Source: Haladaptatus paucihalophilus DX253
GTDB taxonomy: Archaea > Halobacteriota > Halobacteria > Halobacteriales > Haladaptataceae
Reading direction: 5' to 3'
DNA length: 64,000 nucleotides
Assembly: GCF_000376445.1 (NCBI RefSeq)
Contig: NZ_AQXI01000003.1
Span: 124,001 to 188,000, forward strand
How positions within the stretch are numbered: the stretch's first letter is position 1; each line of letters starts with the position of its first letter. This document shows positions 1 to 64,000 of this stretch, in pieces. The notes beneath the pieces are model-generated. The model searched no databases and was not told the origin of the DNA. It worked only from the letters and a program-made list of their open reading frames with translations. The position numbers and the translations under genes are program-made.

Positions 1-1177
1 ACAGCGCTCCCGCCGCGATGGGACCGACCGCTCTGGCGATGCTTCCGGCGCTTTGGGTCAGACCGAACGCGCCGCCTTGGGTGTCCTCCGTCGCGCTCTT
101 CGAGACGAGCGTCGTGAGCGAGACGTTCGCAAACCCGTTACCCGCCGCGAGGGGCGTGAGGATGACCAGCAGGACGAACAGGCCACCGGAAAGCGGTCCG
201 ATGGCGGGGAGGTGGTCGCCGAGCATCGGCGAGAACGGGAGGGCGGCGAGCGTCACGAGTTCGAGCACGACGCCGACGAGCGCGAGCGTCCGCTCGCCGT
301 AGCGGTCCGTGAGTTTTCCCACGAGGCCGCCCTGAACGACGGCGATGACGACGCCGACGTAGGCGAGGACGTAGCCGTTCATCTCCGGCCCGAAGCCGTA
401 CTGCTGTTCGGTGAACAGCACGAACATGCTCTCCATCGAGGAGAACGCGAGCGAAAGGAGGAAGAAGGAGGCGACGAGTCCGGCGAGCGCCGGGTCGGCG
501 AACGCGTCCGCGAGGCGGGCGAGACGCGACTGACGCTCGTCCGTCGTCTCCTCGTCGCTGTCCCGCTTGGTGCGCGTCTCCGGGAGGACGAGCGCGGCGA
601 CGACGAGATTGAGGCCGCAGATGGCCGCGGCGGCGAAACTCGGCAGGGAGAACTGGTTCACGGGTACCACCGCGGGGAGGACGTTCCGCGCGAGCGAGAG
701 CGCGGCGTCGCTGGAGAAGATGCCGCCGAGCGCCGGACCGAACACGAAGCCGAGTCCGAACGCCGCGCCGATGAGGCCCAACCCCTTCGCACGGTCCTCC
801 GGCGGCGTGATGTCGGCGATGTACGCCTGTGCGGTGGCGATGTTGCCGCCCATCGCGCCCGCGAGGATGCGAGCGACGAAGAGCACGAGGAGGCTTTCCG
901 CGAGGCCGAACAGCGTCCACGCGACGACGCTCCCGAACAGCGAGAGGAGGAGGATGGGTCGGCGGCCGCGCTCGTCCGAGAGGCGGCCGAGGACGGGTGC
1001 GAAGAGGAACTGCATGACCGAGTAGGAGGCGAGCAGGAGTCCGACGACGAACTCGTTCGCGCCGAAGTGCTCGGCGTACAGCGGGATGATGGGAATCAGA
1101 ATCCCGAAGCCGAGGAGGTCGACGAAGACGATGGCGAACACCGTCGCCAGCGCCCGCTTGGACCCGTCCTTGGCCAT
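1..1177 (-). CDS. MFS drug/sugar exporter (TetA-like DHA1 family), C-terminus cut by window edge
   Basis: Major facilitator with about 392 visible residues and no stop before the window edge. The N-terminus reads MAKDGSKRALATVFAIVFVD. Motif A (GRLSDERGRRP, residues about 64-74) lies between TM2 and TM3, and TM5 has the antiporter-like stretch GLGFVFGPALGG. This fits the proton-coupled DHA1/TetA group, which exports small organic molecules; the substrate cannot be read from sequence. The ATG at 1177 overlaps the TGA of the upstream membrane-protein gene (ATGA), so the two are probably co-transcribed and coupled. Only the last transmembrane segments are missing. Confidence 0.9.
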   Translation of the reverse strand, partial: MAKDGSKRALATVFAIVFVDLLGFGILIPIIPLYAEHFGANEFVVGLLLASYSVMQFLFAPVLGRLSDERGRRPILLLSLFGSVVAWTLFGLAESLLVLFVARILAGAMGGNIATAQAYIADITPPEDRAKGLGLIGAAFGLGFVFGPALGGIFSSDAALSLARNVLPAVVPVNQFSLPSFAAAAICGLNLVVAALVLPETRTKRDSDEETTDERQSRLARLADAFADPALAGLVASFFLLSLAFSSMESMFVLFTEQQYGFGPEMNGYVLAYVGVVIAVVQGGLVGKLTDRYGERTLALVGVVLELVTLAALPFSPMLGDHLPAIGPLSGGLFVLLVILTPLAAGNGFANVSLTTLVSKSATEDTQGGAFGLTQSAGSIARAVGPIAAGAL

Positions 1178-1614
1178 CAGAGCCACCCGGCGACGACGAG
1201 CAGGCCGAGCGCCACGACGCCGGCGACGTAAAACAGCGTCGTGGCTCCCGCCGCGGCTTGCTTCGCACCGGCGTCGAGGTTCTTCTTCAACCGACTACCC
1301 GCCATGTGGCTCAGCCCGGAGAGCGCGAGCCAAAGGACGACCATTGTGAGGACCAGATGGCCGCTCGAGCTACCTGTGAGGGTTTCCGTGCTGTAGAGGT
1401 CTCCGGCCATGAATCCCCCCGTGAGCAACAACACGACGGACGAGAGCGACGAAAAGCGCGTGAACTGCTGGGTCATCCACCGGATTCCGTCCGCGCCGAG
1501 TTTCCCGTCCCGTGCCGCCGGGACCACGAGCGCCGCCATGAACACCGTCCACCCTGCCCACACGCCCGCGAAAAGCGTGTGTACGATTCGCATCGTCACG
1601 TCGATAAGCGTCAT
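1177..1614 (-). CDS. small CopD-like integral membrane protein
   Basis: 145 residues with four predicted membrane helices (about 7-30, 54-72, 86-104, 121-143). The pattern TLFAGVWAGWTVFMAALVVPA resembles CopD/DUF4149-type proteins, in which the first helix often carries H or G residues for metal or heme binding; His 11 is the only obvious candidate ligand in helix 1. Probably the first gene of a two-gene operon with the downstream MFS exporter (ATGA overlap). Transcribed divergently from the gene at 1687 across about 70 bp. Function unproven; the CopD assignment is by resemblance only. Confidence 0.75.
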   Translation of the reverse strand: MTLIDVTMRIVHTLFAGVWAGWTVFMAALVVPAARDGKLGADGIRWMTQQFTRFSSLSSVVLLLTGGFMAGDLYSTETLTGSSSGHLVLTMVVLWLALSGLSHMAGSRLKKNLDAGAKQAAAGATTLFYVAGVVALGLLVVAGWL

Positions 1615-1686
1615 TTGTCGGTGGTTGTTTCACACCCTTCAAATAGCTTCGGATAGAATCGGATGCTGTATAATCCTATTCCGATT

Positions 1687-2331
1687 ATGACCCCAGATAC
1701 CGACAGGGGACGCGGCATCCTCTCGCCCGCCGACCGAGCCTACCTCCTCGGCGAGGCCGACATGGAACACGAACAGTCGAAGCGCAACGCGGAGGCGCGA
1801 ATCCGCGGTCGAATCACGGACGCGATACTGGATTTCGGGATTCTCGTCCACCACCTGAAAAAGAAAGACCGACGGCAGGTGTTCGACACCGACGACGAGC
1901 GGTTCATGGACGGACTGACCGCCATGCTCTCGTTCGCTTACATTGGCATGCGCGAGAGCGGAGGCGAGTTCGGACACGCCCTCGAACCCGCGGTTCGGAA
2001 GGCGGAAGAGGTTCACGCGGCCGACATGCTCGGCCAAGCGGTGTCGGTGGACGTGCAGTTCGACGTCGAAACGGAGGTCGAGACCGCCGTGGACGACGTT
2101 GCGGTCGCCATCGACGCCGGAAAACCCGTGACGCCCGCCGAGTTGTTCTCCGTCATGGTCGGCAGCGACGTCTTGGAGGACGTCGACGAGGTAACGCTCC
2201 AGTTGAGCGACGAGGCAGACGAGGACGGCCTCCTGAAGGAAGACGAGTTCGTCGCGCACGTCGCCGACTATCTGGACGCCGAGCTACGCTGGCTTCCGTA
2301 CAACCGAGTAAAAGTTCTCGTCGAGACGTAA
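1687..2331 (+). CDS. conserved haloarchaeal protein of unknown function
   Basis: 214 residues from the ATG at 1687 (MTPDTDRGRGILSPADRAYL). That N-terminus looks like the conserved start of a haloarchaeal family, so I prefer it over the in-frame ATG at 1663. Soluble, very acidic, no membrane segment. The N-terminal third is helical with a basic patch (HHLKKKDRRQ); the C-terminal half is Asp/Glu-rich and ends in a short basic strand (RWLPYNRVKVLVE). Function unknown. It may be a DNA-associated or regulatory factor, but nothing in the sequence proves that. Confidence 0.8.
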   Translation: MTPDTDRGRGILSPADRAYLLGEADMEHEQSKRNAEARIRGRITDAILDFGILVHHLKKKDRRQVFDTDDERFMDGLTAMLSFAYIGMRESGGEFGHALEPAVRKAEEVHAADMLGQAVSVDVQFDVETEVETAVDDVAVAIDAGKPVTPAELFSVMVGSDVLEDVDEVTLQLSDEADEDGLLKEDEFVAHVADYLDAELRWLPYNRVKVLVET

Positions 2332-2380
2332 CCGTCTTCGTGATGTCGAGAGCGGCGATGGGTTCCCGTAAGCCGGTCGG

Positions 2381-2779
2381 TTAGACCGGTTGTTCGGGCT
2401 GTTCCATCGGGTCGTACTTGTCCTCGAACTCCTGAATCAACTGGCCCATCTTGGCGTACCACTCGTTCAACATGCGCTGCATGTCGTGGGACACTTCGCC
2501 GGGGTCGGTCGGCTTGTAGACGTGGTAGTAGCCACCTTGGTCGTAGTTGACCTGTTCTTTCTGGATGAACCCAGATTGGAGCAGTCGCTGGATAGAGCGG
2601 TACGCCGTCGACCGTTCGCGGTCGATCCGCTCCGCGATGTCGTCGATGGTTAGTGGGTTCTCGCTCTCGATCACGACTCGATAACACTGCTTATCGAGCT
2701 CTTTCAGTCCGTGAAGACACTCCAGCAATCCTTCACACTCCATGTCTTGCTGAAGGTACTCGGCCATCGAGTTCGCCAT
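2381..2779 (-). CDS. TrmB-family winged-helix transcriptional regulator
   Basis: 132 residues from MANSMAEYLQQ. A winged helix occupies about residues 30-95 (LTIDDIAERIDRERSTAYRSIQRLLQSGFI), typical of TrmB N-terminal domains, followed by a short helical C-terminus that would dimerise; there is no sugar-binding domain. The start at 2779 is chosen because a TATA-like TTATAC sits 29-34 nt upstream, giving a leaderless mRNA; an in-frame ATG further upstream (2824) is less likely. Its position beside sulfur transport genes makes it the best candidate regulator of the island (inference). Confidence 0.88.
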   Translation of the reverse strand: MANSMAEYLQQDMECEGLLECLHGLKELDKQCYRVVIESENPLTIDDIAERIDRERSTAYRSIQRLLQSGFIQKEQVNYDQGGYYHVYKPTDPGEVSHDMQRMLNEWYAKMGQLIQEFEDKYDPMEQPEQPV

Positions 2780-2857
2780 TTTCAAGTCGTGAGTAAGAAT
2801 TTGGCACGTATAAGGATTTTGCATGGTTTGTACAAAACTACTTGTTCGCCCCGAAGG

Positions 2858-3829
2858 TCAGTCGGAGGTCGACACGCTCGGCGACTCGCGCTCCCGAAGG
2901 TTGACGAGTGCGCTGTAGACGACCGCCGCGGCGACGACCACCGCGGAGCCGAAGATGAGCACCAGACTGATCTGGTCGAGGATGTGGATGCCCAGCGCGT
3001 CTCCGACTCGGTTGCTTGCGACGGCGACGCTGCCCGCGAGGAGCATCGCGGCGAAGTAGCCCTTGATGTCGTCCTCGTCGGTCAGGTTCGTCGCCGCTGC
3101 ACCGATGCGTGCTCCGAGCGCGCTTCCCGCCAAGAGCGGAGCGACGACGGCGAGTTCGACGGCCCCGTTCTGGGCGTAGGAGAACGCGCCGAAACCACCG
3201 GAGACGGTGATCTGGAGCACGTCAGTTCCGACCGCCACAACGGTGGGGACGCCGAGGACGTACACCATCGCGGGCATCAGGAGGAAGCCGCCACCGACGC
3301 CGAGGAAGCCGGATAGGATGCCGACGAACAGCGCGATGCCCAGCGTGAGCCAGACCGAAATCTCCACGCCACCGCTGATGGAAACCATCGGAGGAATCTG
3401 GAGCACCTCGAAGCGCTCCGGGAGCGACGACGCGCCGTCGTCGTCACTGCCACGCGAGTCGCGGAACGTGAAGAGGCCGACCGTGGCCAACAGGAGGACG
3501 TAGGCGGTCCCCACCACGATGTCGGCCATGCCGGTCGCTTCGAGCCACAACACGACGTATTCCCCGACCTTGATACCGCTCGTCATGCCGACGATGAACA
3601 TCAGCGCGAGCTTGTAATCGACCTGTCCGAGGTTACGGTGTCGGAGCGCGGCGATGACCGATGTGCCGAACACGAACGCCAGTCCGCTTCCGACCGCGAC
3701 CTTCGCCGGGTATCCGAACACCAGCAACGCTGGCGTGACGAGGAACGACCCGCCCATCCCGAAGAATCCGAACAGGATTCCGATGACCAGTCCGAACCCG
3801 ATGAACAGGGCAATGAGGAGTGGCTCCAC
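2858..3829 (-). CDS. TauE/SafE (TSUP) family anion exporter, copy 1
   Basis: 323 residues and about 8 membrane helices in two homologous halves, each starting with the family glycine motif (GILFGFFGMGGSFLVTPALL near 17-36; GILSGFLGVGGGFLLMPAM near 170-188). TauE/SafE proteins move sulfite, sulfonates or related organic anions. The start codon is GTG at 3829, two bases after the stop of the 49-residue protein at 3832-3981, so translation is probably coupled. The acidic cytoplasmic loop between halves (SDDDGASS) is a haloadaptation. It is a clear paralog of the gene at 4378-5376. Confidence 0.93.
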   Translation of the reverse strand: MEPLLIALFIGFGLVIGILFGFFGMGGSFLVTPALLVFGYPAKVAVGSGLAFVFGTSVIAALRHRNLGQVDYKLALMFIVGMTSGIKVGEYVVLWLEATGMADIVVGTAYVLLLATVGLFTFRDSRGSDDDGASSLPERFEVLQIPPMVSISGGVEISVWLTLGIALFVGILSGFLGVGGGFLLMPAMVYVLGVPTVVAVGTDVLQITVSGGFGAFSYAQNGAVELAVVAPLLAGSALGARIGAAATNLTDEDDIKGYFAAMLLAGSVAVASNRVGDALGIHILDQISLVLIFGSAVVVAAAVVYSALVNLRERESPSVSTSD

Positions 3830-3831
3830 GA

Positions 3832-3981
3832 TTACTCACCCGTAAGCGCGTCGATAACGTTCGAACTCACCATCTGTACGACGACACCGTATCCGGCATA
3901 GAGGACGACTGCCTCCCCGAGAACGGCACCGACCGTCGTGGCTGCTCCGAGTCCACTCAATTCGATTCCGAACATGCTCAT
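3832..3981 (-). CDS. 49-residue single-helix membrane protein (DUF7512-like), copy 1
   Basis: Reads MSMFGIELSGLGAATTVGAV, then a hydrophobic helix ending VVLYAGYGVVVQ and a tail ...DALTGE. One transmembrane helix (about 12-37). The same arrangement precedes the second TauE copy, with shared MFGIE, GEAVVLYAGYGV and GE* ends, so this is a real gene and not chance. I recall this family as DUF7512 (moderately sure). It lies upstream of and coupled to tauE copy 1, which suggests an accessory or assembly subunit of the exporter. Confidence 0.85.
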   Translation of the reverse strand: MSMFGIELSGLGAATTVGAVLGEAVVLYAGYGVVVQMVSSNVIDALTGE

Positions 3982-4055
3982 CGACCTCGCTTTCGTACTG
4001 ACCGCGGTTTTGTGCGAATCATACTTTTCTACTCACTACAGCCTATCCGCTCACA

Positions 4056-4088
4056 GGTCTTAATAGTTTTGTGAATATTGTGCAATAC
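4056..4088 (-). promoter_or_regulatory. promoter/operator of the first DUF7512-tauE operon
   Basis: Reading the minus strand, GTATTGC is followed after 11 nt by CAAAACTATTAA, a BRE plus TATA-like box. The same two blocks at the same distance occur before the second operon (5603-5635); 24 of 33 positions are identical. TATTG-TG-CAATA (4076-4087) is a perfect small palindrome just upstream of the TATA box. The predicted start site leaves a leader of about 55 nt before the ATG at 3981. Confidence 0.6.
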
Positions 4089-4377
4089 AATCTGCTACGG
4101 TCGAAACCGGATATCGGTGGGGAGTCGGCCTCTATTGCGGTAACGGGTCGTTTTTGACCGGTATTTTTTCCACCCCACTTTCCCAGAAAGCATATCCCCG
4201 GATCGAAAATATCGACGTAACCATCCCTATTGATTTGCAATAGAAATACAATATTGTTGGATGGCTCAGTACCGTGTCCGCGGTTCCACGGCGGCGTAGT
4301 CGAACCGACGACTGCGGTGCAGTCGCCGACATCGGTTCGTTACCCGGCCAAAAATTCCACGGTGTGCCGAGGTCGGG
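4089..4377. other. intergenic stretch between the two tauE operons, with AT-rich inverted repeats
   Basis: No convincing gene. It holds CTATTG-N5-CAATAG (4227-4243, perfect arms), and CTATT-N13-AATAC (4227-4249), overlapping the palindrome CAATATTG (4249-4256). These resemble the arms seen before the TusA and rhodanese-MBL genes. It is downstream of tauE copy 2 and more than 100 bp upstream of the copy-1 promoter, so it may be an extra operator cluster or a transcription-end region. Confidence 0.45.
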
Positions 4378-5376
4378 TCAGTTCGTCGACGGGCGACCGG
4401 AAACCGACTGTCCCCTGAGTACCCGCACGGAGCTGTAGATGATGGCCCCGCTGACGAGGATCGCCGCTCCGAAAATGAGGACCATGCTCACCGTTTTGAG
4501 CGCGGCGATGCCGGTCATGGCGCTCAGTTTCTTGCTCGCGACGGCGACGCTGCCCGCGAGGAGCATCGCGGCGAAATAGCCCTTGATGTCGTCCCCGTCT
4601 ATCAGTTCGGTCGCGGCCGCGCCGATGCGCGCCCCGAGCGCGCTCCCGAGGAGCAACGACGCGACGACGGGGACGTTGACCGCTCCTTCCTGCGCGTAGA
4701 CGAACGCGCCGAAACTGCCGGGAATCGTTATCTGGAGCACGCTAGTTCCGATGGCGACCTCGGCCGGAACGCCGAAGCCGTAGAGCATCGTCGGCATGAG
4801 GAGGAATCCGCCGCCGACGCCGAGGAAGCCCGAGAGGATACCGATGCCGAGTCCGATGCCGAGCGTCACCCAGAGCGAGACGGTCGTTCCGCCCGTGAAC
4901 GTCAGCATCGGCGGGATGCGGACCCGTTCGAGAGCGTTCGAGAGGTCCAACGTGTCGCCCTCGTCCGACTCGCTCTGCATCGAGTCACGGAGCGTCTGCA
5001 GGCCGACGACGACGAGGAGGCCGACGTACGCGACGCTGATGACGATATCGGACAAGCCCGCTCGTTCCAACAGGAGAACCGCCCGTTTGCCGATCTCGAT
5101 ACCGACCGTCATCCCGGTGATTATCAGCGCCGCGAGTTTGTAATCGACCTGTCCGAGGTCACGGTGCCGAAGCGCACCGATGACGGCGGTGCCGAAGACG
5201 AACGCTAATCCGCTTCCGACCGCGACCTTTGCCGGATATCCCAACACCAGCAACGCGGGCGTGACGAGGAATGACCCGCCCATCCCGAAGAATCCGAACA
5301 GAATTCCGATGATGAGACCGAAGCCGACGAAGAGGAGAACGAGGAGGAGGCTCATACCGAGAACCTCCATCGTCAT
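4378..5376 (-). CDS. TauE/SafE (TSUP) family anion exporter, copy 2
   Basis: 332 residues, closely similar to the copy at 2858-3829 along its whole length: identical GILFGFFGMGGSFLVTPALLV, GYPAKVAVGSGLAFVFGT and DDIKGYFAAMLLAGSVAVAS blocks. Eight-helix, two-half TSUP fold. The ATG at 5376 overlaps the TGA of the small gene upstream (ATGA). The internal Met at 5355 (MSLLLVLLFVGFG) lines up better with the copy-1 start, so the true start could be there. Divergence is concentrated in the middle cytoplasmic loop and the C-terminal helix, as expected if the two copies differ in substrate or regulation. Confidence 0.93.
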   Translation of the reverse strand: MTMEVLGMSLLLVLLFVGFGLIIGILFGFFGMGGSFLVTPALLVLGYPAKVAVGSGLAFVFGTAVIGALRHRDLGQVDYKLAALIITGMTVGIEIGKRAVLLLERAGLSDIVISVAYVGLLVVVGLQTLRDSMQSESDEGDTLDLSNALERVRIPPMLTFTGGTTVSLWVTLGIGLGIGILSGFLGVGGGFLLMPTMLYGFGVPAEVAIGTSVLQITIPGSFGAFVYAQEGAVNVPVVASLLLGSALGARIGAAATELIDGDDIKGYFAAMLLAGSVAVASKKLSAMTGIAALKTVSMVLIFGAAILVSGAIIYSSVRVLRGQSVSGRPSTN

Positions 5377-5522
5377 TCACCTCGGATGGCGTTCACGACG
5401 ACCGAGGCGAGGGCACCGGTGGCGACGCCGTACCCGGCGTACAGCACCAACGCCTCGCTGAACACGAGTCCGACGATAGCCGCCGCATGGAGGTTCCCGC
5501 TGAGCGATTCTATTCCGAACAT
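5373..5522 (-). CDS. 49-residue single-helix membrane protein (DUF7512-like), copy 2
   Basis: Reads MFGIESLSGNLHAAAIVGLV, continues through SEALVLYAGYGV and ends VVVNAIRGE. Same length and layout as the copy at 3832-3981. An in-frame ATG seven codons upstream (5543) is possible, but the copy-1 homology supports 5522. Overlaps tauE copy 2 by four bases. Single transmembrane helix; function unknown, likely a partner of the exporter because the pairing is preserved after duplication. Confidence 0.85.
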   Translation of the reverse strand: MFGIESLSGNLHAAAIVGLVFSEALVLYAGYGVATGALASVVVNAIRGE

Positions 5523-5602
5523 GGATATCCATCTGTCGTGCATCGACTGGGTGGTTGTGTACGTTTCATACTATGTCGCTTGGCCGTGGATTAGCCACAA
5601 TT

Positions 5603-5635
5603 GCTTTTAATAGTTTTGGGTCTAGCGGGCAATAC
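5603..5635 (-). promoter_or_regulatory. promoter/operator of the second DUF7512-tauE operon
   Basis: On the minus strand GTATTGC is followed after 11 nt by CAAAACTATTAA, matching the copy-1 promoter block for block. The predicted leader before the ATG at 5522 is about 58 nt, also like copy 1. The rest of the gap up to 5859 shows no gene that I can support. Confidence 0.6.
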
Positions 5636-5859
5636 TATTCCCATATGTTATCCGGCGCTAATCCGTCACATCGTCCCCTACGGCAGATTTCGCCCTCGAA
5701 CTCGGATCACACCTTCGGAGAATTGATTCAGCGACTCTTCGCTGTCGAACGCGTTACTCGACGCTGCCGACGCTGCCGGGAAAGCTTCGACGATGGTTTT
5801 TCACATCAAAAACACGACCGCGCTCCGTCACGAAACGAGTACCGCAGCCGAACGTGAAA

Positions 5860-6330
5860 TCAGTCCGCTTCCGACGACACGGGTCGGTCGCTCACGCTGT
5901 GTTTCCGCCAGAGCCCCTGCGCGTACGCACCGGCGAACATGCCGCCGATAGCGAACAGGATGGGGTAGTTACCGATTCCGAGGCTCGCGTATGCCGCACC
6001 GGGACAGATTCCGGAGAGGCCCCAACCGACGCCGAAGATACCGCCGCCGATGAGGACGTTCCGGTCGAACGATTTCAGCCTTCGGGTGTACGCCTTTCCG
6101 GTCAAGGGTGCGCGACCGGACGAGCGGCTTGCAACCGCGAAGGTCACCCCGGTGACAACCGCCGCGCCGCCCATGACGAACAGGAGGCCGAAATCCTCGA
6201 ACTGCAGGAAGTTGAGCACGACCTCGGGTCGGGCCATGTGACTGAAGCCCAGCCCGAAACCGAATATCAACCCGCCGACGACGATGAGGACGTTGAAGAG
6301 GGGTCCTCGGCTCTTCGATTCTCCGCTCAT
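5860..6330 (-). CDS. YeeE/YedE-type transporter, C-terminal half protein
   Basis: 156 residues and four membrane helices. Contains the family cysteine motif GWGLSGICPGAA (Cys 109). In bacterial TsuA/YeeE one long protein carries both halves and relays thiosulfate along cysteines; here the halves are two genes. The ATG at 6330 overlaps the TGA of the N-half gene (ATGA), so the two are made together and probably assemble as a heterodimer. Likely role: uptake of thiosulfate or another sulfur anion feeding TusA and the rhodanese-MBL enzyme next door. Confidence 0.9.
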   Translation of the reverse strand: MSGESKSRGPLFNVLIVVGGLIFGFGLGFSHMARPEVVLNFLQFEDFGLLFVMGGAAVVTGVTFAVASRSSGRAPLTGKAYTRRLKSFDRNVLIGGGIFGVGWGLSGICPGAAYASLGIGNYPILFAIGGMFAGAYAQGLWRKHSVSDRPVSSEAD

Positions 6331-6818
6331 GGCGACACCCCCAAGGCCTGCACTAGTTGTGCGACGCCGATGGCGACCGCCATGAACGTCACGACGTTGC
6401 TGATGGACGTGAACGACGCGGAGCCGACGCCACAGACCCCGTGGCCGGACGTACATCCCTTTCCGATACGGGTGCCGACGCCGACGAGGAAACCGCCGCC
6501 GAGGAGCCGCCACCACTGGACGTCCGTCGTCCAGAACTGGCCGTTGAACGCGAGTTGGTAGATGGCCGCTCCGCCGACGATACCCAACGTGAACAACACA
6601 CGCCAGTCACGGGACGCGACGTATTTCGGTTTCTGAAACCGGGGCACGTCGGAGACGTAGGACAGTGTAGACTCCAAGAACGTGCTCGCCCCGGCGATGA
6701 TTCCGGTTCCGAGGTAGATGACGGCGACGCCGAGCCCGATGAACATTCCACCGATGGCGTACCGTCCGATTCCGTTCGGGAACAGGTTCGTAAATGCAAA
6801 TGCTGGCACTAAATCCAT
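6327..6818 (-). CDS. YeeE/YedE-type transporter, N-terminal half protein
   Basis: 163 residues, about four helices, with GKGCTSGHGVCG (Cys 122 and Cys 129), the hallmark of the YeeE/YedE sulfur transporters. It lies 18 bp downstream of the rhodanese-MBL gene with a strong Shine-Dalgarno (AGGAGG) in that gap, which is notable in a genome where most starts look leaderless and marks it as an internal operon gene. With the gene at 5860-6330 it forms one split transporter. Confidence 0.92.
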   Translation of the reverse strand: MDLVPAFAFTNLFPNGIGRYAIGGMFIGLGVAVIYLGTGIIAGASTFLESTLSYVSDVPRFQKPKYVASRDWRVLFTLGIVGGAAIYQLAFNGQFWTTDVQWWRLLGGGFLVGVGTRIGKGCTSGHGVCGVGSASFTSISNVVTFMAVAIGVAQLVQALGVSP

Positions 6819-6836
6819 TGTTTTCCTCCTGCCACG

Positions 6837-8024
6837 TCAGTCGCTCGTGAGTGAATCCTGACTCGCGGCACAGTTGTTCGGCCCGAGTTCGAGCTCGAAC
6901 GCTTCTTCGTCGTCTGCGTGTCGTTGCCCCAAGTTCGTTGCGATGATGTCCTCGTAGTTCGCCGGGCGTGGCGGCATGTCCGAGAGGATGAACTCGACGA
7001 ACTCGTCTTTCTCCATCGAGAGCACGTCCATCGACTCGTGCAGGTCGCCGACGGTTGCGGTGTACGTGCCGTCATCGGCGGTCGTCGCCGCGTCGCTGAA
7101 GTGTGCGGGTGCGACCACTGTGTCGTCCGGGAGCGACAACACCCGTTCCTGCAGCGTCTCGTAAAGCATCGCGGCGGCGTCGGGTGCGCCGTCGTCACCT
7201 TCTTCGAGGTCGGGGCGGGCCACGCTCTCGGTGAACAGGCCGTCTCCCGTGAACAGGACGCCGCCCACGCGGTACGAGGTCATTCCCGTCGTGTGACCGG
7301 GCGTGTGGATGACTTCGATTTCCGTCTCGCCCAGCGGGAGGGTTTCGCCGTCCTCGACCGCTCGATAGGACTCGTCGAAGTCGATGCCGCGCGCCTCCGC
7401 GGATGCGGGGACGACGGCTTCGATGTCGTCGTCCGCGACGGTTCGGACGCCGCTCACGTGGTCCGCGTGGACGTGCGTGTCGATGGCGTAGCGGAGGTCG
7501 GCACCGTATTCGTTCGCGTCCGCGACGTACTCCTCGTCGAACGCTCGGAGGGGGTCGATGACCGCCGCTTCGTCGCCCGAAACGACGAGATAAGAGAGAC
7601 AACCACTCGACGGCCGCTGATACTGGATAACCGCGGTGTCCTCATCAGCGCCTTCGATCTCTTTTCGTTCGAGGACGCGTGCCCATCCCTTCATCCCGTC
7701 TTCGAGGTGGTTCACTTCGTAGTCCCGCTCGGCGAACATTCCGGCGATGTACTCGCTCGACCCGCCCTTCGCACAGAGGACGGTCACGTCCTCGTCCTCG
7801 GGGACCGGTTCGAACAGTTCGTCGTCCGGGTCGTCCAGGTATTCGAAGTAGGGAACGTTGATGGTCTCGACGTTCTCCCCGTCGATATGCCACTTCTCGT
7901 ACTCGCCCGTCGCTCGGACGTCGAGAATGGTAACCGACTCCCCCGCGTCGATTTTCTCGTATAGCTCGTCGGGGGTCACCGATTCCACTTCGGCGTCCGG
8001 CGATGGAAACGCTGCGTCGCTCAT
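6837..8024 (-). CDS. rhodanese / metallo-beta-lactamase fusion (persulfide dioxygenase-like)
   Basis: 395 residues. The N-terminal rhodanese (about 15-120) has active-site Cys 84 in CAKGGSSEYI. The MBL-fold part has THVHADH (183-189), HTPGHT (240-245), TGD (259-261) and PAHF (306-309), the iron/zinc ligands of the ETHE1/glyoxalase-II group. Family members oxidise persulfide sulfur to sulfite while the rhodanese moves sulfane sulfur; here the domain order is rhodanese first. It is the first gene of an operon with the split YeeE/YedE transporter. Cytoplasmic. Assignment to persulfide dioxygenase is by motif, not proof. Confidence 0.92.
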   Translation of the reverse strand: MSDAAFPSPDAEVESVTPDELYEKIDAGESVTILDVRATGEYEKWHIDGENVETINVPYFEYLDDPDDELFEPVPEDEDVTVLCAKGGSSEYIAGMFAERDYEVNHLEDGMKGWARVLERKEIEGADEDTAVIQYQRPSSGCLSYLVVSGDEAAVIDPLRAFDEEYVADANEYGADLRYAIDTHVHADHVSGVRTVADDDIEAVVPASAEARGIDFDESYRAVEDGETLPLGETEIEVIHTPGHTTGMTSYRVGGVLFTGDGLFTESVARPDLEEGDDGAPDAAAMLYETLQERVLSLPDDTVVAPAHFSDAATTADDGTYTATVGDLHESMDVLSMEKDEFVEFILSDMPPRPANYEDIIATNLGQRHADDEEAFELELGPNNCAASQDSLTSD

Positions 8025-8062
8025 GCTGTATCAACTGGTATCGGCTACAGCTACAAAAGCGT

Positions 8063-8092
8063 TCGTATAGTATTCCACAAATCATACAATAC
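8063..8092 (-). promoter_or_regulatory. promoter and inverted repeat before the rhodanese-MBL operon
   Basis: On the minus strand a TATA-like ACTATACG lies about 40 nt before the ATG at 8024. Directly upstream is GTATT-N13-AATAC (8070-8092), which has the same arm and spacer geometry as the repeat at 8204-8226 before the divergent TusA gene, suggesting a common regulator. Confidence 0.5.
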
Positions 8093-8186
8093 AGTGTTGG
8101 ATTCGAATCGGAAAAACCCCACACGAGCGCACGATAGACACTATAATTAATTCGCTCGTGGATGCTATCCACAATAACCAACACAC

Positions 8187-8230
8187 TTTTAATGGTGTAT
8201 CCGATATTGTTCGATACGTCCAATATAGGA
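8187..8230 (+). promoter_or_regulatory. promoter, inverted repeat and ribosome binding site before tusA
   Basis: TTTTAATGG (8187-8195) is the likely TATA box. ATATTG-N11-CAATAT (8204-8226) is a perfect inverted repeat over the predicted start site, a position that suits a repressor. GGAG at 8228-8231 precedes the ATG at 8241 by about 9 nt, a usable Shine-Dalgarno. Confidence 0.55.
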
Positions 8231-8240
8231 GATTCACACG

Positions 8241-8498
8241 ATGAGTACGGAATTCGATATCACTGAGACCCTAGATGTACAAGGATTGAACTGCCCGATG
8301 CCGGTCGTGAAGACGAAACAGGCCACGGACTCGCTCGCCGAGGGCGAGGTGCTCGAAGTCGTCGCAACCGACCCGGGAAGCATGAGCGACCTCAAGGGAT
8401 GGGCCGACACGACCGACGGCGTCGAAATGCTCGACCAAGAGGAAGACGAGGAGGGCGGCGAAGCGGTCTACCGGCACTTCGTTCGGAAGACGGAATAA
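8241..8498 (+). CDS. TusA-family sulfur carrier protein
   Basis: 85 residues. Core motif LDVQGLNCPMPVVKTKQA with sulfur-carrying Cys 18 in the CPMP signature of TusA/SirA proteins, followed by the usual beta-alpha-beta fold (VLEVVATDPGSMSDLKGWA). It accepts persulfide sulfur and passes it on inside the cytoplasm. Two bases separate it from the DsrE-like gene downstream, the classic TusA-DsrE pairing of sulfur-oxidising systems. The C-terminus has an acidic stretch (DQEEDEEGGE), a halophilic addition. Confidence 0.95.
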   Translation: MSTEFDITETLDVQGLNCPMPVVKTKQATDSLAEGEVLEVVATDPGSMSDLKGWADTTDGVEMLDQEEDEEGGEAVYRHFVRKTE

Positions 8499-8500
8499 TC

Positions 8501-9085
8501 ATGAGTACAGACACGACTAACTCCGGTGACGCCGCGGACGCGGCGAACTCCGACGCCGACCTGGCCGCCCGTATCGAGGAGTTGGAGGCGGAGTTGGCCG
8601 ACCTGAAAGCGGACGACGACGACGGACAGAAGAAGATGACCATCATCGCCACGAAAGGCACGTTGGACATGGCGTACCCGCCGCTCATCCTCGCCAGCAC
8701 CGCGGCCGCCTTCGGATGGGACGTCGTGGTCTTCCACACGTTCTGGGGACTCGACATCCTGCACGAGAAGAAGTCGAAGAACCTCAAACTCAGCGCGGTC
8801 GGCAACCCGAGCATGCCGATGCCGAACGCGATGGCCGCACTCCCCGGCATGGACTCCATGGCGACGAAGATGATGGAGCGCAAAATCGAGGAGAACGGGA
8901 CGGCCACCATCGAGGAACTCATCGACGTCTCGATAGATACCGGCGTCGAGCTGCAGGCCTGCCAGATGACCATCGACCTGATGGACTACGACGAGAACGA
9001 CTTCTACGACGGCGTCGTCACCGGCGTCGGGGCCGCAACCGCCCTCGAACACATGGCCGAGTCCGACGTGCAACTGTTGGTCTGA
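8501..9085 (+). CDS. DsrE/DsrF-like (DsrE2-type) sulfurtransferase
   Basis: 194 residues. An acidic low-complexity tail plus a short coiled coil (about 20-40, RIEELEAELADLKAD) leads into a DsrE-type Rossmann-like domain: MTIIATKGTLDMAYPPLILASTAAAFGWDV. Conserved Cys 154 in GVELQACQM is the likely persulfide site. Members of this group are often membrane-associated partners of TusA in sulfur oxidation. Operon with tusA (2-nt gap). The stop is followed by TTTTCCCCC, a possible terminator. Confidence 0.9.
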   Translation: MSTDTTNSGDAADAANSDADLAARIEELEAELADLKADDDDGQKKMTIIATKGTLDMAYPPLILASTAAAFGWDVVVFHTFWGLDILHEKKSKNLKLSAVGNPSMPMPNAMAALPGMDSMATKMMERKIEENGTATIEELIDVSIDTGVELQACQMTIDLMDYDENDFYDGVVTGVGAATALEHMAESDVQLLV

Positions 9086-9180
9086 GCGGCAGTAATTTTC
9101 CCCCGGACACGCCGATTTTCAGAACACGGGTTCGGTAACGACCGAATACTCATACGCCTCGCTCCCGAACGCTAGTCAGC

Positions 9181-9206
9181 GCCCGCAGCGGGCACATGGG
9201 GAGGGG
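9181..9206 (+). promoter_or_regulatory. leader hairpin and Shine-Dalgarno before nuoB
   Basis: GCCCGC-A-GCGGGC (9181-9193) forms a compact inverted repeat immediately before the purine-rich GGGGAGGGG (9198-9206) and the ATG at 9210. A TATA-like ATACTCATACG lies around 9146-9156. A leadered, hairpin-containing start is unlike the leaderless promoters of most neighbouring genes. Confidence 0.45.
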
Positions 9207-9209
9207 ACA

Positions 9210-9926
9210 ATGAGTAGTGATACACATCCACCTCGACGGAGACAGGGGGCGACGGAGCGGGAGATGGTCGAACCGACCAGTCGTGAACAGGGAAAGGAGG
9301 AACTGCCGGGGCGGTTCGATTCGAAACTCCGAGAGGCGCTCGGCACCTCGCCGTTCATTCTCACGAAGTTCGACGCGTTCATGAACTGGGTGCGAGGGTC
9401 GTCAATGTTTATGTTGCAGTTCGGCATCGCCTGCTGTAGCATCGAGATGATGCACACCTACGCGGTGAAACACGACTTGGACCGCTTCGGGGCGGGGGTG
9501 CCCCGCGCGTCGCCGCGACAGGCCGACGTCATCATCGTGCCGGGGACCATCGTCTCGAAGTTCGCGCCGCGGATGAAGCGCGTCTACGACCAGATGCCCG
9601 AACCCAAGTTCGTCGTCAGCATGGGGTCGTGTACCTGTTCCGGCGGGCCGTTCCAGCAGGGCTATAACGTCATCAAAGGTGCCGAGGAGGTCATCCCGGT
9701 AGACATCCACGTTCCGGGGTGTCCGCCGCGACCCGAAGCGCTCATCTACGGTATCGCCAAACTGCAGGAGCGAATCGCCCACGGCGAGGCGAGTCCGGTC
9801 GTCGTCAAACCGTACGAACTGGAGCGGTTCGGCGACTTGGAACGCGACGAGTTGGTGCAGTCGCTCACGGATGAAATCGACGAGGACACGCTCGTCATGC
9901 GCTACAACTGGGTGGATTCGCCATGA
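9210..9926 (+). CDS. nuoB: NADH dehydrogenase-like complex I subunit B (isolated copy)
   Basis: 238 residues. Contains the four ligands of the N2 [4Fe-4S] cluster: Cys 75 and 76 (GIACCSIEMM), Cys 141 (GSCTCSGG) and Cys 171 (HVPGCPPRPEAL), plus an extra Cys 143. Probably functional in electron transfer from the peripheral arm to quinone. It overlaps nuoCD by four bases. In haloarchaea nuoB normally follows nuoA within a long nuo operon; here no nuoA precedes it and no nuoH-N follows. It may be a paralog for a special complex or a relocated piece of the main one. Confidence 0.93.
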   Translation: MSSDTHPPRRRQGATEREMVEPTSREQGKEELPGRFDSKLREALGTSPFILTKFDAFMNWVRGSSMFMLQFGIACCSIEMMHTYAVKHDLDRFGAGVPRASPRQADVIIVPGTIVSKFAPRMKRVYDQMPEPKFVVSMGSCTCSGGPFQQGYNVIKGAEEVIPVDIHVPGCPPRPEALIYGIAKLQERIAHGEASPVVVKPYELERFGDLERDELVQSLTDEIDEDTLVMRYNWVDSP

Positions 9927-11581
9927 GTTCGCAACGAGGAGAACGCCTTCCGGCGGTGCAGGAATTGGAGGCGGACGAACTGGCCGAACTCCTCGGCGAC
10001 CTCGCCATCGGCCGCGACGACCACTTGAACGCGCCGGGATTCGTCGTTCGGCCCGACGAAGTGCAGACCGCCTTGACGACGCTCCGGGACGAGGCCGGAT
10101 TCGACCACCTCTCGTGTCTGTCGGCCCAGCAGTACGAGGACCGCTACGAGAGCATCTATCACTTGAAAAAGTACGCCGACCCCACCCAAGAGGTGAGTAT
10201 CGTCGTCCCCACGCCGACCGACGCGCCCGTGAGCCAGACCGCGGAACCCGTCTACAGAACCGCGGAGTGGCACGAGCGTGAGGCCTACGACCTCGTGGGT
10301 ATCGAGTACGAAGGACACCCCGACTTGCGTCGGATTCTCCTTCCGCAGGCGTGGAAGGGCCACCCGCTTTCCAACGACTACGACCAGAACCGTCCGCAAA
10401 TCGTCACGCTGGAGGCCCACAGGAACCCGATAAAACACGACGAGTACGCGGACAACGCCGACACGATGTTTCTCAACATCGGGCCGCACCACCCGGCGAC
10501 CCACGGCGTCCTCCACATCGAAACCGTCCTCGACGGCGAGCAGGTGCTGGACGTTCGCCCCGACATCGGCTACCTCCACCGCTGCGAGGAGCAGATGGCG
10601 CAATCGGGAAAATACCGGCACGAAATCATGCCGTACCCCGACCGCTGGGATTACACCGCGAACATGACCAACGAGTGGGCGTACGCGCGGGCGGCCGAGG
10701 ACCTCGCGGACATCGACGTGCCGGAGTACGCCCAAATCCTCCGGACGCTCGGCGTCGAACTCTCGCGCATGACCGGCCACTTCCTCGCGCTCGGGACCTT
10801 CGCACTCGACGTGTACGGCGACTTCACCGCCATCTTCCAGTACGCGTTCCGGGATCGCGAAATCGTCCAGAACATCCTGGAGGACCTGACCGGCCAGCGC
10901 ATGATGTACAACTACTTCCGCCTCGGCGGGGTCATCTGGGACGTTCCGGAGCCGCGTCGGGAGTTCTTCGACAAGACGCTGGACTTCATCGACGGTCTCC
11001 CGGCGACGATGGAGGAGTATCACGACCTCCTCACGAGCAACGAGATATTCCAACTCCGCTGCGTCGATACCGGCATCCTCGAACCCGACGTGGCGAAACA
11101 GTACGGCGTCACCGGACCGGTCGCCCGCGGGTCGGGCATCGACTACGACCTGCGCCGCGACGACCCCTACGGCTACTACGACCAACTCGACTGGGACGTC
11201 GTAACCGAGGATGGCTGTGACAACTACGCCCGCGTCCTCGTCCGACTCCGGGAGGTCGAGCAGTCGGCCAGAATCGTCGAGCAGTGCGTCGAACTGCTGG
11301 AGGACTGGCCCGAGGAGGAGCGCACCCTGCAGTCGAACGTCCCCCGGACGCTCAAACCGCCGATGGACGCGGAGACGTACCGCGCGGTGGAGGGCGCGAA
11401 GGGCGAACTCGGCGTCTACATCCGCTCGGACAACACCGACAGCCCCGCGCGGTTCAAGATCCGAAGCCCGTGTTTCCACAACCTCTCGGCCCTGCCGGAG
11501 ATGTCGGAAGGAGAGTTGGTGCCGGACCTGATCGCGTCACTCGGGAGTCTCGATATCGTGTTGGGAGAGGTGGACCGGTAG
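9923..11581 (+). CDS. nuoCD: NADH dehydrogenase-like complex I subunits C and D, fused (isolated copy)
   Basis: 552 residues. The N-terminal C-type domain (about 1-165) holds the family signature WHEREAYDLVGIEYEGHPDLRRILLP. The D-type domain starts about 180 with GPHHPATHG (189-195), whose His helps form the quinone site, and ends RIRSPCFHN...GSLDIVLGEVDR as usual. It belongs at the quinone-binding base of complex I. The ATG overlaps nuoB. The helices after the first histidine motif (CEEQMAQSGKYRHEIMPYPDRWDYTANMTNEW) differ from what I remember of the standard haloarchaeal protein, supporting a paralog. Confidence 0.93.
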   Translation: MSSQRGERLPAVQELEADELAELLGDLAIGRDDHLNAPGFVVRPDEVQTALTTLRDEAGFDHLSCLSAQQYEDRYESIYHLKKYADPTQEVSIVVPTPTDAPVSQTAEPVYRTAEWHEREAYDLVGIEYEGHPDLRRILLPQAWKGHPLSNDYDQNRPQIVTLEAHRNPIKHDEYADNADTMFLNIGPHHPATHGVLHIETVLDGEQVLDVRPDIGYLHRCEEQMAQSGKYRHEIMPYPDRWDYTANMTNEWAYARAAEDLADIDVPEYAQILRTLGVELSRMTGHFLALGTFALDVYGDFTAIFQYAFRDREIVQNILEDLTGQRMMYNYFRLGGVIWDVPEPRREFFDKTLDFIDGLPATMEEYHDLLTSNEIFQLRCVDTGILEPDVAKQYGVTGPVARGSGIDYDLRRDDPYGYYDQLDWDVVTEDGCDNYARVLVRLREVEQSARIVEQCVELLEDWPEEERTLQSNVPRTLKPPMDAETYRAVEGAKGELGVYIRSDNTDSPARFKIRSPCFHNLSALPEMSEGELVPDLIASLGSLDIVLGEVDR

Positions 11582-11635
11582 GCCACCCGAAGGCACACCG
11601 AAGCACTCTTTCTTTTCGCGCCCATCGTCTCGAAT

Positions 11636-11797
11636 ATGGCAAGTGTCAAACGTACCCTGACCCTGCTCGTCGCGCTCGTCGGCGTCGCCTTCGCCGTCCA
11701 CTACGCCCTCTTCGGTTCGCTCCCGCTCGGCAAACCGCAGATGCTCGACGACGACGTGGAAGAGGCCGAACTCGACTTCGAAACGGCCACCGAATAA
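11636..11797 (+). CDS. 53-residue single-helix membrane protein downstream of nuoCD
   Basis: Reads MASVKRTLTLLVALVGVAFA then HYALFGSLPLGKP and an acidic tail ending ETATE. One transmembrane helix (about 7-27), basic N-terminus inside, acidic tail outside. It lies 54 bp after nuoCD in the same direction and is likely co-transcribed. Function unknown; it could anchor the isolated NuoB-NuoCD pair to the membrane, since no other membrane subunit is present. I am unsure whether homologs sit in the same place elsewhere. Confidence 0.65.
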   Translation: MASVKRTLTLLVALVGVAFAVHYALFGSLPLGKPQMLDDDVEEAELDFETATE

Positions 11798-11846
11798 CCG
11801 CGTTCGGAGACCGAACCACGGACAACCGCCTCTTTTATCGCAATCG

Positions 11847-12821
11847 TCAGGGCTCGTACCACGTCAGCGGCATGTACCGTCCCCGCACACGTCCGGGGGT
11901 CGGAACCGACCCGACCGTCTCCCAGTCTCCGGAGCGATGCCGGAACAGCGTCCCGCGGTGGGTCGCTGTCAGAACGTCGCCATCGACCGCACACCATCCG
12001 ATTGCCACCTCGTCGGACGTCGGAAAGGAAATCCGTTCGAGCGATTTCCCGTCGTGAGACGCGAACAGCGCGTGGTTCCCCTCTTCCCACGACGAGGAGG
12101 ACGCGGGTGCGCCACCGGCGTAGACCGTGCCGTCGTGGACGAACGCGCCGCGGAAATACCGCTGGTCGTGGTCGCCGTCCAATCGCGTCCACGTCCTGCC
12201 GACGTCGGTCGAACGGTACAGGCCGCTTCCGGTCGAGGCGACGATGGTTCCCTCGTCTTCGAGGACGAGGTGGTGGATGTCGTCCGTGTGCGGCGCGTCG
12301 CAGTCGATGCACCGCGACCGCCAGTTCTCCCCGCCGTCGTCGCTCACGTGAACGCCGCCGACTTCGACGCCCGCGACGAGTCGTTCCGGCGCGTCAGGGT
12401 GCGTACGGAGGCTTCGAATCTGCGCGAGACCGTCGTGGCGGTCCAACCCCCAGTCGATTCGGTCACGTAACTCCCGAAAGCCGACGACTTCCGCCCACGC
12501 CTCCCCGTCGGACGGAACGCCCGAGCCGAAGTCGGCGACGAACAGGCGGGCGGGCCGCGTACCGGCGTACAGTCGCTCGCCCGACGGGGCGACGGTGACG
12601 CTGTACACCTCCTCGTCCGGGACGGAGAGGGTCGTCCACTCGTCTCCGTCGGGAGAATAGTATACCCCCGACTTCGCGGCCACGAACAGCCCGTCCGGTC
12701 CATCGAACTGCTCGACTCGAAACACTTTCTCGGCGTCGAGTAGCTTTTCGGCCGTCGTTCCCCCTGATTCGCGGAGGCCCGAAATTCGATACACGCCGTC
12801 GTCGCTTCCAGCGATGAGCAT
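11847..12821 (-). CDS. BNR/sortilin-type beta-propeller protein
   Basis: 324 residues from MLIAGSDDGVYRI. Repeated propeller blades with Asp-box-like turns: SGVYYSPDGDEWTTL, GGVHVSDDGGENWRS and SGLYRSTDVGRTWTRL. No signal peptide, so cytoplasmic. The start at 12821 is supported by a TATA-like CTTAAG about 29 nt upstream (leaderless); an earlier in-frame ATG at 12881 is unlikely. Family members resemble photosystem stability factor or glycosyl-hydrolase-like repeat proteins, but a catalytic site is not evident. Cys pair near CIDCDAPH might bind metal. Role unknown. Confidence 0.82.
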   Translation of the reverse strand: MLIAGSDDGVYRISGLRESGGTTAEKLLDAEKVFRVEQFDGPDGLFVAAKSGVYYSPDGDEWTTLSVPDEEVYSVTVAPSGERLYAGTRPARLFVADFGSGVPSDGEAWAEVVGFRELRDRIDWGLDRHDGLAQIRSLRTHPDAPERLVAGVEVGGVHVSDDGGENWRSRCIDCDAPHTDDIHHLVLEDEGTIVASTGSGLYRSTDVGRTWTRLDGDHDQRYFRGAFVHDGTVYAGGAPASSSSWEEGNHALFASHDGKSLERISFPTSDEVAIGWCAVDGDVLTATHRGTLFRHRSGDWETVGSVPTPGRVRGRYMPLTWYEP

Positions 12822-12947
12822 GTGAACGAAATCTATTGGGGGCGGCTTAAGTGCTATCTGCACTGCATTTTTGTAGAACATATTTCACGTTCGCGGTTCA
12901 TCCGAGCGAGCGCCGATGTACCGAACCACGGAGTGAAACGGGACTTC

Positions 12948-13712
12948 TCACTTCCGCGCCGAGTAGACGATGGTCGGCGGAACCGTCGCCATGAGCTCCG
13001 GGGCGAAACTCCCGTACTCGGACTCGTAGCAATCGGGGTCCTCGTATCCGGGTTCCCGTATCGCTTCGACTGTGAACCCGACGTCCGTCAGGAGCGAAAC
13101 GGTCTCCCCGACCCCTCGGCTGTAAATTACCATCTCCGCGTCGAACTCCTCGCTGTAGACCCGCCTCGGTTCGTCGGAGAAGTAGCTCCGCTCGAACTCC
13201 CCGGTTTCGGCGTCGAGGGTCTTGTAGTACGGATGGTCCACGCTGAAGACGAGTTTCCCGTCCTCTTTCAGGACGCGATACGCCTCGGCAAAGCAGGCTT
13301 CGAGGTCGCGGACCCACTGGAACGCGAAGGCCGAAAAGGCGATGTCGTACGTCTCGGAGGCGACCGTCGGCATCTCCGTCACGCTGCTTTCGACGAACTC
13401 GATGTCTTGGTCGTGTTCGTCCGCGAGGCTTCGCGCGAACGCCAACTGCTCTTCCGAGATATCGACACCTGTCACATCCGCACCGCGTTTCGATACCCCA
13501 ATTCCGAACTGCGCGCCGCCGCATCCGAGTTCGATGGCTTTCACTCCGTCCAGTTCGCCGAGGAGACCGAGGTCGTCGCCCTGTTCCGCACCCGGTCCGA
13601 ACGCGATTCCGACGGGTATCTCGCCGTCGCCGTACTCCGATTGAAAATGGTTCGCCCAACTGTTCCACCACTCCCTCGCAGTCCGCTCGGTCCCGTCTTG
13701 GGGGTCGCTCAT
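12948..13712 (-). CDS. class I SAM-dependent methyltransferase
   Basis: 254 residues. SAM motif I KAIELGCGGAQFGIG (about 57-71), motif II acidic ADVTGVDIS, motif IV YDIAFSAFAFQWVRD, post-motif YRVLKEDGKLVFSVDHP: a methyltransferase_11 fold similar to UbiE/small-molecule enzymes. Substrate unknown. The N-terminal helix (AREWWNSWANHFQSEY) is typical of this haloarchaeal group. Stands alone between differently oriented or unrelated genes. Confidence 0.9.
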   Translation of the reverse strand: MSDPQDGTERTAREWWNSWANHFQSEYGDGEIPVGIAFGPGAEQGDDLGLLGELDGVKAIELGCGGAQFGIGVSKRGADVTGVDISEEQLAFARSLADEHDQDIEFVESSVTEMPTVASETYDIAFSAFAFQWVRDLEACFAEAYRVLKEDGKLVFSVDHPYYKTLDAETGEFERSYFSDEPRRVYSEEFDAEMVIYSRGVGETVSLLTDVGFTVEAIREPGYEDPDCYESEYGSFAPELMATVPPTIVYSARK

Positions 13713-13780
13713 TGTGTAAATACCGACGGGTCGGAAACGAATAAATCTAGTAAATCGGACGAGGAGTCGATGGGCGAGGT

Positions 13781-15232
13781 TTAGCCCAACCGGTATTTCA
13801 CGCCGTCGTAGATCCGCTTTCGTTGGTACACCAGTTCGCCGATGAGCCAGAAGATGAGGAGGAGGATGGCGAAGATGGCGGCGATGAAGGCGTACTCGCT
13901 CATCCAGACGGGGCGGATGAACGGCGTCACTTGGTCCCAGCGCGCGCCGTAGTGGCGCATGGTGTCCTGCATCGACGTGCCCGCGAAGGCGTTCGAGAGG
14001 AACACGGACATCCTGAGGCTCTTGCCCGTTCCGGGGTCGAGGTTCGCGCTACCGGTGATGGCGTACTGCCCTTGGGCGTTCTGGTCGGCGATGGTCGGAC
14101 CGTTAGATTCGTCGCCGGTGCCGATGCGTTCGGCGTCGTACGGCAGCCACGGCGAGTAGAACTCCCAGACGATTTCTCCCTCGGGGGTCACTTCGATGAC
14201 GCGGTGGTCCGAGGAGTCCACGACGAGCGTGTTGCCGTTCGGCAGGCGGTCCGCGTCACGGGGCCACGTCAGGGTGCCCGACGACCCGAGTTCCCACGTC
14301 CGGTTCCAATCGTTGCCGTTCTTCTCGTACTCCACGATACGGTTGTTCTCGGAGTCGGCGACGAGGAAAGTCGGCTTGCCCGATTCGCTTTCGAGGTAGT
14401 CGGGGTTGTGCTGTTCGTTGAGGATGTCGTGGTTGTCGTCCTCGCCGAGTTTCGTCGTGACCTCGCCCGTGTTCCGGTCGACGATTATCACCTCGTCCAT
14501 GTTCCGCGGGTCGAGCGCGTACTTCCCGTCGGCGATTTTCTGGACGTTGTTCAGGTGCGTCCAGTCGTTCGTGTAATCGCCGCCAGCACCCTTGTCGTAG
14601 TAGTTACGCAGGTGCCACTGCCAGACGATTTCGTCCGTTTCGAGGTCGTAGACGTACACCCGGTCGTCGTTCTTCCCGGTCGTCTCGTTGTAGTTACGCA
14701 TGTTGCCGACGAGCAACTGCGTCCCGTTGTTGATGAGGTCGATGTCGTGGGTGTCGTGAATCGGGAGGAACTTCTTCCAGACCTTCTCCTTCGTCTTCGG
14801 ATTCATCTCGTAGACGAGGGTGCCGCCGCGCTGCGTCGAGACGACGAGCAGGTTGCCGTTCGGAAGCGGGTCGACGTCGTAGAACCACGTCGCGCCCTCC
14901 TTCGAGCCGTTGTACACCCATTTCACGCCGCCTTTCGGGCCGACGGCGACGAGGCGCGCGGGCTTTTTCTTGTTTCCTTGCCCTTGGAAGTGGTAGCCTT
15001 GAACGCTGATAATCGTCGTCCCGTTGGCGGGCTGTTCGATGGTTCCGGGTTTGAGATTCGATGCTTCTCGGTCGTACGTTATCGCGGAGACCACGGAGGG
15101 GGTCAACAGGGCGACGACCAGCAATAAGACGACCCCGCGCGTGAGCCAATCCCGTGGCGGGAGTCGGTCCGTCCAGTCCATAACGTAGTCATGTCCACGA
15201 ACTGTTTGAGTATTTTGTGTTTCGTCGACCAT
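13781..15232 (-). CDS. membrane-anchored arylsulfotransferase-like (ASST family) beta-propeller
   Basis: 483 residues. N-terminal membrane segment (about 32-52), a large extracellular propeller with blades such as WFYDVDPLPNGNLLVVSTQRGG and TWPRDADRLPNGNTLVVDSS, and a C-terminal membrane helix (about 448-470) followed by basic residues. ASST enzymes move sulfate groups between phenols; His residues in IHDTHDIDLI and TNDWTHLNNV are plausible active-site members, but this archaeal branch is not proven to be catalytic. Start at 15232 is supported by TTTTATCC about 30 nt upstream. Confidence 0.85.
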   Translation of the reverse strand: MVDETQNTQTVRGHDYVMDWTDRLPPRDWLTRGVVLLLVVALLTPSVVSAITYDREASNLKPGTIEQPANGTTIISVQGYHFQGQGNKKKPARLVAVGPKGGVKWVYNGSKEGATWFYDVDPLPNGNLLVVSTQRGGTLVYEMNPKTKEKVWKKFLPIHDTHDIDLINNGTQLLVGNMRNYNETTGKNDDRVYVYDLETDEIVWQWHLRNYYDKGAGGDYTNDWTHLNNVQKIADGKYALDPRNMDEVIIVDRNTGEVTTKLGEDDNHDILNEQHNPDYLESESGKPTFLVADSENNRIVEYEKNGNDWNRTWELGSSGTLTWPRDADRLPNGNTLVVDSSDHRVIEVTPEGEIVWEFYSPWLPYDAERIGTGDESNGPTIADQNAQGQYAITGSANLDPGTGKSLRMSVFLSNAFAGTSMQDTMRHYGARWDQVTPFIRPVWMSEYAFIAAIFAILLLIFWLIGELVYQRKRIYDGVKYRLG

Positions 15233-15375
15233 TGTCGTGGTCCTGATTTTTCGTCGGATAAAACCCGAATACGGGCCGTCTGCCGTTCGATGAAGTAGTC
15301 ATTCCCGACGACCCAACACGTCGAACTGGTGAGTAATGTCGGTGCGGGCGTCCGACTCAACCGACAGACGGCGCA

Positions 15376-17973
15376 TCATTCGTCCGCCAGTTCGATGCCC
15401 GTGAACTCGAATCGTGCGCCGCCGCTTTCCGCCTCGCCGAGCGAAACCCGCCAACCGTGGGCTTCGGCGATCTGTCTAACGATGGGTAAACCGAGTCCGG
15501 TGCCCTGCTCCCCGGTGGAGTAGCCAGACTCGAACACAGCCTCACGCGACGATTCGGGAATTCCCGGCCCGTCGTCTTCGACGAAAAACCCGCGGTCGGT
15601 CGCCGCTTCGTTCGTGGTACTAGTCGGTCGGTCGCGTTGCATCCCTCCATCCCCGGCGATACTGTCGAGCGTACCGACGCGAACGGTCACGTCAGATTGG
15701 CCGTGTTCGACCGCGTTTCGGAACAGGTTTTCGAGCAACTGCTGGAGCCGACTCCCGTCGGCGCTGATGGTCGCCGTCCACGACGCGTCCAGGGTGGCGG
15801 TGCCGGTTTCAACGGACCCCCAAGCGTTCGTGGTGACGGCCAATCCCGAGACCGCTCTCGTCTCGCTCACCGTCCGCCCCTGCCGTGCGAGGGTCAACAC
15901 GTCGTCGACGATGTTGACCATCCGGTCGTGGGCGCGCTCAATTCGGGAGAGGTGGTCTTCGTCCGCGGTCGCACGATACATGTCGAGATAGCCTTGTGCG
16001 ACGTTCAGCGGGTTTCGAAGGTCGTGCGAGACGACGCTTGCGAACTCCTCCAACCGCTCGTTCTGCCGTTCCAACTCCCATTGATGCGCCCGCCGCTCGT
16101 CCTCGCGCTCCGCACGGTCGAGGGCGGCGGCGGTGTTCGCGGCGAGCAACTGCGCGTAGTAGATGTCGAACTCGTCCAGTCGTTCCGCGCCGAAGGTGAT
16201 GACGCCGCGCGCGCCGAGCGGAACGAACGCTTCCGATTCGACGCCCTCGATACGAGTCTCCCTGGTGACCGTCTCACCGGTCTCGTAGGTTTCCACCGTC
16301 GCCCGTCGGTCGGAAGCCGAGACCGACTCGCCGTACGCCGTCCGATGTTCCGCCGTCCGAGCGATGAGTCGGGGCGTGGCGTCCTCGCACTGCCAGATGG
16401 CGGTTACCGGGAGGCCGAGTACGTCGCGGGCCACGCGGACCGCGATGTCGCTCACGGCGGCGATGGATTCCGCCTGCATGAGGGTCCGGGTTGCGTTGTG
16501 GAGTTCTTCGAGCGTCGTCTCCCTGTTCTTTCGTTCGGTTACGTCGCGTAGATACACCGACAGGCCGTCGGCGGACGGGTACGCGTTCGCTTCGTACCAC
16601 CTGTCGTACGGCGGGAAGTACGCTTCAAACGTCGTCGGTTCCTGCGTTCGCATGGCATCGCGGTAGCCGTGGTAAAACGCGGAGTCGACCGCCTCGGGGA
16701 ACTCGTCCCAGATGACGTCGCCGATGATCTCCGGCGCGGTTCGGTTGAGCAACTCTTCCGCCCGCTCGTTGACGAACGTGAACCGCCAGTCGTCGTCGAG
16801 CGCGAGGAACGCGTCGGTCATGCGCGCGAGGATGTCCTCGTGCGCTTCCTTCATGCGGACGTGTTCGGTCACGTCCCGCGAGTTCAACACCACTCCCTCC
16901 ACATCGACGGTCGCGATGTGGTTTTCCCCCGCCGTTTCGAGATAGCGCCACGACCCGTCCGCGTGCCGAAAGCGATAGGTGATGGTCGGCGAAACCTCCG
17001 GGTTTTCGAGCGTTCGGGAGAACGTATCGGCGACGTGCGAGCGGTCGGCCGGATGAATGTATTCGAGGGCCGGTTCGCCGACGAGTTCGTCGGGGTCGTA
17101 ACCGAGACGCTCGACGGAGGGACTTTCGTACCGGATTATCCCCCGGTCGTCGACGAGCGTCACGAGGTCGTGAGAGTGCTCGATGAGCGCCTTCAGTCGC
17201 GCCTCTGTCCGTTTGCGGTCGGTCACGTCACGGACAGACCCGATGGTCGCCGTACGCCCCTCGTAGGTGGTTTCGCGGACGGAGAAGTTCCCGTATCGCG
17301 TCTCCCCGTCTTTCGTCGTGAATCGGGCGTCGTAGGTCGAAACGTCGTGCGTCCCGCGCAGTCGATTTTCGGCGATGGTCCGCACGCGCTCGTGGTCGTC
17401 CGAGTGGACGAGCGACCAGACGTTGAGACCCCGTAGTTCGTCCGCGCCGTAGCCGGTCATCTCACAGGCACGCTCGTTGACGAACGTGAAGTGGTCGTCC
17501 TGATAGATGTACACCGCGTCGTGACCTCCCTCGACGACCGTTCGATAGCGCTCCTCGCTCTCTTGGAGCGCGTCTTCGGTATCGGTCGAATCGACGGCGG
17601 TTTCGATTCGCTCCGCCAACACCGCGTACTGTTCGGTCGATGCTTCCTTTTGGAGGTAGTCGGTGACGCCAGCCGAAATGGCGCGACCGGCGACGGTTTC
17701 GCTCCCCGCATCGGTAAAAAGGATAAACGGGAGGGTCGGAAACCCCTCCCGAACCGATTCGAGGAGGGACACCCCGTCCATTCCGGGCAAAACGTACTCC
17801 GAAACGAGACAATGGATATCGTCCGCACGAAGGGTGCAAAGCGCCTCCTCGCCGGAGGTTGCGGTTCGGAGTCGTAGCTGCTTCGACTCCCGTTCGAGGA
17901 ACGTCGCCGCACGGTCGAGCATCTCTGTGTCGTCGTTCACGTACAGAACGACGATAGGAGGCGTCTCACCCAT
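15376..17973 (-). CDS. hybrid sensor histidine kinase: receiver + 3 PAS + GAF + HisKA + HATPase
   Basis: 865 residues, no membrane helices. Order: receiver-like domain (about 7-125), PAS (about 135-255), PAS (about 260-375), PAS (about 385-490), GAF (about 500-640), HisKA with SVVSHDLRNPLNV (phospho-His near 665), HATPase with NLFRNAVEHG and GTGLGLPIVRQI. The receiver has Glu 59 (CLVSEYVLPGMDG) where the phospho-accepting Asp belongs, so it probably cannot be phosphorylated normally. No response regulator gene is adjacent. Likely senses a cytoplasmic redox or small-molecule signal through the PAS domains. Confidence 0.93.
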   Translation of the reverse strand: MGETPPIVVLYVNDDTEMLDRAATFLERESKQLRLRTATSGEEALCTLRADDIHCLVSEYVLPGMDGVSLLESVREGFPTLPFILFTDAGSETVAGRAISAGVTDYLQKEASTEQYAVLAERIETAVDSTDTEDALQESEERYRTVVEGGHDAVYIYQDDHFTFVNERACEMTGYGADELRGLNVWSLVHSDDHERVRTIAENRLRGTHDVSTYDARFTTKDGETRYGNFSVRETTYEGRTATIGSVRDVTDRKRTEARLKALIEHSHDLVTLVDDRGIIRYESPSVERLGYDPDELVGEPALEYIHPADRSHVADTFSRTLENPEVSPTITYRFRHADGSWRYLETAGENHIATVDVEGVVLNSRDVTEHVRMKEAHEDILARMTDAFLALDDDWRFTFVNERAEELLNRTAPEIIGDVIWDEFPEAVDSAFYHGYRDAMRTQEPTTFEAYFPPYDRWYEANAYPSADGLSVYLRDVTERKNRETTLEELHNATRTLMQAESIAAVSDIAVRVARDVLGLPVTAIWQCEDATPRLIARTAEHRTAYGESVSASDRRATVETYETGETVTRETRIEGVESEAFVPLGARGVITFGAERLDEFDIYYAQLLAANTAAALDRAEREDERRAHQWELERQNERLEEFASVVSHDLRNPLNVAQGYLDMYRATADEDHLSRIERAHDRMVNIVDDVLTLARQGRTVSETRAVSGLAVTTNAWGSVETGTATLDASWTATISADGSRLQQLLENLFRNAVEHGQSDVTVRVGTLDSIAGDGGMQRDRPTSTTNEAATDRGFFVEDDGPGIPESSREAVFESGYSTGEQGTGLGLPIVRQIAEAHGWRVSLGEAESGGARFEFTGIELADE

Positions 17974-18102
17974 CTCTCAAGTTCGTTCTATAACTGGCGC
18001 ATGCTGTCATAATTGTTATGTCCGGAAAACGAATTGTTCGGCGTTTTTCAGCGGCGCACACCTTTATCCGCGGGAGTCGCCTCTGTCCGAGCGGGGACAG
18101 TC

Positions 18103-18726
18103 ATGTTCGACGACAGAACTGACGCGGGGCAACAACTCGCGTCGCTCGTCACACGGGAGGGGATAGACGCGGACATCGTACTCGCGATTCCGCGCGGCGG
18201 GCTACCGATTGGACGACCGGTCGCGGACGCACTCGACGTCCCGCTCGACGTGATTGTCGCAAAGAAACTGGGTGCACCCGGGAACCCGGAACTCGCAATC
18301 GGGGCCGTCGGCGCGGACGGAAGCGTCTGGCTGAACGACGACCTCATCGACCGACTCGGCGTCGGCGATGCGTACCTCCAAGGGGAGAAAGAGCGCAAGA
18401 CCGAAGCGGCCCGCGAGAAGGCGGAGACGTACCGCGGCGGCGACCGGGTACCCGATATCGAGGGGAAACGGGTGCTCATCGTGGACGACGGCGTGGCGAC
18501 CGGCGCGACGACCATCGCCTGTTTGAGACAGGTGAAGAGCGAGGGTGCGAACCGCGTTACGCTGGCCGTTCCGGTCGGGTCGCCGAGTTCCATCGAGGAG
18601 TTGCGCGGCGAGGCGGACGAGGTGCTCTGCATCGAAGCGCCGTTCCAGTTCGGAGCGGTCGGGCAGTTCTATCGAGTGTTCGAGCAGGTACCCGACGAGG
18701 TGGCGAGAACGTATCTAGAGGACTAG
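18103..18726 (+). CDS. phosphoribosyltransferase-family protein
   Basis: 207 residues from MFDDRTDAGQQLAS. PRPP-binding loop RVLIVDDGVATGATT (about 123-137), with conserved AIPRGGLPIGRPVADAL and DVIVAKKLGAPGNPELAIGAV. This is the type of PRTase-like protein often annotated as a phosphoribosyl transferase domain protein in dienelactone-hydrolase fusions and stress loci; the base substrate is not deducible. The start is chosen for homology; a TATA-like CTTTATCC lies about 38 nt upstream. Confidence 0.9.
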   Translation: MFDDRTDAGQQLASLVTREGIDADIVLAIPRGGLPIGRPVADALDVPLDVIVAKKLGAPGNPELAIGAVGADGSVWLNDDLIDRLGVGDAYLQGEKERKTEAAREKAETYRGGDRVPDIEGKRVLIVDDGVATGATTIACLRQVKSEGANRVTLAVPVGSPSSIEELRGEADEVLCIEAPFQFGAVGQFYRVFEQVPDEVARTYLED

Positions 18727-18938
18727 GATAGGGAACAGGAGCATCGTTCGAAGACGAAATGAGCCAGACGACGGGACCGAAATGCTGTGGAAGTGTTTCT
18801 CATATTATAAACCGACAGTATTTTGTTGGTTTCGATTCACAACACGGAGATTATCTGAATCTCAAACAGCGATTAACGCGCGGTAGCGGCGTCATTAACG
18901 GCGAATATGGTCCGGTGAAAATCGCACCAGATTGCGAA
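18727..18938. other. gene-free upstream region of tfb
   Basis: No supportable gene. AT-rich in the middle (ATATTATAAACC near 18803) and with two ATTAACG copies (18871-18877 and 18893-18899) about 20 bp apart. Long upstream regions are common before TFB genes and may hold activator sites. Confidence 0.4.
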
Positions 18939-18974
18939 ACATTTAAGTAACTTTCGCCCTAACCAGGAGTTAGG
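18939..18974 (+). promoter_or_regulatory. tfb core promoter with inverted repeat at the start site
   Basis: CGAAAC followed by ATTTAAGTA (about 18936-18949) is a textbook BRE plus TATA box. CCTAAC-CAGGA-GTTAGG (18958-18974), a perfect 6-bp inverted repeat, covers the predicted start site about 25 nt downstream. That is where a repressor would bind. It leaves a leader of roughly 65-70 nt before the ATG at 19035. Confidence 0.65.
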
Positions 18975-19034
18975 AACTAAGCTTCCGGGATTCTTCGGGT
19001 TTTCCCTACTGGGAGCCTCCGCCAACGCATACCC

Positions 19035-20021
19035 ATGACTACAACCAAGATACAACGCTATAGCGAGTCCGGCGTATCGGCCCACGAACGGGAACACGAG
19101 AGCGAGGACGAGCGAGAAGAGGGCGTCTGCCCCGAATGTGGCGGCAACGTCATCAGCGACGAAGGTCGCGGCGAAACCGTCTGCGCCGAGTGCGGTCTCG
19201 TCGTCGAAGAAGATTCCGTCGACCGCGGTCCCGAATGGCGCGCGTTCGACTCGAAGGAGAAAGACCAGAAGAGCCGCGTCGGGGCACCGACGACGAAGAT
19301 GATGCACGACAAGGGGCTGTCGACCAACATCGGCTGGCAGGACAAGGACGCCTACGGCAACACCCTCGGCTCCCGCCAGCGCGAGAAGATGCAGCGCCTC
19401 CGAACGTGGAACGAGCGCTTCCGCACCCGCGACAGCAAGGAGCGCAACCTCAAACAGGCGCTCGGCGAAATCGACCGCATGGCCAGCGCGCTCGGCCTCC
19501 CGAAGAACGTCCGGGAAACCGCGAGCGTCATCTACCGCCGCGCGCTCGACGACGACCTCCTTCCGGGACGGTCCATCGAGGGCGTCGCAACCTCGGCGGT
19601 GTACGCCGCCGCGCGTCAGACCGGCGTGCCGCGCAGTCTGGACGAAGTGGCCGCCGTCAGCCGAATCGACGAGATGGAGTTCAAGCGCACCTACCGCTAC
19701 ATCGTCCGCGAACTCGGCCTCGAAATCCAACCCGCCGACCCCCTGAGCTACGTCTCGCGGTTCGCCTCGGACCTCGACATCAGCGACGAATCCGAGCGCC
19801 GGGCGAAGGACCTGCTCAAGACCGCGAAGGAACAGGGCGTCCACAGCGGCAAATCGCCGGTCGGTCTCGCGGCCGCCGCCGTTTACGCCGGATCCCTGCT
19901 CAGCAACGAGAAGGTGACACAGAGCGAGGTCAGCGACGTCGCCAACGTGAGCGAAGTCACCATCCGCAACCGGTATCAGGAACTGCTCGAAGCGAGCCAA
20001 GACGGCGGCGTCACCGCCTAA
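19035..20021 (+). CDS. tfb: transcription initiation factor IIB (TFB)
   Basis: 328 residues. N-terminal zinc ribbon with Cys 32, 35, 50 and 53 (VCPECGG...CAECG), B-finger region (RGPEWRAFD), and two cyclin repeats (about 120-215 and 220-315); the second has helix-turn-helix LSNEKVTQSEVSDVANVSEVTIRNRYQEL that contacts the BRE. Complete and canonical. TFB joins TBP and recruits RNA polymerase. Haloarchaea have several TFBs; which paralog this is cannot be told here. Confidence 0.97.
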   Translation: MTTTKIQRYSESGVSAHEREHESEDEREEGVCPECGGNVISDEGRGETVCAECGLVVEEDSVDRGPEWRAFDSKEKDQKSRVGAPTTKMMHDKGLSTNIGWQDKDAYGNTLGSRQREKMQRLRTWNERFRTRDSKERNLKQALGEIDRMASALGLPKNVRETASVIYRRALDDDLLPGRSIEGVATSAVYAAARQTGVPRSLDEVAAVSRIDEMEFKRTYRYIVRELGLEIQPADPLSYVSRFASDLDISDESERRAKDLLKTAKEQGVHSGKSPVGLAAAAVYAGSLLSNEKVTQSEVSDVANVSEVTIRNRYQELLEASQDGGVTA

Positions 20022-20167
20022 GCGAACCGGACTCCCTTTCGTTTCCGGCGACCGTCCTGAACTCGACTCACATTCGCAGTATGAACGATTTTTGAACCAT
20101 TCAGGGTTTTTGTGTGACGAAATGGCCGATACACTAATTTTACACGGTTTTTAATTTCCGGGCAACC

Positions 20168-21457
20168 ATGCCCGGCTCTCGCATCGGGTTGAACAGGCGA
20201 GTTGCTACCAGTCTTATATTTCTCATACTGTTCAGTCTCCTCGTCGTTCAGCCCGGATTCCTCAGCCCGAATCCGAGAGACGAACCGCACCCGAAGCGTA
20301 CCAGGGACGTTCGACTCGTTTCGCCGAATCCGAACAGTTCGGCGAAACTGTGGCCGTTCACGAGCCGCCACAAACAATACGACTCGTTGACTCTTCCTAT
20401 CAACGTCGTCGTCGAGGGACCCGCGTCGCGTGTGGTGAGCGAACTCAGACATCGACGGGGCGCACAGTGGAACAACGACTCGAACGAGTGGCAGGGCGTC
20501 GCCAGCGACGAGGAGACGGCTGGCGTCGGCAAAGGCGCTGTCGAGTGGCACAACACGACGGGAGCGGTTCGGTACACGTACGTCCAAGCGCCGGGTCCGC
20601 GCGGCGGATGGATGACGGAGACGGCCCAACTCCACGACGGCGCGTACTTCGGCTCGCGCTATCACCTTCGACTGTACGAAGGCGGGAAGGGGAACGGAAC
20701 GTGGACCGCCATCCAGGCCCACCACGAATACTTCGACTGGTTTCGACTCCGGCACACGGTCGGATCGCTCGAAAAAGCACAGTACCACCTCGACGGACAG
20801 TACTACGGGAAGTGGTACGTCGACGGCGTCTCCCGCCAACGGTACGCGAACGGCGGCATCATCGACTCCAACGGGTGGGTCTCCGTCGTTGACCTGCGAC
20901 CGAAGGCGGAGATGGGACCGGTTCCAGGGGCGTTGATAGCGGTCTTACTCCTCGGCTCGATTAACCTGAGGGACTCCATGGAAGATACGATTCGGGACCT
21001 CGCTTCGCGGCTGACGAGGGAGACGGTGCAACGCGGCATCGCCTTCAGCGTCTCTCTCTTCGGACTGCCGCTGTTCGTGCGCAGCGCGAGCATCGCCGTG
21101 GAGACGACCGTCCCGTCCGTCCCGATAAAGGCAATCGCCGGTGTGGGCTACCTCGTTCTCGGTCTCGGACTTCCGCTGGCGGCGGTTTCCCTTCCGAACG
21201 GACGACAATCGACGGACTGGTTCGCCGTCGCCATCCTCGCCCTCGGTCTCGGGTTCCTCTTCGACTATCGGAGCATCGGCGTCAACGTGCTTCCCATCGC
21301 GGTCGTGTTACACCGACTCGCCGTTCTGGGCGTCGTCGGCGTGCTCGCGGTCGGCGGTTCGTATCAGGAGACGGACGGACGCTGGAACACGTTGGTACAG
21401 GCCGGTATCGTCATGTGGATCGCCGTCCTCGTCTGGCCGCTATTCGACGCCTTCTAA
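20168..21457 (+). CDS. multi-pass membrane protein with large extracellular N-terminal domain
   Basis: 429 residues. One N-terminal helix (about 11-31), an extracellular region to about 245 rich in aromatic, Gly and charged residues (HHEYFDWFRLRHTVG, QYYGKWYVDG), then about six helices (about 255-425). Not a family I can name. A TATA-like TTTTTAAT about 20-25 nt before the ATG gives a leaderless start. Its stop overlaps the convergent lipoprotein gene by four bases. Possible sensor or secreted-enzyme anchor; function unknown. Confidence 0.8.
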   Translation: MPGSRIGLNRRVATSLIFLILFSLLVVQPGFLSPNPRDEPHPKRTRDVRLVSPNPNSSAKLWPFTSRHKQYDSLTLPINVVVEGPASRVVSELRHRRGAQWNNDSNEWQGVASDEETAGVGKGAVEWHNTTGAVRYTYVQAPGPRGGWMTETAQLHDGAYFGSRYHLRLYEGGKGNGTWTAIQAHHEYFDWFRLRHTVGSLEKAQYHLDGQYYGKWYVDGVSRQRYANGGIIDSNGWVSVVDLRPKAEMGPVPGALIAVLLLGSINLRDSMEDTIRDLASRLTRETVQRGIAFSVSLFGLPLFVRSASIAVETTVPSVPIKAIAGVGYLVLGLGLPLAAVSLPNGRQSTDWFAVAILALGLGFLFDYRSIGVNVLPIAVVLHRLAVLGVVGVLAVGGSYQETDGRWNTLVQAGIVMWIAVLVWPLFDAF

Positions 21458-22509
21458 ACCGAGAACTGCATTTTCGGCATCTTCAGGAACGCGGTTTCGT
21501 ACCCTTCGTGACGTGAAACGATGGGCGGCGAGTCCACCCGAACCGTGAGTTCGTCTCCCGTCCGAACGCTCGGGACGTTCGCCCCGTAGTGCAGTCCGAC
21601 GTCCGGGTCGAGGGTGGCGTTCAGCGCGTCGTCGAACACCGCCTCTCCGTCCCGCTTCAGCGTCGCCGACAGGGACATGTTCGGAATCGGATAGCGGCGA
21701 TACGGCGTTCGCGGCGAGACGAGCAGATACGTGTCCTCGGCGAAGTCGGAGTTTTCGACCGCCGTAACCGGGAACTTCGCGTCGCCGCTCGATTCTTCGC
21801 CGACGAGTCGGCCCGGAAGGTCCGATTTTTGAGGAACGTGGCTCATCGGCATGTTCATCTCCATCGGCTGAATCGCGTCTTTCTGGCCCTTCCTGCCGTC
21901 GAGCTTTTCGTACGAGATTTGCTCCACCGTGTCCGTATCGAACTCGAACTCCGTGGTGAGCGTCGCGCCGTCGCCGAACTGACCCGCGAGCGCACCCGTC
22001 CGGCGGACGTCCAACCCGGAAACGCGTATCTTTGCGGTGTATTTCCCCTCTCCGTTCAGCCCGATATTGTCCCCGAAGTGAAAACCCATGTTCTGTGAGA
22101 GCATGGGCCATAGCGATCTCCTGTCGCTCCAGTCGCCGTTCGACAGTTCGGCCTGGACGTTTCCGGTTGGGAGCACCGTCTTCGTCTTCGAATCCCAGAC
22201 GGACGCCATCAGGTGCAGGTCGTCTGCGTCCTTGATGGTAACCTTCTTCTCCTGTTTCGCCGTCCCGCCGCCCATCAACCAGAAGCGGTGCGGGTAGGAG
22301 TAAAACAGCGCGAGGCGGTATCGACCCTGTTTCGCCATCCCCGCCATCTCCATGCCCTCCTTGTGCGTCGGGATGTACACCGCGTCCGGCCGATTTTTGA
22401 CGAGCGGTGGCGCTCGTGCCATCGTCCGTGTCTCGAACAGCCCAGAACAGCCTGCCAGCGAGGAGACGCCGAGGACGCCGGCGGTCCGCAAAACGCTACG
22501 GCGATTCAT
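21454..22509 (-). CDS. lipoprotein of the iron-uptake type (Tp34/P19-like, DUF7350-like)
   Basis: 351 residues. Signal peptide with lipobox LAGC (Cys about 21). Mature region carries metal-type Met/His patches (HKEGMEMAGMAKQG, MEMNMPMSHVPQ, HRFWLMGGG), as in bacterial P19/Tp34 iron or copper proteins. A similar lipoprotein often neighbours DyP-type peroxidases in haloarchaea. Start at 22509 lies 24 nt from the shared 33-bp element. It probably supplies iron on the outer face of the membrane, working with the Tat peroxidase. Iron specificity is inferred. Confidence 0.82.
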   Translation of the reverse strand: MNRRSVLRTAGVLGVSSLAGCSGLFETRTMARAPPLVKNRPDAVYIPTHKEGMEMAGMAKQGRYRLALFYSYPHRFWLMGGGTAKQEKKVTIKDADDLHLMASVWDSKTKTVLPTGNVQAELSNGDWSDRRSLWPMLSQNMGFHFGDNIGLNGEGKYTAKIRVSGLDVRRTGALAGQFGDGATLTTEFEFDTDTVEQISYEKLDGRKGQKDAIQPMEMNMPMSHVPQKSDLPGRLVGEESSGDAKFPVTAVENSDFAEDTYLLVSPRTPYRRYPIPNMSLSATLKRDGEAVFDDALNATLDPDVGLHYGANVPSVRTGDELTVRVDSPPIVSRHEGYETAFLKMPKMQFSV

Positions 22510-22533
22510 TGGTTCGGAATTACCACTCCCCGC

Positions 22534-22566
22534 GAAAAGGGATTCTGGTACACCCGTCGAAAAGGG
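22534..22566 (-). repeat. 33-bp promoter element, copy 1 (before iron lipoprotein)
   Basis: GAAAAGGG, one base, then TTCTGGTACACC and CGTCGAAAAGGG (plus-strand reading). Identical to 23886-23918 except for one base, and its near end is exactly 24 nt from the ATG at 22509. The two GAAAAGGG halves are direct repeats; the inner one sits where a TATA box would be for a leaderless mRNA. Candidate metal-regulator operator. Confidence 0.8.
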
Positions 22567-22595
22567 GAGAACGCCACCCGAGTCGCCCGATGCGG

Positions 22596-23861
22596 TTATG
22601 TCGGGTTCGGCGTCGGAAGCGAGCGAAGCGAGCGCGGCGGGACGAGGAAGTTTCCGCGTCGAGTCACGGTCATGTACTGGAGGATGCCGTTGTTCAGCCG
22701 TTGACCCACGGAGGAGTTTCCGGCGAGGTCGTCGCCGTTCATGGCGGTGCGCGTCGATTCGAAGTCCTCGATGGTGCGCTGGAAGGCGACGAAGTGGAGA
22801 CCCGCCTTGCCGCCGTCCGTCGAGTCGAAGTCCCGTCGGAGGATGACCGGTGAGTCGTCCTTTCGAGCTCCGGCGGCCTTCTGGGAGTGGCCGACCATGC
22901 CGCGCTCTCGGGCGTGGTCCTCCACGTGGTCGATACACTCGTCCGTCATCTCGCTCGAATCGCCGAGATTGTTCCCGACGCCTTCGACTTTCCCCTCCTC
23001 GGCGTGCACCGGACAGAACATCTTGCCGACGCGCTGGTCGCGGCTGTCCTGTTCGTACCACTGGTCGAGGTGCAGTTCGATGTTGGAGATGTGTTGGGTG
23101 GTCCCGCCCGCGAACGGTCCGTCCTGAATCGTGATTCGGTCCTCGCTCGCCTGATTCTTCTTGAAGCCGGACTTGAACCCCATGTAGAGCGGCGCGTCTT
23201 CCGGGACGGGGTTCGAGTCGGGAATCCCGTTCACGTCCTGATGGTCAGCGGGCAGGCCGTCCCCGACGAATCCCGTCCGTCGGTCCGCCTTCTCGAACAC
23301 GTCCGTGACGCCGCTCACGTCCACGCCGTTCAGTTCGTCGCGGTTTCCGAGGAGCGCCTCCTCGGCCGCGAGGACGAGCTGTGGATGGTCGCTTTCGAGT
23401 TGCACCACGGCGTCCTGTTCGTCCAGTTTCGGGTCCTCGAACGACGCGAGCGCCTTGGGTTTCGGGAGCACGTCCGTCGCGCCGAACCGTTCGAAGTACG
23501 ACGGCGAGTAGCCGATGGAGAACAACAACCCGTCGTGGCCGCGCTTGTAGGCGCGTTCGAGGCTCCGAAGCGACCGTTCGACCGTCTCACGCTCGGCGTC
23601 GGTCGGCGTGCCGTCGCCACGGTAGTTCAGGAAGAGCAGGATTTTGTGACGGGCGGCCACGTTGTTGCCGTGGTCGTCCGTGGCGAGAAACCGATTCCAC
23701 GCGTGCTGTCGCTCCGGGAGCGTCGAGAGGTCGGACGGTCCCTTCGGTACGTCCGGCATTCCGCCCCGGTCGAGACAGGCCGACAGCGCCGCCGACCCGC
23801 CGATGGCGACGGCCGCTTTCATGAACTCGCGCCGGGGGATTCCTCGCGTCGATTCGCTCAT
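22596..23861 (-). CDS. Tat-exported DyP-type peroxidase-like protein (DUF7405-like, EfeB-like)
   Basis: 421 residues. The twin-arginine signal (IPRREFMKAAVAIGGSAALSAC) ends in a lipobox-like SAC, so a Tat lipoprotein. Core motif GFVGDGLPADH resembles the GxxDG loop of DyP peroxidases in altered form. Paired with the metal lipoprotein at 21454-22509, it mirrors EfeO/EfeB iron systems. Peroxidases of this group use heme, with the proximal His not assignable with confidence here (HSQKAAGARKDD near 335 is a candidate). The start ATG lies 24 nt from the second 33-bp element. Confidence 0.85.
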   Translation of the reverse strand: MSESTRGIPRREFMKAAVAIGGSAALSACLDRGGMPDVPKGPSDLSTLPERQHAWNRFLATDDHGNNVAARHKILLFLNYRGDGTPTDAERETVERSLRSLERAYKRGHDGLLFSIGYSPSYFERFGATDVLPKPKALASFEDPKLDEQDAVVQLESDHPQLVLAAEEALLGNRDELNGVDVSGVTDVFEKADRRTGFVGDGLPADHQDVNGIPDSNPVPEDAPLYMGFKSGFKKNQASEDRITIQDGPFAGGTTQHISNIELHLDQWYEQDSRDQRVGKMFCPVHAEEGKVEGVGNNLGDSSEMTDECIDHVEDHARERGMVGHSQKAAGARKDDSPVILRRDFDSTDGGKAGLHFVAFQRTIEDFESTRTAMNGDDLAGNSSVGQRLNNGILQYMTVTRRGNFLVPPRSLRSLPTPNPT

Positions 23862-23885
23862 CGTTCGACACTAGCGAGTCGGCGA

Positions 23886-23918
23886 GAAAAGGGGTTCTGG
23901 TACACCCGTCGAAAAGGG
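23886..23918 (-). repeat. 33-bp promoter element, copy 2 (before DyP-like peroxidase)
   Basis: Same sequence as 22534-22566 with one mismatch and the same 24-nt distance to its start codon. The sequences on both sides do not match, so selection rather than recent duplication of the whole region explains it. Confidence 0.8.
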
Positions 23919-23955
23919 TCGAGAAAACGCGATACCGGGCAGACGTCGGCGCGAG

Positions 23956-25053
23956 TCAGCCCTCGTCCAGTACGTCGTCCACGCGCTCCGCGGTCTCGCT
24001 GGCGCGGATGTTCGAGTAACTCTCGTGGGTCGTCGTGATAGAGGCGTGACGGAGCGCCGACTGGGCCAGTTCGGCGTGTCCTTCGCTGTACAACTGGTGG
24101 CCCAGTCCGCGCCGCGCGCCGTGCGGTTTCAGGTACTCGCCGTCGATGTCGAGTCCGGCCGACTCGCAGAGGCGTTTCATCAGGTTGCGCGCGCCGCGGG
24201 TGGATATCGCGGGGAGGACGATTTCGTGGTCGCGTATCACGTCGTCGATGTCGTTTTCGTCGAGTAATTTCTCGACGCGCGATTCCGAAAACTCCTCGCC
24301 TAACGCCTCCCGCGCGACTCGGTACTTCGAGGGTGCGTGGTCGGTTGGAAACACCGGAAACCGTGGTGTCGGCGGGTCGTACACCCGATGATAGCGCTCC
24401 AGCGCGTCCGCCGCCTTCCGCGGCAGTTGGGCGTACTCGTACTCGCGCGATTTGCCGAAGACGCGAACCGAACCGCCCTCGATGTCCACGTCGTCCCACG
24501 CGATGCCGCTCCGCTTGTCGTCCGCCGGGTCGCGGAACACCTCCGCGCCGCGGACGCCGGTCAGCGCGAGCAGTCGGACGAGCGCGCGGTCGCGGTAGGC
24601 GCGTTCGCGCGAGACGTCGGCCTCGCCGTCCAGCGCCTCCTCGACGCGGCGGTCCATGAACGAGAGTATCGCGTTGCGGTCGCGGGCCGACCAGAACTGG
24701 CGGTCGGCGTCGGCGGTGTCCTCCGGCAGTTCGGCCGTCGCCCGCGAGACTGCGGCCGGGTTTCGGGAGATGAGTTCGTCCGCCTCACAGAAGCCGAGAA
24801 ACGCCCGGACGTAGGCGTAGTAGGTGTGTGCCGTGGACGATTTTACCTCGCCGTCGCGCACCTGTCGCTTGAGATGTCGCGCGTAGCGGCGGCAGTCGAT
24901 GACGTCAACGGAATCGAGGTGGGTGACGTCGCGCTCGCGGGCCAGCCAGTGCTCCCATCCCTTCAGTGCGGACCCGGCGTTGGCGCGGTAGTTGCCCGCC
25001 TCGATGCTGGTGAGATATTCCGCTATCGCGTCGCCGAGTTTCTTGTCGCTCAT
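23956..25053 (-). CDS. tyrosine recombinase / integrase (XerC/D-like)
   Basis: 365 residues. SAM-like core-binding domain (about 5-105), catalytic domain with Arg 168 (TGVRGAEV), His-x-x-Arg (HGARR, 311-315), His 336 (LRHASI) and nucleophile Tyr 346 (THESY), a full active site. No viral genes, att repeats or tRNA are visible nearby, so it looks like a resident chromosomal recombinase rather than a provirus integrase. ATGA overlap with the zinc-ribbon gene upstream indicates translational coupling. Start at 25053 is taken from that overlap. Confidence 0.92.
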   Translation of the reverse strand: MSDKKLGDAIAEYLTSIEAGNYRANAGSALKGWEHWLARERDVTHLDSVDVIDCRRYARHLKRQVRDGEVKSSTAHTYYAYVRAFLGFCEADELISRNPAAVSRATAELPEDTADADRQFWSARDRNAILSFMDRRVEEALDGEADVSRERAYRDRALVRLLALTGVRGAEVFRDPADDKRSGIAWDDVDIEGGSVRVFGKSREYEYAQLPRKAADALERYHRVYDPPTPRFPVFPTDHAPSKYRVAREALGEEFSESRVEKLLDENDIDDVIRDHEIVLPAISTRGARNLMKRLCESAGLDIDGEYLKPHGARRGLGHQLYSEGHAELAQSALRHASITTTHESYSNIRASETAERVDDVLDEG

Positions 25054-25190
25054 GCCAGTCGAGGGTCGTAGATCCCCCCGAGTTCGTTGCCGCATCGGGG
25101 ACACGTCACGTTCGATTCGTCGTCGACGAAGCGTCCGACCGGGCCGAGATATCCACAGGACGGACACCGCCGTATCGGTAGCTGAATCAT
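25050..25190 (-). CDS. 46-residue zinc-ribbon protein
   Basis: MIQLPIRRCPSCGYLGPVGR, then FVDDESNVTCPRCGNELGGI: two CxxC pairs make one zinc ribbon. It overlaps the integrase start, so it may be an accessory DNA-binding subunit made with the recombinase. A longer in-frame start at 25274 would overlap the HalOD1 gene and is unlikely. Confidence 0.75.
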   Translation of the reverse strand: MIQLPIRRCPSCGYLGPVGRFVDDESNVTCPRCGNELGGIYDPRLA

Positions 25191-25227
25191 CGCATTACCG
25201 TCCCGTGGGAGCGGGAGCGACAAAAAT

Positions 25228-25608
25228 CTACGTCCCTTCGCTGGCGTCAGGGGCGTCGGAGGCGTCGATGACATCGGGGGCGTCGATGACGTCGCCGACG
25301 TCGGGCAACGGACGGACCGAGATGTGTCCGTCGCTCCTGATGAAAACGTGATACCCCTCGAAGGTGAATCCGACGCGACCGCCGGTTCGCGGAGCCCCGT
25401 CGCTGCGCGGGGAGAACAACCCGTCCAGCGCGTCGGGGTCGAATCGGTCGTACAGCGGACCGATTTCGGTCGGGTCGGCGTCCATCGCCTCGGCGATGGC
25501 CGTCATGACGGTCGTACTGAGCTGTTTCGAGTCGGTCCAGTCGTGGCACGTGTGATACGTTTCGGGGGCCGTTTCCGCGGGGTACGTGTGCTTACCTGAG
25601 TTGGACAT
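25228..25608 (-). CDS. HalOD1 (halobacterial output domain 1) protein
   Basis: 126 residues. Core ISxx-like pattern: STTVMTAIAEAMDADPTEIGPLYDRFDPDALDGLF, then TFEGYHVFIRSDGHISVRPL, the HalOD1 domain thought to act at the output end of haloarchaeal signalling. The C-terminal tail is a short degenerate repeat (DVIDAPDVIDASDAPDAS). Preceded by a hairpin that partly buries its Shine-Dalgarno (25617-25635), suggesting translational control. TATA-like TTTATGATT lies near 25660. Confidence 0.88.
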   Translation of the reverse strand: MSNSGKHTYPAETAPETYHTCHDWTDSKQLSTTVMTAIAEAMDADPTEIGPLYDRFDPDALDGLFSPRSDGAPRTGGRVGFTFEGYHVFIRSDGHISVRPLPDVGDVIDAPDVIDASDAPDASEGT

Positions 25609-25616
25609 TGGAACAT

Positions 25617-25635
25617 CCTCCCGTGGGGCACGGGA
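25617..25635 (-). promoter_or_regulatory. Shine-Dalgarno hairpin in the HalOD1 leader
   Basis: On the minus strand TCCCGTG-CCC-CACGGGA forms a perfect 7-bp stem (25619-25635). The 3' arm runs into GGGAGG, the Shine-Dalgarno at 25617-25622, which sits 8 nt before the ATG at 25608, so folding would hide part of it from the ribosome. Confidence 0.55.
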
Positions 25636-25953
25636 CTCTGTGTCTCACATACACCCCGCGAAATCATAAATCATCGTCAGACAATCATGAACATCAGTCA
25701 TACGCCTCAGCGGAAGAAAGGCAAGACGTGAGCACGGTTCGCAGAAATCGGCTGTCTTACGGTCCACAGCCACCGCTCTCGGAGCGAATCGAATGATGGC
25801 GGAGTCAGACGGAATCGAGTCGAAACGGGGCACGTGGGGTTCGGTTACGTCGGGAAAAATGGGTTCGCGCCCGCACCCACCGAGCGACTTAACCACCGGT
25901 TAGACGCGATTATCCGGCCAATAGTATTCATACTGAGGGGTGTGGAATCTATC
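25636..25953. other. divergent promoter region without a gene
   Basis: Holds the HalOD1 promoter (TTTATGATT near 25660, minus strand) and, near 25908-25930, an AT-rich stretch (ATTATCC, ATAGTATTCATA) that probably drives the small membrane gene at 25954. Nothing between these is convincing as coding. Confidence 0.4.
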
Positions 25954-26172
25954 ATGTCGTTGGTCGAAATACTCTCCACGGTCAGTCATCAGTTCGTCAC
26001 CCCACCCGTTCAACTCGTCAGCTTCTGGTTATCGGTATCGCTTCCGCTGGTCTACCTCCCCCTCCTTCTCAACGGGGTACGTGGAAACATCCTCCCGATA
26101 TTCGTCGGGTTGCTCGCCTTGCACGTCTGTACGCTGCTTCTCGGTCACGGCTATCGAGGACAGAAAACGTGA
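25954..26172 (+). CDS. 72-residue two-helix membrane protein
   Basis: MSLVEILSTVSHQFVTPPVQ, then hydrophobic segments about 21-40 and 47-66. Resembles small haloarchaeal membrane proteins of unknown function that I have seen with the same VTPPVQ motif before helix 1. Separated by 19 bp from the DUF192 gene, probably the same transcript. Confidence 0.7.
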   Translation: MSLVEILSTVSHQFVTPPVQLVSFWLSVSLPLVYLPLLLNGVRGNILPIFVGLLALHVCTLLLGHGYRGQKT

Positions 26173-26191
26173 CAACGACTCGGCGAGAACG

Positions 26192-26566
26192 ATGACCGTG
26201 CACGTCGTTCATCGACGGGACGGGGCGGAGCGGCGACTCGTTTCACGGGGCGAATACGTCACCGACCTCGGTTCGCGGGTCGGCGGACTGGTCCGACTCG
26301 CCGCGTCCGGCGACCACGCGCTGGTGTTCGAGTTCGATTCGGTCGGCGACCATCGGGCGTCGACGGTACTGACACCGCTCGCGCTCGATGTGGTCTGGAC
26401 GACGGGCGGACGGGTGACGCGCGTCGCCCGGCTGCCCAAATGGACGGGGACGGCCCGCGGAACGGGGGATGCCGTGTTCGAGTTTTCGAGGGGCGTGGCC
26501 GACGACGTGGAAGCGGGCGACGAGCTGTTCGTTCGTCAGTCCCACTCGTCTCGCTCGACGGAGTAA
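26192..26566 (+). CDS. DUF192 family protein
   Basis: 124 residues. Family pattern: ALVFEFDSVGDHRASTVLTPLALDVVWTTGGRVTRVARLPKWTGTARGTGDAVFEFSRGVADDVEAGDELFV, a compact beta-barrel domain. Usually exported or membrane-attached in relatives; no signal is visible here, so it may be cytoplasmic. Function of the family is not established. Its end overlaps the convergent zinc-ribbon gene by 31 bp. Confidence 0.8.
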   Translation: MTVHVVHRRDGAERRLVSRGEYVTDLGSRVGGLVRLAASGDHALVFEFDSVGDHRASTVLTPLALDVVWTTGGRVTRVARLPKWTGTARGTGDAVFEFSRGVADDVEAGDELFVRQSHSSRSTE

Positions 26567-26679
26567 CTGCCGCACTCGGGACACACTTGATACTGTACCG
26601 AGAACGCCGTTTCACACCGCTTGCACTCGTACGGACGGTCCGACTTTTCGGCCACGCCGAACCGTCGCATCAGCCTCAT
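26536..26679 (-). CDS. 47-residue zinc-ribbon small protein
   Basis: MRLMRRFGVAEKSDRPYECK, then RCETAFSVQYQVCPECGSYS and ending ERDEWD. Two CxxC pairs form a zinc finger like the haloarchaeal small zinc proteins. A TATA-like TTTTTG about 30 nt before the ATG at 26679 supports a leaderless start. Convergent with DUF192, with overlapping ends. Function unknown. Confidence 0.75.
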   Translation of the reverse strand: MRLMRRFGVAEKSDRPYECKRCETAFSVQYQVCPECGSYSVERDEWD

Positions 26680-27033
26680 GCATCGCGTTTCGAACGTGAG
26701 AGACAAAAAGCTCACCGGAGTAGAGTGAAAGTGAAATACCGTGGGAAACGCCGCGCTCGGTGCGTGAAAGCGGAGACGGCAGTCTGGGTAGGGGTTGGGA
26801 AGGCCGAAGCACGAAGACGAGTGTCGGGCGCGTCGCCCGCACACCCGTCGTTTACCACGGGAATGACAGTCGGTTGTCAGGGTACTGCTGTCGCGGTGCG
26901 GTGCAGGGAACGTCTCTGGGTTGGGAGTGACGCACGTCACTCGGAGACGGCACGGTCCGCGTGTCAGGTTGTCTCGTTTCTCGGGTGCCCCGCATCCGTC
27001 CGCACCTACGACCAGTCACGGCAGTTAAAAGGA
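26680..27033. other. gene-free region with a strong palindrome
   Basis: No ORF that I can support. At 26925-26942, GAGTGACG-CA-CGTCACTC is a perfect 8-bp-arm palindrome, either an operator or a hairpin. The rest is GC-rich and featureless. Confidence 0.45.
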
Positions 27034-27057
27034 GGTTTTGACCAGTCCTTCAAAACC
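27034..27057 (-). terminator. hairpin terminator of the winged-helix gene
   Basis: GGTTTTGA-N8-TCAAAACC, a perfect 8-bp stem that begins just after the stop codon at 27061, followed on the minus strand by CC TCC and TTTT. Fits an end-of-transcript signal. Confidence 0.55.
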
Positions 27058-27060
27058 GAT

Positions 27061-27801
27061 TCAGTCGGCGTCGATGGCGTTCCCGGTATCCATGGCGGCC
27101 GCAACGTCGTCGGCGAGCGTCGTGACGACCGCGTTCCCAGCACGTTCCCGCTCGACGAGTCCGTCGTCGGCGAGGCGCTCCAAGTGATACGAGACGGTTC
27201 CCGGCGTTCGGTCGAGCGCGTCCGCGAGGTCGGAGACGCTCGCGGGACCGTCGCGGGCCACCGTTTCGAGCAGGGTCGCCGTCGAATCATCCGAGAGCGA
27301 GGCGGCTAGCTCGGGGTTCTCGTCCCCGGCCGGATGCACGCGACGTTTCCCGCGGACCGTGGTCGTCTCGACCAACCCCTCCTCTTGGAGGATTCGAACG
27401 TGGTATCGAACCGTCGAGCGGGGGATTTCGGTCCGCTCGCTCAACGCCGAGAGGGAGAGTCCGGGTTCATCTGCGATAGCGTCGTATATCTTCGCCCGGG
27501 TCGAGTTTTCGAGGGGATTCGACCCGTCGTATCGGCTGTAGCTCCGAACGGTGGTCGAACCGGGTGCCTCGTCGATGTCGGCGTACTCCGCCGCCGCGAA
27601 GACGCTTTGCGACGTGGGTCGGCCGTAGGGACCGACGGGAACCGGCGAATCGAGCGTCGGCGCGTTCGACTCCGGCTGTGCTGGTGTCGCGTGGTGCATC
27701 GGCTCGCCCGCACTCGCTGAGACGACGAACCCGAGGGGGACGGTCGCGACGAGAAGCAAGGCAGTCAACACCACGACTGTTCGATGACGGGAGGAATTCA
27801 T
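27061..27801 (-). CDS. membrane-anchored double winged-helix protein
   Basis: 246 residues. Basic N-terminus then one hydrophobic segment (about 8-28, VVVLTALLLVATVPLGFVVS) with SASAGE after it, like a signal peptide or anchor, then a linker, then two winged helices (about 105-160 and 175-235: LSALSERTEIPRSTVRYHVRILQEEGL and VSDLADALDRTPGTVSYHLERLADDGL). DNA-binding domains on a protein with export-type topology are odd; the domains may be cytoplasmic if the segment is an inverted anchor. Known in haloarchaea as a recurring layout. Target unknown. Confidence 0.85.
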   Translation of the reverse strand: MNSSRHRTVVVLTALLLVATVPLGFVVSASAGEPMHHATPAQPESNAPTLDSPVPVGPYGRPTSQSVFAAAEYADIDEAPGSTTVRSYSRYDGSNPLENSTRAKIYDAIADEPGLSLSALSERTEIPRSTVRYHVRILQEEGLVETTTVRGKRRVHPAGDENPELAASLSDDSTATLLETVARDGPASVSDLADALDRTPGTVSYHLERLADDGLVERERAGNAVVTTLADDVAAAMDTGNAIDAD

Positions 27802-27917
27802 GGTTTACCTTCTTCGAGTTCTTCGAGAAGCGGTGTGTGCACCGGGGGATTATCGCTCTTCTGGTGGCGTTCAGCGATACGAACGTGAACCGAAGGTGGA
27901 GAGGCCGTGAAGAAGGG

Positions 27918-28571
27918 TTAGTTTCGCTCGTAGTCCACCAGTTTCATCTCTCGGACTTTCGTCCCGTCCTCGTCGTAGATGACGCCGTACATCGCGGTGC
28001 CGTGGTCGGGCGAGTAGCAGGCATCGGTGAAAACCGAGCCGTTGACCCTGATCTCCGAGTTGTAGCACTCGATACCGGCGAACGTCTTCGTCCCCGTTAT
28101 CTCGTACGTCATCGTCCCTTTCGAGGACGGGACCGTCCACGTGTTGCCGACGCGGAAGTCGTTGCCGTACACGCCGTTCATCGACGGCGAGAACATGGTC
28201 ATGCTGGCGTATTCACCGCCCGGCAGGAACGCGACCTGCACCAGCGCCTCCTCCCGCGTGAACGTGGCGGTCCGCTCTTCGGTCTTCCCGTCGTGCGTGA
28301 ACGAACCGCGCATGGTGATGTTTTCGCCATCGACCGACTGGACGTCCCAGACTATCGTCCCGGTCCCGGCGTCCTTCTCGTAGGTTTCGTAGGTGTATGT
28401 TCCGGGGCGCTCGAACGCGAACGGGAGGAACGCGTCGTCCACGGTCGTTCCCGCCGCGCCGTCGCCACCCGACGACCCGTCCGGGGCGGAGTCGTCGAGT
28501 TGGTTCGTAACGCCGGAACATCCGGCGGAGACGACGACCGCGACGACGATGAGAAGTGCTATCCGTCGCAT
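27918..28571 (-). CDS. lipoprotein of unknown function
   Basis: 217 residues. Lipobox SAGC (Cys about 18), a Ser/Asp/Gly-rich linker, then a beta-rich domain (PGTYTYETYEKDAGTGTIVWDVQSVDGENITM...). Two Cys (near ECYNSEI and DACYSPDHG) may form a disulfide. It starts one base after the DUF4870-like gene stops, so the pair is one operon. No recognisable enzyme motif. Confidence 0.78.
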   Translation of the reverse strand: MRRIALLIVVAVVVSAGCSGVTNQLDDSAPDGSSGGDGAAGTTVDDAFLPFAFERPGTYTYETYEKDAGTGTIVWDVQSVDGENITMRGSFTHDGKTEERTATFTREEALVQVAFLPGGEYASMTMFSPSMNGVYGNDFRVGNTWTVPSSKGTMTYEITGTKTFAGIECYNSEIRVNGSVFTDACYSPDHGTAMYGVIYDEDGTKVREMKLVDYERN

Positions 28572-28572
28572 G

Positions 28573-28983
28573 TTACGCGAGTCGGGTCGCAAGTTTGCCG
28601 AACACGGGGAGGGCAAAGCGCTCGTTCGAGTACGCCTTGTACAGCAGGAAGAGCCACGTCAGGAAGGCGGCGAAGCCGACGACGAAATACGCCAGCGAGA
28701 ACAACAGGGAGAGCAACCCGCCGAGACGGGGAACGAGGAGCAACATCATCTGGAAGACAGTCATCCCGACGTACACCGCGAACAGGCCGACGCCGAAGAC
28801 GATGCTCTGTGCCGCGTGGAACCTGACGAACTCGTTTTCCCCTTCGAGGAGGAAAAACAGGATACCCGTCAGGGGACTAAACAGATACGCCAGCGCTCCG
28901 GCGATGTTTTCGTCGAGTCCCGTTCCGGAACTCGAACTGGCCGATTCGGTAACGTCGGTCGTCGTTTTTGGTTCGACAGCCAT
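28573..28983 (-). CDS. DUF4870-like (Tic20-type) membrane protein
   Basis: 136 residues. Pattern NIAGALAYLFSPLTGILFFLLEGENEFVRFHAAQSIVFG followed by two more helices and LFLLYKAYSNERFALPVFGKLA: the DUF4870 fold. Cell-envelope protein of unknown role. First gene of a two-gene operon with the lipoprotein downstream (1-nt gap). Confidence 0.85.
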   Translation of the reverse strand: MAVEPKTTTDVTESASSSSGTGLDENIAGALAYLFSPLTGILFFLLEGENEFVRFHAAQSIVFGVGLFAVYVGMTVFQMMLLLVPRLGGLLSLLFSLAYFVVGFAAFLTWLFLLYKAYSNERFALPVFGKLATRLA

Positions 28984-29113
28984 GAACGAAAATGGAATCC
29001 AGGAATGATATAATTACTGAGCGGAATACTGCCGCATTACGGAACCGTCCCGGAACGCGAAACGCGGTTCGCAGAGTGAAACACTATACCGGAGAAGGAC
29101 CATGTGACAGTCG

Positions 29114-29893
29114 ATGAGTGACAGTGGGAACTCGGAAATCGTCGTCACCGCTGTCAAGCGGGCGGATACGTTGCACGCGTTGGCGGGGCGGTCGCTGACG
29201 CGTGCGGAGCTACAGGACGAAATCGACGTGTCACGGACTACGACACATCGAATCGTCCGGGAGCTGGCAGATAAAACGCTCATCCGTCGCGTCGGTGGCA
29301 CGTACGAACTCACCCCCTTGGGTCGAATCGTGGCTCGGGAAGTCGAACACTTGCAGGACACAGTTACCGCCGCGGAGAAGTTAGGGGCGCTGTTGCCGTC
29401 CCTCGACCGAACCGACATCGACGTCGAACTGCTCGCCGACGCGACCATCACGGTCCAGGAGTCGGGCGACCCGTACCGGCCGGTCCGCCGTTTCGTCTCT
29501 CTGTTACGCGACTCCGGGACGCTCCGCGGGTTCGATACGACCACCATCGCGCCGATGTACGTGGACGAGATCCGCGACAGCATCCTCGACGGCATGCGAA
29601 CCGAGATCATCTATCTCCCCCCGGTTATCGACCAAATCCTCGACGACCACCACGATGCGACCGAGGCGGCCATCGAGAGCGGACAACTCGACCTGTACAT
29701 CCACGACGAGTTGCCATTCGGACTGGCCATCTTCGACGACCGCGTGGGCGTCGGTGGCTACGACGAAACCGGCGTCCTCCGGGTCTTCGCCGACACCGAC
29801 TCCCCCCAAGTCCGGTCGTGGGCGGAATCGCTCTACGAGGAGTACCACGACAAAGCAACGTCGATTCGGGAGCACGACAACTGGGCGGGGTAA
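29114..29893 (+). CDS. FilR1-type winged-helix transcriptional regulator
   Basis: 259 residues. N-terminal winged helix (about 10-75: LTRAELQDEIDVSRTTTHRIVRELADKTLI) and a C-terminal FilR1-like ligand domain (about 110-250: DTTTIAPMYVDEIRDSILDGMRTEIIYLPPVIDQIL...LPFGLAIFDDRVGVGGYDETG). This group was defined from a methanogen regulator of filament formation and is abundant in haloarchaea. Ligand and targets unknown; neighbours give no clue. Confidence 0.9.
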   Translation: MSDSGNSEIVVTAVKRADTLHALAGRSLTRAELQDEIDVSRTTTHRIVRELADKTLIRRVGGTYELTPLGRIVAREVEHLQDTVTAAEKLGALLPSLDRTDIDVELLADATITVQESGDPYRPVRRFVSLLRDSGTLRGFDTTTIAPMYVDEIRDSILDGMRTEIIYLPPVIDQILDDHHDATEAAIESGQLDLYIHDELPFGLAIFDDRVGVGGYDETGVLRVFADTDSPQVRSWAESLYEEYHDKATSIREHDNWAG

Positions 29894-29898
29894 CGCCG

Positions 29899-30912
29899 TC
29901 AGTCCGAAATCTCGTCGCCCGTTTCGAGTCCGCTCGCCAGCGCGCGGTGGACTCGACCCTCTCCAGCCACCCAATCGCCGGCGAAAAAGAGGTCCGCCGC
30001 GGCTCCCTGTCGAAGCACGTTCCTGTCGGCCCCGTCGTCCGGGAGCGCATCCCGCCAGCGAATCACGTCGTACCAGTCCGGTGCCGCGAGCGAGTGTTCG
30101 GAGAGGAGGTCGGCCGCCCGGTCCGCGACCGCGGTGGCGACCTCGAAATCGTCGTCATCGTAGTGGGTCGCCGACCAGTCGGGGGCCATCTGCACGACGA
30201 GCAGACTCTCGCCGTCCGGGACGTGACCCGGCTTGCAGGATTCGCGCGCCACCCATCCGACTTCGTGTTCTTTGTCCGCGTTCACCAGCGCGTAGTACGG
30301 TCGCTCGATGTCGAACGAGTAGTGCAGCGCGACGGAGAGTATCGGACGGTAGGGCACGTGACCCACGTGCTCGCGGAGTTCCCGACGCGCCTCGTCGTCC
30401 CACGCCGCGAGGTCGAGGAGGGACGCCGTTATCGGCGCTGGCGGGGTGAGCACGAGCGCGTCCCACGGCCCGTACTCGTCGCCGTCGTCGTCCTCGACGT
30501 ACCACGCGTCGTCACGGCGAAGACCGGCGATACGGGTGTCGGTCCTGACCGTCGCGCCGCTGGCCTCGCACAACCGCTTCCCGAGCGTCCCGAGGCCGTT
30601 CCGATACGTCCACTTCGGCGTCTCCTCGTCGCGCCCTTCGGAAATCTCGCCGTCAGCGTCGAACGTCCAGACGGGACCGTCGGTTTCGACCAAGCCGTCC
30701 CCGAGTTCCCGAACGACCCGGGAGACGCGCTCGTCGTCGCTTTTGACGTAGTTCGCGCCGACGTCGTAGACGCAGCCCGCCCGCTCGTGCGTCGCGGCGC
30801 GGCCACCGACGCGCTCGTTGCGCTCGAAAACCGTCACGTCCGCGTCGTCACCGGCGACGAGCGCGACGCCGAACCCGGCGACACCGCCGCCGACGACGGC
30901 GATGCGTTTCAC
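29899..30912 (-). CDS. FAD-dependent oxidoreductase (renalase/amine-oxidase-like)
   Basis: 337 residues. FAD fold IAVVGGGVAGFGVALVAG (about 4-21), second FAD motif NERVGGRAATHERAGCVYDVGANYV, and C-terminal GDWVAGEGRVHRALASGLETGDEI that binds the flavin. Resembles renalase-type oxidases. The start codon is GTG at 30912; a short upstream reading frame (30909-30956, MAILGNATFIEGSLT) ends over it but I do not count it as a gene. Substrate unknown. Confidence 0.88.
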   Translation of the reverse strand: MKRIAVVGGGVAGFGVALVAGDDADVTVFERNERVGGRAATHERAGCVYDVGANYVKSDDERVSRVVRELGDGLVETDGPVWTFDADGEISEGRDEETPKWTYRNGLGTLGKRLCEASGATVRTDTRIAGLRRDDAWYVEDDDGDEYGPWDALVLTPPAPITASLLDLAAWDDEARRELREHVGHVPYRPILSVALHYSFDIERPYYALVNADKEHEVGWVARESCKPGHVPDGESLLVVQMAPDWSATHYDDDDFEVATAVADRAADLLSEHSLAAPDWYDVIRWRDALPDDGADRNVLRQGAAADLFFAGDWVAGEGRVHRALASGLETGDEISD

Positions 30913-31050
30913 GTCAGGGACCCCTCGATGAACGTCGCGTTGCCCAGAATCGCCATGCTAGCCGACCGTTCGACCGCACGCGGGAAAGCGATTACGGCGC
31001 GGCGTGCAGGCTACTCCGCCTCGCTCGTCTATTCGCTTTCCAGTTCGACG

Positions 31051-31180
31051 GATAGTATATTTCAGTAAGAATCAGTGTTTTCTAGTATATTTTAGTGTCA
31101 TACGAGAAAATTCAGTATTGAGAACAGTCGTTCAGTAAAATCAGATACGATTCAGTATTTCACAGTTTACGATAGTACAC
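31051..31180. repeat. 10-bp-phased decamer array upstream of the HerA-like ATPase gene
   Basis: Thirteen successive 10-bp units with consensus TTCAGTATAT. AGT falls at positions 4-6 of the unit in 10 of 13 units; exact TTCAGTA occurs at 31061, 31111, 31131 and 31151, all multiples of 10 apart. GC in this stretch is about 31% (40 of 130), far below its surroundings. The 10-bp spacing puts AGT on one face of the helix. It lies between the divergent FAD oxidoreductase and HerA genes. Confidence 0.85.
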
Positions 31181-31236
31181 GAGTGAGAGACGGTACAATC
31201 GAGCCGTCGGTACTCGAAACTCGAATCGTCCGAACG

Positions 31237-31244
31237 TTTATACC
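31237..31244 (+). promoter_or_regulatory. probable TATA box of the HerA-like gene
   Basis: TTTATACC preceded by CGAACG fits BRE plus TATA; it implies a leader near 85 nt before the ATG at 31354. A weaker AT patch (AAAATACCCC near 31297) could serve a shorter leader. The phased array ends about 55 bp upstream of this box. Confidence 0.4.
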
Positions 31245-31353
31245 GGAAGCCGCGACCAGACACGACCATCCGTCGGTGTTTCGACCCGCATCGACGCAAA
31301 ATACCCCTGATGCAAAAATTGAAGGAATCTCTGTCGAATCGGGATGTAAGAGA

Positions 31354-33177
31354 ATGGACAACGAACAACAACTGCCGGTCGGTCATCTCGTCGCCGACGA
31401 CACCGAAGTGGCGATTCCGGTCGTCGAAATCCTGACAGGACGGGGATTCGTCACCGGAAAGTCGGGAAGCGGGAAGTCGAACACGGCGTCCGTCGTCGTC
31501 GAGCAACTGCTGGACGCCGGCTATCCGGTGGCCATCATCGACGCGGACGGCGAGTACTACGGCCTGAAAGAGGAGTACGAACTCCTCCACGTCGGCGCTG
31601 ACGAGGAGTGTGACATCCAAGTCGGCGCGGAACACGCCGAGAAGGTCGCGTCGCTGGCGCTCGAACAGAACGTCCCCATCATCATCGACGTGTCGGGATA
31701 TCTGGACGAGGACGAGGCCGACGCGCTCATCCGCGAGACGGCGCGCCACTTGTTCGCCAAGGAGAAGAAGCTGAAAAAGCCGTTCCTGCTGGTGGTCGAG
31801 GAGTGCCACGAGTACATCCCGGAGGGCGGCGGGATGGGCGAGACGGGCAAGATGCTCATCAAGGTCGGCAAGCGCGGGCGGAAACACGGACTCGGAATCA
31901 TGGGCATCAGCCAGCGCCCGGCCGACGTGAAAAAGGACTTCATCACGCAGGCGAACTGGCTGGTCTGGCACCGCCTGACGTGGGAAAACGACACGAAAGT
32001 CGTCAGCCGAATCGTCGGCAGCGAGTACGGCGAGGAGGTTCCAAACCTGAACGCCGGGGAGGCCTTCGTGCAGACGGACTGGACCGACAGCGGAATTCGA
32101 CGCGTGCAGTTCAACCGCAAACGGACGTTCGACGCGGGCGCGACGCCGGGATTGGACGACTTCGAGCGACCGGAGCTCAAATCCGTCAGCGACGCGCTGA
32201 TGGAGGATTTGGAGGGAATCACGGAACTACAGGAACAAGAACACGACCGCGTTGCCGAACTCGAAAGCCGACTGGAGCGCAAGCAGGAACGAATCGCCGA
32301 GTTGGAAAACGAGCTGCAGACGGCGCGAGACGTGTCAAACGCGGCGCGAAAGATGGCGAACGCTCTCGCCCACGGCGACCTCGGCGGCCCCGAGGAGTTC
32401 GAGGAACGACTCCGGGAGAAAAACGAGCGAATCCGGGAGCTCAGAGAGCGCGTCGAGGAACTGGAGAACGAGCAGACGGAACTCCGCTCGTTCGGCGAGT
32501 GGAACCGCGATATCGAGGACATCGGGGAACCGGAGAGCCGAGACGACCACGACGATTACGATGACTTCGAATCGGTCGAATCGGATGCGCCGACCGACGC
32601 CGACGGAACGGACACCGCCGAATCCGACGAGTCTACCGTCGAATCCGCCGAATCCTCCGAACCCACCGACGAACGTCTCGAAACCACCGACGGAACCGCG
32701 ACGGCGGGGAAGACGTGGGGAGCGAACGATTCGGAGGGACGGAAAAGCCCGGACGACAAAGGCTCGATAGAGGCCTACCAACGGGCGCTTCGGGAGCGCG
32801 GGCGGCGACTCGGGGGCGCCGTCTCGAACGATTCGGTTTCCGAAACCGCCTCGCTCGTGGAGTTAGCGAACGCGGACCCCGTTGCGGTACGAATCGACGC
32901 TGCACGACGTGAATCGTTGTGCAACGAGGACCACACGTGGGATATCGTCGAGACGCTCGCAACGGACGGACCGATGACCGTCCACGAAATCGCGGCCGCG
33001 GTAACGGCGTCCGTCGAACAGATTCAAAGCCTTCTGACGGAGCTGCGAAATCGGTCACTCGTCACGCGCAACGACGACCGTCAGTACGGCCTCGACAGGA
33101 GGGAGATGATTTCCATCATCACCGACCCCGACGAGCGGGCACATCACAGCGAGCTTCACTCGCAGTGGCGAGATTAG
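31354..33177 (+). CDS. HerA-like (DUF87) ATPase with coiled coil and C-terminal winged helix
   Basis: 607 residues from MDNEQQLPVGHL. Walker A GKSGSGKSNT (35-44), Walker B FLLVVEECHEYIPE (144-157) and RGRKHGLGIMGISQRP with the arginine-finger region typical of HerA/DUF87. Then a coiled coil (about 290-390), an acidic Asp/Glu/Ser linker (about 395-480), and a winged helix (about 540-600: MTVHEIAAAVTASVEQIQSLLTELRNRSLV). It likely forms a DNA-translocating ring; without a nearby NurA nuclease its job is not repair by the usual pair. Unusual upstream array may regulate it. Confidence 0.92.
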   Translation: MDNEQQLPVGHLVADDTEVAIPVVEILTGRGFVTGKSGSGKSNTASVVVEQLLDAGYPVAIIDADGEYYGLKEEYELLHVGADEECDIQVGAEHAEKVASLALEQNVPIIIDVSGYLDEDEADALIRETARHLFAKEKKLKKPFLLVVEECHEYIPEGGGMGETGKMLIKVGKRGRKHGLGIMGISQRPADVKKDFITQANWLVWHRLTWENDTKVVSRIVGSEYGEEVPNLNAGEAFVQTDWTDSGIRRVQFNRKRTFDAGATPGLDDFERPELKSVSDALMEDLEGITELQEQEHDRVAELESRLERKQERIAELENELQTARDVSNAARKMANALAHGDLGGPEEFEERLREKNERIRELRERVEELENEQTELRSFGEWNRDIEDIGEPESRDDHDDYDDFESVESDAPTDADGTDTAESDESTVESAESSEPTDERLETTDGTATAGKTWGANDSEGRKSPDDKGSIEAYQRALRERGRRLGGAVSNDSVSETASLVELANADPVAVRIDAARRESLCNEDHTWDIVETLATDGPMTVHEIAAAVTASVEQIQSLLTELRNRSLVTRNDDRQYGLDRREMISIITDPDERAHHSELHSQWRD

Positions 33178-33335
33178 CGCCACTCTTCGTCGATTCCGGC
33201 GTCGCGTTCCATGTCCACGAGGCCGCGGGGTTGCCACTCGTCGTCCGCCCGGCAGCGGGAGATGAGAGCGATGCCGACCGAGAGGAACACGATGGCGATA
33301 CCCAGTTCGACGAGCAGGAATACGCCGAGCGTCAT
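33174..33335 (-). CDS. 53-residue small membrane protein
   Basis: MTLGVFLLVELGIAIVFLSV, one hydrophobic helix (about 3-27), then a charged tail RCRADDEWQPRGLVDMERDA ending GIDEEWR. The stop overlaps the HerA stop region convergently by four bases. Lies about 40 bp after another small membrane gene. Function unknown; existence moderately supported. Confidence 0.55.
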   Translation of the reverse strand: MTLGVFLLVELGIAIVFLSVGIALISRCRADDEWQPRGLVDMERDAGIDEEWR

Positions 33336-33375
33336 CGCCGCCAATACGCGCCACAGCGTCCTCCCTCTTTCGGCG

Positions 33376-33600
33376 CTATTCGTCCGTCTCCGAGGGAGAG
33401 TAGAGGAATCGGAACACACCGGCGACCATCAATCCGGCACCGAGCGCCATCGCGGCGTAATCGATGGTCGTCTCCTCACCGAGAAATCCGGGGAACGCCA
33501 TAAACACCACCCAGCAGACACCCAGAACGGGGAGGAGCAGAGCTGCAAGTTTGGATTTTGGAGTTTCGGTTGTCGATTTGTCGTCCGTTTGTTGAGCCAC
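33376..33600 (-). CDS. 74-residue two-helix membrane protein
   Basis: MAQQTDDKSTTETPKSKLAA, helices about 17-39 and 48-66. Start codon GTG at 33600; a TATA-like GTATAAGC about 33 nt upstream supports a leaderless start. Probably a two-gene unit with the small gene at 33174-33335. Function unknown. Confidence 0.72.
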   Translation of the reverse strand: MAQQTDDKSTTETPKSKLAALLLPVLGVCWVVFMAFPGFLGEETTIDYAAMALGAGLMVAGVFRFLYSPSETDE

Positions 33601-33955
33601 TCGTGACCAACCTGTGTCGGCATCACAGCCTGAATGCTTATACGTTACTGTTAGAACGGCCAGTATTTATTAGATTACCCGAATATAAGCCCGTTTTTTC
33701 AAAATTATCAAAAATAGTGTGGTGTAATGGTTCCGATAATTATATTCAGAAAACGGCGGTCGTCGCGTCTCCATCGAAATCCGCGAGACGAGCCAAACGA
33801 GAGACAGCATCGAGACGACCTGACGAGAGACGGGGCGAAGGGTGCACGAAGACTGTTCCGCGACCGGACGCCACGTACCGTCTCATCGCGTACCATGCGT
33901 TCGAATCGTTCAATCGGCGACTATTGAACGTTGCTATTCAGATTCAATGTATACA
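33601..33955. other. AT-rich gene-free region
   Basis: No gene seen. AT-rich islands (TTATTAGATTACCC, TTTTTTCAAAATTATC, ATAATTATATTCAG) lie around 33660-33755, with separated inverted arms AATTATC (33703-33709) and GATAATT (33735-33741). It carries the promoter of the small gene at 33600 and the 3' side of the asparagine-synthase-like gene. A tRNA or ncRNA was considered and not found. Confidence 0.45.
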
Positions 33956-33975
33956 AAATAGTTTATATACTATTT
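33956..33975 (-). terminator. AT-rich hairpin over the stop of the asparagine-synthase-like gene
   Basis: AAATAG-N8-CTATTT (33956-33975) is a perfect 6-bp inverted repeat that includes the stop codon; on the minus strand the sequence continues TGTATAC. Fits an AT-rich archaeal terminator, modest stem strength. Confidence 0.4.
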
Positions 33976-35760
33976 CGCTTCGCGCACCTGAACGCGCTGA
34001 CCCGCACTGGGACGGGCGGCGTCGAGGTGCTTTTGGAGCCAGAGTTCGAGCGTCGTGATCGCCGAAATCGGCTTCAAATGGTCCGTGTGCCCGTCGAGGT
34101 GTTCGTGTTGGAGATTCCGAATCGCGTTCGAATCGAAGACCTCGCGGCTACAGGCGTCGTCCAACAGGCCATCGACGAACGACCGCATCGTCGCATTGGT
34201 CCGGTACCACCGACCCATCAAACAGGTGTCCGGCCCGGTAAGCCGTTTCTTGACGTTATCGGCGACGAAACAGGCGGCGTGGAGCGCCAACGGCGACGTC
34301 GGCGGTCGGTTCGTCCGGTTGTACGGAACCGTGGCGGACGGTCCACCGACTCGCCGCGCCACTTCGAGTTTGAGGGGCGCGACGGCCGACGGAATTCGGC
34401 CGCGCGTGCCGGGAATCGAGCCGATTCGGTATCGCTGATAGGGCATCCGGGCGACGTGATTCATGAACTCGCCGTCGGCGAAGGGGACGCGGGTTCCGGC
34501 CTGACTGCGGTAGAGTCGATTCGACCGGAAGTGGGAATCGGCGAACAGTTCCCAGAGCGCGTCGAGCGTGCGATGTTCTCGCCGAGGTTGTGTGCTCTCC
34601 TCGACCACGCGACCGAGCGATTGCGTGGGGGAGATGTCCGACGAGAGGAGGGTTCGAACGTCAGCGGGGGGGAGTTGTCCTTTCTGGGCGACCAGCGCAT
34701 CGACCGACGACTTGCCGGTCAGATACGACCGATAGAGCACGTCGCCGAAGAATTCGCCTTGGCTGCTTCCTTCGAACAGCACGTCCACCTGTCCCGACAC
34801 GTCGTTTAAGACGGGCGGAAGGTTGACGAAGAACGACCACTGCAACATCCCGTCCATGATGTCGACACCGCGTTCGATGGTATCGACGAACTCCCCGGCG
34901 GAGTACTCACAGAACTTGTTGGGAAGGGAAAGCGACTCTGCGACGCGCTCGGCACCCGTGCGGTCCTCCTGCGTCGCGGAGTTGTCGTAGGTGAACGTTC
35001 GGACGGAACCGATTTCTCGTTTCAAGGCGGCGGCGAGCGTCCTGCTGTCGAGTCCGCCGGAGAGCCACACCCCCGTTCGCCCGTCGATAGTATCGGCGAC
35101 GTTGCCGACCACTCGGCGGTAGCGCCGGACGGCCTCGTCCACGTACCCCTCCTGTGGAGCGATGCCGAAGTCCGGTTCCCAGTATCGATGCGATTCGACG
35201 TTACCGTCCTCGTACCGGAGGTACGACGCGGGGCGGAGCGACCGAACGTCGCTCACGAGCGTCTTGCGGCCGAATACGTAGCCCATGAACAGCATGTCGC
35301 TCACCGCCCGCTCGTCGACCCGCGGGTCGTGGAGCCGTGTGACGAGCGAGGAGAGTTGACTGCCGAACAGGAACCCATCGACGGACGAGTAGTAACACGG
35401 CCGCGTCCCGAGTTTATCGCTCGCGACGATGGTAGTCGTGCGGTCGGCGGCGACGAGCAGAAACGGACCGCTGAGTTTCGGAAGCGTTCGGTCGGGGTCC
35501 GCGAGCACCCGTTCGAAGATGTCGGCGGTCGAACAGCCCAGTTCGGCGCGGTTCGATACCACACCGTGGAGCATGCCGACGCGCGCGCCGTCCTGCCACG
35601 TCGTCCATCCGTTCGGGTCGCGGTCGCCGTGATGAACGAGTCCGATTCGACAGTCACCGACGGAGCGTTCCGCGGTCTCGTACCACTCCTCGTCGTCCAT
35701 TGCATCGAACATCTCACCGAGTGCTCGACTGCTGACGGTACCACCGATTACGCCGGGCAT
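33970..35760 (-). CDS. asparagine-synthase-like protein lacking the amidotransferase cysteine
   Basis: 596 residues. The N-terminus reads MPGVIGGTVSS where glutamine-dependent AsnB starts MCGI..., so the N-terminal nucleophile Cys is replaced by Pro. The synthase domain keeps the ATP-PPi loop VWLSGGLDSRTLAAAL (about 237-252). Start at 35760 is supported by a TATA-like AATATAGG about 28 nt upstream; the GTG at 35775 is the alternative. It likely uses free ammonia or makes an amide/adenylate on another substrate. No biosynthetic partner gene is adjacent. Confidence 0.88.
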   Translation of the reverse strand: MPGVIGGTVSSRALGEMFDAMDDEEWYETAERSVGDCRIGLVHHGDRDPNGWTTWQDGARVGMLHGVVSNRAELGCSTADIFERVLADPDRTLPKLSGPFLLVAADRTTTIVASDKLGTRPCYYSSVDGFLFGSQLSSLVTRLHDPRVDERAVSDMLFMGYVFGRKTLVSDVRSLRPASYLRYEDGNVESHRYWEPDFGIAPQEGYVDEAVRRYRRVVGNVADTIDGRTGVWLSGGLDSRTLAAALKREIGSVRTFTYDNSATQEDRTGAERVAESLSLPNKFCEYSAGEFVDTIERGVDIMDGMLQWSFFVNLPPVLNDVSGQVDVLFEGSSQGEFFGDVLYRSYLTGKSSVDALVAQKGQLPPADVRTLLSSDISPTQSLGRVVEESTQPRREHRTLDALWELFADSHFRSNRLYRSQAGTRVPFADGEFMNHVARMPYQRYRIGSIPGTRGRIPSAVAPLKLEVARRVGGPSATVPYNRTNRPPTSPLALHAACFVADNVKKRLTGPDTCLMGRWYRTNATMRSFVDGLLDDACSREVFDSNAIRNLQHEHLDGHTDHLKPISAITTLELWLQKHLDAARPSAGQRVQVREAK

Positions 35761-35865
35761 AGCAGAGATGTTCACGACAGCCTATATTGTTATGAGACGC
35801 CTGCCGCGGAAGTAAGCGGTGCATACGCCAGTTCGTAGGGTGAGAAAAATGGAATCGGCCACCCC

Positions 35866-37731
35866 CTACTGCGAGCCGTCGCCGAAGAACTCGGCGCACA
35901 GTTTCCGCTCGGCGGCCCGGAGATGCTCGTGGAACGTCGAGCGGGAGATGTTCATCGACTCGGCGAGTTCCTCGCCCGTCACCGGTCGAGGCCAGTCGAA
36001 AAAGCCGCTGACGTAGGCCTTCTGAAGCGACGTCAACTGCCGCTCGGTGAGGGTGTCGGTCAGGCTCTCGATGAAGTCCTGTTTGGTCTTCGCCGGGCGT
36101 TCGTGGTGTCGATAGGCGAGCAGTTCCGTGCCGGAATACGACTCCTTCAGTCGCTCAATGAGTCCGCGAACGTCGGCATCCTGTGGAAACTCCGCGAGGA
36201 CGCGGGACTCGTCTGGCGTCGCCGTGATGGTCTGCGTCTTACCGCCGTAATCCGACATCGTGGAGACGAGCGTCCCCGAAGGAAGGACGAACTCGAACAC
36301 GGTTTCGTCGTCCTGTTCAGCGACCGGTCGCGCGTCGAGCACGTCGTCCCGGTCGTCCACGATATCGAGCACGTCGTCCGGGCCGGCCCCGCGGACCGAG
36401 AAGAACGAGACGACCGACCCGTCCTCCCGATTGGTCGATTGGAGGTAGCTGATGTCGGCTTCGGCGCGGTCCGCGATATCGACGAAAAAGAGGTCGGAAC
36501 CGCGGAACGAGAACTCGGCTTCGACCACGCTGTCGGCGATGAGGATGCGGCGCGTTTCGCGGGCGTTAATGGCGCTGCCGATGGCGCGAGCGAGCGAGCG
36601 AAGCACGACCTGCTCGCGTTCGTCGAACGCGTCGGCTTTCGTCGCACACACTGCCAGAACGCCGTATTCGGTGTCGTGATAGGAAATCGGAAGGGCGGCG
36701 ACAGCGGCACAGCCCTCGATTCCGAGGGTATCGACCTGTAGCTCGCCGGTCTCCAGCGCCTCGGTGACGATGGGGTGGTCGGGGTCGGGGTCACACTCCC
36801 CGGCGACGGTCCGCACCTCCACGGCGTCGGTTCGAACGTCGCGCTCGCCGATCCACGCGAAGTTGTATGGTTCGACCTGCGTGACTTGCGTACAGACGGC
36901 CGTCTCGATGGCTTCGCGGGTCGGCGCTTCCACGACCTCGCTGGTGACGTCCCCGAGCAGTCCCTCGATTCGTTCGAGCAGGTGTTCGAGTTCGGTGGCG
37001 CGGTGGTGGGCGGCCTCCTCGGCGCGCTTTCGCTCCGAGATGTCCGTCTGGAAGCCCACGAAGTGGGTGACGGTCCCCGTCTCGTCACGAATCGGCGCGA
37101 TGTCCACCCGGTTCCAGAACTCGGTGCCGTCCTTGCGGTAGTTCAGCAGTTCGACCGAAACGGGTTCCTCGGCGTCGATGGCGTCGCGCATCGCGGCGAC
37201 GGCATCCGCATCCGAATGTTCCCCTTGGAGGAACCGGCAGTTGTGTCCCTGCACTTCGTCGAAGTCGTACCCGGTCAGTTCCTCGAACGCTTCGTTGACG
37301 TACAACAGCGGCTGGTCTCCCGATTCCGCGTCCGCGATGGTGATGCCGACCGGTGCCTCGTTGATGGCTCGCTCCTTCAGGTCGAGTTCCGCGATGACGT
37401 CCTCGGTCGCGGCCGGGGTCGGCTCACGGAACAGTACGGTTACGCCGTCCGCGTCGGGATGGGCGGTCGCCTCGTATCGGGGGTCCGTGGCGACGGAAAA
37501 CGATTCGGTTCGGTCGTTGCGAATCGCCGTCTCGGCGTGGTCGAGAATCGTCTCCCCGACCGCGGTCGGCAGCGCCGACGGGAGGCGCTCGTCGATTCCG
37601 ACGCCGAGCAGTTCGCGCGCCGGGTCGTTGAGATACGTGACCCGCCAGTCGGAATCGAGGGCGAGCAGGGGGGTGGAGAGTCGAGAGAGCGCTTGACTCG
37701 CCCCCGTGTGACTCTCGTCAGGGATGTCCAT
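35866..37731 (-). CDS. LOV blue-light sensor / GAF / Bat-type HTH transcription regulator
   Basis: 621 residues. PAS (about 10-105), then a LOV domain (about 120-235) with the flavin Cys 165 in GHNCRFLQG, Asn 197 and 207 and Gln 228 (FVGFQTDIS), the full FMN set. Then GAF (about 255-395), bacterio-opsin activator domain (about 400-555), and HTH-10 (about 560-612: LTERQLTSLQKAYVSGFFDWPRPVTGEELAESMNISRSTFHEHLRAAERKL). A light-regulated DNA-binding protein. No rhodopsin gene is adjacent, so the target is not visible. Confidence 0.92.
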   Translation of the reverse strand: MDIPDESHTGASQALSRLSTPLLALDSDWRVTYLNDPARELLGVGIDERLPSALPTAVGETILDHAETAIRNDRTESFSVATDPRYEATAHPDADGVTVLFREPTPAATEDVIAELDLKERAINEAPVGITIADAESGDQPLLYVNEAFEELTGYDFDEVQGHNCRFLQGEHSDADAVAAMRDAIDAEEPVSVELLNYRKDGTEFWNRVDIAPIRDETGTVTHFVGFQTDISERKRAEEAAHHRATELEHLLERIEGLLGDVTSEVVEAPTREAIETAVCTQVTQVEPYNFAWIGERDVRTDAVEVRTVAGECDPDPDHPIVTEALETGELQVDTLGIEGCAAVAALPISYHDTEYGVLAVCATKADAFDEREQVVLRSLARAIGSAINARETRRILIADSVVEAEFSFRGSDLFFVDIADRAEADISYLQSTNREDGSVVSFFSVRGAGPDDVLDIVDDRDDVLDARPVAEQDDETVFEFVLPSGTLVSTMSDYGGKTQTITATPDESRVLAEFPQDADVRGLIERLKESYSGTELLAYRHHERPAKTKQDFIESLTDTLTERQLTSLQKAYVSGFFDWPRPVTGEELAESMNISRSTFHEHLRAAERKLCAEFFGDGSQ

Positions 37732-37914
37732 ACGACATCTAGGGGCCGACGGGAAATAGTAGTTCAGTTATCGGCGACACGTCTCCGACCCGACCCGTTC
37801 GCAGTCGTGGATATTTCGTCCCGTTCGCCACGACGTTTTTTCAAAAACACGAACGGCGACCCGAACACGAGTACTCGACGTCGATGGGTTCTCCCGACGA
37901 GTCGTTCGCAAAAA

Positions 37915-38442
37915 TCAGACGAGCGTCGTCGGGCGCTTGGAGAGATAATCGAACACGGAGCCGAGGGCGAAGCCGTACGCGAAGTGCGCGAGCAGGGTCA
38001 ACAGCAGGTACAACGCGAGCAGAACCCCGGTGTAGCCGTCGTAGAACGCGAGGACGAACCCCGTCCAGAGGACGAACCCGTAAGGAATCCCCCTCGCCGC
38101 GTACGTCTCGCCCGGCAGGTAGGACCCGATGGAGACGAACAGGAGCGGCCACGTGATCATCCCGCCGCCGAGGAAGATGACGTACCCGACGGCCGCTGGA
38201 TTCGAGGGAAGGATCACGTCGGCACCCGTGAGCCGCGCCAGCACGGAAAACGAGTTGAGGTCGAACGCGCCGAGGGTCGTCCCGACCAGCAACACGGCCG
38301 TCATGACGGCGGTGCCGACGAGGCCGCCGATGGCACCGATGAACCCGTCCGTGACGATGCCGGAGAGACTGTCGAAATCGGGTTCCGCGACGTCCTCGCC
38401 GACCTCGACCTCCACGGTTGCTTGTGTGTCATTATCAACCAT
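37915..38442 (-). CDS. DUF6789-like membrane protein, copy 1
   Basis: 175 residues from MVDNDTQATVE. Helices about 35-58, 75-100, 115-140 and 145-170; motifs GLVGTAVMTAVLLVGTTLG and TLLAHFAYGFALGSVFDYLS. Shares LAH.AYG.(S/A)LG and the four-helix layout with the gene at 41800-42276 beside the oxidase. Role unknown; may serve heme-copper oxidase assembly or electron transfer. The in-frame upstream extension is not used as the start. Confidence 0.8.
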   Translation of the reverse strand: MVDNDTQATVEVEVGEDVAEPDFDSLSGIVTDGFIGAIGGLVGTAVMTAVLLVGTTLGAFDLNSFSVLARLTGADVILPSNPAAVGYVIFLGGGMITWPLLFVSIGSYLPGETYAARGIPYGFVLWTGFVLAFYDGYTGVLLALYLLLTLLAHFAYGFALGSVFDYLSKRPTTLV

Positions 38443-38528
38443 GATAGGGCGTACGACCCGCACCATCAAAAACCGTTCTTCCGTCACGAATCCGAGAGGT
38501 CGGGGCGGGGAGACGCGTTCGAACGGTG

Positions 38529-38566
38529 CGGAGCGATGCCGGTGATACGGAGCGATGCCGGTGATG
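38529..38566. repeat. two tandem 19-bp repeats
   Basis: CGGAGCGATGCCGGTGATA (38529-38547) followed directly by the same 19 bases with one change at the last position (38548-38566). Lies just upstream of the membrane gene and past the sirtuin stop, a gap of 137 bp. Function not evident. Confidence 0.6.
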
Positions 38567-38579
38567 CGAGGCGTATCCG

Positions 38580-39344
38580 TCACTCCACGACGCTCGCCCT
38601 GAGGTCGGGGAGAACGTCGGTCACGTCCCCGCGAACGTCGAACGCGGCGGTGGGACTGAACGGGGTTTCGTCGAAGTTGATGACGGCCGTCGTCGCTCCG
38701 CCGCGGTCGGCGGTTCGCGGGAGCGACGCCGCCGGTTCGACCGTGAGCGACGACCCGATGGCGAGGAACACGTCCGCCCGTTGTGCGTAGCGGCGAGCGC
38801 GATAGAGCGTGTCCTCGTCCAACCGCTCACCGAACAACACCACGTCCGGTTTGAAGAGACCGCCACAGTCGCCACATCGAGGTGGCAGTTCGCCGGATTC
38901 GATGCGACGACGAACCGGGGCGGCGTCCGTTCGCCGCCCGCACTCTTCACAGACGACGCGGTGGGCGTTGCCGTGTAGTTCGAGCAGTTCCGCGGCTATC
39001 GAATCGCCGCGGCCGCCGCACGCGTGGAGGCCGTCCGTGTTTTGCGTGATGATGGCATCTAGCTGCCCATCGTCGGCGAGTTCGGCGAGCGCGTCGTGGG
39101 CCTCGTTGGGTTCGATGTCGTCGCCGAACATCGTCTCGTGGAGCGCGAGGCGGTCGGACCAGAACGCAGCGGGGTCGGCGCGAAACCGTTGGTAGTAGAA
39201 ATCTTCCGGGTCGAACCGATTCCAAAGACCCGAATCGCTTCGGAAGTCGGGGATTCCCGACGCGGTACTCATCCCCGCACCCGTGAACGCGACGACGGTT
39301 TCGGCGTCGCGGATGCGGTCCGCGAGCCGAGCGATGTCGTTCAT
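38580..39344 (-). CDS. cobB: Sir2-family NAD-dependent protein deacylase (sirtuin)
   Basis: 254 residues. NAD motif FTGAGMSTASGIPDFRSDSG (about 20-39), QNTDGLH (101-107), catalytic His 124 (LELHGNAHR), zinc CxxC pairs starting at Cys 132/135 and again near 158/161, and IGSSLTVEPAASLP near 195. Complete class III-type deacetylase; typical substrate acetyl- or acyl-lysines. Stands between the DUF6789-like gene and UspA. Confidence 0.95.
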   Translation of the reverse strand: MNDIARLADRIRDAETVVAFTGAGMSTASGIPDFRSDSGLWNRFDPEDFYYQRFRADPAAFWSDRLALHETMFGDDIEPNEAHDALAELADDGQLDAIITQNTDGLHACGGRGDSIAAELLELHGNAHRVVCEECGRRTDAAPVRRRIESGELPPRCGDCGGLFKPDVVLFGERLDEDTLYRARRYAQRADVFLAIGSSLTVEPAASLPRTADRGGATTAVINFDETPFSPTAAFDVRGDVTDVLPDLRASVVE

Positions 39345-39503
39345 GTCACTGTGTCAGTGGCGGCGGGATTGTATAGTTGTGGAAATCCGCGGGTGAGCCA
39401 ACCGCGATAGTTCCAAAACGATGGTGAAAGAATCGTGTACCGACCGAATCACGTCATTTCGCCTGCCAACCGGTTTATGGTTCCCCCGCGTATCTGTGCA
39501 CGT

Positions 39504-39905
39504 ATGACCCGAATCGTCGCTGGAACCGACAGCGCCGAGACGAGCGAGAAGCTCTGTGACTACCTCGAATCCCGGCTTACCGAAGCCGACGAGGTTCACG
39601 TCCTGAACTCCCTCCACGGCGGAAACGACGAGGAGATGGTCGAACAGGGACGGGAGGCGCTCTCGGTATTCGAGGACCGCCTCGGCGAGACGTTCGACGT
39701 CGAGACGGAGCAGAACACGAACGCGAGCGACCCCGCCCACGACCTGCTCACCGCCGCAGACGAGACCGACGCCGACGAAATCGCGCTCGGCCTGACCCAG
39801 AAACGGAGCCCCGCTCAGAAGGTGTTGTTCGGTAGCAACACCCAATCCGTTCTCATGCAGACCCGGCATCCGGTCGTCGGCGTCCCGCTTCGAAAGTCCA
39901 GATAA
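39504..39905 (+). CDS. UspA-family universal stress protein
   Basis: 133 residues. Starts MTRIVAGTDSAETSEKLCDY and ends with QSVLMQTRHPVVGVPLRKS. ATP-binding UspA motif (GxxG-9x-G(S/T)) is only partly kept: LFGSNTQSVLMQ. A TATA-like GTTTATGG 28 nt upstream of the ATG gives a leaderless start. Small stress-type regulator. Confidence 0.9.
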   Translation: MTRIVAGTDSAETSEKLCDYLESRLTEADEVHVLNSLHGGNDEEMVEQGREALSVFEDRLGETFDVETEQNTNASDPAHDLLTAADETDADEIALGLTQKRSPAQKVLFGSNTQSVLMQTRHPVVGVPLRKSR

Positions 39906-40041
39906 ATATCGACGACCGTTTTCATCGACTGGGAACGGCCCAGTCGGTTAAGACACGTCCGTCCCAAGTGGGATTACGAGCCGCATTGCACCGTAAAATC
40001 ACGACCGACAGTTACCGATATTTGGTAGAGACACGACCACA

Positions 40042-41781
40042 ATGAATCTCCTCGGAGAAGCCGCGGCCGGTGTCGGACTCGGACTCACACTGGTCGCCGC
40101 CGCGCTCTTGCTCGCTCGTTCGATAAACATCAAAGAAGCAATCAAACCCAAGCAGACGCCGAAGACCGACGGCGGCTACGTCAGCGGATTTCCGGCCGGG
40201 TACGGAAAACCGACCGGTCTCGTCCGGTGGCTGACGACCGTCGACCACAAGGATATCGGCCTGCTCTATCTGCTGTTCGGAAGCGTCGCGTTCTTCTGGG
40301 GTGGCATGGACGCGATGATGATTCGGACGGAGCTGTTCACGCCGGAAGTGGACGTGTGGAACGCCACGACCTACAACGGCCTGTTCACCATGCACGGCCT
40401 GACGATGCTGTTTTTCTTCGCCACGCCCATCCTATTCGGATTTGCGAACTACTTCCTTCCCCTCCTCATCGGCGCGGACGACATGGCGTTCCCGCGCATC
40501 AACGCCATCGCCTTCTGGCTCCTCCCGGCGGCGTTCCTGCTGGTCCGATTCGGCCTCATCTCCGACATCTTCGGGAACGTCATTCAACCCGTACTCGGAA
40601 ACGCGGCCGCAGAGCCGTTCTTCAGGCTCGAACCGCCGACGACGGGGTGGACGATGTACACGCCGCTTTCGAGCCAACAGACGAATCCGATGATCAACGT
40701 GATGCTCCTCGGTCTCCACCTCTCCGGCCTCAGCACCACGATGGGAGCCATCAACATCATCGCGACGACGTTCACGCAGAAGGAGGTGGAGTGGGCCGAA
40801 CTCGACATCTTCTCGTGGACGCTCCTCACGATGAGCGGCCTCATCCTGTTCGCGTTCCCGCTGCTCGGCAGCGCCATCATCATGCTGCTGTTCGACCGCG
40901 TGTTCAGCACGACGTTCTTCGCGTTGAGCGGTGGCGGGCCGCTCCTCTGGCAGAACCTCTTCTGGTTCTTCGGGCACCCGGAGGTGTACATCCTCGTCCT
41001 CCCGCCGATGGGGTTGATAAGCCTCATCCTGCCGCGCTTCGCGGGCCGGAAGCTGTTCGGGTTCAAGTTCGTCGTCTACTCGACGCTCGCTATCGGCGTT
41101 CTCTCGTTCGGCGTTTGGGCGCATCACATGTTCACGACCGGGATGGACCCGCGCCTCAGGGCGAGCTTTATGGCGGTGTCGCTGGCCATCGCGGTGCCCA
41201 GCGCCGTCAAGGTCTTCAACTGGATTTCCACGATGTGGAATGGGAACATCCGCCTGACGGCACCGATGCTGTTCTGCATCGGGTCAATAGCGACGTTCAT
41301 CATCGGGGGCGTGACGGGCGTCTTCCTCGCCTCGATTCCCATCGACCTCATGCTCCACGACACCTACTACGTCGTCGGCCACTTCCATCTCATCATCATG
41401 GGGCTGATTCCGTTCGCCATGTTCGCGGCGGTCTACTACTGGTTCCCCATCTTCACCGGTCGAATGTACAATCAGTTCCTCGCAAAGGTCCATTTCTGGA
41501 TCACGTTCGTCGGCGTCATGCTGACGTTCAACACCATCATCGTCCTCGGCATGATGGGGCTACCGCGTCGTTACGCGAGTTACCCGCCGCAGTTCGCGTT
41601 CCTCCAGCAAGTCGCCACCGTCGGCGCGTTCATCATCGCGCTCGGCACGCTGGTCTGGGTGTGGAACATGCTCCAGTCCTACCGGAACGGACCCATCGTC
41701 ACCGACGCGGACGTGTGGAACCTGAAGGAGTACGGCTTCTTCTCCCGCGAGTGGCAGTGGTTCGAGGAACGGTTGGAGTAG
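40042..41781 (+). CDS. heme-copper oxidase subunit I (cytochrome c oxidase, A-type)
   Basis: 579 residues and 12 or more helices. Heme a ligand His 118 (TMHGLT), copper/active-site GHPEVYI with His 312 and cross-linking Tyr 316, HH 361-362 and HFHLI near 447. The A-family form with the His-Tyr pair. Its partner subunit II is not in the window, which is unusual; a DUF6789-like membrane gene follows 18 bp away. N-terminal extension (about 1-60) with one helix is seen in some archaeal oxidases. Terminal reduction of O2 to water. Confidence 0.93.
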   Translation: MNLLGEAAAGVGLGLTLVAAALLLARSINIKEAIKPKQTPKTDGGYVSGFPAGYGKPTGLVRWLTTVDHKDIGLLYLLFGSVAFFWGGMDAMMIRTELFTPEVDVWNATTYNGLFTMHGLTMLFFFATPILFGFANYFLPLLIGADDMAFPRINAIAFWLLPAAFLLVRFGLISDIFGNVIQPVLGNAAAEPFFRLEPPTTGWTMYTPLSSQQTNPMINVMLLGLHLSGLSTTMGAINIIATTFTQKEVEWAELDIFSWTLLTMSGLILFAFPLLGSAIIMLLFDRVFSTTFFALSGGGPLLWQNLFWFFGHPEVYILVLPPMGLISLILPRFAGRKLFGFKFVVYSTLAIGVLSFGVWAHHMFTTGMDPRLRASFMAVSLAIAVPSAVKVFNWISTMWNGNIRLTAPMLFCIGSIATFIIGGVTGVFLASIPIDLMLHDTYYVVGHFHLIIMGLIPFAMFAAVYYWFPIFTGRMYNQFLAKVHFWITFVGVMLTFNTIIVLGMMGLPRRYASYPPQFAFLQQVATVGAFIIALGTLVWVWNMLQSYRNGPIVTDADVWNLKEYGFFSREWQWFEERLE

Positions 41782-41799
41782 TCAAATCACGACTTTTGC

Positions 41800-42276
41800 T
41801 TATCGCGTGAATCTGCCGTAGAAGACCCCCAACGAGTAGCCGTAGGCGAGGTGTGCGAGCAGGCTGAAGACGATGTAGAGGAAGAAAAACGCGCCCTCCA
41901 GTTGGAGTCCCGCCGACCCCAGGCCGAGGAACGCCACCCACAGCAGGAGCGCGAACAAGATGCCGCGAACGCCGATGTCGTCGCCGCCCGGAATCGCTTT
42001 GAATCGGTCCTCTATCGCCGCGAACAGCAGGGGCCAAACGACGACACCGGCGACGACGAAGACGGCGAACCCGAGGTAGGGTTCGCCGTCCATTCCGACG
42101 AACTTCGCTATCGCGGCCGGAACGCCCAGATTGAAGTCGGTTTCCGCCTCCGAAACGAGAAAGATGAACAGCATGACAGCGGTACTCACGACTCCCGCCT
42201 TGAACGTCTGAATCCCCTCTACGACGGCGGGCGGCAGACCGGAATCGTCGTCGAATCCGGCGACTTCCTGTGACAT
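41800..42276 (-). CDS. DUF6789-like membrane protein, copy 2
   Basis: 158 residues from MSQEVAGFDDDSG. Helices about 25-45, 70-95, 103-125 and 130-152, ending SLLAHLAYGYSLGVFYGRF. Convergent with the oxidase subunit I gene (18 bp between stops). Start at 42276, not the upstream ATG at 42288, because a TATA-like CTATAAAC is 31 nt upstream. Homolog of 37915-38442. Confidence 0.82.
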   Translation of the reverse strand: MSQEVAGFDDDSGLPPAVVEGIQTFKAGVVSTAVMLFIFLVSEAETDFNLGVPAAIAKFVGMDGEPYLGFAVFVVAGVVVWPLLFAAIEDRFKAIPGGDDIGVRGILFALLLWVAFLGLGSAGLQLEGAFFFLYIVFSLLAHLAYGYSLGVFYGRFTR

Positions 42277-42425
42277 ACTAGCAGGCATGAGCGGAAGCGG
42301 TTTATAGGTATTCCCTCATCGGCCGCTGAATGGAACCGTTTTCGCGGACGGGCCACGTCCCTGAAACAACGGCCCCGCATCGTTCGCCAAAAGACGTTAC
42401 CTCCTTCGAATCCACAGCTAGCGAC

Positions 42426-43274
42426 GTGACACTCGAAAACGAAAGCGACACGTTCGACATCGGCGGCGAACTGACGGTCAACCGACTCGGCTACGGCGCG
42501 ATGCGTCTCACCGGCGAGGACATCATCGGACGTCCCGACGACGAGGAGGAAGCGCGCCGCGTCCTGCACGAGGTCGTCTCGACCGGGACCAATTTCATCG
42601 ACACCGCGGACTCCTACGGCCCGGCCGTGAGCGAGCGGCTCATCGGAGAGGCGCTCCACCCCTACCCGTCCGACCTCGTGGTCGCAACGAAGGGCGGCCT
42701 CTGGCGCGACGACCGCGACGGTTCGTGGCCGAAGTGCGGCGAACCGGGATACATCAGAAACGCCATTCTCGGCAGCCTCGACCGGCTCAAGGTAGACACT
42801 ATCGACCTCTATCAGTACCACCGACCCGACCCCGACGTCCCCTTCGAAGACGCCGTGAACACGTTCGCGGAACTGAAAGACGAGGGGAAGGTCCGACACG
42901 TCGGCCTGAGCAACGTCTCCGTCGAGCAGTTGGAGGAAGCGCGCGACATCGTGGATATCGCCACGGTGCAGAACCGGTACAACGTCGGCAACCGCGAACA
43001 CGAGGACGTGCTCGAAGCCTGTGAGGAGTACGACATCGGCTTCATCCCGTGGTTCCCGCTCGGGGCGGGCGACCTCGGCGACAAAGCCGACGTGCTCGAC
43101 GATATCGCGGCGGACCACGGCGCCTCGGACCGACAGATAGCGCTTGCGTGGCTCCTCCATCACTCGCCGGTCACGCTGCCGATTCCGGGCACGTCGAGCG
43201 TGGACCACCTCCACGAGAACGTCGCGGCGTCGCACATCGACCTCACGGACGACGAGATGGCGCACCTCGATTGA
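42426..43274 (+). CDS. aldo/keto reductase
   Basis: 282 residues from GTG (VTLENESDTFDIGG), the usual start of this haloarchaeal branch; the ATG at 42330 would add a 32-residue tail unlike the family. Catalytic tetrad pattern: FIDTADSYGPAVSE (Asp, Tyr), VVATKGG (Lys), YQYHRPD (His). NADP-binding end IPGTSSVDHLHEN. Role probably reduction of small aldehydes. Adjacent to the 7TM gene by 9 bp, convergent. Confidence 0.88.
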   Translation: MTLENESDTFDIGGELTVNRLGYGAMRLTGEDIIGRPDDEEEARRVLHEVVSTGTNFIDTADSYGPAVSERLIGEALHPYPSDLVVATKGGLWRDDRDGSWPKCGEPGYIRNAILGSLDRLKVDTIDLYQYHRPDPDVPFEDAVNTFAELKDEGKVRHVGLSNVSVEQLEEARDIVDIATVQNRYNVGNREHEDVLEACEEYDIGFIPWFPLGAGDLGDKADVLDDIAADHGASDRQIALAWLLHHSPVTLPIPGTSSVDHLHENVAASHIDLTDDEMAHLD

Positions 43275-43283
43275 AAACGGGGA

Positions 43284-44021
43284 CTACCGCGTCGAAAGAC
43301 CCCGAACGTTTTGTTGGAGCCGAATCGTCGCGGTGAGCAGGAACGCGCCGATCATCACGACGAAGACGCTCTCGACGCTACTGACGAGCAGCGATTCGAC
43401 GCCCACGACGACGCCGAGGTCGGCGAGTCCGAGCAGGCCGGAGCAGACGAGAACCGGAAGCAGGTGACGACGGAGCGTGTCGATGGACGTTCCGCGTGCG
43501 AGCGACTCCAACCGCTCGGCGAAGACGAGGCCGTAGACCGCAAACGAGAGGCTTCCGAGACCTTTGACGAGAGAGACGACCGAACCGTGACCGAGGAGCA
43601 GGACGACGACGAGTTCGAGAAGGATGATACCGACGAAACCGACCTCGATTCGGCGCAGTTGCGAGAGCGGAATCCGTCGTTCGTCCGACGGCGGGGCCAA
43701 CGTGCTGTTGTAGTACAGTTCGCGCATCGCAAACGCGAGAAAGACGGTGCAGAACAGTAACGCCGCGTGACCGAGCGCGAGGAGCCATCGACCGGGAGAG
43801 AGCACCCCGACCATCCCGAGCGCGCCGTACAGTACCCCGGCGACGCCGATGGAGACCAGATACCGCCAGAACGGTCGCTGAGATTCCAAGCGGTTCAACC
43901 GGAGATTTCGGAACGCGTAGAAACCGAAGATAGCGGCCGAGACGGAAAGAAGCCCCGAACCGATGAACCGCACGACGCTCCCGCTGGCGTCAGCGCCGAC
44001 CTGGGCGAGTGAGATGACCAT
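43284..44021 (-). CDS. seven-helix membrane protein, unknown function
   Basis: 245 residues, seven predicted helices, ending ATIRLQQNVRGLSTR in the cytoplasm. Topology resembles 7TM sensor proteins without output domain. Thirty base pairs from the HEAT/kinase-like gene upstream on the same strand, so probably co-transcribed; it may be the membrane partner of that pseudokinase (inference). Confidence 0.7.
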   Translation of the reverse strand: MVISLAQVGADASGSVVRFIGSGLLSVSAAIFGFYAFRNLRLNRLESQRPFWRYLVSIGVAGVLYGALGMVGVLSPGRWLLALGHAALLFCTVFLAFAMRELYYNSTLAPPSDERRIPLSQLRRIEVGFVGIILLELVVVLLLGHGSVVSLVKGLGSLSFAVYGLVFAERLESLARGTSIDTLRRHLLPVLVCSGLLGLADLGVVVGVESLLVSSVESVFVVMIGAFLLTATIRLQQNVRGLSTR

Positions 44022-44051
44022 CTGCGTGCCTCGATATGAGCGCGCGATTAT

Positions 44052-45632
44052 TTAATATATTCGACCCATCAGTTCTGGAGAAGTAGCGTCGATGACGTGT
44101 TCGAGCGCGACTCGAACGTCGTCGACCGTCTCGTAGCGGTTCGGTTTCCGTTTCGCCAGCGCGCGTTCGAGGAGACCGTCCAGTTCCGTCGGAAGGTCGG
44201 GATTCACGTCGGTCGGCGTCGGCGGGTCGTCCGCGGTGACCCGTTTCACGACGAGATGGGGGTCGCCCGCGACGGGCGCATCGCCGGTGAAAAGGGCGTA
44301 CAAAACCGCCCCGAGACCGTACACGTCGGTCGAGTGGTCGATACCGCCGAACGACTCGGGGTCGAGGTGCTCCGGTGTCGCGTAGGTCGGCGGGACGGGC
44401 GACAGGTCGAACTCGGTCATCACGTCGGCGAGTCCCCAGTCCCCGACTTTCGGGACGGGCCACGTCGAACCGAACGTCCTCGTGAACCGAATCGAAGGTG
44501 GACAGAGGCCGCCGTGAACGACGCCGACCGCGTGAGCGTGTGAAACCGTCCTGACGATGCTGTGAGCGAACCAAAGCGAGGCGTCCAGTCCGGCGTCGAA
44601 GTGGTCGGCGAGCGTGCCGCCGCCCGTGAACTCCGTCGCGACCCACGGCGGTTCGTCGCCGAGTGCCCGGACCGTCAGCACGTGGTCGTGGTCGTCGATG
44701 GCCTCCCAGCGGTCTATCGCGTCGAAGAACGACTCGACCAGCGGTTCCTCCCTGCGGTCCGAGCGCAGCGTGAACAGGGTCGTCATGGCGTGTTGCTCGC
44801 GGGGGGTCGCGGCGCGCGCGTGATGCGCGGTGACGAGCGGGGAGCGACCGACCGACCGCAGTTTCTCGAAGTCCTCGTACTCGACAGGGAGCGAACGCGG
44901 CGATTCGATGTCGTCGGGGGACGGCGGCCCGGACCCGGAACCGACGGTTCGCTGGGACGTCTGATGAGGCGTCGGGTCCTCGTCGATCGCCGAGGCGGGG
45001 TCGATGCGGAGTTTCCCGGATTCCGTGTCGGCCGTCCCGAACTGGACGACGTTGGCACCGGGCGGGAACAGCGCCGCCACGTCCGGGTCGGCCACGCTGA
45101 TGACGACCGGGTCGCCGTCCAACGTCGCCCCCGAGAGCGCGTTGGAGATGTGCTGTAGCGCCTCGGTCGCGTACCGACGGATAGTCCCGTTCCCCTCGTC
45201 CCGGAGTTCGAGCAGGGAATCGAACACCGGTTCCGCGGTCCGCGGATACTCCTCGACGACGCCCGCAACGGCGACGACGGCGTTTTCGCGCACCAGCGGG
45301 TCACCGTCTTCGACCAAATCGGAGACGTGCTCCATGGTCGGTTTGACGCTTCTCGGGTCCGCTTGTGCGACCTCCGCGAGCGCCCACGTCGCACCGCGTC
45401 GTACCCACTGGTCGTCGTCGGTGATGGCCTGCGTGAGGTCGGGAACGGGAACGCGTTCGGGGTCGTTGGCCGCGACCTCCGCGAGGGTCCACGCGGCGCT
45501 CGCGCGTCGTTTCGCATCGTCGGCACCGAGCGAAACGATGAGGTCGGAAACGTCCCGTGCCGAATGCACGGGCGCACGCTCACGCTCCTGCCGTACCCGC
45601 ACTTCGCGCTCGTCGGAGTCGAACCGTGCCAT
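44052..45632 (-). CDS. HEAT-repeat protein with kinase-like domain (predicted pseudokinase)
   Basis: 526 residues. HEAT repeats about 25-165 (ASAAWTLAEVA, RGATWALAEVA, ENAVVAVAGVV). A protein-kinase fold covers about 255-515. The HRD motif is HGGLCPPS (373-380): catalytic Asp replaced by Gly and the following Asn absent. The DFG motif is DWG (398-400), and no VAIK-type Lys is evident. Activity is therefore doubtful; scaffold role likely. TATA-like CTTATACTATG about 36-42 nt upstream. Confidence 0.85.
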   Translation of the reverse strand: MARFDSDEREVRVRQERERAPVHSARDVSDLIVSLGADDAKRRASAAWTLAEVAANDPERVPVPDLTQAITDDDQWVRRGATWALAEVAQADPRSVKPTMEHVSDLVEDGDPLVRENAVVAVAGVVEEYPRTAEPVFDSLLELRDEGNGTIRRYATEALQHISNALSGATLDGDPVVISVADPDVAALFPPGANVVQFGTADTESGKLRIDPASAIDEDPTPHQTSQRTVGSGSGPPSPDDIESPRSLPVEYEDFEKLRSVGRSPLVTAHHARAATPREQHAMTTLFTLRSDRREEPLVESFFDAIDRWEAIDDHDHVLTVRALGDEPPWVATEFTGGGTLADHFDAGLDASLWFAHSIVRTVSHAHAVGVVHGGLCPPSIRFTRTFGSTWPVPKVGDWGLADVMTEFDLSPVPPTYATPEHLDPESFGGIDHSTDVYGLGAVLYALFTGDAPVAGDPHLVVKRVTADDPPTPTDVNPDLPTELDGLLERALAKRKPNRYETVDDVRVALEHVIDATSPELMGRIY

Positions 45633-45808
45633 GAGTGTCCTCTAGTTTACCTATCGAAGTTCAAACATAGTATAAGCGTTGGGTGCGCCTCGGATTCTAT
45701 CGGAAGGAGTAGTGGGGACGGAAGTTGGAACCAAGACCCGTTCCGGCGCGCGTGCCGCGCGATTCGAGGGAATCCTTATGCGCCCTGGAGTAGATGGTAA
45801 CACGACAC

Positions 45809-46810
45809 ATGAAGAAACTCATCAACGAACCGTCGGCGGTCGTGGACGAGATGCTGGACGGGATGGTCGCGGCACATCCCGACGAAGTGCGGCGGCTCGA
45901 GGACTCGAACGTGCTCGTTCGACGCGACGCGCCGGTCGAGGGGAAAGTCGCGGTCGTGAGCGGCGGCGGGAGCGGCCACGAACCGACGCACGCGGGGTAT
46001 CTCGGGCCGGGGATGTTGGACGGCGCGGCGGCGGGCGAGGTGTTCACCTCGCCGACCGCCGACGAGGTGAGCGAGATGGTACAGGCCTGTGACGGCGGCG
46101 AGGGCGTCCTCATGGTCATCAAGAACTACGAGGGCGACGTGATGAACTTCGAGACGGCGGGGGAGCTAGCCGAGATGGAATCCGACGTTGACGTCGCCAA
46201 AGTCGTCGTCAACGACGACGTGGCGGTCGAGGATTCGCTGTACACCTCCGGACGGCGCGGCGTCTGTGGTACCATTTTCGTCCACAAGGTCGCGGGCGCG
46301 ATGGCCGACGAGGGCGGCGATTTGGACGACGTACAACGCGTCGCCCAGAAGGTCATCGACAACGTGGCGACGATGGGCACCGCGCTGACCTCCTGTATCA
46401 CGCCGGAAAAGGGCGAACCGACGTTCGACCTCGGCGAGGACGAAATCGAACTCGGCATCGGGATTCACGGCGAACCGGGCGTCGAACGCGTCGAGATGAT
46501 GTCCGCGGACGAGATAACGGAGCGACTGACCGAAAACGTCCTCGACGACCTCGACCCCGACGAGGGTGCCGAAGTCGCTACCATCGTCAACGGGATGGGC
46601 GGGACGCCGCTGTCGGAACTGTACATCGTGAACCGAAAGCTCCAGTCGATGTTGGACGACCGGGGACTGGAGACGTGGGACGCGTGGGTCGGCGACTACA
46701 TGACCTCGCTCGACATGCAGGGCTGTTCCGTGACGGTGCTGGTGCTGGACGACGAGTTGAAGGAGTTGCTGGCGCATCCGGTGGAGACGCCCGCGCTGAC
46801 GGTGACGTAG
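45809..46810 (+). CDS. dhaK: dihydroxyacetone kinase subunit DhaK
   Basis: 333 residues. Binds dihydroxyacetone covalently via His 220 (GIGIHGEPGVER); GGGSGHEPTHAGYLG (52-66) is the substrate loop. No ATP domain, so it is the PTS-type enzyme that takes phosphate from DhaL. Preceded by CTTATG about 35 nt upstream. A separate promoter before dhaL (46870) exists too. Role: dihydroxyacetone to DHAP. Confidence 0.95.
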   Translation: MKKLINEPSAVVDEMLDGMVAAHPDEVRRLEDSNVLVRRDAPVEGKVAVVSGGGSGHEPTHAGYLGPGMLDGAAAGEVFTSPTADEVSEMVQACDGGEGVLMVIKNYEGDVMNFETAGELAEMESDVDVAKVVVNDDVAVEDSLYTSGRRGVCGTIFVHKVAGAMADEGGDLDDVQRVAQKVIDNVATMGTALTSCITPEKGEPTFDLGEDEIELGIGIHGEPGVERVEMMSADEITERLTENVLDDLDPDEGAEVATIVNGMGGTPLSELYIVNRKLQSMLDDRGLETWDAWVGDYMTSLDMQGCSVTVLVLDDELKELLAHPVETPALTVT

Positions 46811-46906
46811 AACGGGTCGTTTTCGTCGGGAGGGTCGCAAACCGCCCTCACTCATCCGTCCCCGAGCGAAGCTTTACCCCATCTCGCCGCGTGCTACCAG
46901 CAAGCA

Positions 46907-47638
46907 ATGGCTGACACAGCAACGGAGCGGGAGGCGGTGCGTTCCGCAATCGAGCGCGTCGCGGCGCGGATGGAAGAAGAAAAGGAGTACTTGACCGACC
47001 TCGACTCGGCCATCGGTGACGCCGACCACGGCGCGAACATGGACCGCGGGTTTCAGGCCGTCCTCGAAAAGACGGACGGGATGGACGACGCCGACGCCGC
47101 CGAACTCGTGAAAACGGTCGGCGTGACGCTCATCTCGGAGGTCGGCGGGGCCGCCGGACCGCTATACGGCGGGTCGTTCATGAGCGCCAGCGCGGAGTTA
47201 GGAGACGGCATCACGGCCGAATCGACGGTGGCCTTCGCCGAGGCGTTCCTGGATAAAGTGCAGGACAGGGGCGACGCGCCGGTCGGCGCGAAGACGATGG
47301 TTGACGCGCTGACGCCCGCCGTCCACACCTACAAGAAGTCCATCGAGGAAGACGACCTCGAACCCGTCGAGGCGCTGACGAAGGCCGTCGATGCGTGCCA
47401 ACGCGGCGTGAACTTCACGACGCCCATCCGGGCGAAGAAGGGCCGAGCGTCGTACTTGGGGTGGCGGTCGGTCGGCCATCAGGACCCCGGCGCGACGAGC
47501 ACCCTGTGCATCGTCGAGGAACTGCAGGAGACGGCGGTCGAGTACCTCGGCGACGGGAGTCTCGAAGCGGATGCGACGTCGCCGACGGTGCCGGACGAGG
47601 AACCGACGCCCGGCGACGGCGGACCGGAGGGGGTCTGA
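46907..47638 (+). CDS. dhaL: dihydroxyacetone kinase subunit DhaL
   Basis: 243 residues. ADP/Mg binding by Asp 33, 38 and 40 in DLDSAIGDADHG. In PTS-type systems ADP stays bound and is rephosphorylated by DhaM. Acidic C-terminal tail (about 205-243) is a halophilic extension. ATG is adjacent to dhaM start (stop at 47638, start at 47639). TATA-like CTTTACCC about 32 nt upstream of the ATG allows independent transcription from dhaK. Confidence 0.95.
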   Translation: MADTATEREAVRSAIERVAARMEEEKEYLTDLDSAIGDADHGANMDRGFQAVLEKTDGMDDADAAELVKTVGVTLISEVGGAAGPLYGGSFMSASAELGDGITAESTVAFAEAFLDKVQDRGDAPVGAKTMVDALTPAVHTYKKSIEEDDLEPVEALTKAVDACQRGVNFTTPIRAKKGRASYLGWRSVGHQDPGATSTLCIVEELQETAVEYLGDGSLEADATSPTVPDEEPTPGDGGPEGV

Positions 47639-48019
47639 ATGGTCGGCCTCGTCGTCGTCTCCCACAGCGAACGCGCCGCGGAAGGAATTCGAGAGGTCGC
47701 GGCCGAGATGGCGGGCGACGTATCCATCGAGGCGGTCGGGGGCGACCCGGACGGCGGCCTCGGAACGAGCACGCCGGTGATTCAGGAGGCGTTGGACGCG
47801 CTCGCCGACGAGAAGGGCGTCGTCGTCCTCGTCGATTTGGGAAGCGCGGTGATGAACACGGAACTCGCCATCGAGATGGCCGACGTGGAGGCCGAAATCG
47901 CCGACGCACCGATTCTCGAAGGCGCGGTCAACGCGGCGGTCGCGGCCACGAGTCCGAAGGCGACCGTCGAATCCGTACTCGAAGCGGCGGAAGAAGCGGC
48001 GGAGATTTCGAAGCTGTAA
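47639..48019 (+). CDS. dhaM: DhaM-like PTS phosphotransfer subunit (EIIA-Man type)
   Basis: 126 residues. Phosphorylated His 9 in VGLVVVSHS. EIIA-mannose fold with DLGSAVMNTELAIEM. It is only the EIIA domain: the HPr and EI parts that Escherichia coli DhaM carries are separate genes here (50091-50360 and 48391-50094). Starts directly at the dhaL stop. Confidence 0.92.
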   Translation: MVGLVVVSHSERAAEGIREVAAEMAGDVSIEAVGGDPDGGLGTSTPVIQEALDALADEKGVVVLVDLGSAVMNTELAIEMADVEAEIADAPILEGAVNAAVAATSPKATVESVLEAAEEAAEISKL

Positions 48020-48057
48020 GTCGCCGACGGGGACGCCCTCGACCGTGTTTCGGTCGA

Positions 48058-48306
48058 TTACGGCTCGGCGGCGTACCGGGCCTGCACCCGTTCGATGGCG
48101 TCCCGGCCGAAACTCGTGACGACCGAGAGCAGTCCGACCCCGACGGCCGCCCAGCCGAGGTAGCCGATAAGGTCGAAGGCGAGTCCGGAGTCCCAGCCGT
48201 ATTCGAGGGAGACGTACGTCCGAACGGTCAGCGTGGAGAGCGCGAGGAGGACGACGATGAGGGTGAGCAACTGCCGAACCCTCCGTCGATGTTTGCGGGG
48301 CTGCAT
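48058..48306 (-). CDS. 82-residue two-helix membrane protein
   Basis: MQPRKHRRRVRQLLTLIVVL: strongly basic start, helices about 11-32 and 45-66, C-terminal FGRDAIERVQARYAAEP. Convergent with dhaM. Function unknown. Confidence 0.65.
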   Translation of the reverse strand: MQPRKHRRRVRQLLTLIVVLLALSTLTVRTYVSLEYGWDSGLAFDLIGYLGWAAVGVGLLSVVTSFGRDAIERVQARYAAEP

Positions 48307-48390
48307 ACGCCTTCGTGATTCGGGACGAACAATAAAGGTTGAGAAATCGACCAGTTTCGAGAGCGGCGCAGTCAGGCGATACGCATCTAT

Positions 48391-50094
48391 TTACGCCGAA
48401 CTCTCAGCCGAGAGCAGCCGACGGACTTCCGCCCGCGTTTCGGCGTCGAGGATTCGTTCGGCGTGCTCGCGCGCGTCGTCGGCATCGACCTCGCGGACGT
48501 TCGCCTTCACGTCGGGAACCGTGATGGCGCTCATGCTCAACTCGTCCAGTCCCAAGCCGACGAGCAGTTCCGTCAGGTCGGGGTCGCCGGCCATCTCGCC
48601 GCACATGCCGACCCACGCGTCTCCGTCGTGGCCCGCCGTCACCGTCCGGCGAATAGCGCGGAGGACGGCGGGGTACAGCGGGTCGTGGAGATCCGCGGTC
48701 CGGTCGTTCTCACGCGATGCGGCCATCACGTACTGCGTGAGGTCGTTCGTGCCGATGCTGAGGAACGACACCCGTTTTGCGAGGGCTTCGGCCGCGAACA
48801 CGGACCCCGGCGTCTCTATCATCACGCCGAGTTCGGGAATCGCGTAGTCGATGCCCTCGGCGGCCAGTTCCTCGGCGACGGATTCGACGCGGGAAAGCGC
48901 GGCGTCCAGTTCCTCGACGGTGGCGACGAGGGGGAACATCACGGCGAGGGAGCCGTCCGCGTCCTCGTCGTCACCGGCGGCCCGGAGCAGGGCGCGCAAC
49001 TGGGTGTCGAACAGGTTCGAATCGGAAGCGAGCGAGCGTCGAATCCCGCGCACGCCGAGGAAGGGGTTCTCCTCGGCGTGCGCGTCGAGGTACGGGATGG
49101 GTTTGTCGCCGCCGACGTCGAGCGTTCGGACGACGACCCGCTCGCCGGGAAACGCGGTCAGCGCCGCGGTGTAGGCTTCGTACTGCTCTTGCTCGTCCGG
49201 GGGAGCGTCGCGGTCGAGGAACAGGAACTCGGTTCGAAAGAGACCGATGCCGTCGGCTCCCTGCTCCGCGGCCGCGTCGAGTTCCGCGAGCGTCCCGACG
49301 TTCGCCGCGACTTCGATTTCGCGTCCGTCCGCCGTCGAGACGTGCTCTGCGACGACGGACGCCTCCGCGTCCGAAATCCGACTCCGGGCGTCGTCGTCGG
49401 GGTCGATGACGACCGTTCCGTCCTCGCCGTCAACCAGCAGTTCCCGCCCGTCGCCGACTTGGGCGAGTTCATCGCCGACGCCGACCACGGCGGGAATGCC
49501 GAGCGACCGGGCGAAAATCGCGGCGTGCGACGTTCGACCGCCGAAGATGGTTGCGAATCCGGCGAGTACGTCGGGGTCGAGCTGTGCCGTGTCGCTCGGC
49601 GTGAGTCGTTCGGCGACGAGAATCGAGCCGTTGGGAAGGTCGCCGAGGTCGGTACGGTCGCCGTCCGTCACGAGTCGAAGCAGTCGGTCGCGCACGTCGC
49701 GGAGGTCGTCCGCCCGCTCCGCCATCGACCCCTCCAAGTTCTCGAAGCGGGCGATGGGGTCCTCGAACGCCCGTCGAATCGCGTGCGGCGCGGGGAGGCC
49801 GTTCTCGATGGCGGCCTCGATGCCGCCGGTTATCTCCGGGTCGTCCAGAAACGCCCGGTGTGCGTCGAAGATTTCGGCCTCGTCCTCGCCGAGGCGGTCG
49901 CGCGTTCGTTCCCGCTCCCGTTCGAGTTCCTCGTGGGCGGCTTCCTGGGCCGATTCGAACACCGCGAGTTCCTCCTCGGGGTCGACGGTCGTCGGGTCGG
50001 GCGGGTCGCCCAAGTCGGTCGTCCCGCGATACCAGACGACCCGGCCGACGCCGGCGCGCGGCGTCACCCCTGTTCCCGAAAGTTCGGTCGTCAC
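48391..50094 (-). CDS. ptsI: PTS enzyme I (phosphoenolpyruvate-protein phosphotransferase)
   Basis: 567 residues. Phospho-His 190 in GGRTSHAAI; PEP-binding C-terminal domain with VRTLDVGGDKPIPYL, LSIGTNDLTQY and the catalytic Cys in GMCGEMAGDP (about 490). Begins with GTG overlapping the HPr stop by four bases (GTGA). Here it starts the phosphate relay EI to HPr to DhaM to DhaL. No sugar-specific EII is present, so dihydroxyacetone is the probable only target nearby. Confidence 0.95.
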   Translation of the reverse strand: MTTELSGTGVTPRAGVGRVVWYRGTTDLGDPPDPTTVDPEEELAVFESAQEAAHEELERERERTRDRLGEDEAEIFDAHRAFLDDPEITGGIEAAIENGLPAPHAIRRAFEDPIARFENLEGSMAERADDLRDVRDRLLRLVTDGDRTDLGDLPNGSILVAERLTPSDTAQLDPDVLAGFATIFGGRTSHAAIFARSLGIPAVVGVGDELAQVGDGRELLVDGEDGTVVIDPDDDARSRISDAEASVVAEHVSTADGREIEVAANVGTLAELDAAAEQGADGIGLFRTEFLFLDRDAPPDEQEQYEAYTAALTAFPGERVVVRTLDVGGDKPIPYLDAHAEENPFLGVRGIRRSLASDSNLFDTQLRALLRAAGDDEDADGSLAVMFPLVATVEELDAALSRVESVAEELAAEGIDYAIPELGVMIETPGSVFAAEALAKRVSFLSIGTNDLTQYVMAASRENDRTADLHDPLYPAVLRAIRRTVTAGHDGDAWVGMCGEMAGDPDLTELLVGLGLDELSMSAITVPDVKANVREVDADDAREHAERILDAETRAEVRRLLSAESSA

Positions 50095-50360
50095 GATTCT
50101 TCGTCCTCCGGGGTCGTGAGAACGTCCGCCAGCGCGTCGAGGGCCTCCTCGGCGTCGTCGCCCTCCGCGACGAGGTGAACGTCGTCGTCCTTCCGCGCGT
50201 TGAGCGTCGTAACCGACAACATGCTTCGGGCATCCACCGGGTCGCCGTCCACGAGAGAGACGGTACAGTCGGCGTCGAACTCGTTCGCGGTCGTGACGAA
50301 CCGCGCGGCTGGTCGGGCGTGCAGTCCGGCCTCCGGGACGATGGTGACGGTACGTTCCAT
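50091..50360 (-). CDS. ptsH: HPr phosphocarrier protein
   Basis: 89 residues from MERTVTIVPEAGLHARPAAR. Active His 14 in LHARPA; Ser 46 is kept (DARSMLSVTT), the site that HPr kinase modifies in some Gram-positives, though no HPr kinase is in this window. GTGA overlap with ptsI. Confidence 0.94.
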   Translation of the reverse strand: MERTVTIVPEAGLHARPAARFVTTANEFDADCTVSLVDGDPVDARSMLSVTTLNARKDDDVHLVAEGDDAEEALDALADVLTTPEDEES

Positions 50361-50424
50361 CCGGCTCATTGCCGACAATTGGAGCGGAACCCGCTTCATG
50401 CTATCGCCGCCGTCATTTCTGTCA

Positions 50425-50664
50425 TCAACGCCATTTCCGCAACCCCCACTGTGCACGGGTGTAGCCGAGCGCGAACAACACGGTGCCGACCAGCATCAGC
50501 GACCCGCCGAGCAGCGGTTCGTGAACCGACGTTCCGGGCGCGGAGATGGCGACGAGCGCCAGCCCGGACGCGAGGACCGCCAGTCCCACGAGACTCACCG
50601 GGTCAAGGAACACCAGTCTGAGGTAGGCACCCGTCGAACGCTCCGGGTCGTCCGAAGTCGTCAC
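50425..50664 (-). CDS. 79-residue two-helix membrane protein beside glpF
   Basis: Starts GTG at 50664: MTTSDDPERSTGAYLRLVFL, helices about 25-45 and 50-70, ending QWGLRKWR. Nine bp after glpF, same strand, so likely in the glycerol operon. Unknown function. Confidence 0.65.
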   Translation of the reverse strand: MTTSDDPERSTGAYLRLVFLDPVSLVGLAVLASGLALVAISAPGTSVHEPLLGGSLMLVGTVLFALGYTRAQWGLRKWR

Positions 50665-50673
50665 GGCGGCCGT

Positions 50674-51681
50674 CTAGCTCCCTCCCGCCGGGCGTTCCTG
50701 TTCCTCGTCGTGGACCGCCGGTTCCTCCGGTTCTATATCCTCGGCTTCCAGCCTGATGACGTACCGACGCGTCAGGAAGTCGTAGAGGCCGCCGCCGATG
50801 ATGCCGCCGACGATGGTCGAGACGGACGGGAGCCACCAGCCGCCGCGCGGTCCGGGGAAGGCGACGCTCCCCCACCCGGCGAGATAGCCCAGAATCCGCG
50901 GACCGAGGTCGCGGGCGGGGTTCAACGCCGCCATGCTGATGGGCGCTTCGTACTGGACGAGCGCTGCGACGGTCAGCCCGATGAGGAACGCCGCGATGCC
51001 GGGCGACGCCCGCGTTCCCATCGGATTGTCGTCGTCCACCAGCGCGAAGATGACGCCGACGAGGATGGCCGTGATGACCACCTCGCTGAAGAACGCTTGC
51101 GGGAACGAGACGAGGAAGGCGGCTTCCTTCAGCGTGTTGAAGTCGCCAACCTTCACGCCCGCGAACGCCGGATTCGGGAAGAACGTCCAGAGGGTCATCC
51201 CCGTTATCGAACTGCCGGGCTGGCCGCGGACGACGTTGTTCGCCTGACTGAACTGCTGGTAGTAGCCCGACCACGTGACGAGCAGGGTTCCGGCCGCCAG
51301 AAACGCCCCCACGATTTGGGAGACGATGTAGCCCGGAACGTGCTTCCACGGGAAGTCGCGCCAAACGGCGTTCGCAATCGTCACCGCGGGGTTGATGTGA
51401 CCCTCCGAGACGCCGCCGACCCAGTAGACGGCGAACATCACGGCGAATCCCCACAGGACGGCCACGCCGAACAGGTCGAATCCGCCCGTCAACACCGAGA
51501 CGACGACCGCACCGTCGCCGAGGAGGATGAGGATGAACGTGCCGACGAGTTCGTTGACGTACTTCGCACCCCAATATTCCTCCATCTCTCCGCCGTCGGT
51601 GGCGACTTCTCCGCCGTCGGTGGGGATTTCACTATCGCCGGAAACGGCCTCGACGTCCTCGGTTTCCGCGTCGCTCGTCAT
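50674..51681 (-). CDS. glpF: glycerol facilitator / aquaglyceroporin (MIP family)
   Basis: 335 residues. NPA boxes HINPAVTIA (about 96-104) and LNPARDLGPR (about 256-265), the latter with the Asp typical of glycerol channels. About 40-residue acidic N-terminal tail contains a TDGGE repeat (tail DNA repeats CTCCGCCGTCGGTGG). Operon with glpK (1-nt gap), passing glycerol in. Confidence 0.94.
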   Translation of the reverse strand: MTSDAETEDVEAVSGDSEIPTDGGEVATDGGEMEEYWGAKYVNELVGTFILILLGDGAVVVSVLTGGFDLFGVAVLWGFAVMFAVYWVGGVSEGHINPAVTIANAVWRDFPWKHVPGYIVSQIVGAFLAAGTLLVTWSGYYQQFSQANNVVRGQPGSSITGMTLWTFFPNPAFAGVKVGDFNTLKEAAFLVSFPQAFFSEVVITAILVGVIFALVDDDNPMGTRASPGIAAFLIGLTVAALVQYEAPISMAALNPARDLGPRILGYLAGWGSVAFPGPRGGWWLPSVSTIVGGIIGGGLYDFLTRRYVIRLEAEDIEPEEPAVHDEEQERPAGGS

Positions 51682-51682
51682 C

Positions 51683-53221
51683 TCAGGCACCCCCCTCGCG
51701 CGCCCAACCGAGGGAGCGCTCGACGGCATCCTCCCAGCGGTCGTACATCTCGTCGGCCTCGGCTTCCGACATCTTCGGCTCGAACTCGCGGTCCACCTGC
51801 CAGTTCGTTCGGAGATCGTCCGTCGAGTCCCAGTAGCCGACGGCGAGTCCGGCGGCGTAGGCAGACCCGAGCGCCGTCGTCTCGTCCACCACGGGGCGAA
51901 CGATGTCCGCCCCTAGAATATCGGCCTGCAACTGACAGAGGAAGTTGTTCTTCACCGCGCCGCCGTCGACTTTCAACGACTCGATGTCGATGCCGCTGTC
52001 GGCCTCCATCGCCTCGGCCACGTCGCGGGTCTGGTAGGCGATGGCTTCGAGCGTCGCCCGAACGACGTGTTCCTTTCGCGTTCCGCGGGTCATCCCGACG
52101 AGGGTGCCGCGGGCGCGCTGGTTCCAGTGGGGCGCACCGAGGCCCGTGAACGCCGGAACCATGTACACGCCGTCCGTCGAATCGACGCTTCGAGCCATCG
52201 ACTCTGTGGCCGCCGCGTCGTCGATGAAGCCGACGTCCGGGAGCCACTCGATGGCCGCGCCGGTGACGAAGATGGAGCCTTCGAGCGCGTACTGCACCGG
52301 TTCGCCCGAGCGCTGGAACCCGACCGTCGTGAGGAGGCCGTGTTCGCTCTCGACGGCCTCGTCGCCGGTGTTGAGCAGGAAGAAACTGCCCGTTCCGTAG
52401 GTGTTCTTCGCATCTCCGGCGTCGAAACAGGTCTGGCCGAACAGCGCCGCCTGCTGGTCGCCGAACGCGCCCGCGACCGGGATTTCCGCGCCGAGGAACC
52501 CGTCGGGGTCTGTCGAGCCGTAGGTCTCGTCGTCGCTCGACGGGCGGACTTCGGGCAACATCTCGCGCGGGACGCCGAACTCCTCACAGAGTTCGTCGTC
52601 CCAATCCATCTCGTGGATGTCGAACAGCATCGTTCGGGACGCGTTCGTCACGTCCGTGATGTGTTCGCCCGTCAGGTTGTATATCAACCACGAGTCGATG
52701 GTTCCGAACAGGATTTCGCCCTCCTCGGCGCGCTCCCGGATGTCCGCCGGGCGGGCGCGTTGGAGTTTTATCGGGTCGGTGTTGTCGAGCAGCCATTCGG
52801 CTTTCGTCGCCGAGAAGTACGCGTCCGGTTCCAACCCCGTCTTCGCCCGGATATCCTCGACCTTGCCCTCCGACTCCAACTGCTCAACCCGGTCGGTCGT
52901 GCGGCGGTCCTGCCACACGATGGCGTCGTGTATCGGACTGCCGCTATCGGCGTCCCACAGCAGGGTCGTCTCGCGCTGGTTCGTGATGCCGATGGCCTCC
53001 AACTGGTCGGCAGCGACGTCGGCCTCGTCCAGTGCGGTCGTGACGACGTGTTGCGTGTTCTCCCAGATTTCGAGCGGGTCGTGTTCGACCCATCCCGGTT
53101 CCGGGTATTTCTGTTCGTGCTTCTCGTAGGCGCTTTCGACGACGCGACCGTCGTGGTCGAACAGCATGAACCGCGTTCCGGTCGTCCCTTGGTCGATAGC
53201 GCCGACATACGTATCTGACAT
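51683..53221 (-). CDS. glpK: glycerol kinase
   Basis: 512 residues. FGGY kinase: starts MSDTYVGAIDQGTTGTRFML, catalytic Asp in PVAGAFGDQQAALFGQ, ATP motifs KNTYGTGSFFLLNTG and EGSIFVTGAAIEWL. Glycerol plus ATP to glycerol 3-phosphate. The ATG at 53221 has a GGGGGA-type Shine-Dalgarno about 6 nt upstream; a CATTATTC TATA-like box lies near 53297. First gene of the glpK-glpF run. Confidence 0.97.
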   Translation of the reverse strand: MSDTYVGAIDQGTTGTRFMLFDHDGRVVESAYEKHEQKYPEPGWVEHDPLEIWENTQHVVTTALDEADVAADQLEAIGITNQRETTLLWDADSGSPIHDAIVWQDRRTTDRVEQLESEGKVEDIRAKTGLEPDAYFSATKAEWLLDNTDPIKLQRARPADIRERAEEGEILFGTIDSWLIYNLTGEHITDVTNASRTMLFDIHEMDWDDELCEEFGVPREMLPEVRPSSDDETYGSTDPDGFLGAEIPVAGAFGDQQAALFGQTCFDAGDAKNTYGTGSFFLLNTGDEAVESEHGLLTTVGFQRSGEPVQYALEGSIFVTGAAIEWLPDVGFIDDAAATESMARSVDSTDGVYMVPAFTGLGAPHWNQRARGTLVGMTRGTRKEHVVRATLEAIAYQTRDVAEAMEADSGIDIESLKVDGGAVKNNFLCQLQADILGADIVRPVVDETTALGSAYAAGLAVGYWDSTDDLRTNWQVDREFEPKMSEAEADEMYDRWEDAVERSLGWAREGGA

Positions 53222-53342
53222 TGGATCCCCCATTCGGTGTGCCGGTCCGTTCCCCCACTCGGACACACCTCGGGAAAGAGACGGGACGAAGAATAATGAT
53301 GTTTTCCCACGCTGTCACTGACGACCGGCCGGGAAGATACCC
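53222..53342 (-). promoter_or_regulatory. glpK promoter and leader
   Basis: On the minus strand CATTATTC serves as a likely TATA box, then a GC-rich leader with small inverted arms GTCCG/CGGAC and a Shine-Dalgarno before the ATG. A short hairpin could affect translation. Confidence 0.4.
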
Positions 53343-54317
53343 TTAGCTCGCGTCGGCGATGCGGTCGTACTGTCCCGCCGAGAGTTCGATGTCGGCCGCG
53401 CCGACGTTCTCCTCCAGTTGCTCGACCGTTCGCGCGCCGACGATGGGCGTACACGAGAAGTCGCGCTGTTGGATGAGCCAGCGGAGCGCGACCTGTGCCG
53501 GGGTCGCGTCGAGTTCGTCCGCGATGGCCCGAATCTCGTCCAGTACCTCCCAGCCCTCCTCGGACATGTAGTAGTCCTCGAAGTAGTCCACGAGGTCCGC
53601 GCGCGACCCGACCGGCGTGTCGCCGTCGCGTTCGTACTTGCCGGTCAGGAACCCGCCAGCGAGCGGCGAGTACGGGCAGACCGCGAGGTCCTGGTCCGCG
53701 CAGACGTCGAGGTAGTCCTGCACTTCGTCGCCCGCCGCCGCGTGGTACATCGGCTGTGTCACGTCGAAGCGTTCGAGGCCGTTCACGTCGCTCTGCCAGA
53801 GCGCCTTGGTCAACTGCCACGCGGCCATCGAACTCGCGCCGAGGTAGTTCACCTTCCCCTCCTCGACGAGTTCGGTCAACGTGGAGAGCGTCTCCTCGAT
53901 GGGCGTCTCCTCGTCCCAGCGGTGGATGTAGTAGACGTCGAGGTAGTCCGTCCCGAGGCGGTCGAGCGTGCCCTCGATTTGCGCTCGGATGTGCTTGCGC
54001 GAGAGACCGGAGTCGTTCGGGCCGGGTTCGCCCCACCCGTCGAACGGGAAGTACACCTTCGAGGCGATGACGAAATCCTCGCGGTCGTGGTCCGCGAGCC
54101 AGTCGCCGATCCACTCCTCGCTGGTGCCGTTCGGGCTTCCGTAGACGTTCGCCGTGTCGATGAAGTTGATGCCGTTCTCCCACGCCGTATCGAGCAGGTC
54201 GTGGGCCGTCTCGCGGTCCGTTTCGACCGTCCCGTCCGACTCCATGGCGAATCGCCACGTTCCGAAACACAGTTCTGAAACTTTCGTGCCGGTGGAGCCG
54301 AGAGTTCTGTACTCCAT
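53343..54317 (-). CDS. aldo/keto reductase (second)
   Basis: 324 residues from MEYRTLGSTGTKVSELCFGTWR. FIDTANVYGSPNG (Asp, Tyr), VIASKVY (Lys), YYIHRWD (His), and PYSPLAGGFLTGKY typical of the AKR11/12 group. Start at 54317, four residues inside the longest reading frame. Redox enzyme of unknown substrate. Confidence 0.9.
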   Translation of the reverse strand: MEYRTLGSTGTKVSELCFGTWRFAMESDGTVETDRETAHDLLDTAWENGINFIDTANVYGSPNGTSEEWIGDWLADHDREDFVIASKVYFPFDGWGEPGPNDSGLSRKHIRAQIEGTLDRLGTDYLDVYYIHRWDEETPIEETLSTLTELVEEGKVNYLGASSMAAWQLTKALWQSDVNGLERFDVTQPMYHAAAGDEVQDYLDVCADQDLAVCPYSPLAGGFLTGKYERDGDTPVGSRADLVDYFEDYYMSEEGWEVLDEIRAIADELDATPAQVALRWLIQQRDFSCTPIVGARTVEQLEENVGAADIELSAGQYDRIADAS

Positions 54318-54369
54318 GTTCGAACGCACCGTTCCCGTACAAGTAAAGCTCCGGAAAGAGGAAGTTCGT

Positions 54370-54391
54370 CGGTCGGCCTTCGGGCCGACCG
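54370..54391. terminator. 9-bp hairpin with TTCG loop
   Basis: CGGTCGGCC-TTCG-GGCCGACCG, perfect stem. Lies beyond the spondin gene stop (54450) and before the aldo/keto reductase start (54317), so likely ends the upstream minus-strand transcript. Confidence 0.5.
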
Positions 54392-54449
54392 CTCACGTCA
54401 CCCGCACGACGTCGCAAAGAACGCGTGTCGTCACGCGGCCCCCACGCCG

Positions 54450-55259
54450 TCACGCGTTCCTCGATGCGACCGTGACCCGAATCACGTCGGCGACCGCCGG
54501 ATACCGAAATCCGTCGTCGACCCTCGATATCGGCTGTACCGGTGCGTTCTCGTCGGGTCCCGTGTTCGGCGCGGACTGTCGCGGGGCTTGGTTCGGCCCG
54601 GTTCCGGGCTGTTCGTTCCGTTCGGTGCCCGCGTCCCAGAGGAGCACCTGCGACGTCACGTTGCCGCTGATGGGGTTGCCGCTCCGGAAGAGCGGGATGC
54701 CGATGCCGCCCGGCGCGAAAAAGAGGTCGTTCGACGGGACGAACATCGTGGCGAACGACAGGCGCTCGCCCGGTTGGGCGTCGAAGTCGAACCGATACGT
54801 CTGCCCCGGTTCGAGCGGCCCCGGTTGGTCACTCCCCTCCGGTCGGTCGAAAACGTCGCTTTGGACCCCCTGTTGGTCGTCGAGGGACCGCTCCAGTCGG
54901 GTCGGGTCGCCGTCCTCGGCGAGCTGTTCGAGTCCCCGTGCGCCGCCCTGCTTCCCGGCGGTGAAGATGGGGTCGCCACCGCGGTAGACGGCGTAGACGC
55001 CGGGTGAGAGCGGGACCGGTTGACGTTCCCCGTCGGGCGGTTGGAGCGTGTCGTTGCTGGAGACGTTGCGGATTTCCACCGTGAACTCCGTCTCCCCATT
55101 TCCACCGTCTTGCGCGCTCGCCACGCCGATTCCCGCGAACCCGGAGAGAGCGGCGGTTCCGCCGAGCGCGGTCGTTCGGAGCAGGTCGCGGCGTGTGTAC
55201 CGTCGGCGGTGTTCGCGTCCCGCCGACCGTGAACCGTGGCGTTCGAATGGTCGTGTCAT
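54450..55259 (-). CDS. Tat-secreted spondin-domain protein
   Basis: 269 residues. Tat motif RRDLLRTTALGGTAALSGFAG then spondin_N fold (about 55-255): TEFTVEIRNVSS, LSPGVYAVYRG, RLSFATMFVPSNDLFFAPGGIGIPLF, and EVLLWDAGTE-like stretch QVLLWDAGTERNEQPGTGPNQAPRQS. Start at 55259. Extracellular; adhesion or matrix role likely, unproven in archaea. Preceded by two tandem 23-bp repeats. Confidence 0.87.
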   Translation of the reverse strand: MTRPFERHGSRSAGREHRRRYTRRDLLRTTALGGTAALSGFAGIGVASAQDGGNGETEFTVEIRNVSSNDTLQPPDGERQPVPLSPGVYAVYRGGDPIFTAGKQGGARGLEQLAEDGDPTRLERSLDDQQGVQSDVFDRPEGSDQPGPLEPGQTYRFDFDAQPGERLSFATMFVPSNDLFFAPGGIGIPLFRSGNPISGNVTSQVLLWDAGTERNEQPGTGPNQAPRQSAPNTGPDENAPVQPISRVDDGFRYPAVADVIRVTVASRNA

Positions 55260-55324
55260 GGACTCCCCATTGAGAAGCACGGGAGACGAAATAAGCCCGG
55301 AGCATCCTTCACGCCGATAATTCC

Positions 55325-55370
55325 TCGCTACGACGCACAAGGTCGTATCGCTACGACGCACAAGGACGTA
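55325..55370 (-). repeat. two tandem 23-bp repeats upstream of the spondin gene
   Basis: Units 55325-55347 and 55348-55370 share TCGCTACGACGCACAAGG and end CGTA; one mismatch (T versus A at unit position 19). They lie just upstream of a TATA-like GAATTATCG (about 55311-55319), the usual activator position. Period 23 is about two helical turns. Confidence 0.65.
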
Positions 55371-55445
55371 TTATCGAAACGCGGGGCGGAACGGGACGGC
55401 GATAATCGTTGTTACTCCGCCCGTGTCGGGGAACAACGACCCGAT

Positions 55446-56477
55446 TCAGCCCTCGTACTTCCGTCGGAGGACGACCGTTCCGGTCGCGTCCCGCACGACG
55501 ACCGTATCCCCGCCGTTGTTCCAGACCGCGGCGTCGGCGTTCCAGTGGAGTTCCGACGCCGAGTCCGACCCGCTCCCCGTGTAGAGCGTGAGCGTCTCCC
55601 CGCCTGCGAGCGTCACGCCCGACGGCACGCGGTACGTGTGCCCGCCGTCGTCCGAAACCGTCCACCCGGAGAGGTCGAGCGTTTCGTCGGCCGCGTTCTT
55701 CAGGACGACGTACTCGTCGTTCAGGTTCTCGTGGTCGTTTCCGTCCGCGTCCGCGTGGATTCGAGCGACGGAAAGGCCGCTCGTGCCGCCGTCGGTCGCC
55801 ACTCGGGTCGTCGATTCGTCCGTCGTCACCGTTCCGTCCGTGTTCCCTTTCCCGTCCGCACTCCTCCCTCCGTTCGTGCACTCCCAGAGACCGACGTCGT
55901 GCTGCTGTGCGTTCGCCTCGGCGGCGTAAAACCGGTCGCGCTTGGTGAACTCGCTGTCGTACACCCGCGCGTAGCCCTGTTTGACCAGTTGGTAATTAAA
56001 CCGCGTCCCGTCCGACTCGCGGATGTAAATCAGCAATCGACCGTAGTACCCCCGCGGTCCCTCGTTCGCGTCCAGCGTGATGGTCACTCGTTCGTCCACG
56101 AGTTCCGCTCTGGCGAACTCGCTCGCCTTGTGCCCCCAGTCGCGGAGACAGCGCTCTCCGCTCGCGTCGTCCGGTACCCCTTCGAACTCCGACGGGTCGT
56201 TCTCGGTGTGCACCTCGGGCGTATCGACGCCGAGGAGTCGCCCCGTATCCGTCGTTCCGTTCGCGTAGCGGAACTCCACGGTGTCGCCGTCCACGATGCG
56301 GGTGATGGTGACCGTCCACTGGCTGGTCTGGCTCCGGGACCCCGTATTCGAGGTCGGTTCGACCGACTGCGGCGTCGTAGTCTCTTGTACCGACGTGCAC
56401 CCGGCGACCAGCGCGCTCGTCACGACGACGAGGAGGATGGCGACGGAAACCGACCGGGAGGGAACCCTGAAAGACAC
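55446..56477 (-). CDS. lipoprotein with thermonuclease (SNase) and lamin-tail domains
   Basis: 343 residues from GTG at 56477. Lipobox VAGC (Cys about 27). SNase domain (about 50-205): IVDGDTVEFRY, LLGVDTPEVH, RGYYGRLLIYI with catalytic Arg/Glu/Asp. Lamin-tail domain (about 240-343): ENLNDEYVVLKN, LDLSGWTVSDDGGHTYRVPSGVTL. TATA-like CTTTAACC 30 nt before the GTG. An extracellular DNA/RNA-degrading enzyme. Confidence 0.9.
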   Translation of the reverse strand: MSFRVPSRSVSVAILLVVVTSALVAGCTSVQETTTPQSVEPTSNTGSRSQTSQWTVTITRIVDGDTVEFRYANGTTDTGRLLGVDTPEVHTENDPSEFEGVPDDASGERCLRDWGHKASEFARAELVDERVTITLDANEGPRGYYGRLLIYIRESDGTRFNYQLVKQGYARVYDSEFTKRDRFYAAEANAQQHDVGLWECTNGGRSADGKGNTDGTVTTDESTTRVATDGGTSGLSVARIHADADGNDHENLNDEYVVLKNAADETLDLSGWTVSDDGGHTYRVPSGVTLAGGETLTLYTGSGSDSASELHWNADAAVWNNGGDTVVVRDATGTVVLRRKYEG

Positions 56478-56529
56478 GCCACAACCGAGACGTTTGTAGG
56501 GGTTAAAGCTAGGCGACTTCGACGCGACG

Positions 56530-57381
56530 TCAGCCGCTGGCGGGCAGATACGGGAGCGGGCTGACCGGGCAGAACATCGGCGCTTCGGTGAGGAGGTGGC
56601 GGAGAACGCGAACGTGGCCAGCCCCGACGAGCAACAGGATTCTGTCGTCTTCGGAATCCATCGCCCGCCAAAGGTGGTGAACCATGCGAATGTTCCGCTC
56701 GTACCAGTAGGCGAGCGCGACCGGACTCCCGAACGGTCCGTCCGCCGCACGAATTCCCGCATCGAACATGGAGTCGTGGTTAAACCGGCGTTCCTCCTTC
56801 CGGTTGATCCAGTCGAGGTACTCGGGAATCGTCGAGGAGGAAAGTCGGTCGTCGCTCTCACGCTGTACCGCGTCGCGCTCGGGCAGTTCTATTTCCGTCT
56901 TCCGACCCGAATCGATGTCGCGGTCTTCGAACGGGTCGGAATCGGGTTCGTCGGGATATTCGTCTATCGCGGCGACCCCGTCGTGGTCGAGGTGGTCGGC
57001 GAGTCGGAAGCCGACCTGGACGATTTCGCTCCGACATTCGGTCGTCAGTTCGTTCCGTTCCGAGTGGGACGCGGGAAACGTCTCTTCACGGTCGTAGGTG
57101 CGGTCGCCCGACCGATACTCCCGATAGCGGTCGTTTATCGACTCGTTTCGGTCGTAGGGGCGCTCGACGGCAACCGCGTCCGGTTCCCACTCCGAAACTC
57201 GAGTCACCAAGTCGCGCAACTCGGCTTGTCGGCGGTCGGCAAGCACGTCGTCGGCATCGACGTTCACCTCGTCCAGTCCGGGGTTATCCATGTGATAGGT
57301 GCCGAGCACCATCACCTGCACTTGTTCGGGCGTCGGTTCCGGCCATCCCTTCGGGATTCGTTTCTCGTTCGTGTTCGCCAT
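56530..57381 (-). CDS. DUF5694 (TraB/ChaN-like) family protein
   Basis: 283 residues. Starts MANTNEKRIPKGWPEPTP; VQVMVLGTYHMDNPG and WEPDAVAVERPY fit the TraB/ChaN-like fold. C-terminal HH (MVHHLWRAM) and LLLVGAGHVRVLRHLL match the family. Function unknown. Alone in its operon. Confidence 0.82.
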   Translation of the reverse strand: MANTNEKRIPKGWPEPTPEQVQVMVLGTYHMDNPGLDEVNVDADDVLADRRQAELRDLVTRVSEWEPDAVAVERPYDRNESINDRYREYRSGDRTYDREETFPASHSERNELTTECRSEIVQVGFRLADHLDHDGVAAIDEYPDEPDSDPFEDRDIDSGRKTEIELPERDAVQRESDDRLSSSTIPEYLDWINRKEERRFNHDSMFDAGIRAADGPFGSPVALAYWYERNIRMVHHLWRAMDSEDDRILLLVGAGHVRVLRHLLTEAPMFCPVSPLPYLPASG

Positions 57382-57491
57382 GGACGGAACGACCGATGCG
57401 CCGGGAATAAATGTTCGTAGAATGAGATTTCTGTGCACGAGATTACAGAAGCGCGGTTCTACTCCCGGATTGTCATTTCCTGTGTTGTCGT

Positions 57492-58382
57492 TTATTCCGC
57501 GTCGTATCGGTCCACGACGTCCAACCCTCGGTCGAAAACGAACGTACGCGTTTCCCCGTCGAGGGTCATGGGAACCGCGATACGAAGCGGGTCGGTGGAC
57601 TCGACGGTCGCGTTGTCCGCCTCCAACCACGGAAGCTCCCACCTCGGCGTTTCGCGGAGGTCGATGCCGTGTTCGTAGTGGAACGCGGCGACCAGCGGGT
57701 GCGAGAGAACGGCCAACTGAACCGACCTGTTGTACACGTGACCGCAGCGAGTGCATTCGCAGAACTCCATTCCGACCAATCCGCTGCCTTCGAGCCAATC
57801 GGGAGCGTCATCGTCGTCGGAGAGATACAGCGTCGAATCCAGCCGCCCGTGGCAGTTCGTACACATACCGACTTCGGCGGCCTCGTCCACGGTTCGGAGC
57901 CACCGAGCGACGACGTTCGGTGCCGCCGCCGCGTCCATTCCGTCCATGAGTCCCGCGGGAATTTCGGGGTTAGTGAACATCCACTCACAGTCCGAGCAGT
58001 CGATGGTGATTCCGTGGTCCCGGAAGATCGCTTCCAATCGACCCCCGCAGTGGAGGCAGTTCCCATCGACCGGAACGGAATCGGCGCTGAATTCCGCGGT
58101 GTACCCGCCGGAGAGGATGGCCCCGACGACCCGTTCCCCCGGCGGTGAGACGTCGTAGCCCGCCTCGGTCTTCCGCACGAACTGTCCCGTGAGCTTCCCG
58201 AGGTGGTAGTTGAACCCGCCGGGGTCGTCCGCACCGACGCGGGTTCGAAGTTCGGAGAAGGACAACGACTCGTCGGCCCCGTTCAACGCCCGCAGGATTG
58301 CGAACCGGGTCTCGTCGCCGAGCAGCCCAAATGCCTCGTCGGGAGTGAGTCGCGTAACGGTTGGGTCGTCGTCACGTTCCAT
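57492..58382 (-). CDS. ArsR-type winged-helix regulator with zinc-ribbon-like domains
   Basis: 296 residues. Winged helix about 12-80 (AFGLLGDETRFAILRAL, LSFSELRTRVGADDPGGFNYHLGKL). Then three CxxC pairs (CLHCGG, CSDCEW, CTNCHG) and one more (CECTRCG), several zinc-binding segments, in a haloarchaeal layout. Function unknown; senses perhaps metal or redox. Confidence 0.86.
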   Translation of the reverse strand: MERDDDPTVTRLTPDEAFGLLGDETRFAILRALNGADESLSFSELRTRVGADDPGGFNYHLGKLTGQFVRKTEAGYDVSPPGERVVGAILSGGYTAEFSADSVPVDGNCLHCGGRLEAIFRDHGITIDCSDCEWMFTNPEIPAGLMDGMDAAAAPNVVARWLRTVDEAAEVGMCTNCHGRLDSTLYLSDDDDAPDWLEGSGLVGMEFCECTRCGHVYNRSVQLAVLSHPLVAAFHYEHGIDLRETPRWELPWLEADNATVESTDPLRIAVPMTLDGETRTFVFDRGLDVVDRYDAE

Positions 58383-58487
58383 GCACCATCGTTGTGAGAA
58401 CGGGAACAAAGGTCGTGTGGTCTCGCCGAAAAGGTACTCGAACGAACACAAAGGACGTTTTATGTTCCGGCGACGATACGAACCGAT

Positions 58488-58901
58488 ATGAGCGACACTC
58501 CGAGCGAGCGTTTCCGCGAGAACGCGACGGAAATTACGTCGATTCTCGTCACGGGGTTCTGGCTCCTCGCCCTCTTCACCGACCAGAGTTGGTGGCTTCC
58601 GGCGATGTTGGTCGGCTACGTCGTCGTCATTCCCATCGTCGAGATGCTGTTCGGCGACGAGGAGGAAGAGGAAGAAGAATCGTGGGAGGACGGTCGGGAG
58701 ACGAAGGCCGAACCGACGGAACGCCACGGCGCGGGAGAGAACAACCGCGACGCTCTCGAAACGCTGAAAGACAGGTACGCGCGCGGCGAACTCACGGACG
58801 AGCAGTTCGAGCGAAAACTGGAACGACTCGTGGAAAACGAGACGGTCGAGGACGTGGAGGACCGTCTCGGACGGGGCGAACGGAACCTGGAGCGGAACTG
58901 A
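58488..58901 (+). CDS. SHOCT-domain membrane protein
   Basis: 137 residues. Two helices (about 16-33 and 36-55), acidic linker (EEEEEEESWEDG), and a C-terminal SHOCT motif (ALETLKDRYARGELTDEQFERKLERLVEN). Start supported by GTTTTATG about 30 nt upstream (leaderless). SHOCT is a short oligomerisation motif. Confidence 0.9.
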   Translation: MSDTPSERFRENATEITSILVTGFWLLALFTDQSWWLPAMLVGYVVVIPIVEMLFGDEEEEEEESWEDGRETKAEPTERHGAGENNRDALETLKDRYARGELTDEQFERKLERLVENETVEDVEDRLGRGERNLERN

Positions 58902-58940
58902 ACGCGAAACGAGCGGGACGCTCACGATTTTCGACGTGCG

Positions 58941-59008
58941 AAGGTTTATACGCGAAACCGGGACCAAACGTCCGCATGGAGGTATCGATCGAACGACCGA
59001 AGGGGTGA
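58941..59008 (+). other. strong promoter with a 10-codon reading frame
   Basis: AAGGTTTATACGC (58941-58953) is a textbook BRE/TATA box. The ATG at 58976 is 31 nt further on, a perfect leaderless spacing, but the frame MEVSIERPKG stops after 10 codons at 59008, one base before the stop of the convergent MutS-like gene. Either a peptide, a small RNA start, or the remnant of a lost gene. Confidence 0.45.
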
Positions 59009-59009
59009 G

Positions 59010-60737
59010 TTACTCCGCGTCCGCCCACGAATCCAGCGTCTCCTGAATCAGCGCCTCGCCGACGGCGCGCCCCAGAACGTCGTACCCGGCGCGTTCCGCC
59101 CGGTCGTCCGAGGAGGCGATGAGACGCGAGACGATGAACTCCGGCGTGGACTTGCCGACCGTCTGGAACCGCGGCTGATAATCGACGAGCAGGTCCAACT
59201 CGTCGTTCAGCCCTTCGGCGAAGATACCGTCCTTGCGCGCCTGTCCGGGGAGCGGGTTCAGGTCGTCCGCGAGGTGGGTGACGAAGACGCCGAGCGCGCC
59301 CCTATCGACGGTCAGACTCACCAACCCGTGGAGGAGATTCGCCGCGCTTCCGGGTTCCGTGATGGCCTCGAACTCGTCCACCAGCATGAGGGTGCGTCCG
59401 TCGTTCGTGAGCGGCGGAACGATGCTCCGGAGCGTGGATTCGAGCACGCCAGCGTTGAAACTCGCGTGGCGGCGGTGAAAGACGATGGCGTCCGAAATCG
59501 ACACCTGCGCGCGCGAAGCGGGAACGGGGAGTCCCATCTGTGCTAGCAGGCCGACCTGACACAGGGTTTCGAGCAGGGTCGTCTTCCCCCCGCTGTTCGC
59601 GCCGGTCAGCACCGTCACCCGGTCGCCTTTCGGCGGTCCCGCGATTCGATGGTCACCGATGCCGTAGGTGATGGGTTGGACATCTCCGTTCCCGGTGGCG
59701 AGAAAGAGGTTTCGCGCGTCGTCGACCGCGAAGCCGGAATCGACGAACTCGGGACGCGTGAGGTCGAACGCGTCGGCAAATCGGGCGAGCGACAGCGAAA
59801 CCGCGAGGTCGCTCACGGCGGAGACGGCGGCGTCGATGGCGTCGCGGGCGGTTTCGATGTCGGTTTCGAGGTCTTCGACCACTCTCGCTTCGCGTTCCTC
59901 GGCAGCGCTCTCGGTCTCCGCGACGAGTTCGCGGAGCGACCCGCCGACGAAATCCGTCGCGTCGGTGGCCTCGCCGACCGTCGCGTCGCGGATTCGCTGC
60001 GGTTCGATGTCCGTTTCGCGGGCGACGTACTCGACGTAGCTCTCGCGGAACTCGTCGGGCGTCCGTACGTCGCCGGACTGGACGGATTCGATCACGTCCA
60101 GCGCACCGCTTTCGAGGCGTTCGGCCGCGCGCAACGCCGACCGAAGTCGGTCGAGTTCCTCGTCCGCTCCCTCGGCAACCGAGCCGTCGTCGAGTTTCCC
60201 GAGCGCGCCGACCGCGACGGCGAGGTCGTCGGCGTCGATGTCGGCGACTGTGGCGAACGCGCCGTCGGTCACGCCGGTTCGTTGGAGGGAAATGGCGGTC
60301 TCGACCGCGGTTCGTTCGCTGCCGTCGTACGCGTCGAAGGCGTCGAGAACGGTCTCGCGCGTGTCCTCATCCAGTGCGTCCCACGATTCGACGGCGGCCA
60401 TGACCGAGTCGAGCCGGTCGGTCGCCTCCTCGCGGGAGCGAACCGGAGTCAGCACTCGAATTCGGTCGCCAGCGTCGGGCGTGACGGCGTAGTCGCTCGC
60501 GATATCGAGCAGGGATTTGTACACCGAGCGGGCGTCGCGGGTGGCGAGCACGGCCATCCCGTCGCCGCCGTTGGCCTGTCGAAGGATTCGCGTCGCTCGG
60601 CCGCGGGACAGCCCCGCGTTCGTCAGCGCGCGAACGTCGCTCGATTCGATGGCCCGAATCGCACGTTCGACTCCCAGTTCGGCTTCGAGTAGTTCGCTCG
60701 TCTTCGGCCCGACGCCCCAGTAATCCTCCAGCCTCAT
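59010..60737 (-). CDS. MutS-like ATPase with N-terminal helix-hairpin-helix
   Basis: 575 residues from MRLEDYWGVGPKTSELLE (helix-hairpin-helix region about 1-60), a coiled-coil-type middle (about 130-360), then the MutS ATPase: VTVLTGANSGGKTTLLET (about 380-397), Walker B TLMLVDEFEAI, and GVFVTHLADDL. Lacks the mismatch-recognition domain, so not canonical MutS repair; comparable to MutS2-like/archaeal MutS5. Divergent from the Bat gene at 60819. Confidence 0.9.
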   Translation of the reverse strand: MRLEDYWGVGPKTSELLEAELGVERAIRAIESSDVRALTNAGLSRGRATRILRQANGGDGMAVLATRDARSVYKSLLDIASDYAVTPDAGDRIRVLTPVRSREEATDRLDSVMAAVESWDALDEDTRETVLDAFDAYDGSERTAVETAISLQRTGVTDGAFATVADIDADDLAVAVGALGKLDDGSVAEGADEELDRLRSALRAAERLESGALDVIESVQSGDVRTPDEFRESYVEYVARETDIEPQRIRDATVGEATDATDFVGGSLRELVAETESAAEEREARVVEDLETDIETARDAIDAAVSAVSDLAVSLSLARFADAFDLTRPEFVDSGFAVDDARNLFLATGNGDVQPITYGIGDHRIAGPPKGDRVTVLTGANSGGKTTLLETLCQVGLLAQMGLPVPASRAQVSISDAIVFHRRHASFNAGVLESTLRSIVPPLTNDGRTLMLVDEFEAITEPGSAANLLHGLVSLTVDRGALGVFVTHLADDLNPLPGQARKDGIFAEGLNDELDLLVDYQPRFQTVGKSTPEFIVSRLIASSDDRAERAGYDVLGRAVGEALIQETLDSWADAE

Positions 60738-60818
60738 ACCTGTCGGCTGACACGGACGGCTATTAATCGTTCGCGTTCCACCGAAACATAGAGAAGGCCG
60801 CGGTGACTTTATGTTATC

Positions 60819-63593
60819 ATGCCCCTCCATGAAGGATATCCGGAGACGCCACAGATCCTCCACATTGGCGTCGATGGCAACGGTGAGCGCCAGGGGATTG
60901 CAGAGGAGAGGACGAGTGCCGAAGATGCGCTCGCCCGGCTCGAAACGGCGGACTGCATCGTCTGTGAACACGGACCACCCGAATGCGACGCGCTCGCCGT
61001 GCTGGCGGCGGTACGCGAACGCGACGCGAGCCTTCCGTTTTTCATCGTGACCGACGACGAACGGACGGTCGAAGCAGCGTTTTCGATGGATGTGACCGAC
61101 TGTGTTGGTCCCGACAGTCGGACCATCCTCTCACAGAAGATAGAACGTGCCGTCACATGCTATCGGAACGAACGGATGCTATCACGGGCGGAGGCGGTTC
61201 TCGAAGGACTCGCGGATGCCGTCGTGACGATAGACGAATCGGGCGAAATTCGCTACGTCAACGAGGGATTCGAGCGGGTGCTCGGCTACGACCCGGACGA
61301 AATGATCGGAACGTCGTTGACGCGGGTCATCCCGGACCGACTGGCGCCGGTGCACGAGGAATCGCTGCAGCGGTACGTGGAAACGGGTGAACGACGACTC
61401 GATTGGGAGTCCGTGGAGACGATAGCGCGGCACCGAGACGGCCACGAGATTCCGGTAACGCTGTCGTTTCGGAGTGAAGCCTGCAACGGTGACGAGTTGA
61501 TAACCGGAACCATCCGCGACATTTCGGAGCGGCGGACGGTGGAGACGGAACTGGAAGCGTCGCGCGAACGCTATCGAAAGCTGGTCGCCGCGAGTCCGGA
61601 AGCCATCCTCGTCGCCGACACCGAAACGGGGGAAATCGTGGACGCGAACGCGGCGGCGGAGGAGCTCCTCGACCGACCTCGAAACGAGATTTGCGGGATG
61701 TATCAGTGGGAGGTACACCCCACGGAGCACCACGAACGGTATCGGAAAATCTTCGACAAGCACGCGAACGGGGGAGGGATATCCAGAAGCTCGGAGCACC
61801 TCTCGGTCGTTCGTTCGGACGGCGAGCAAATTCCCGTCGAAATCAGCGCGAATCGCACCCAACTCGGTGGCCGGGAAGTCATCCACGGCATCTTCAAGGA
61901 CGTTTCGGAACGGAAGGCGCGCGAGCGGACGCTCGAATCCTTGCGGTCGGCGACGCGGGAACTCATGACGGCCGAGACGAAGACCGATATCTGTGAAATA
62001 GCGGTCGAAGCCGCGGGAGAAGAGTTGGGACTGTCGCTGTCGGGAATCTATCTCGTGAACGACGAGCGGGACGTCCTCCGGCCGGTCGCCGTGACGGAGG
62101 CGACCGAGGAGATACCGGACGAGATTCCGCGCTCCGAGGACGGGAACGGACCCGCGTGGAGAGCGTTCGAGTCGGGTGAAGTTGCAGTATTCGAGGACAG
62201 AACAGAGGTGTACGGAGCGGACGGCCGGGAGTTGACGGGCGAACAGGAGATGGTGATACCCTTGGCCGAGCACGGCGTCTTCCTGCTGGGGTCGCGTTCG
62301 ATGGCGAAGTTGGACGAGTACGTCCGGGATTTCGCGGAGATATTGGCGACGAACGTCCGGTCGGCGCTCGACCGGGCGGAGCGCGAGGAGACGCTCTCGG
62401 CGCAACGCGCCGAGCTGGTGGAACTGAACCGAATCAACGAGGTCATCCGTGACGTGGACCGCGCGTTGGTGCAAGCGACGAGCCGGGAGGAGATAGAGGA
62501 GACGGTCGTAAATCGGTTGGCGTCGGCGGGGCTATACGAATTCGCGTGGGTCGGCGAGTGCGAGGTGAGCGTCGAAGCCATCCGTGCGGTAGCGAACGCG
62601 GGCAACGCCGCGTATCTAGAATCGCTCGAACCATCGGATGACAGACAAGAATGTCCGGTCGCAAAAGCGCAGACATCGGGGCAAGCGGAGGTTGTCGAGG
62701 ACGTGATGACCGACCCGGCGTTCGAATCGTGGCAGGACGAATCGCCCGTCGGGAACACACAGTCGATGGCCGCCATTCCGATTCGATACGACGAAACCTG
62801 TTACGGAGTTCTCACGGTTCACGCGGACAGGAGTAGGGCGTTCGACGACCGGGAGCGGGAAGTGCTCGTCGAACTCGGGGAAACGATGGGGATGGCGATT
62901 GCCGCCATAGAGAGCAGGAAGGCGCTGGTGTCCGACTGCGTGGTCGAAGTGGAGATGGAGATAGAGAGCGCCGAGCATTACTTCATCCGCGTTCCACAGG
63001 AGCTCGACTGTACGTTCACGCTCTTGGGGACGACGATGGCACCGACGGGAGAGATTCACTGTTTCATCACCGCGTCCGGCGTGTCGTCGGGCGCCGTCCT
63101 CGAACGAACCGCGCAAGCGGAAGGGATATCGAACACGCGACTCATCCGCGAACGCAACGACGAGTGCGTCTTCGAGGTGACCTACGAGGGACCGTCGTTC
63201 GTCAAGGCGCTCGTTGACCGGGGGGCGGCGGTCGGATACGTCGAAGCCGACGAAAACCGCACCCGTGGAACGGTCGAACTCCCGATGGACGCGAGCGTCA
63301 GAGGGGTGGTCGAGGCGGTGAAGAACATCGCGCCGGGCGCTCGCGTCGTCGCCCAACGCGAACGGGAGAAACCCGAGAAGACGGCGACGGAGTTCCGCAT
63401 GCAGCTCTCGGAGTCGCTGACCGACCGGCAGCGGACGGCGCTGGAAACCGCCTATCTCGCCGGGTTCTTCGAGTGGCCGCGGGACAGCACGGGCGAGGAG
63501 GTCGCCGAGTTGCTCGACGTGTCGGCACCGACGTTCCACCAGCACCTCCGACACGCACAGGCGAAACTGCTGAAGACCTTTTTCGACCAGTGA
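60819..63593 (+). CDS. large Bat-type sensor-regulator: degenerate receiver + 2 PAS + 2 GAF + bacterio-opsin activator + HTH-10
   Basis: 924 residues. Degenerate receiver (about 10-115, Glu 50 where the Asp should be), PAS (about 125-240), PAS (about 250-365), GAF (about 385-530), GAF (about 545-710), bacterio-opsin activator (about 715-855), and HTH-10 (about 865-918: LTDRQRTALETAYLAGFFEWPRDSTGEEVAELLDVSAPTFHQHLRHAQAKL). The DNA-binding domain is intact. Signal and target unknown. An AT patch CTTTATG (60803) sits unusually close to the start. Confidence 0.9.
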   Translation: MPLHEGYPETPQILHIGVDGNGERQGIAEERTSAEDALARLETADCIVCEHGPPECDALAVLAAVRERDASLPFFIVTDDERTVEAAFSMDVTDCVGPDSRTILSQKIERAVTCYRNERMLSRAEAVLEGLADAVVTIDESGEIRYVNEGFERVLGYDPDEMIGTSLTRVIPDRLAPVHEESLQRYVETGERRLDWESVETIARHRDGHEIPVTLSFRSEACNGDELITGTIRDISERRTVETELEASRERYRKLVAASPEAILVADTETGEIVDANAAAEELLDRPRNEICGMYQWEVHPTEHHERYRKIFDKHANGGGISRSSEHLSVVRSDGEQIPVEISANRTQLGGREVIHGIFKDVSERKARERTLESLRSATRELMTAETKTDICEIAVEAAGEELGLSLSGIYLVNDERDVLRPVAVTEATEEIPDEIPRSEDGNGPAWRAFESGEVAVFEDRTEVYGADGRELTGEQEMVIPLAEHGVFLLGSRSMAKLDEYVRDFAEILATNVRSALDRAEREETLSAQRAELVELNRINEVIRDVDRALVQATSREEIEETVVNRLASAGLYEFAWVGECEVSVEAIRAVANAGNAAYLESLEPSDDRQECPVAKAQTSGQAEVVEDVMTDPAFESWQDESPVGNTQSMAAIPIRYDETCYGVLTVHADRSRAFDDREREVLVELGETMGMAIAAIESRKALVSDCVVEVEMEIESAEHYFIRVPQELDCTFTLLGTTMAPTGEIHCFITASGVSSGAVLERTAQAEGISNTRLIRERNDECVFEVTYEGPSFVKALVDRGAAVGYVEADENRTRGTVELPMDASVRGVVEAVKNIAPGARVVAQREREKPEKTATEFRMQLSESLTDRQRTALETAYLAGFFEWPRDSTGEEVAELLDVSAPTFHQHLRHAQAKLLKTFFDQ

Positions 63594-63645
63594 GCGACCC
63601 GCTTCGGCCGGTGGGGTTTTCATCCCCTGGTCGGTTGGTCCGGGC

Positions 63646-64000
63646 ATGCGTCTCATTCAGGTGCTCGTTCCGGACGACTGCCGGAGCGAGGTTCTTGCCG
63701 TGCTCGACGACGAGCACATCGATTACGTGCTCACCCGTGAGGACAGCGACGGGAACGAGGCGGCGGTCGTTCAGTTTCCGGTTCCGACGCAAGCAGTGGA
63801 CGCCGTTCTCACGGCCCTTCGAGACGCGGGGTTGGACGAGGACGGCTACACCGTCGTCGGGAGTCTGGAGACGGCCCGGACGCCGAACATCGCGGAGTTG
63901 GAAGATAGGTTCGTCAAGGGAGGCGACGAGGACGACAGCATCGCCACGGAGGAAATCCGGACGAAGGCGCTCGGGATGAACCCGAGTCCGGTGACGTACT
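63646..64000 (+). CDS. TIGR00341/DUF389 family membrane protein, N-terminal part
   Basis: 118 residues visible of a longer protein, cut by the window edge. The soluble N-terminal domain (MRLIQVLVPDDCRSEVLAVL, ELEDRFVKGGDEDDSIATEE) precedes the expected membrane core. Function of the family is unknown; suspected transporter. Confidence 0.85.
   Translation, partial: MRLIQVLVPDDCRSEVLAVLDDEHIDYVLTREDSDGNEAAVVQFPVPTQAVDAVLTALRDAGLDEDGYTVVGSLETARTPNIAELEDRFVKGGDEDDSIATEEIRTKALGMNPSPVTY

Follow-up and report, generated by a model that had tools for sequence, protein, structure and literature searches.

Helically phased decamer arrays dispersed through intergenic DNA of Haladaptatus paucihalophilus DX253

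The array upstream of a HerA-like ATPase gene

The window analysed here, a 64-kb stretch of contig C3 of the H. paucihalophilus DX253 genome (G000), carries an array of phased 10-bp units in the gap between two divergently oriented genes. The features, in window positions, are:

29899..30912, minus strand: FAD-dependent oxidoreductase gene, the divergent neighbour, outside the element
31051..31180, plus strand: helically phased decamer array, 13 units of WWYAGTRNNW (G000:C3:155051-155180)
31051..31100, plus strand: core block of the array, five consecutive YAGTR units
31101..31180, plus strand: alternating flank, YAGTR in every second unit only (pattern 01010101)
31237..31242, plus strand: TTTATA between the array and the HerA-like gene, read by eye and presumed to be the TATA element of this gene
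31354..33177, plus strand: HerA-like (DUF87) ATPase gene, a neighbour whose membership in the element is not supported

The first-pass annotation had described AGT in one 10-bp register in 10 of the 13 units of 31051-31180, exact TTCAGTA copies at 31061, 31111, 31131 and 31151, and a GC content of about 31%. All three descriptions were confirmed, as AGT starts in the same register at 31054, 31064, 31074, 31084, 31094, 31114, 31134, 31154, 31164 and 31174, the four copies lie where they were placed, and the GC content was measured at 30.8%. Scored as presence (1) or absence (0) of a YAGTR unit, the array reads 1111101010101. The proposed comparison of lag-10 autocorrelation with shuffled sequence revealed an excess (z = 2.5, p = 0.0095), and against 2000 dinucleotide shuffles of 31051-31180 the z values at lags 10, 20, 30 and 40 were 2.5, 2.8, 3.3 and 4.6, with empirical p values of 0.0095, 0.0065, 0.0005 and <0.0005. 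Taken together, the lag-20 and lag-40 signals exceed those at lags 10 and 30, since it is at alternate positions that units are missing.

When both strands of the 64-kb window were scanned with a periodic profile, trained on 18 arrays with the window array among them, this array alone was recovered (31051-31180, score 64), and no other score on either strand exceeded 12. An Rfam search of 30500-31700 gave no family match at E <= 1, which does not support a structured RNA, and promoter and terminator scans around the array found nothing.

A dispersed family of polar arrays

The window array is one member of a dispersed family. Pattern searches located 27 arrays of the unit WWYAGTRNNW in the host genome, a number to be read as a minimum, with 24 on contig C1 (2.95 Mb) and three on C3 (0.36 Mb). 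The remaining four contigs, about 1.0 Mb in all, yielded no array in the same searches (p = 8e-4 if density were uniform). The pattern AGT(N7AGT)x3 matched the host genome 33 times and its reversed control once; a match at C1:2.177 Mb was dropped as a simple AGTGG repeat. The relaxed searches that gave the 27 were accompanied by reversed-motif controls with 1 and 0 matches. The herA orthologue of H. caseinilyticus sits on a 394-kb plasmid, so C3 may well be a secondary replicon, and the arrays would therefore not be restricted to the main chromosome.

Array lengths range from about 40 to 140 bp, with 2160 bp of array sequence in total, and 115 AGT units gave the preference WWYAGTR with A/T-rich edges. 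Pairs of YAGTR were counted 80, 89, 53, 56, 28 and 35 times at distances of 10, 20, 30, 40, 50 and 60 bp, as compared to 0-8 times at other distances. The motif occurs 186 times on the array strand and 15 times on the opposite one, a bias that points to polar recognition rather than simple bending. Many arrays share the design of the window array, a short consecutive block followed by a flank that loses every second unit: the longest YAGTR run is five in eight arrays and six in one, and missing units share parity beyond shuffles (p = 0.0002).

Some arrays have peculiarities of their own. Those at L048, L255, L056 and L260 contain a recurrent in-register unit that lacks YAGTR, TTCGATGGCA or close to it, while in others the penultimate unit often ends in GGA before TTCAGTA. 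At L255:2838-2960, tandem 20- and 23-bp repeats with AGGAATCAGT lead into the array upstream of a gene for a 102-aa winged-helix-like protein.

Placement, relatives and known systems

All 27 arrays are intergenic with respect to genes called by a codon model for which the sequences themselves served as training set. Several tests of placement, spacing and orientation were run, and their p values are given uncorrected. Convergent gene pairs are enriched at the arrays (9/27 vs 7/62 other intergenic gaps, p = 0.018) and divergent pairs depleted (4/27 vs 26/62, p = 0.015), and between tandem genes the arrays ignore the direction of transcription, seven pointing with the genes and seven against. 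Reading of the flanking proteins of all 27 revealed no obvious common theme, and no gene common to array flanks was seen across G000, the sister species G001 and G014, a member of another genus.

On C1 the arrays are widely spaced, on average 123 kb apart and never closer than 46.7 kb. This minimum has p = 1.7e-5 against random placement if the census is complete, and p = 3.4e-4 when the weakest arrays are left out and the contig is taken as linear; the coefficient of variation of the spacing gave p = 0.014. The census rests on threshold-based pattern searches and the spacing tests presume its completeness, thus overlooked weak arrays could weaken the spacing result. Orientations along C1 tend to alternate (18 runs of 24, p = 0.029), a marginal result from one of several tests.

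Among relatives the family is patchy. We counted about five arrays each in G001 and G014 and one or two in G002, and at the stringency of the pattern searches there were no matches in G004, the closest genome by sequence at the loci compared. A strict five-unit pattern matched 8 of 392 genomes of the order, some of these matches being simple tandem repeats. Two arrays in Natrialba were the only haloarchaeal matches among those listed from named genomes, the rest being mostly unrelated repeats. At the SRP19 locus both G000 and G001 have an array, though the gap itself is not alignable; the corresponding gaps in G002, G003 and G005-G008 are only about 25-150 bp, and the insertion that G004 has there contains no array. 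Widening the core to CGGTR mainly brought up 5-bp GCGGT tracts in other genera, which we treated as a different simple repeat; tracts of this period in G015, G016, G020 and G043 fit the relaxed pattern YRGTR and are probably a different element. In the open-licence literature we found no report of matching decamer or phased repeats in haloarchaea.

Known systems offer several partial parallels. In ParR-parC and similar plasmid centromeres, small DNA-binding proteins occupy direct repeats of about 10-12 bp. As in parC, the arrays are polar, helically phased short direct repeats (10-bp pitch, 186:15) that would suit a protein oligomer. However, a plasmid has a single parC site, next to the par operon, whereas the two array-bearing contigs carry 27 sites between them. 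No operon resembling ParM/ParR was recognised beside the arrays when the starts of the flanking proteins were read at all 27, and none emerged from Pfam searches of nine flanking genes of eight other arrays and of the HerA-like gene. Phage packaging (pac/cos) sites are likewise phased direct repeats, bound by small terminase rings, and 10-bp YAGTR arrays also occur near terminase genes on three viral contigs that the pattern scan picked up. The 27 arrays, in contrast, lie among assorted, mostly housekeeping genes with no terminase seen adjoining them. The viral arrays (L355:3460-3519, L367:8913-9132 and L417:3735-3844) are non-identical, and are located as a packaging site might be.

SegB of the SegAB segregation system of Sulfolobales has tens of specific sites over an archaeal chromosome, tied to its organisation and segregation, and in this the arrays resemble it (PMC12284271). 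Each SegB site is a single 13-bp palindrome, TCTAGASTCTAGA, and more than 80% lie inside genes (PMC12284271), whereas the arrays measure about 40-140 bp, are polar and lie between genes in 27 of 27 cases. The SegB core AGA(G/C)TCT is absent from the 2160 bp of arrays, and the best match to the full 13 bp has four mismatches. In Haloferax volcanii the small ribbon-helix-helix protein CdrS binds 18 sites, on the main chromosome only, with a symmetric motif mostly 41-110 nt upstream of transcription starts (PMC8406309); the arrays differ in being polar and in avoiding divergent gaps. Since the tests of membership failed or could not be made, we do not assign the arrays to parC, packaging or SegB sites.

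What the arrays may be

Our preferred reading, held with moderate confidence, is that the arrays are a dispersed family of cooperative protein-binding sites serving chromosome architecture or segregation. Cooperative assembly of a sequence-specific protein along the array would best account for the polarity and the pitch, for a core that is constrained while its spacers vary freely, and for positional persistence, and a role at the scale of the chromosome is favoured over transcriptional control by the wide spacing, the preference for convergent gaps and the unrelated neighbours. The suggestion in the first-pass annotation of a nucleoprotein assembly site on one DNA face fits the strand-polar YAGTR, the strict 10-bp pitch and the existence of 27 arrays; its alternative of a bent region fits poorly, with predicted curvature only mildly raised and strand symmetry absent. 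Protein binding, oligomerisation and the architectural or segregation role are steps that we infer from sequence. A putative protein would recognise one YAGTR in every 10 bp, always on the same strand and helix face. It would nucleate where up to about five units follow one another without a gap, and from this core extend the assembly in one direction. In the flank every second unit would be strongly contacted, corresponding to a 20-bp dimer step. Such polar nucleoprotein assemblies, a mean of 123 kb apart on C1, could mark the chromosome for folding or segregation, and the arrays might then act as dispersed centromere-like or anchor sites. The patchy distribution (no matches in G004 at the stringency searched, 8/392 with the strict pattern) counts against this reading, as one would expect an essential segregation system to be retained more steadily. 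The occurrence of arrays on C3, probably a secondary replicon, also speaks against it.

A more specific proposal, which we regard as possible and put forward tentatively, is that the arrays serve a haloarchaeal chromosome as anchor or centromere-like sites with a defined orientation and regular spacing, read by an undescribed polar DNA-binding polymer, so that the direction of each site would matter. Direction matters in this way for CTCF sites in animals.

In our judgement the arrays are unlikely to be operators for a global regulator of transcription, such as the 102-aa winged-helix-like protein, which would then also control itself. This protein is encoded beside the array at C1:1.519 Mb and its relatives are annotated as MarR; an in-register array of five AGT lies just upstream of its gene not only in G000 but also in G003, G005 and G006, and the window array likewise lies upstream of the herA promoter. 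Against operators, the arrays are scarce in divergent gaps, which are rich in promoters, prefer the 3' ends of convergent genes and take no account of gene direction; the flanking genes suggest no regulon, and G001 has several arrays although its best match to the 102-aa protein is only 33% identical. As a candidate binder of the arrays, this protein was tried and set aside when co-occurrence failed: G001 has arrays and no clear orthologue, and few or no arrays accompany the orthologues of G003, G005, G006 and G008.

That the arrays are neutral or selfish tandem repeats spreading through intergenic DNA appears improbable. Some do lie in DNA gained relative to other genomes (at the RNase Z locus the intergenic region is about 490 bp in G000 vs 60 bp in G004), several adjoin another dispersed, GC-rich repeat, and L043 and part of L255 show true tandem copies. 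However, identity at variable bases is 0.395 within arrays and 0.375 between them, and as units within an array are thus no more alike than units across arrays, L043 excepted, slippage fails to explain most arrays. Nor does slippage predict the 47-kb minimum spacing or the alternating pattern.

We consider it very improbable that intrinsically curved or easily wrapped DNA simply positions a general chromatin protein, with no base-specific reading. A/T and G are out of phase with each other over the 10-bp period, with an AT fraction of 0.8-0.86 at positions 9, 0 and 1 and 0.12 at position 4, and a calculation with wedge parameters predicts mildly raised curvature (mean z 1.6; above 1.64 in 10 of 27 arrays). 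A bending code should be strand-symmetric, yet YAGTR is split 186:15, and AGT is fixed although many other A/T-phased sequences would bend too.

The earlier idea that the array is used by the adjacent HerA-like ATPase found no support, and a site specific to this protein deserves hardly any credence: adjacency alone speaks for it, the other 26 arrays adjoin unrelated genes, and in the relatives compared the herA orthologues stay in place while the array is absent, with at most a decayed remnant in G001 (CAGT, CAAT and CAGT at 0, 20 and 30 bp). A similar TTTATA was seen by eye near herA in several relatives that lack the array.

The appearance of archaeal centromeres, and whether these are clustered or dispersed, are counted among the open questions in a 2016 review (PMC5120986), and a 2022 review describes the basis on which loops form in archaea as incompletely resolved (PMC9764264). 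The 27 arrays, being recognisable in sequence, intergenic and widely spaced, are a concrete test object for both the centromere and the loop question, and the nearest relative G004, without matches, is a natural comparison for the array-bearing G000.

Two observations on the surroundings of the arrays may be added. At L047:2942-3185 an array is found on the 3' side of a gene for an Orc1/Cdc6 replication initiator (Pfam Cdc6_C). Separate GC-rich dispersed intergenic repeats (e.g. GGGGGCTTTCGAGG and CGCGAGGGATGACTGAGCGAATGCGAAGGAATCGGTTGGGGAGG) often adjoin arrays; this repeat family occurs at L039, L046, L051 and L053 in G000 and at L011 and L261-L265 in G001, and the copies at L051 and L053 share 83% over 113 bp.
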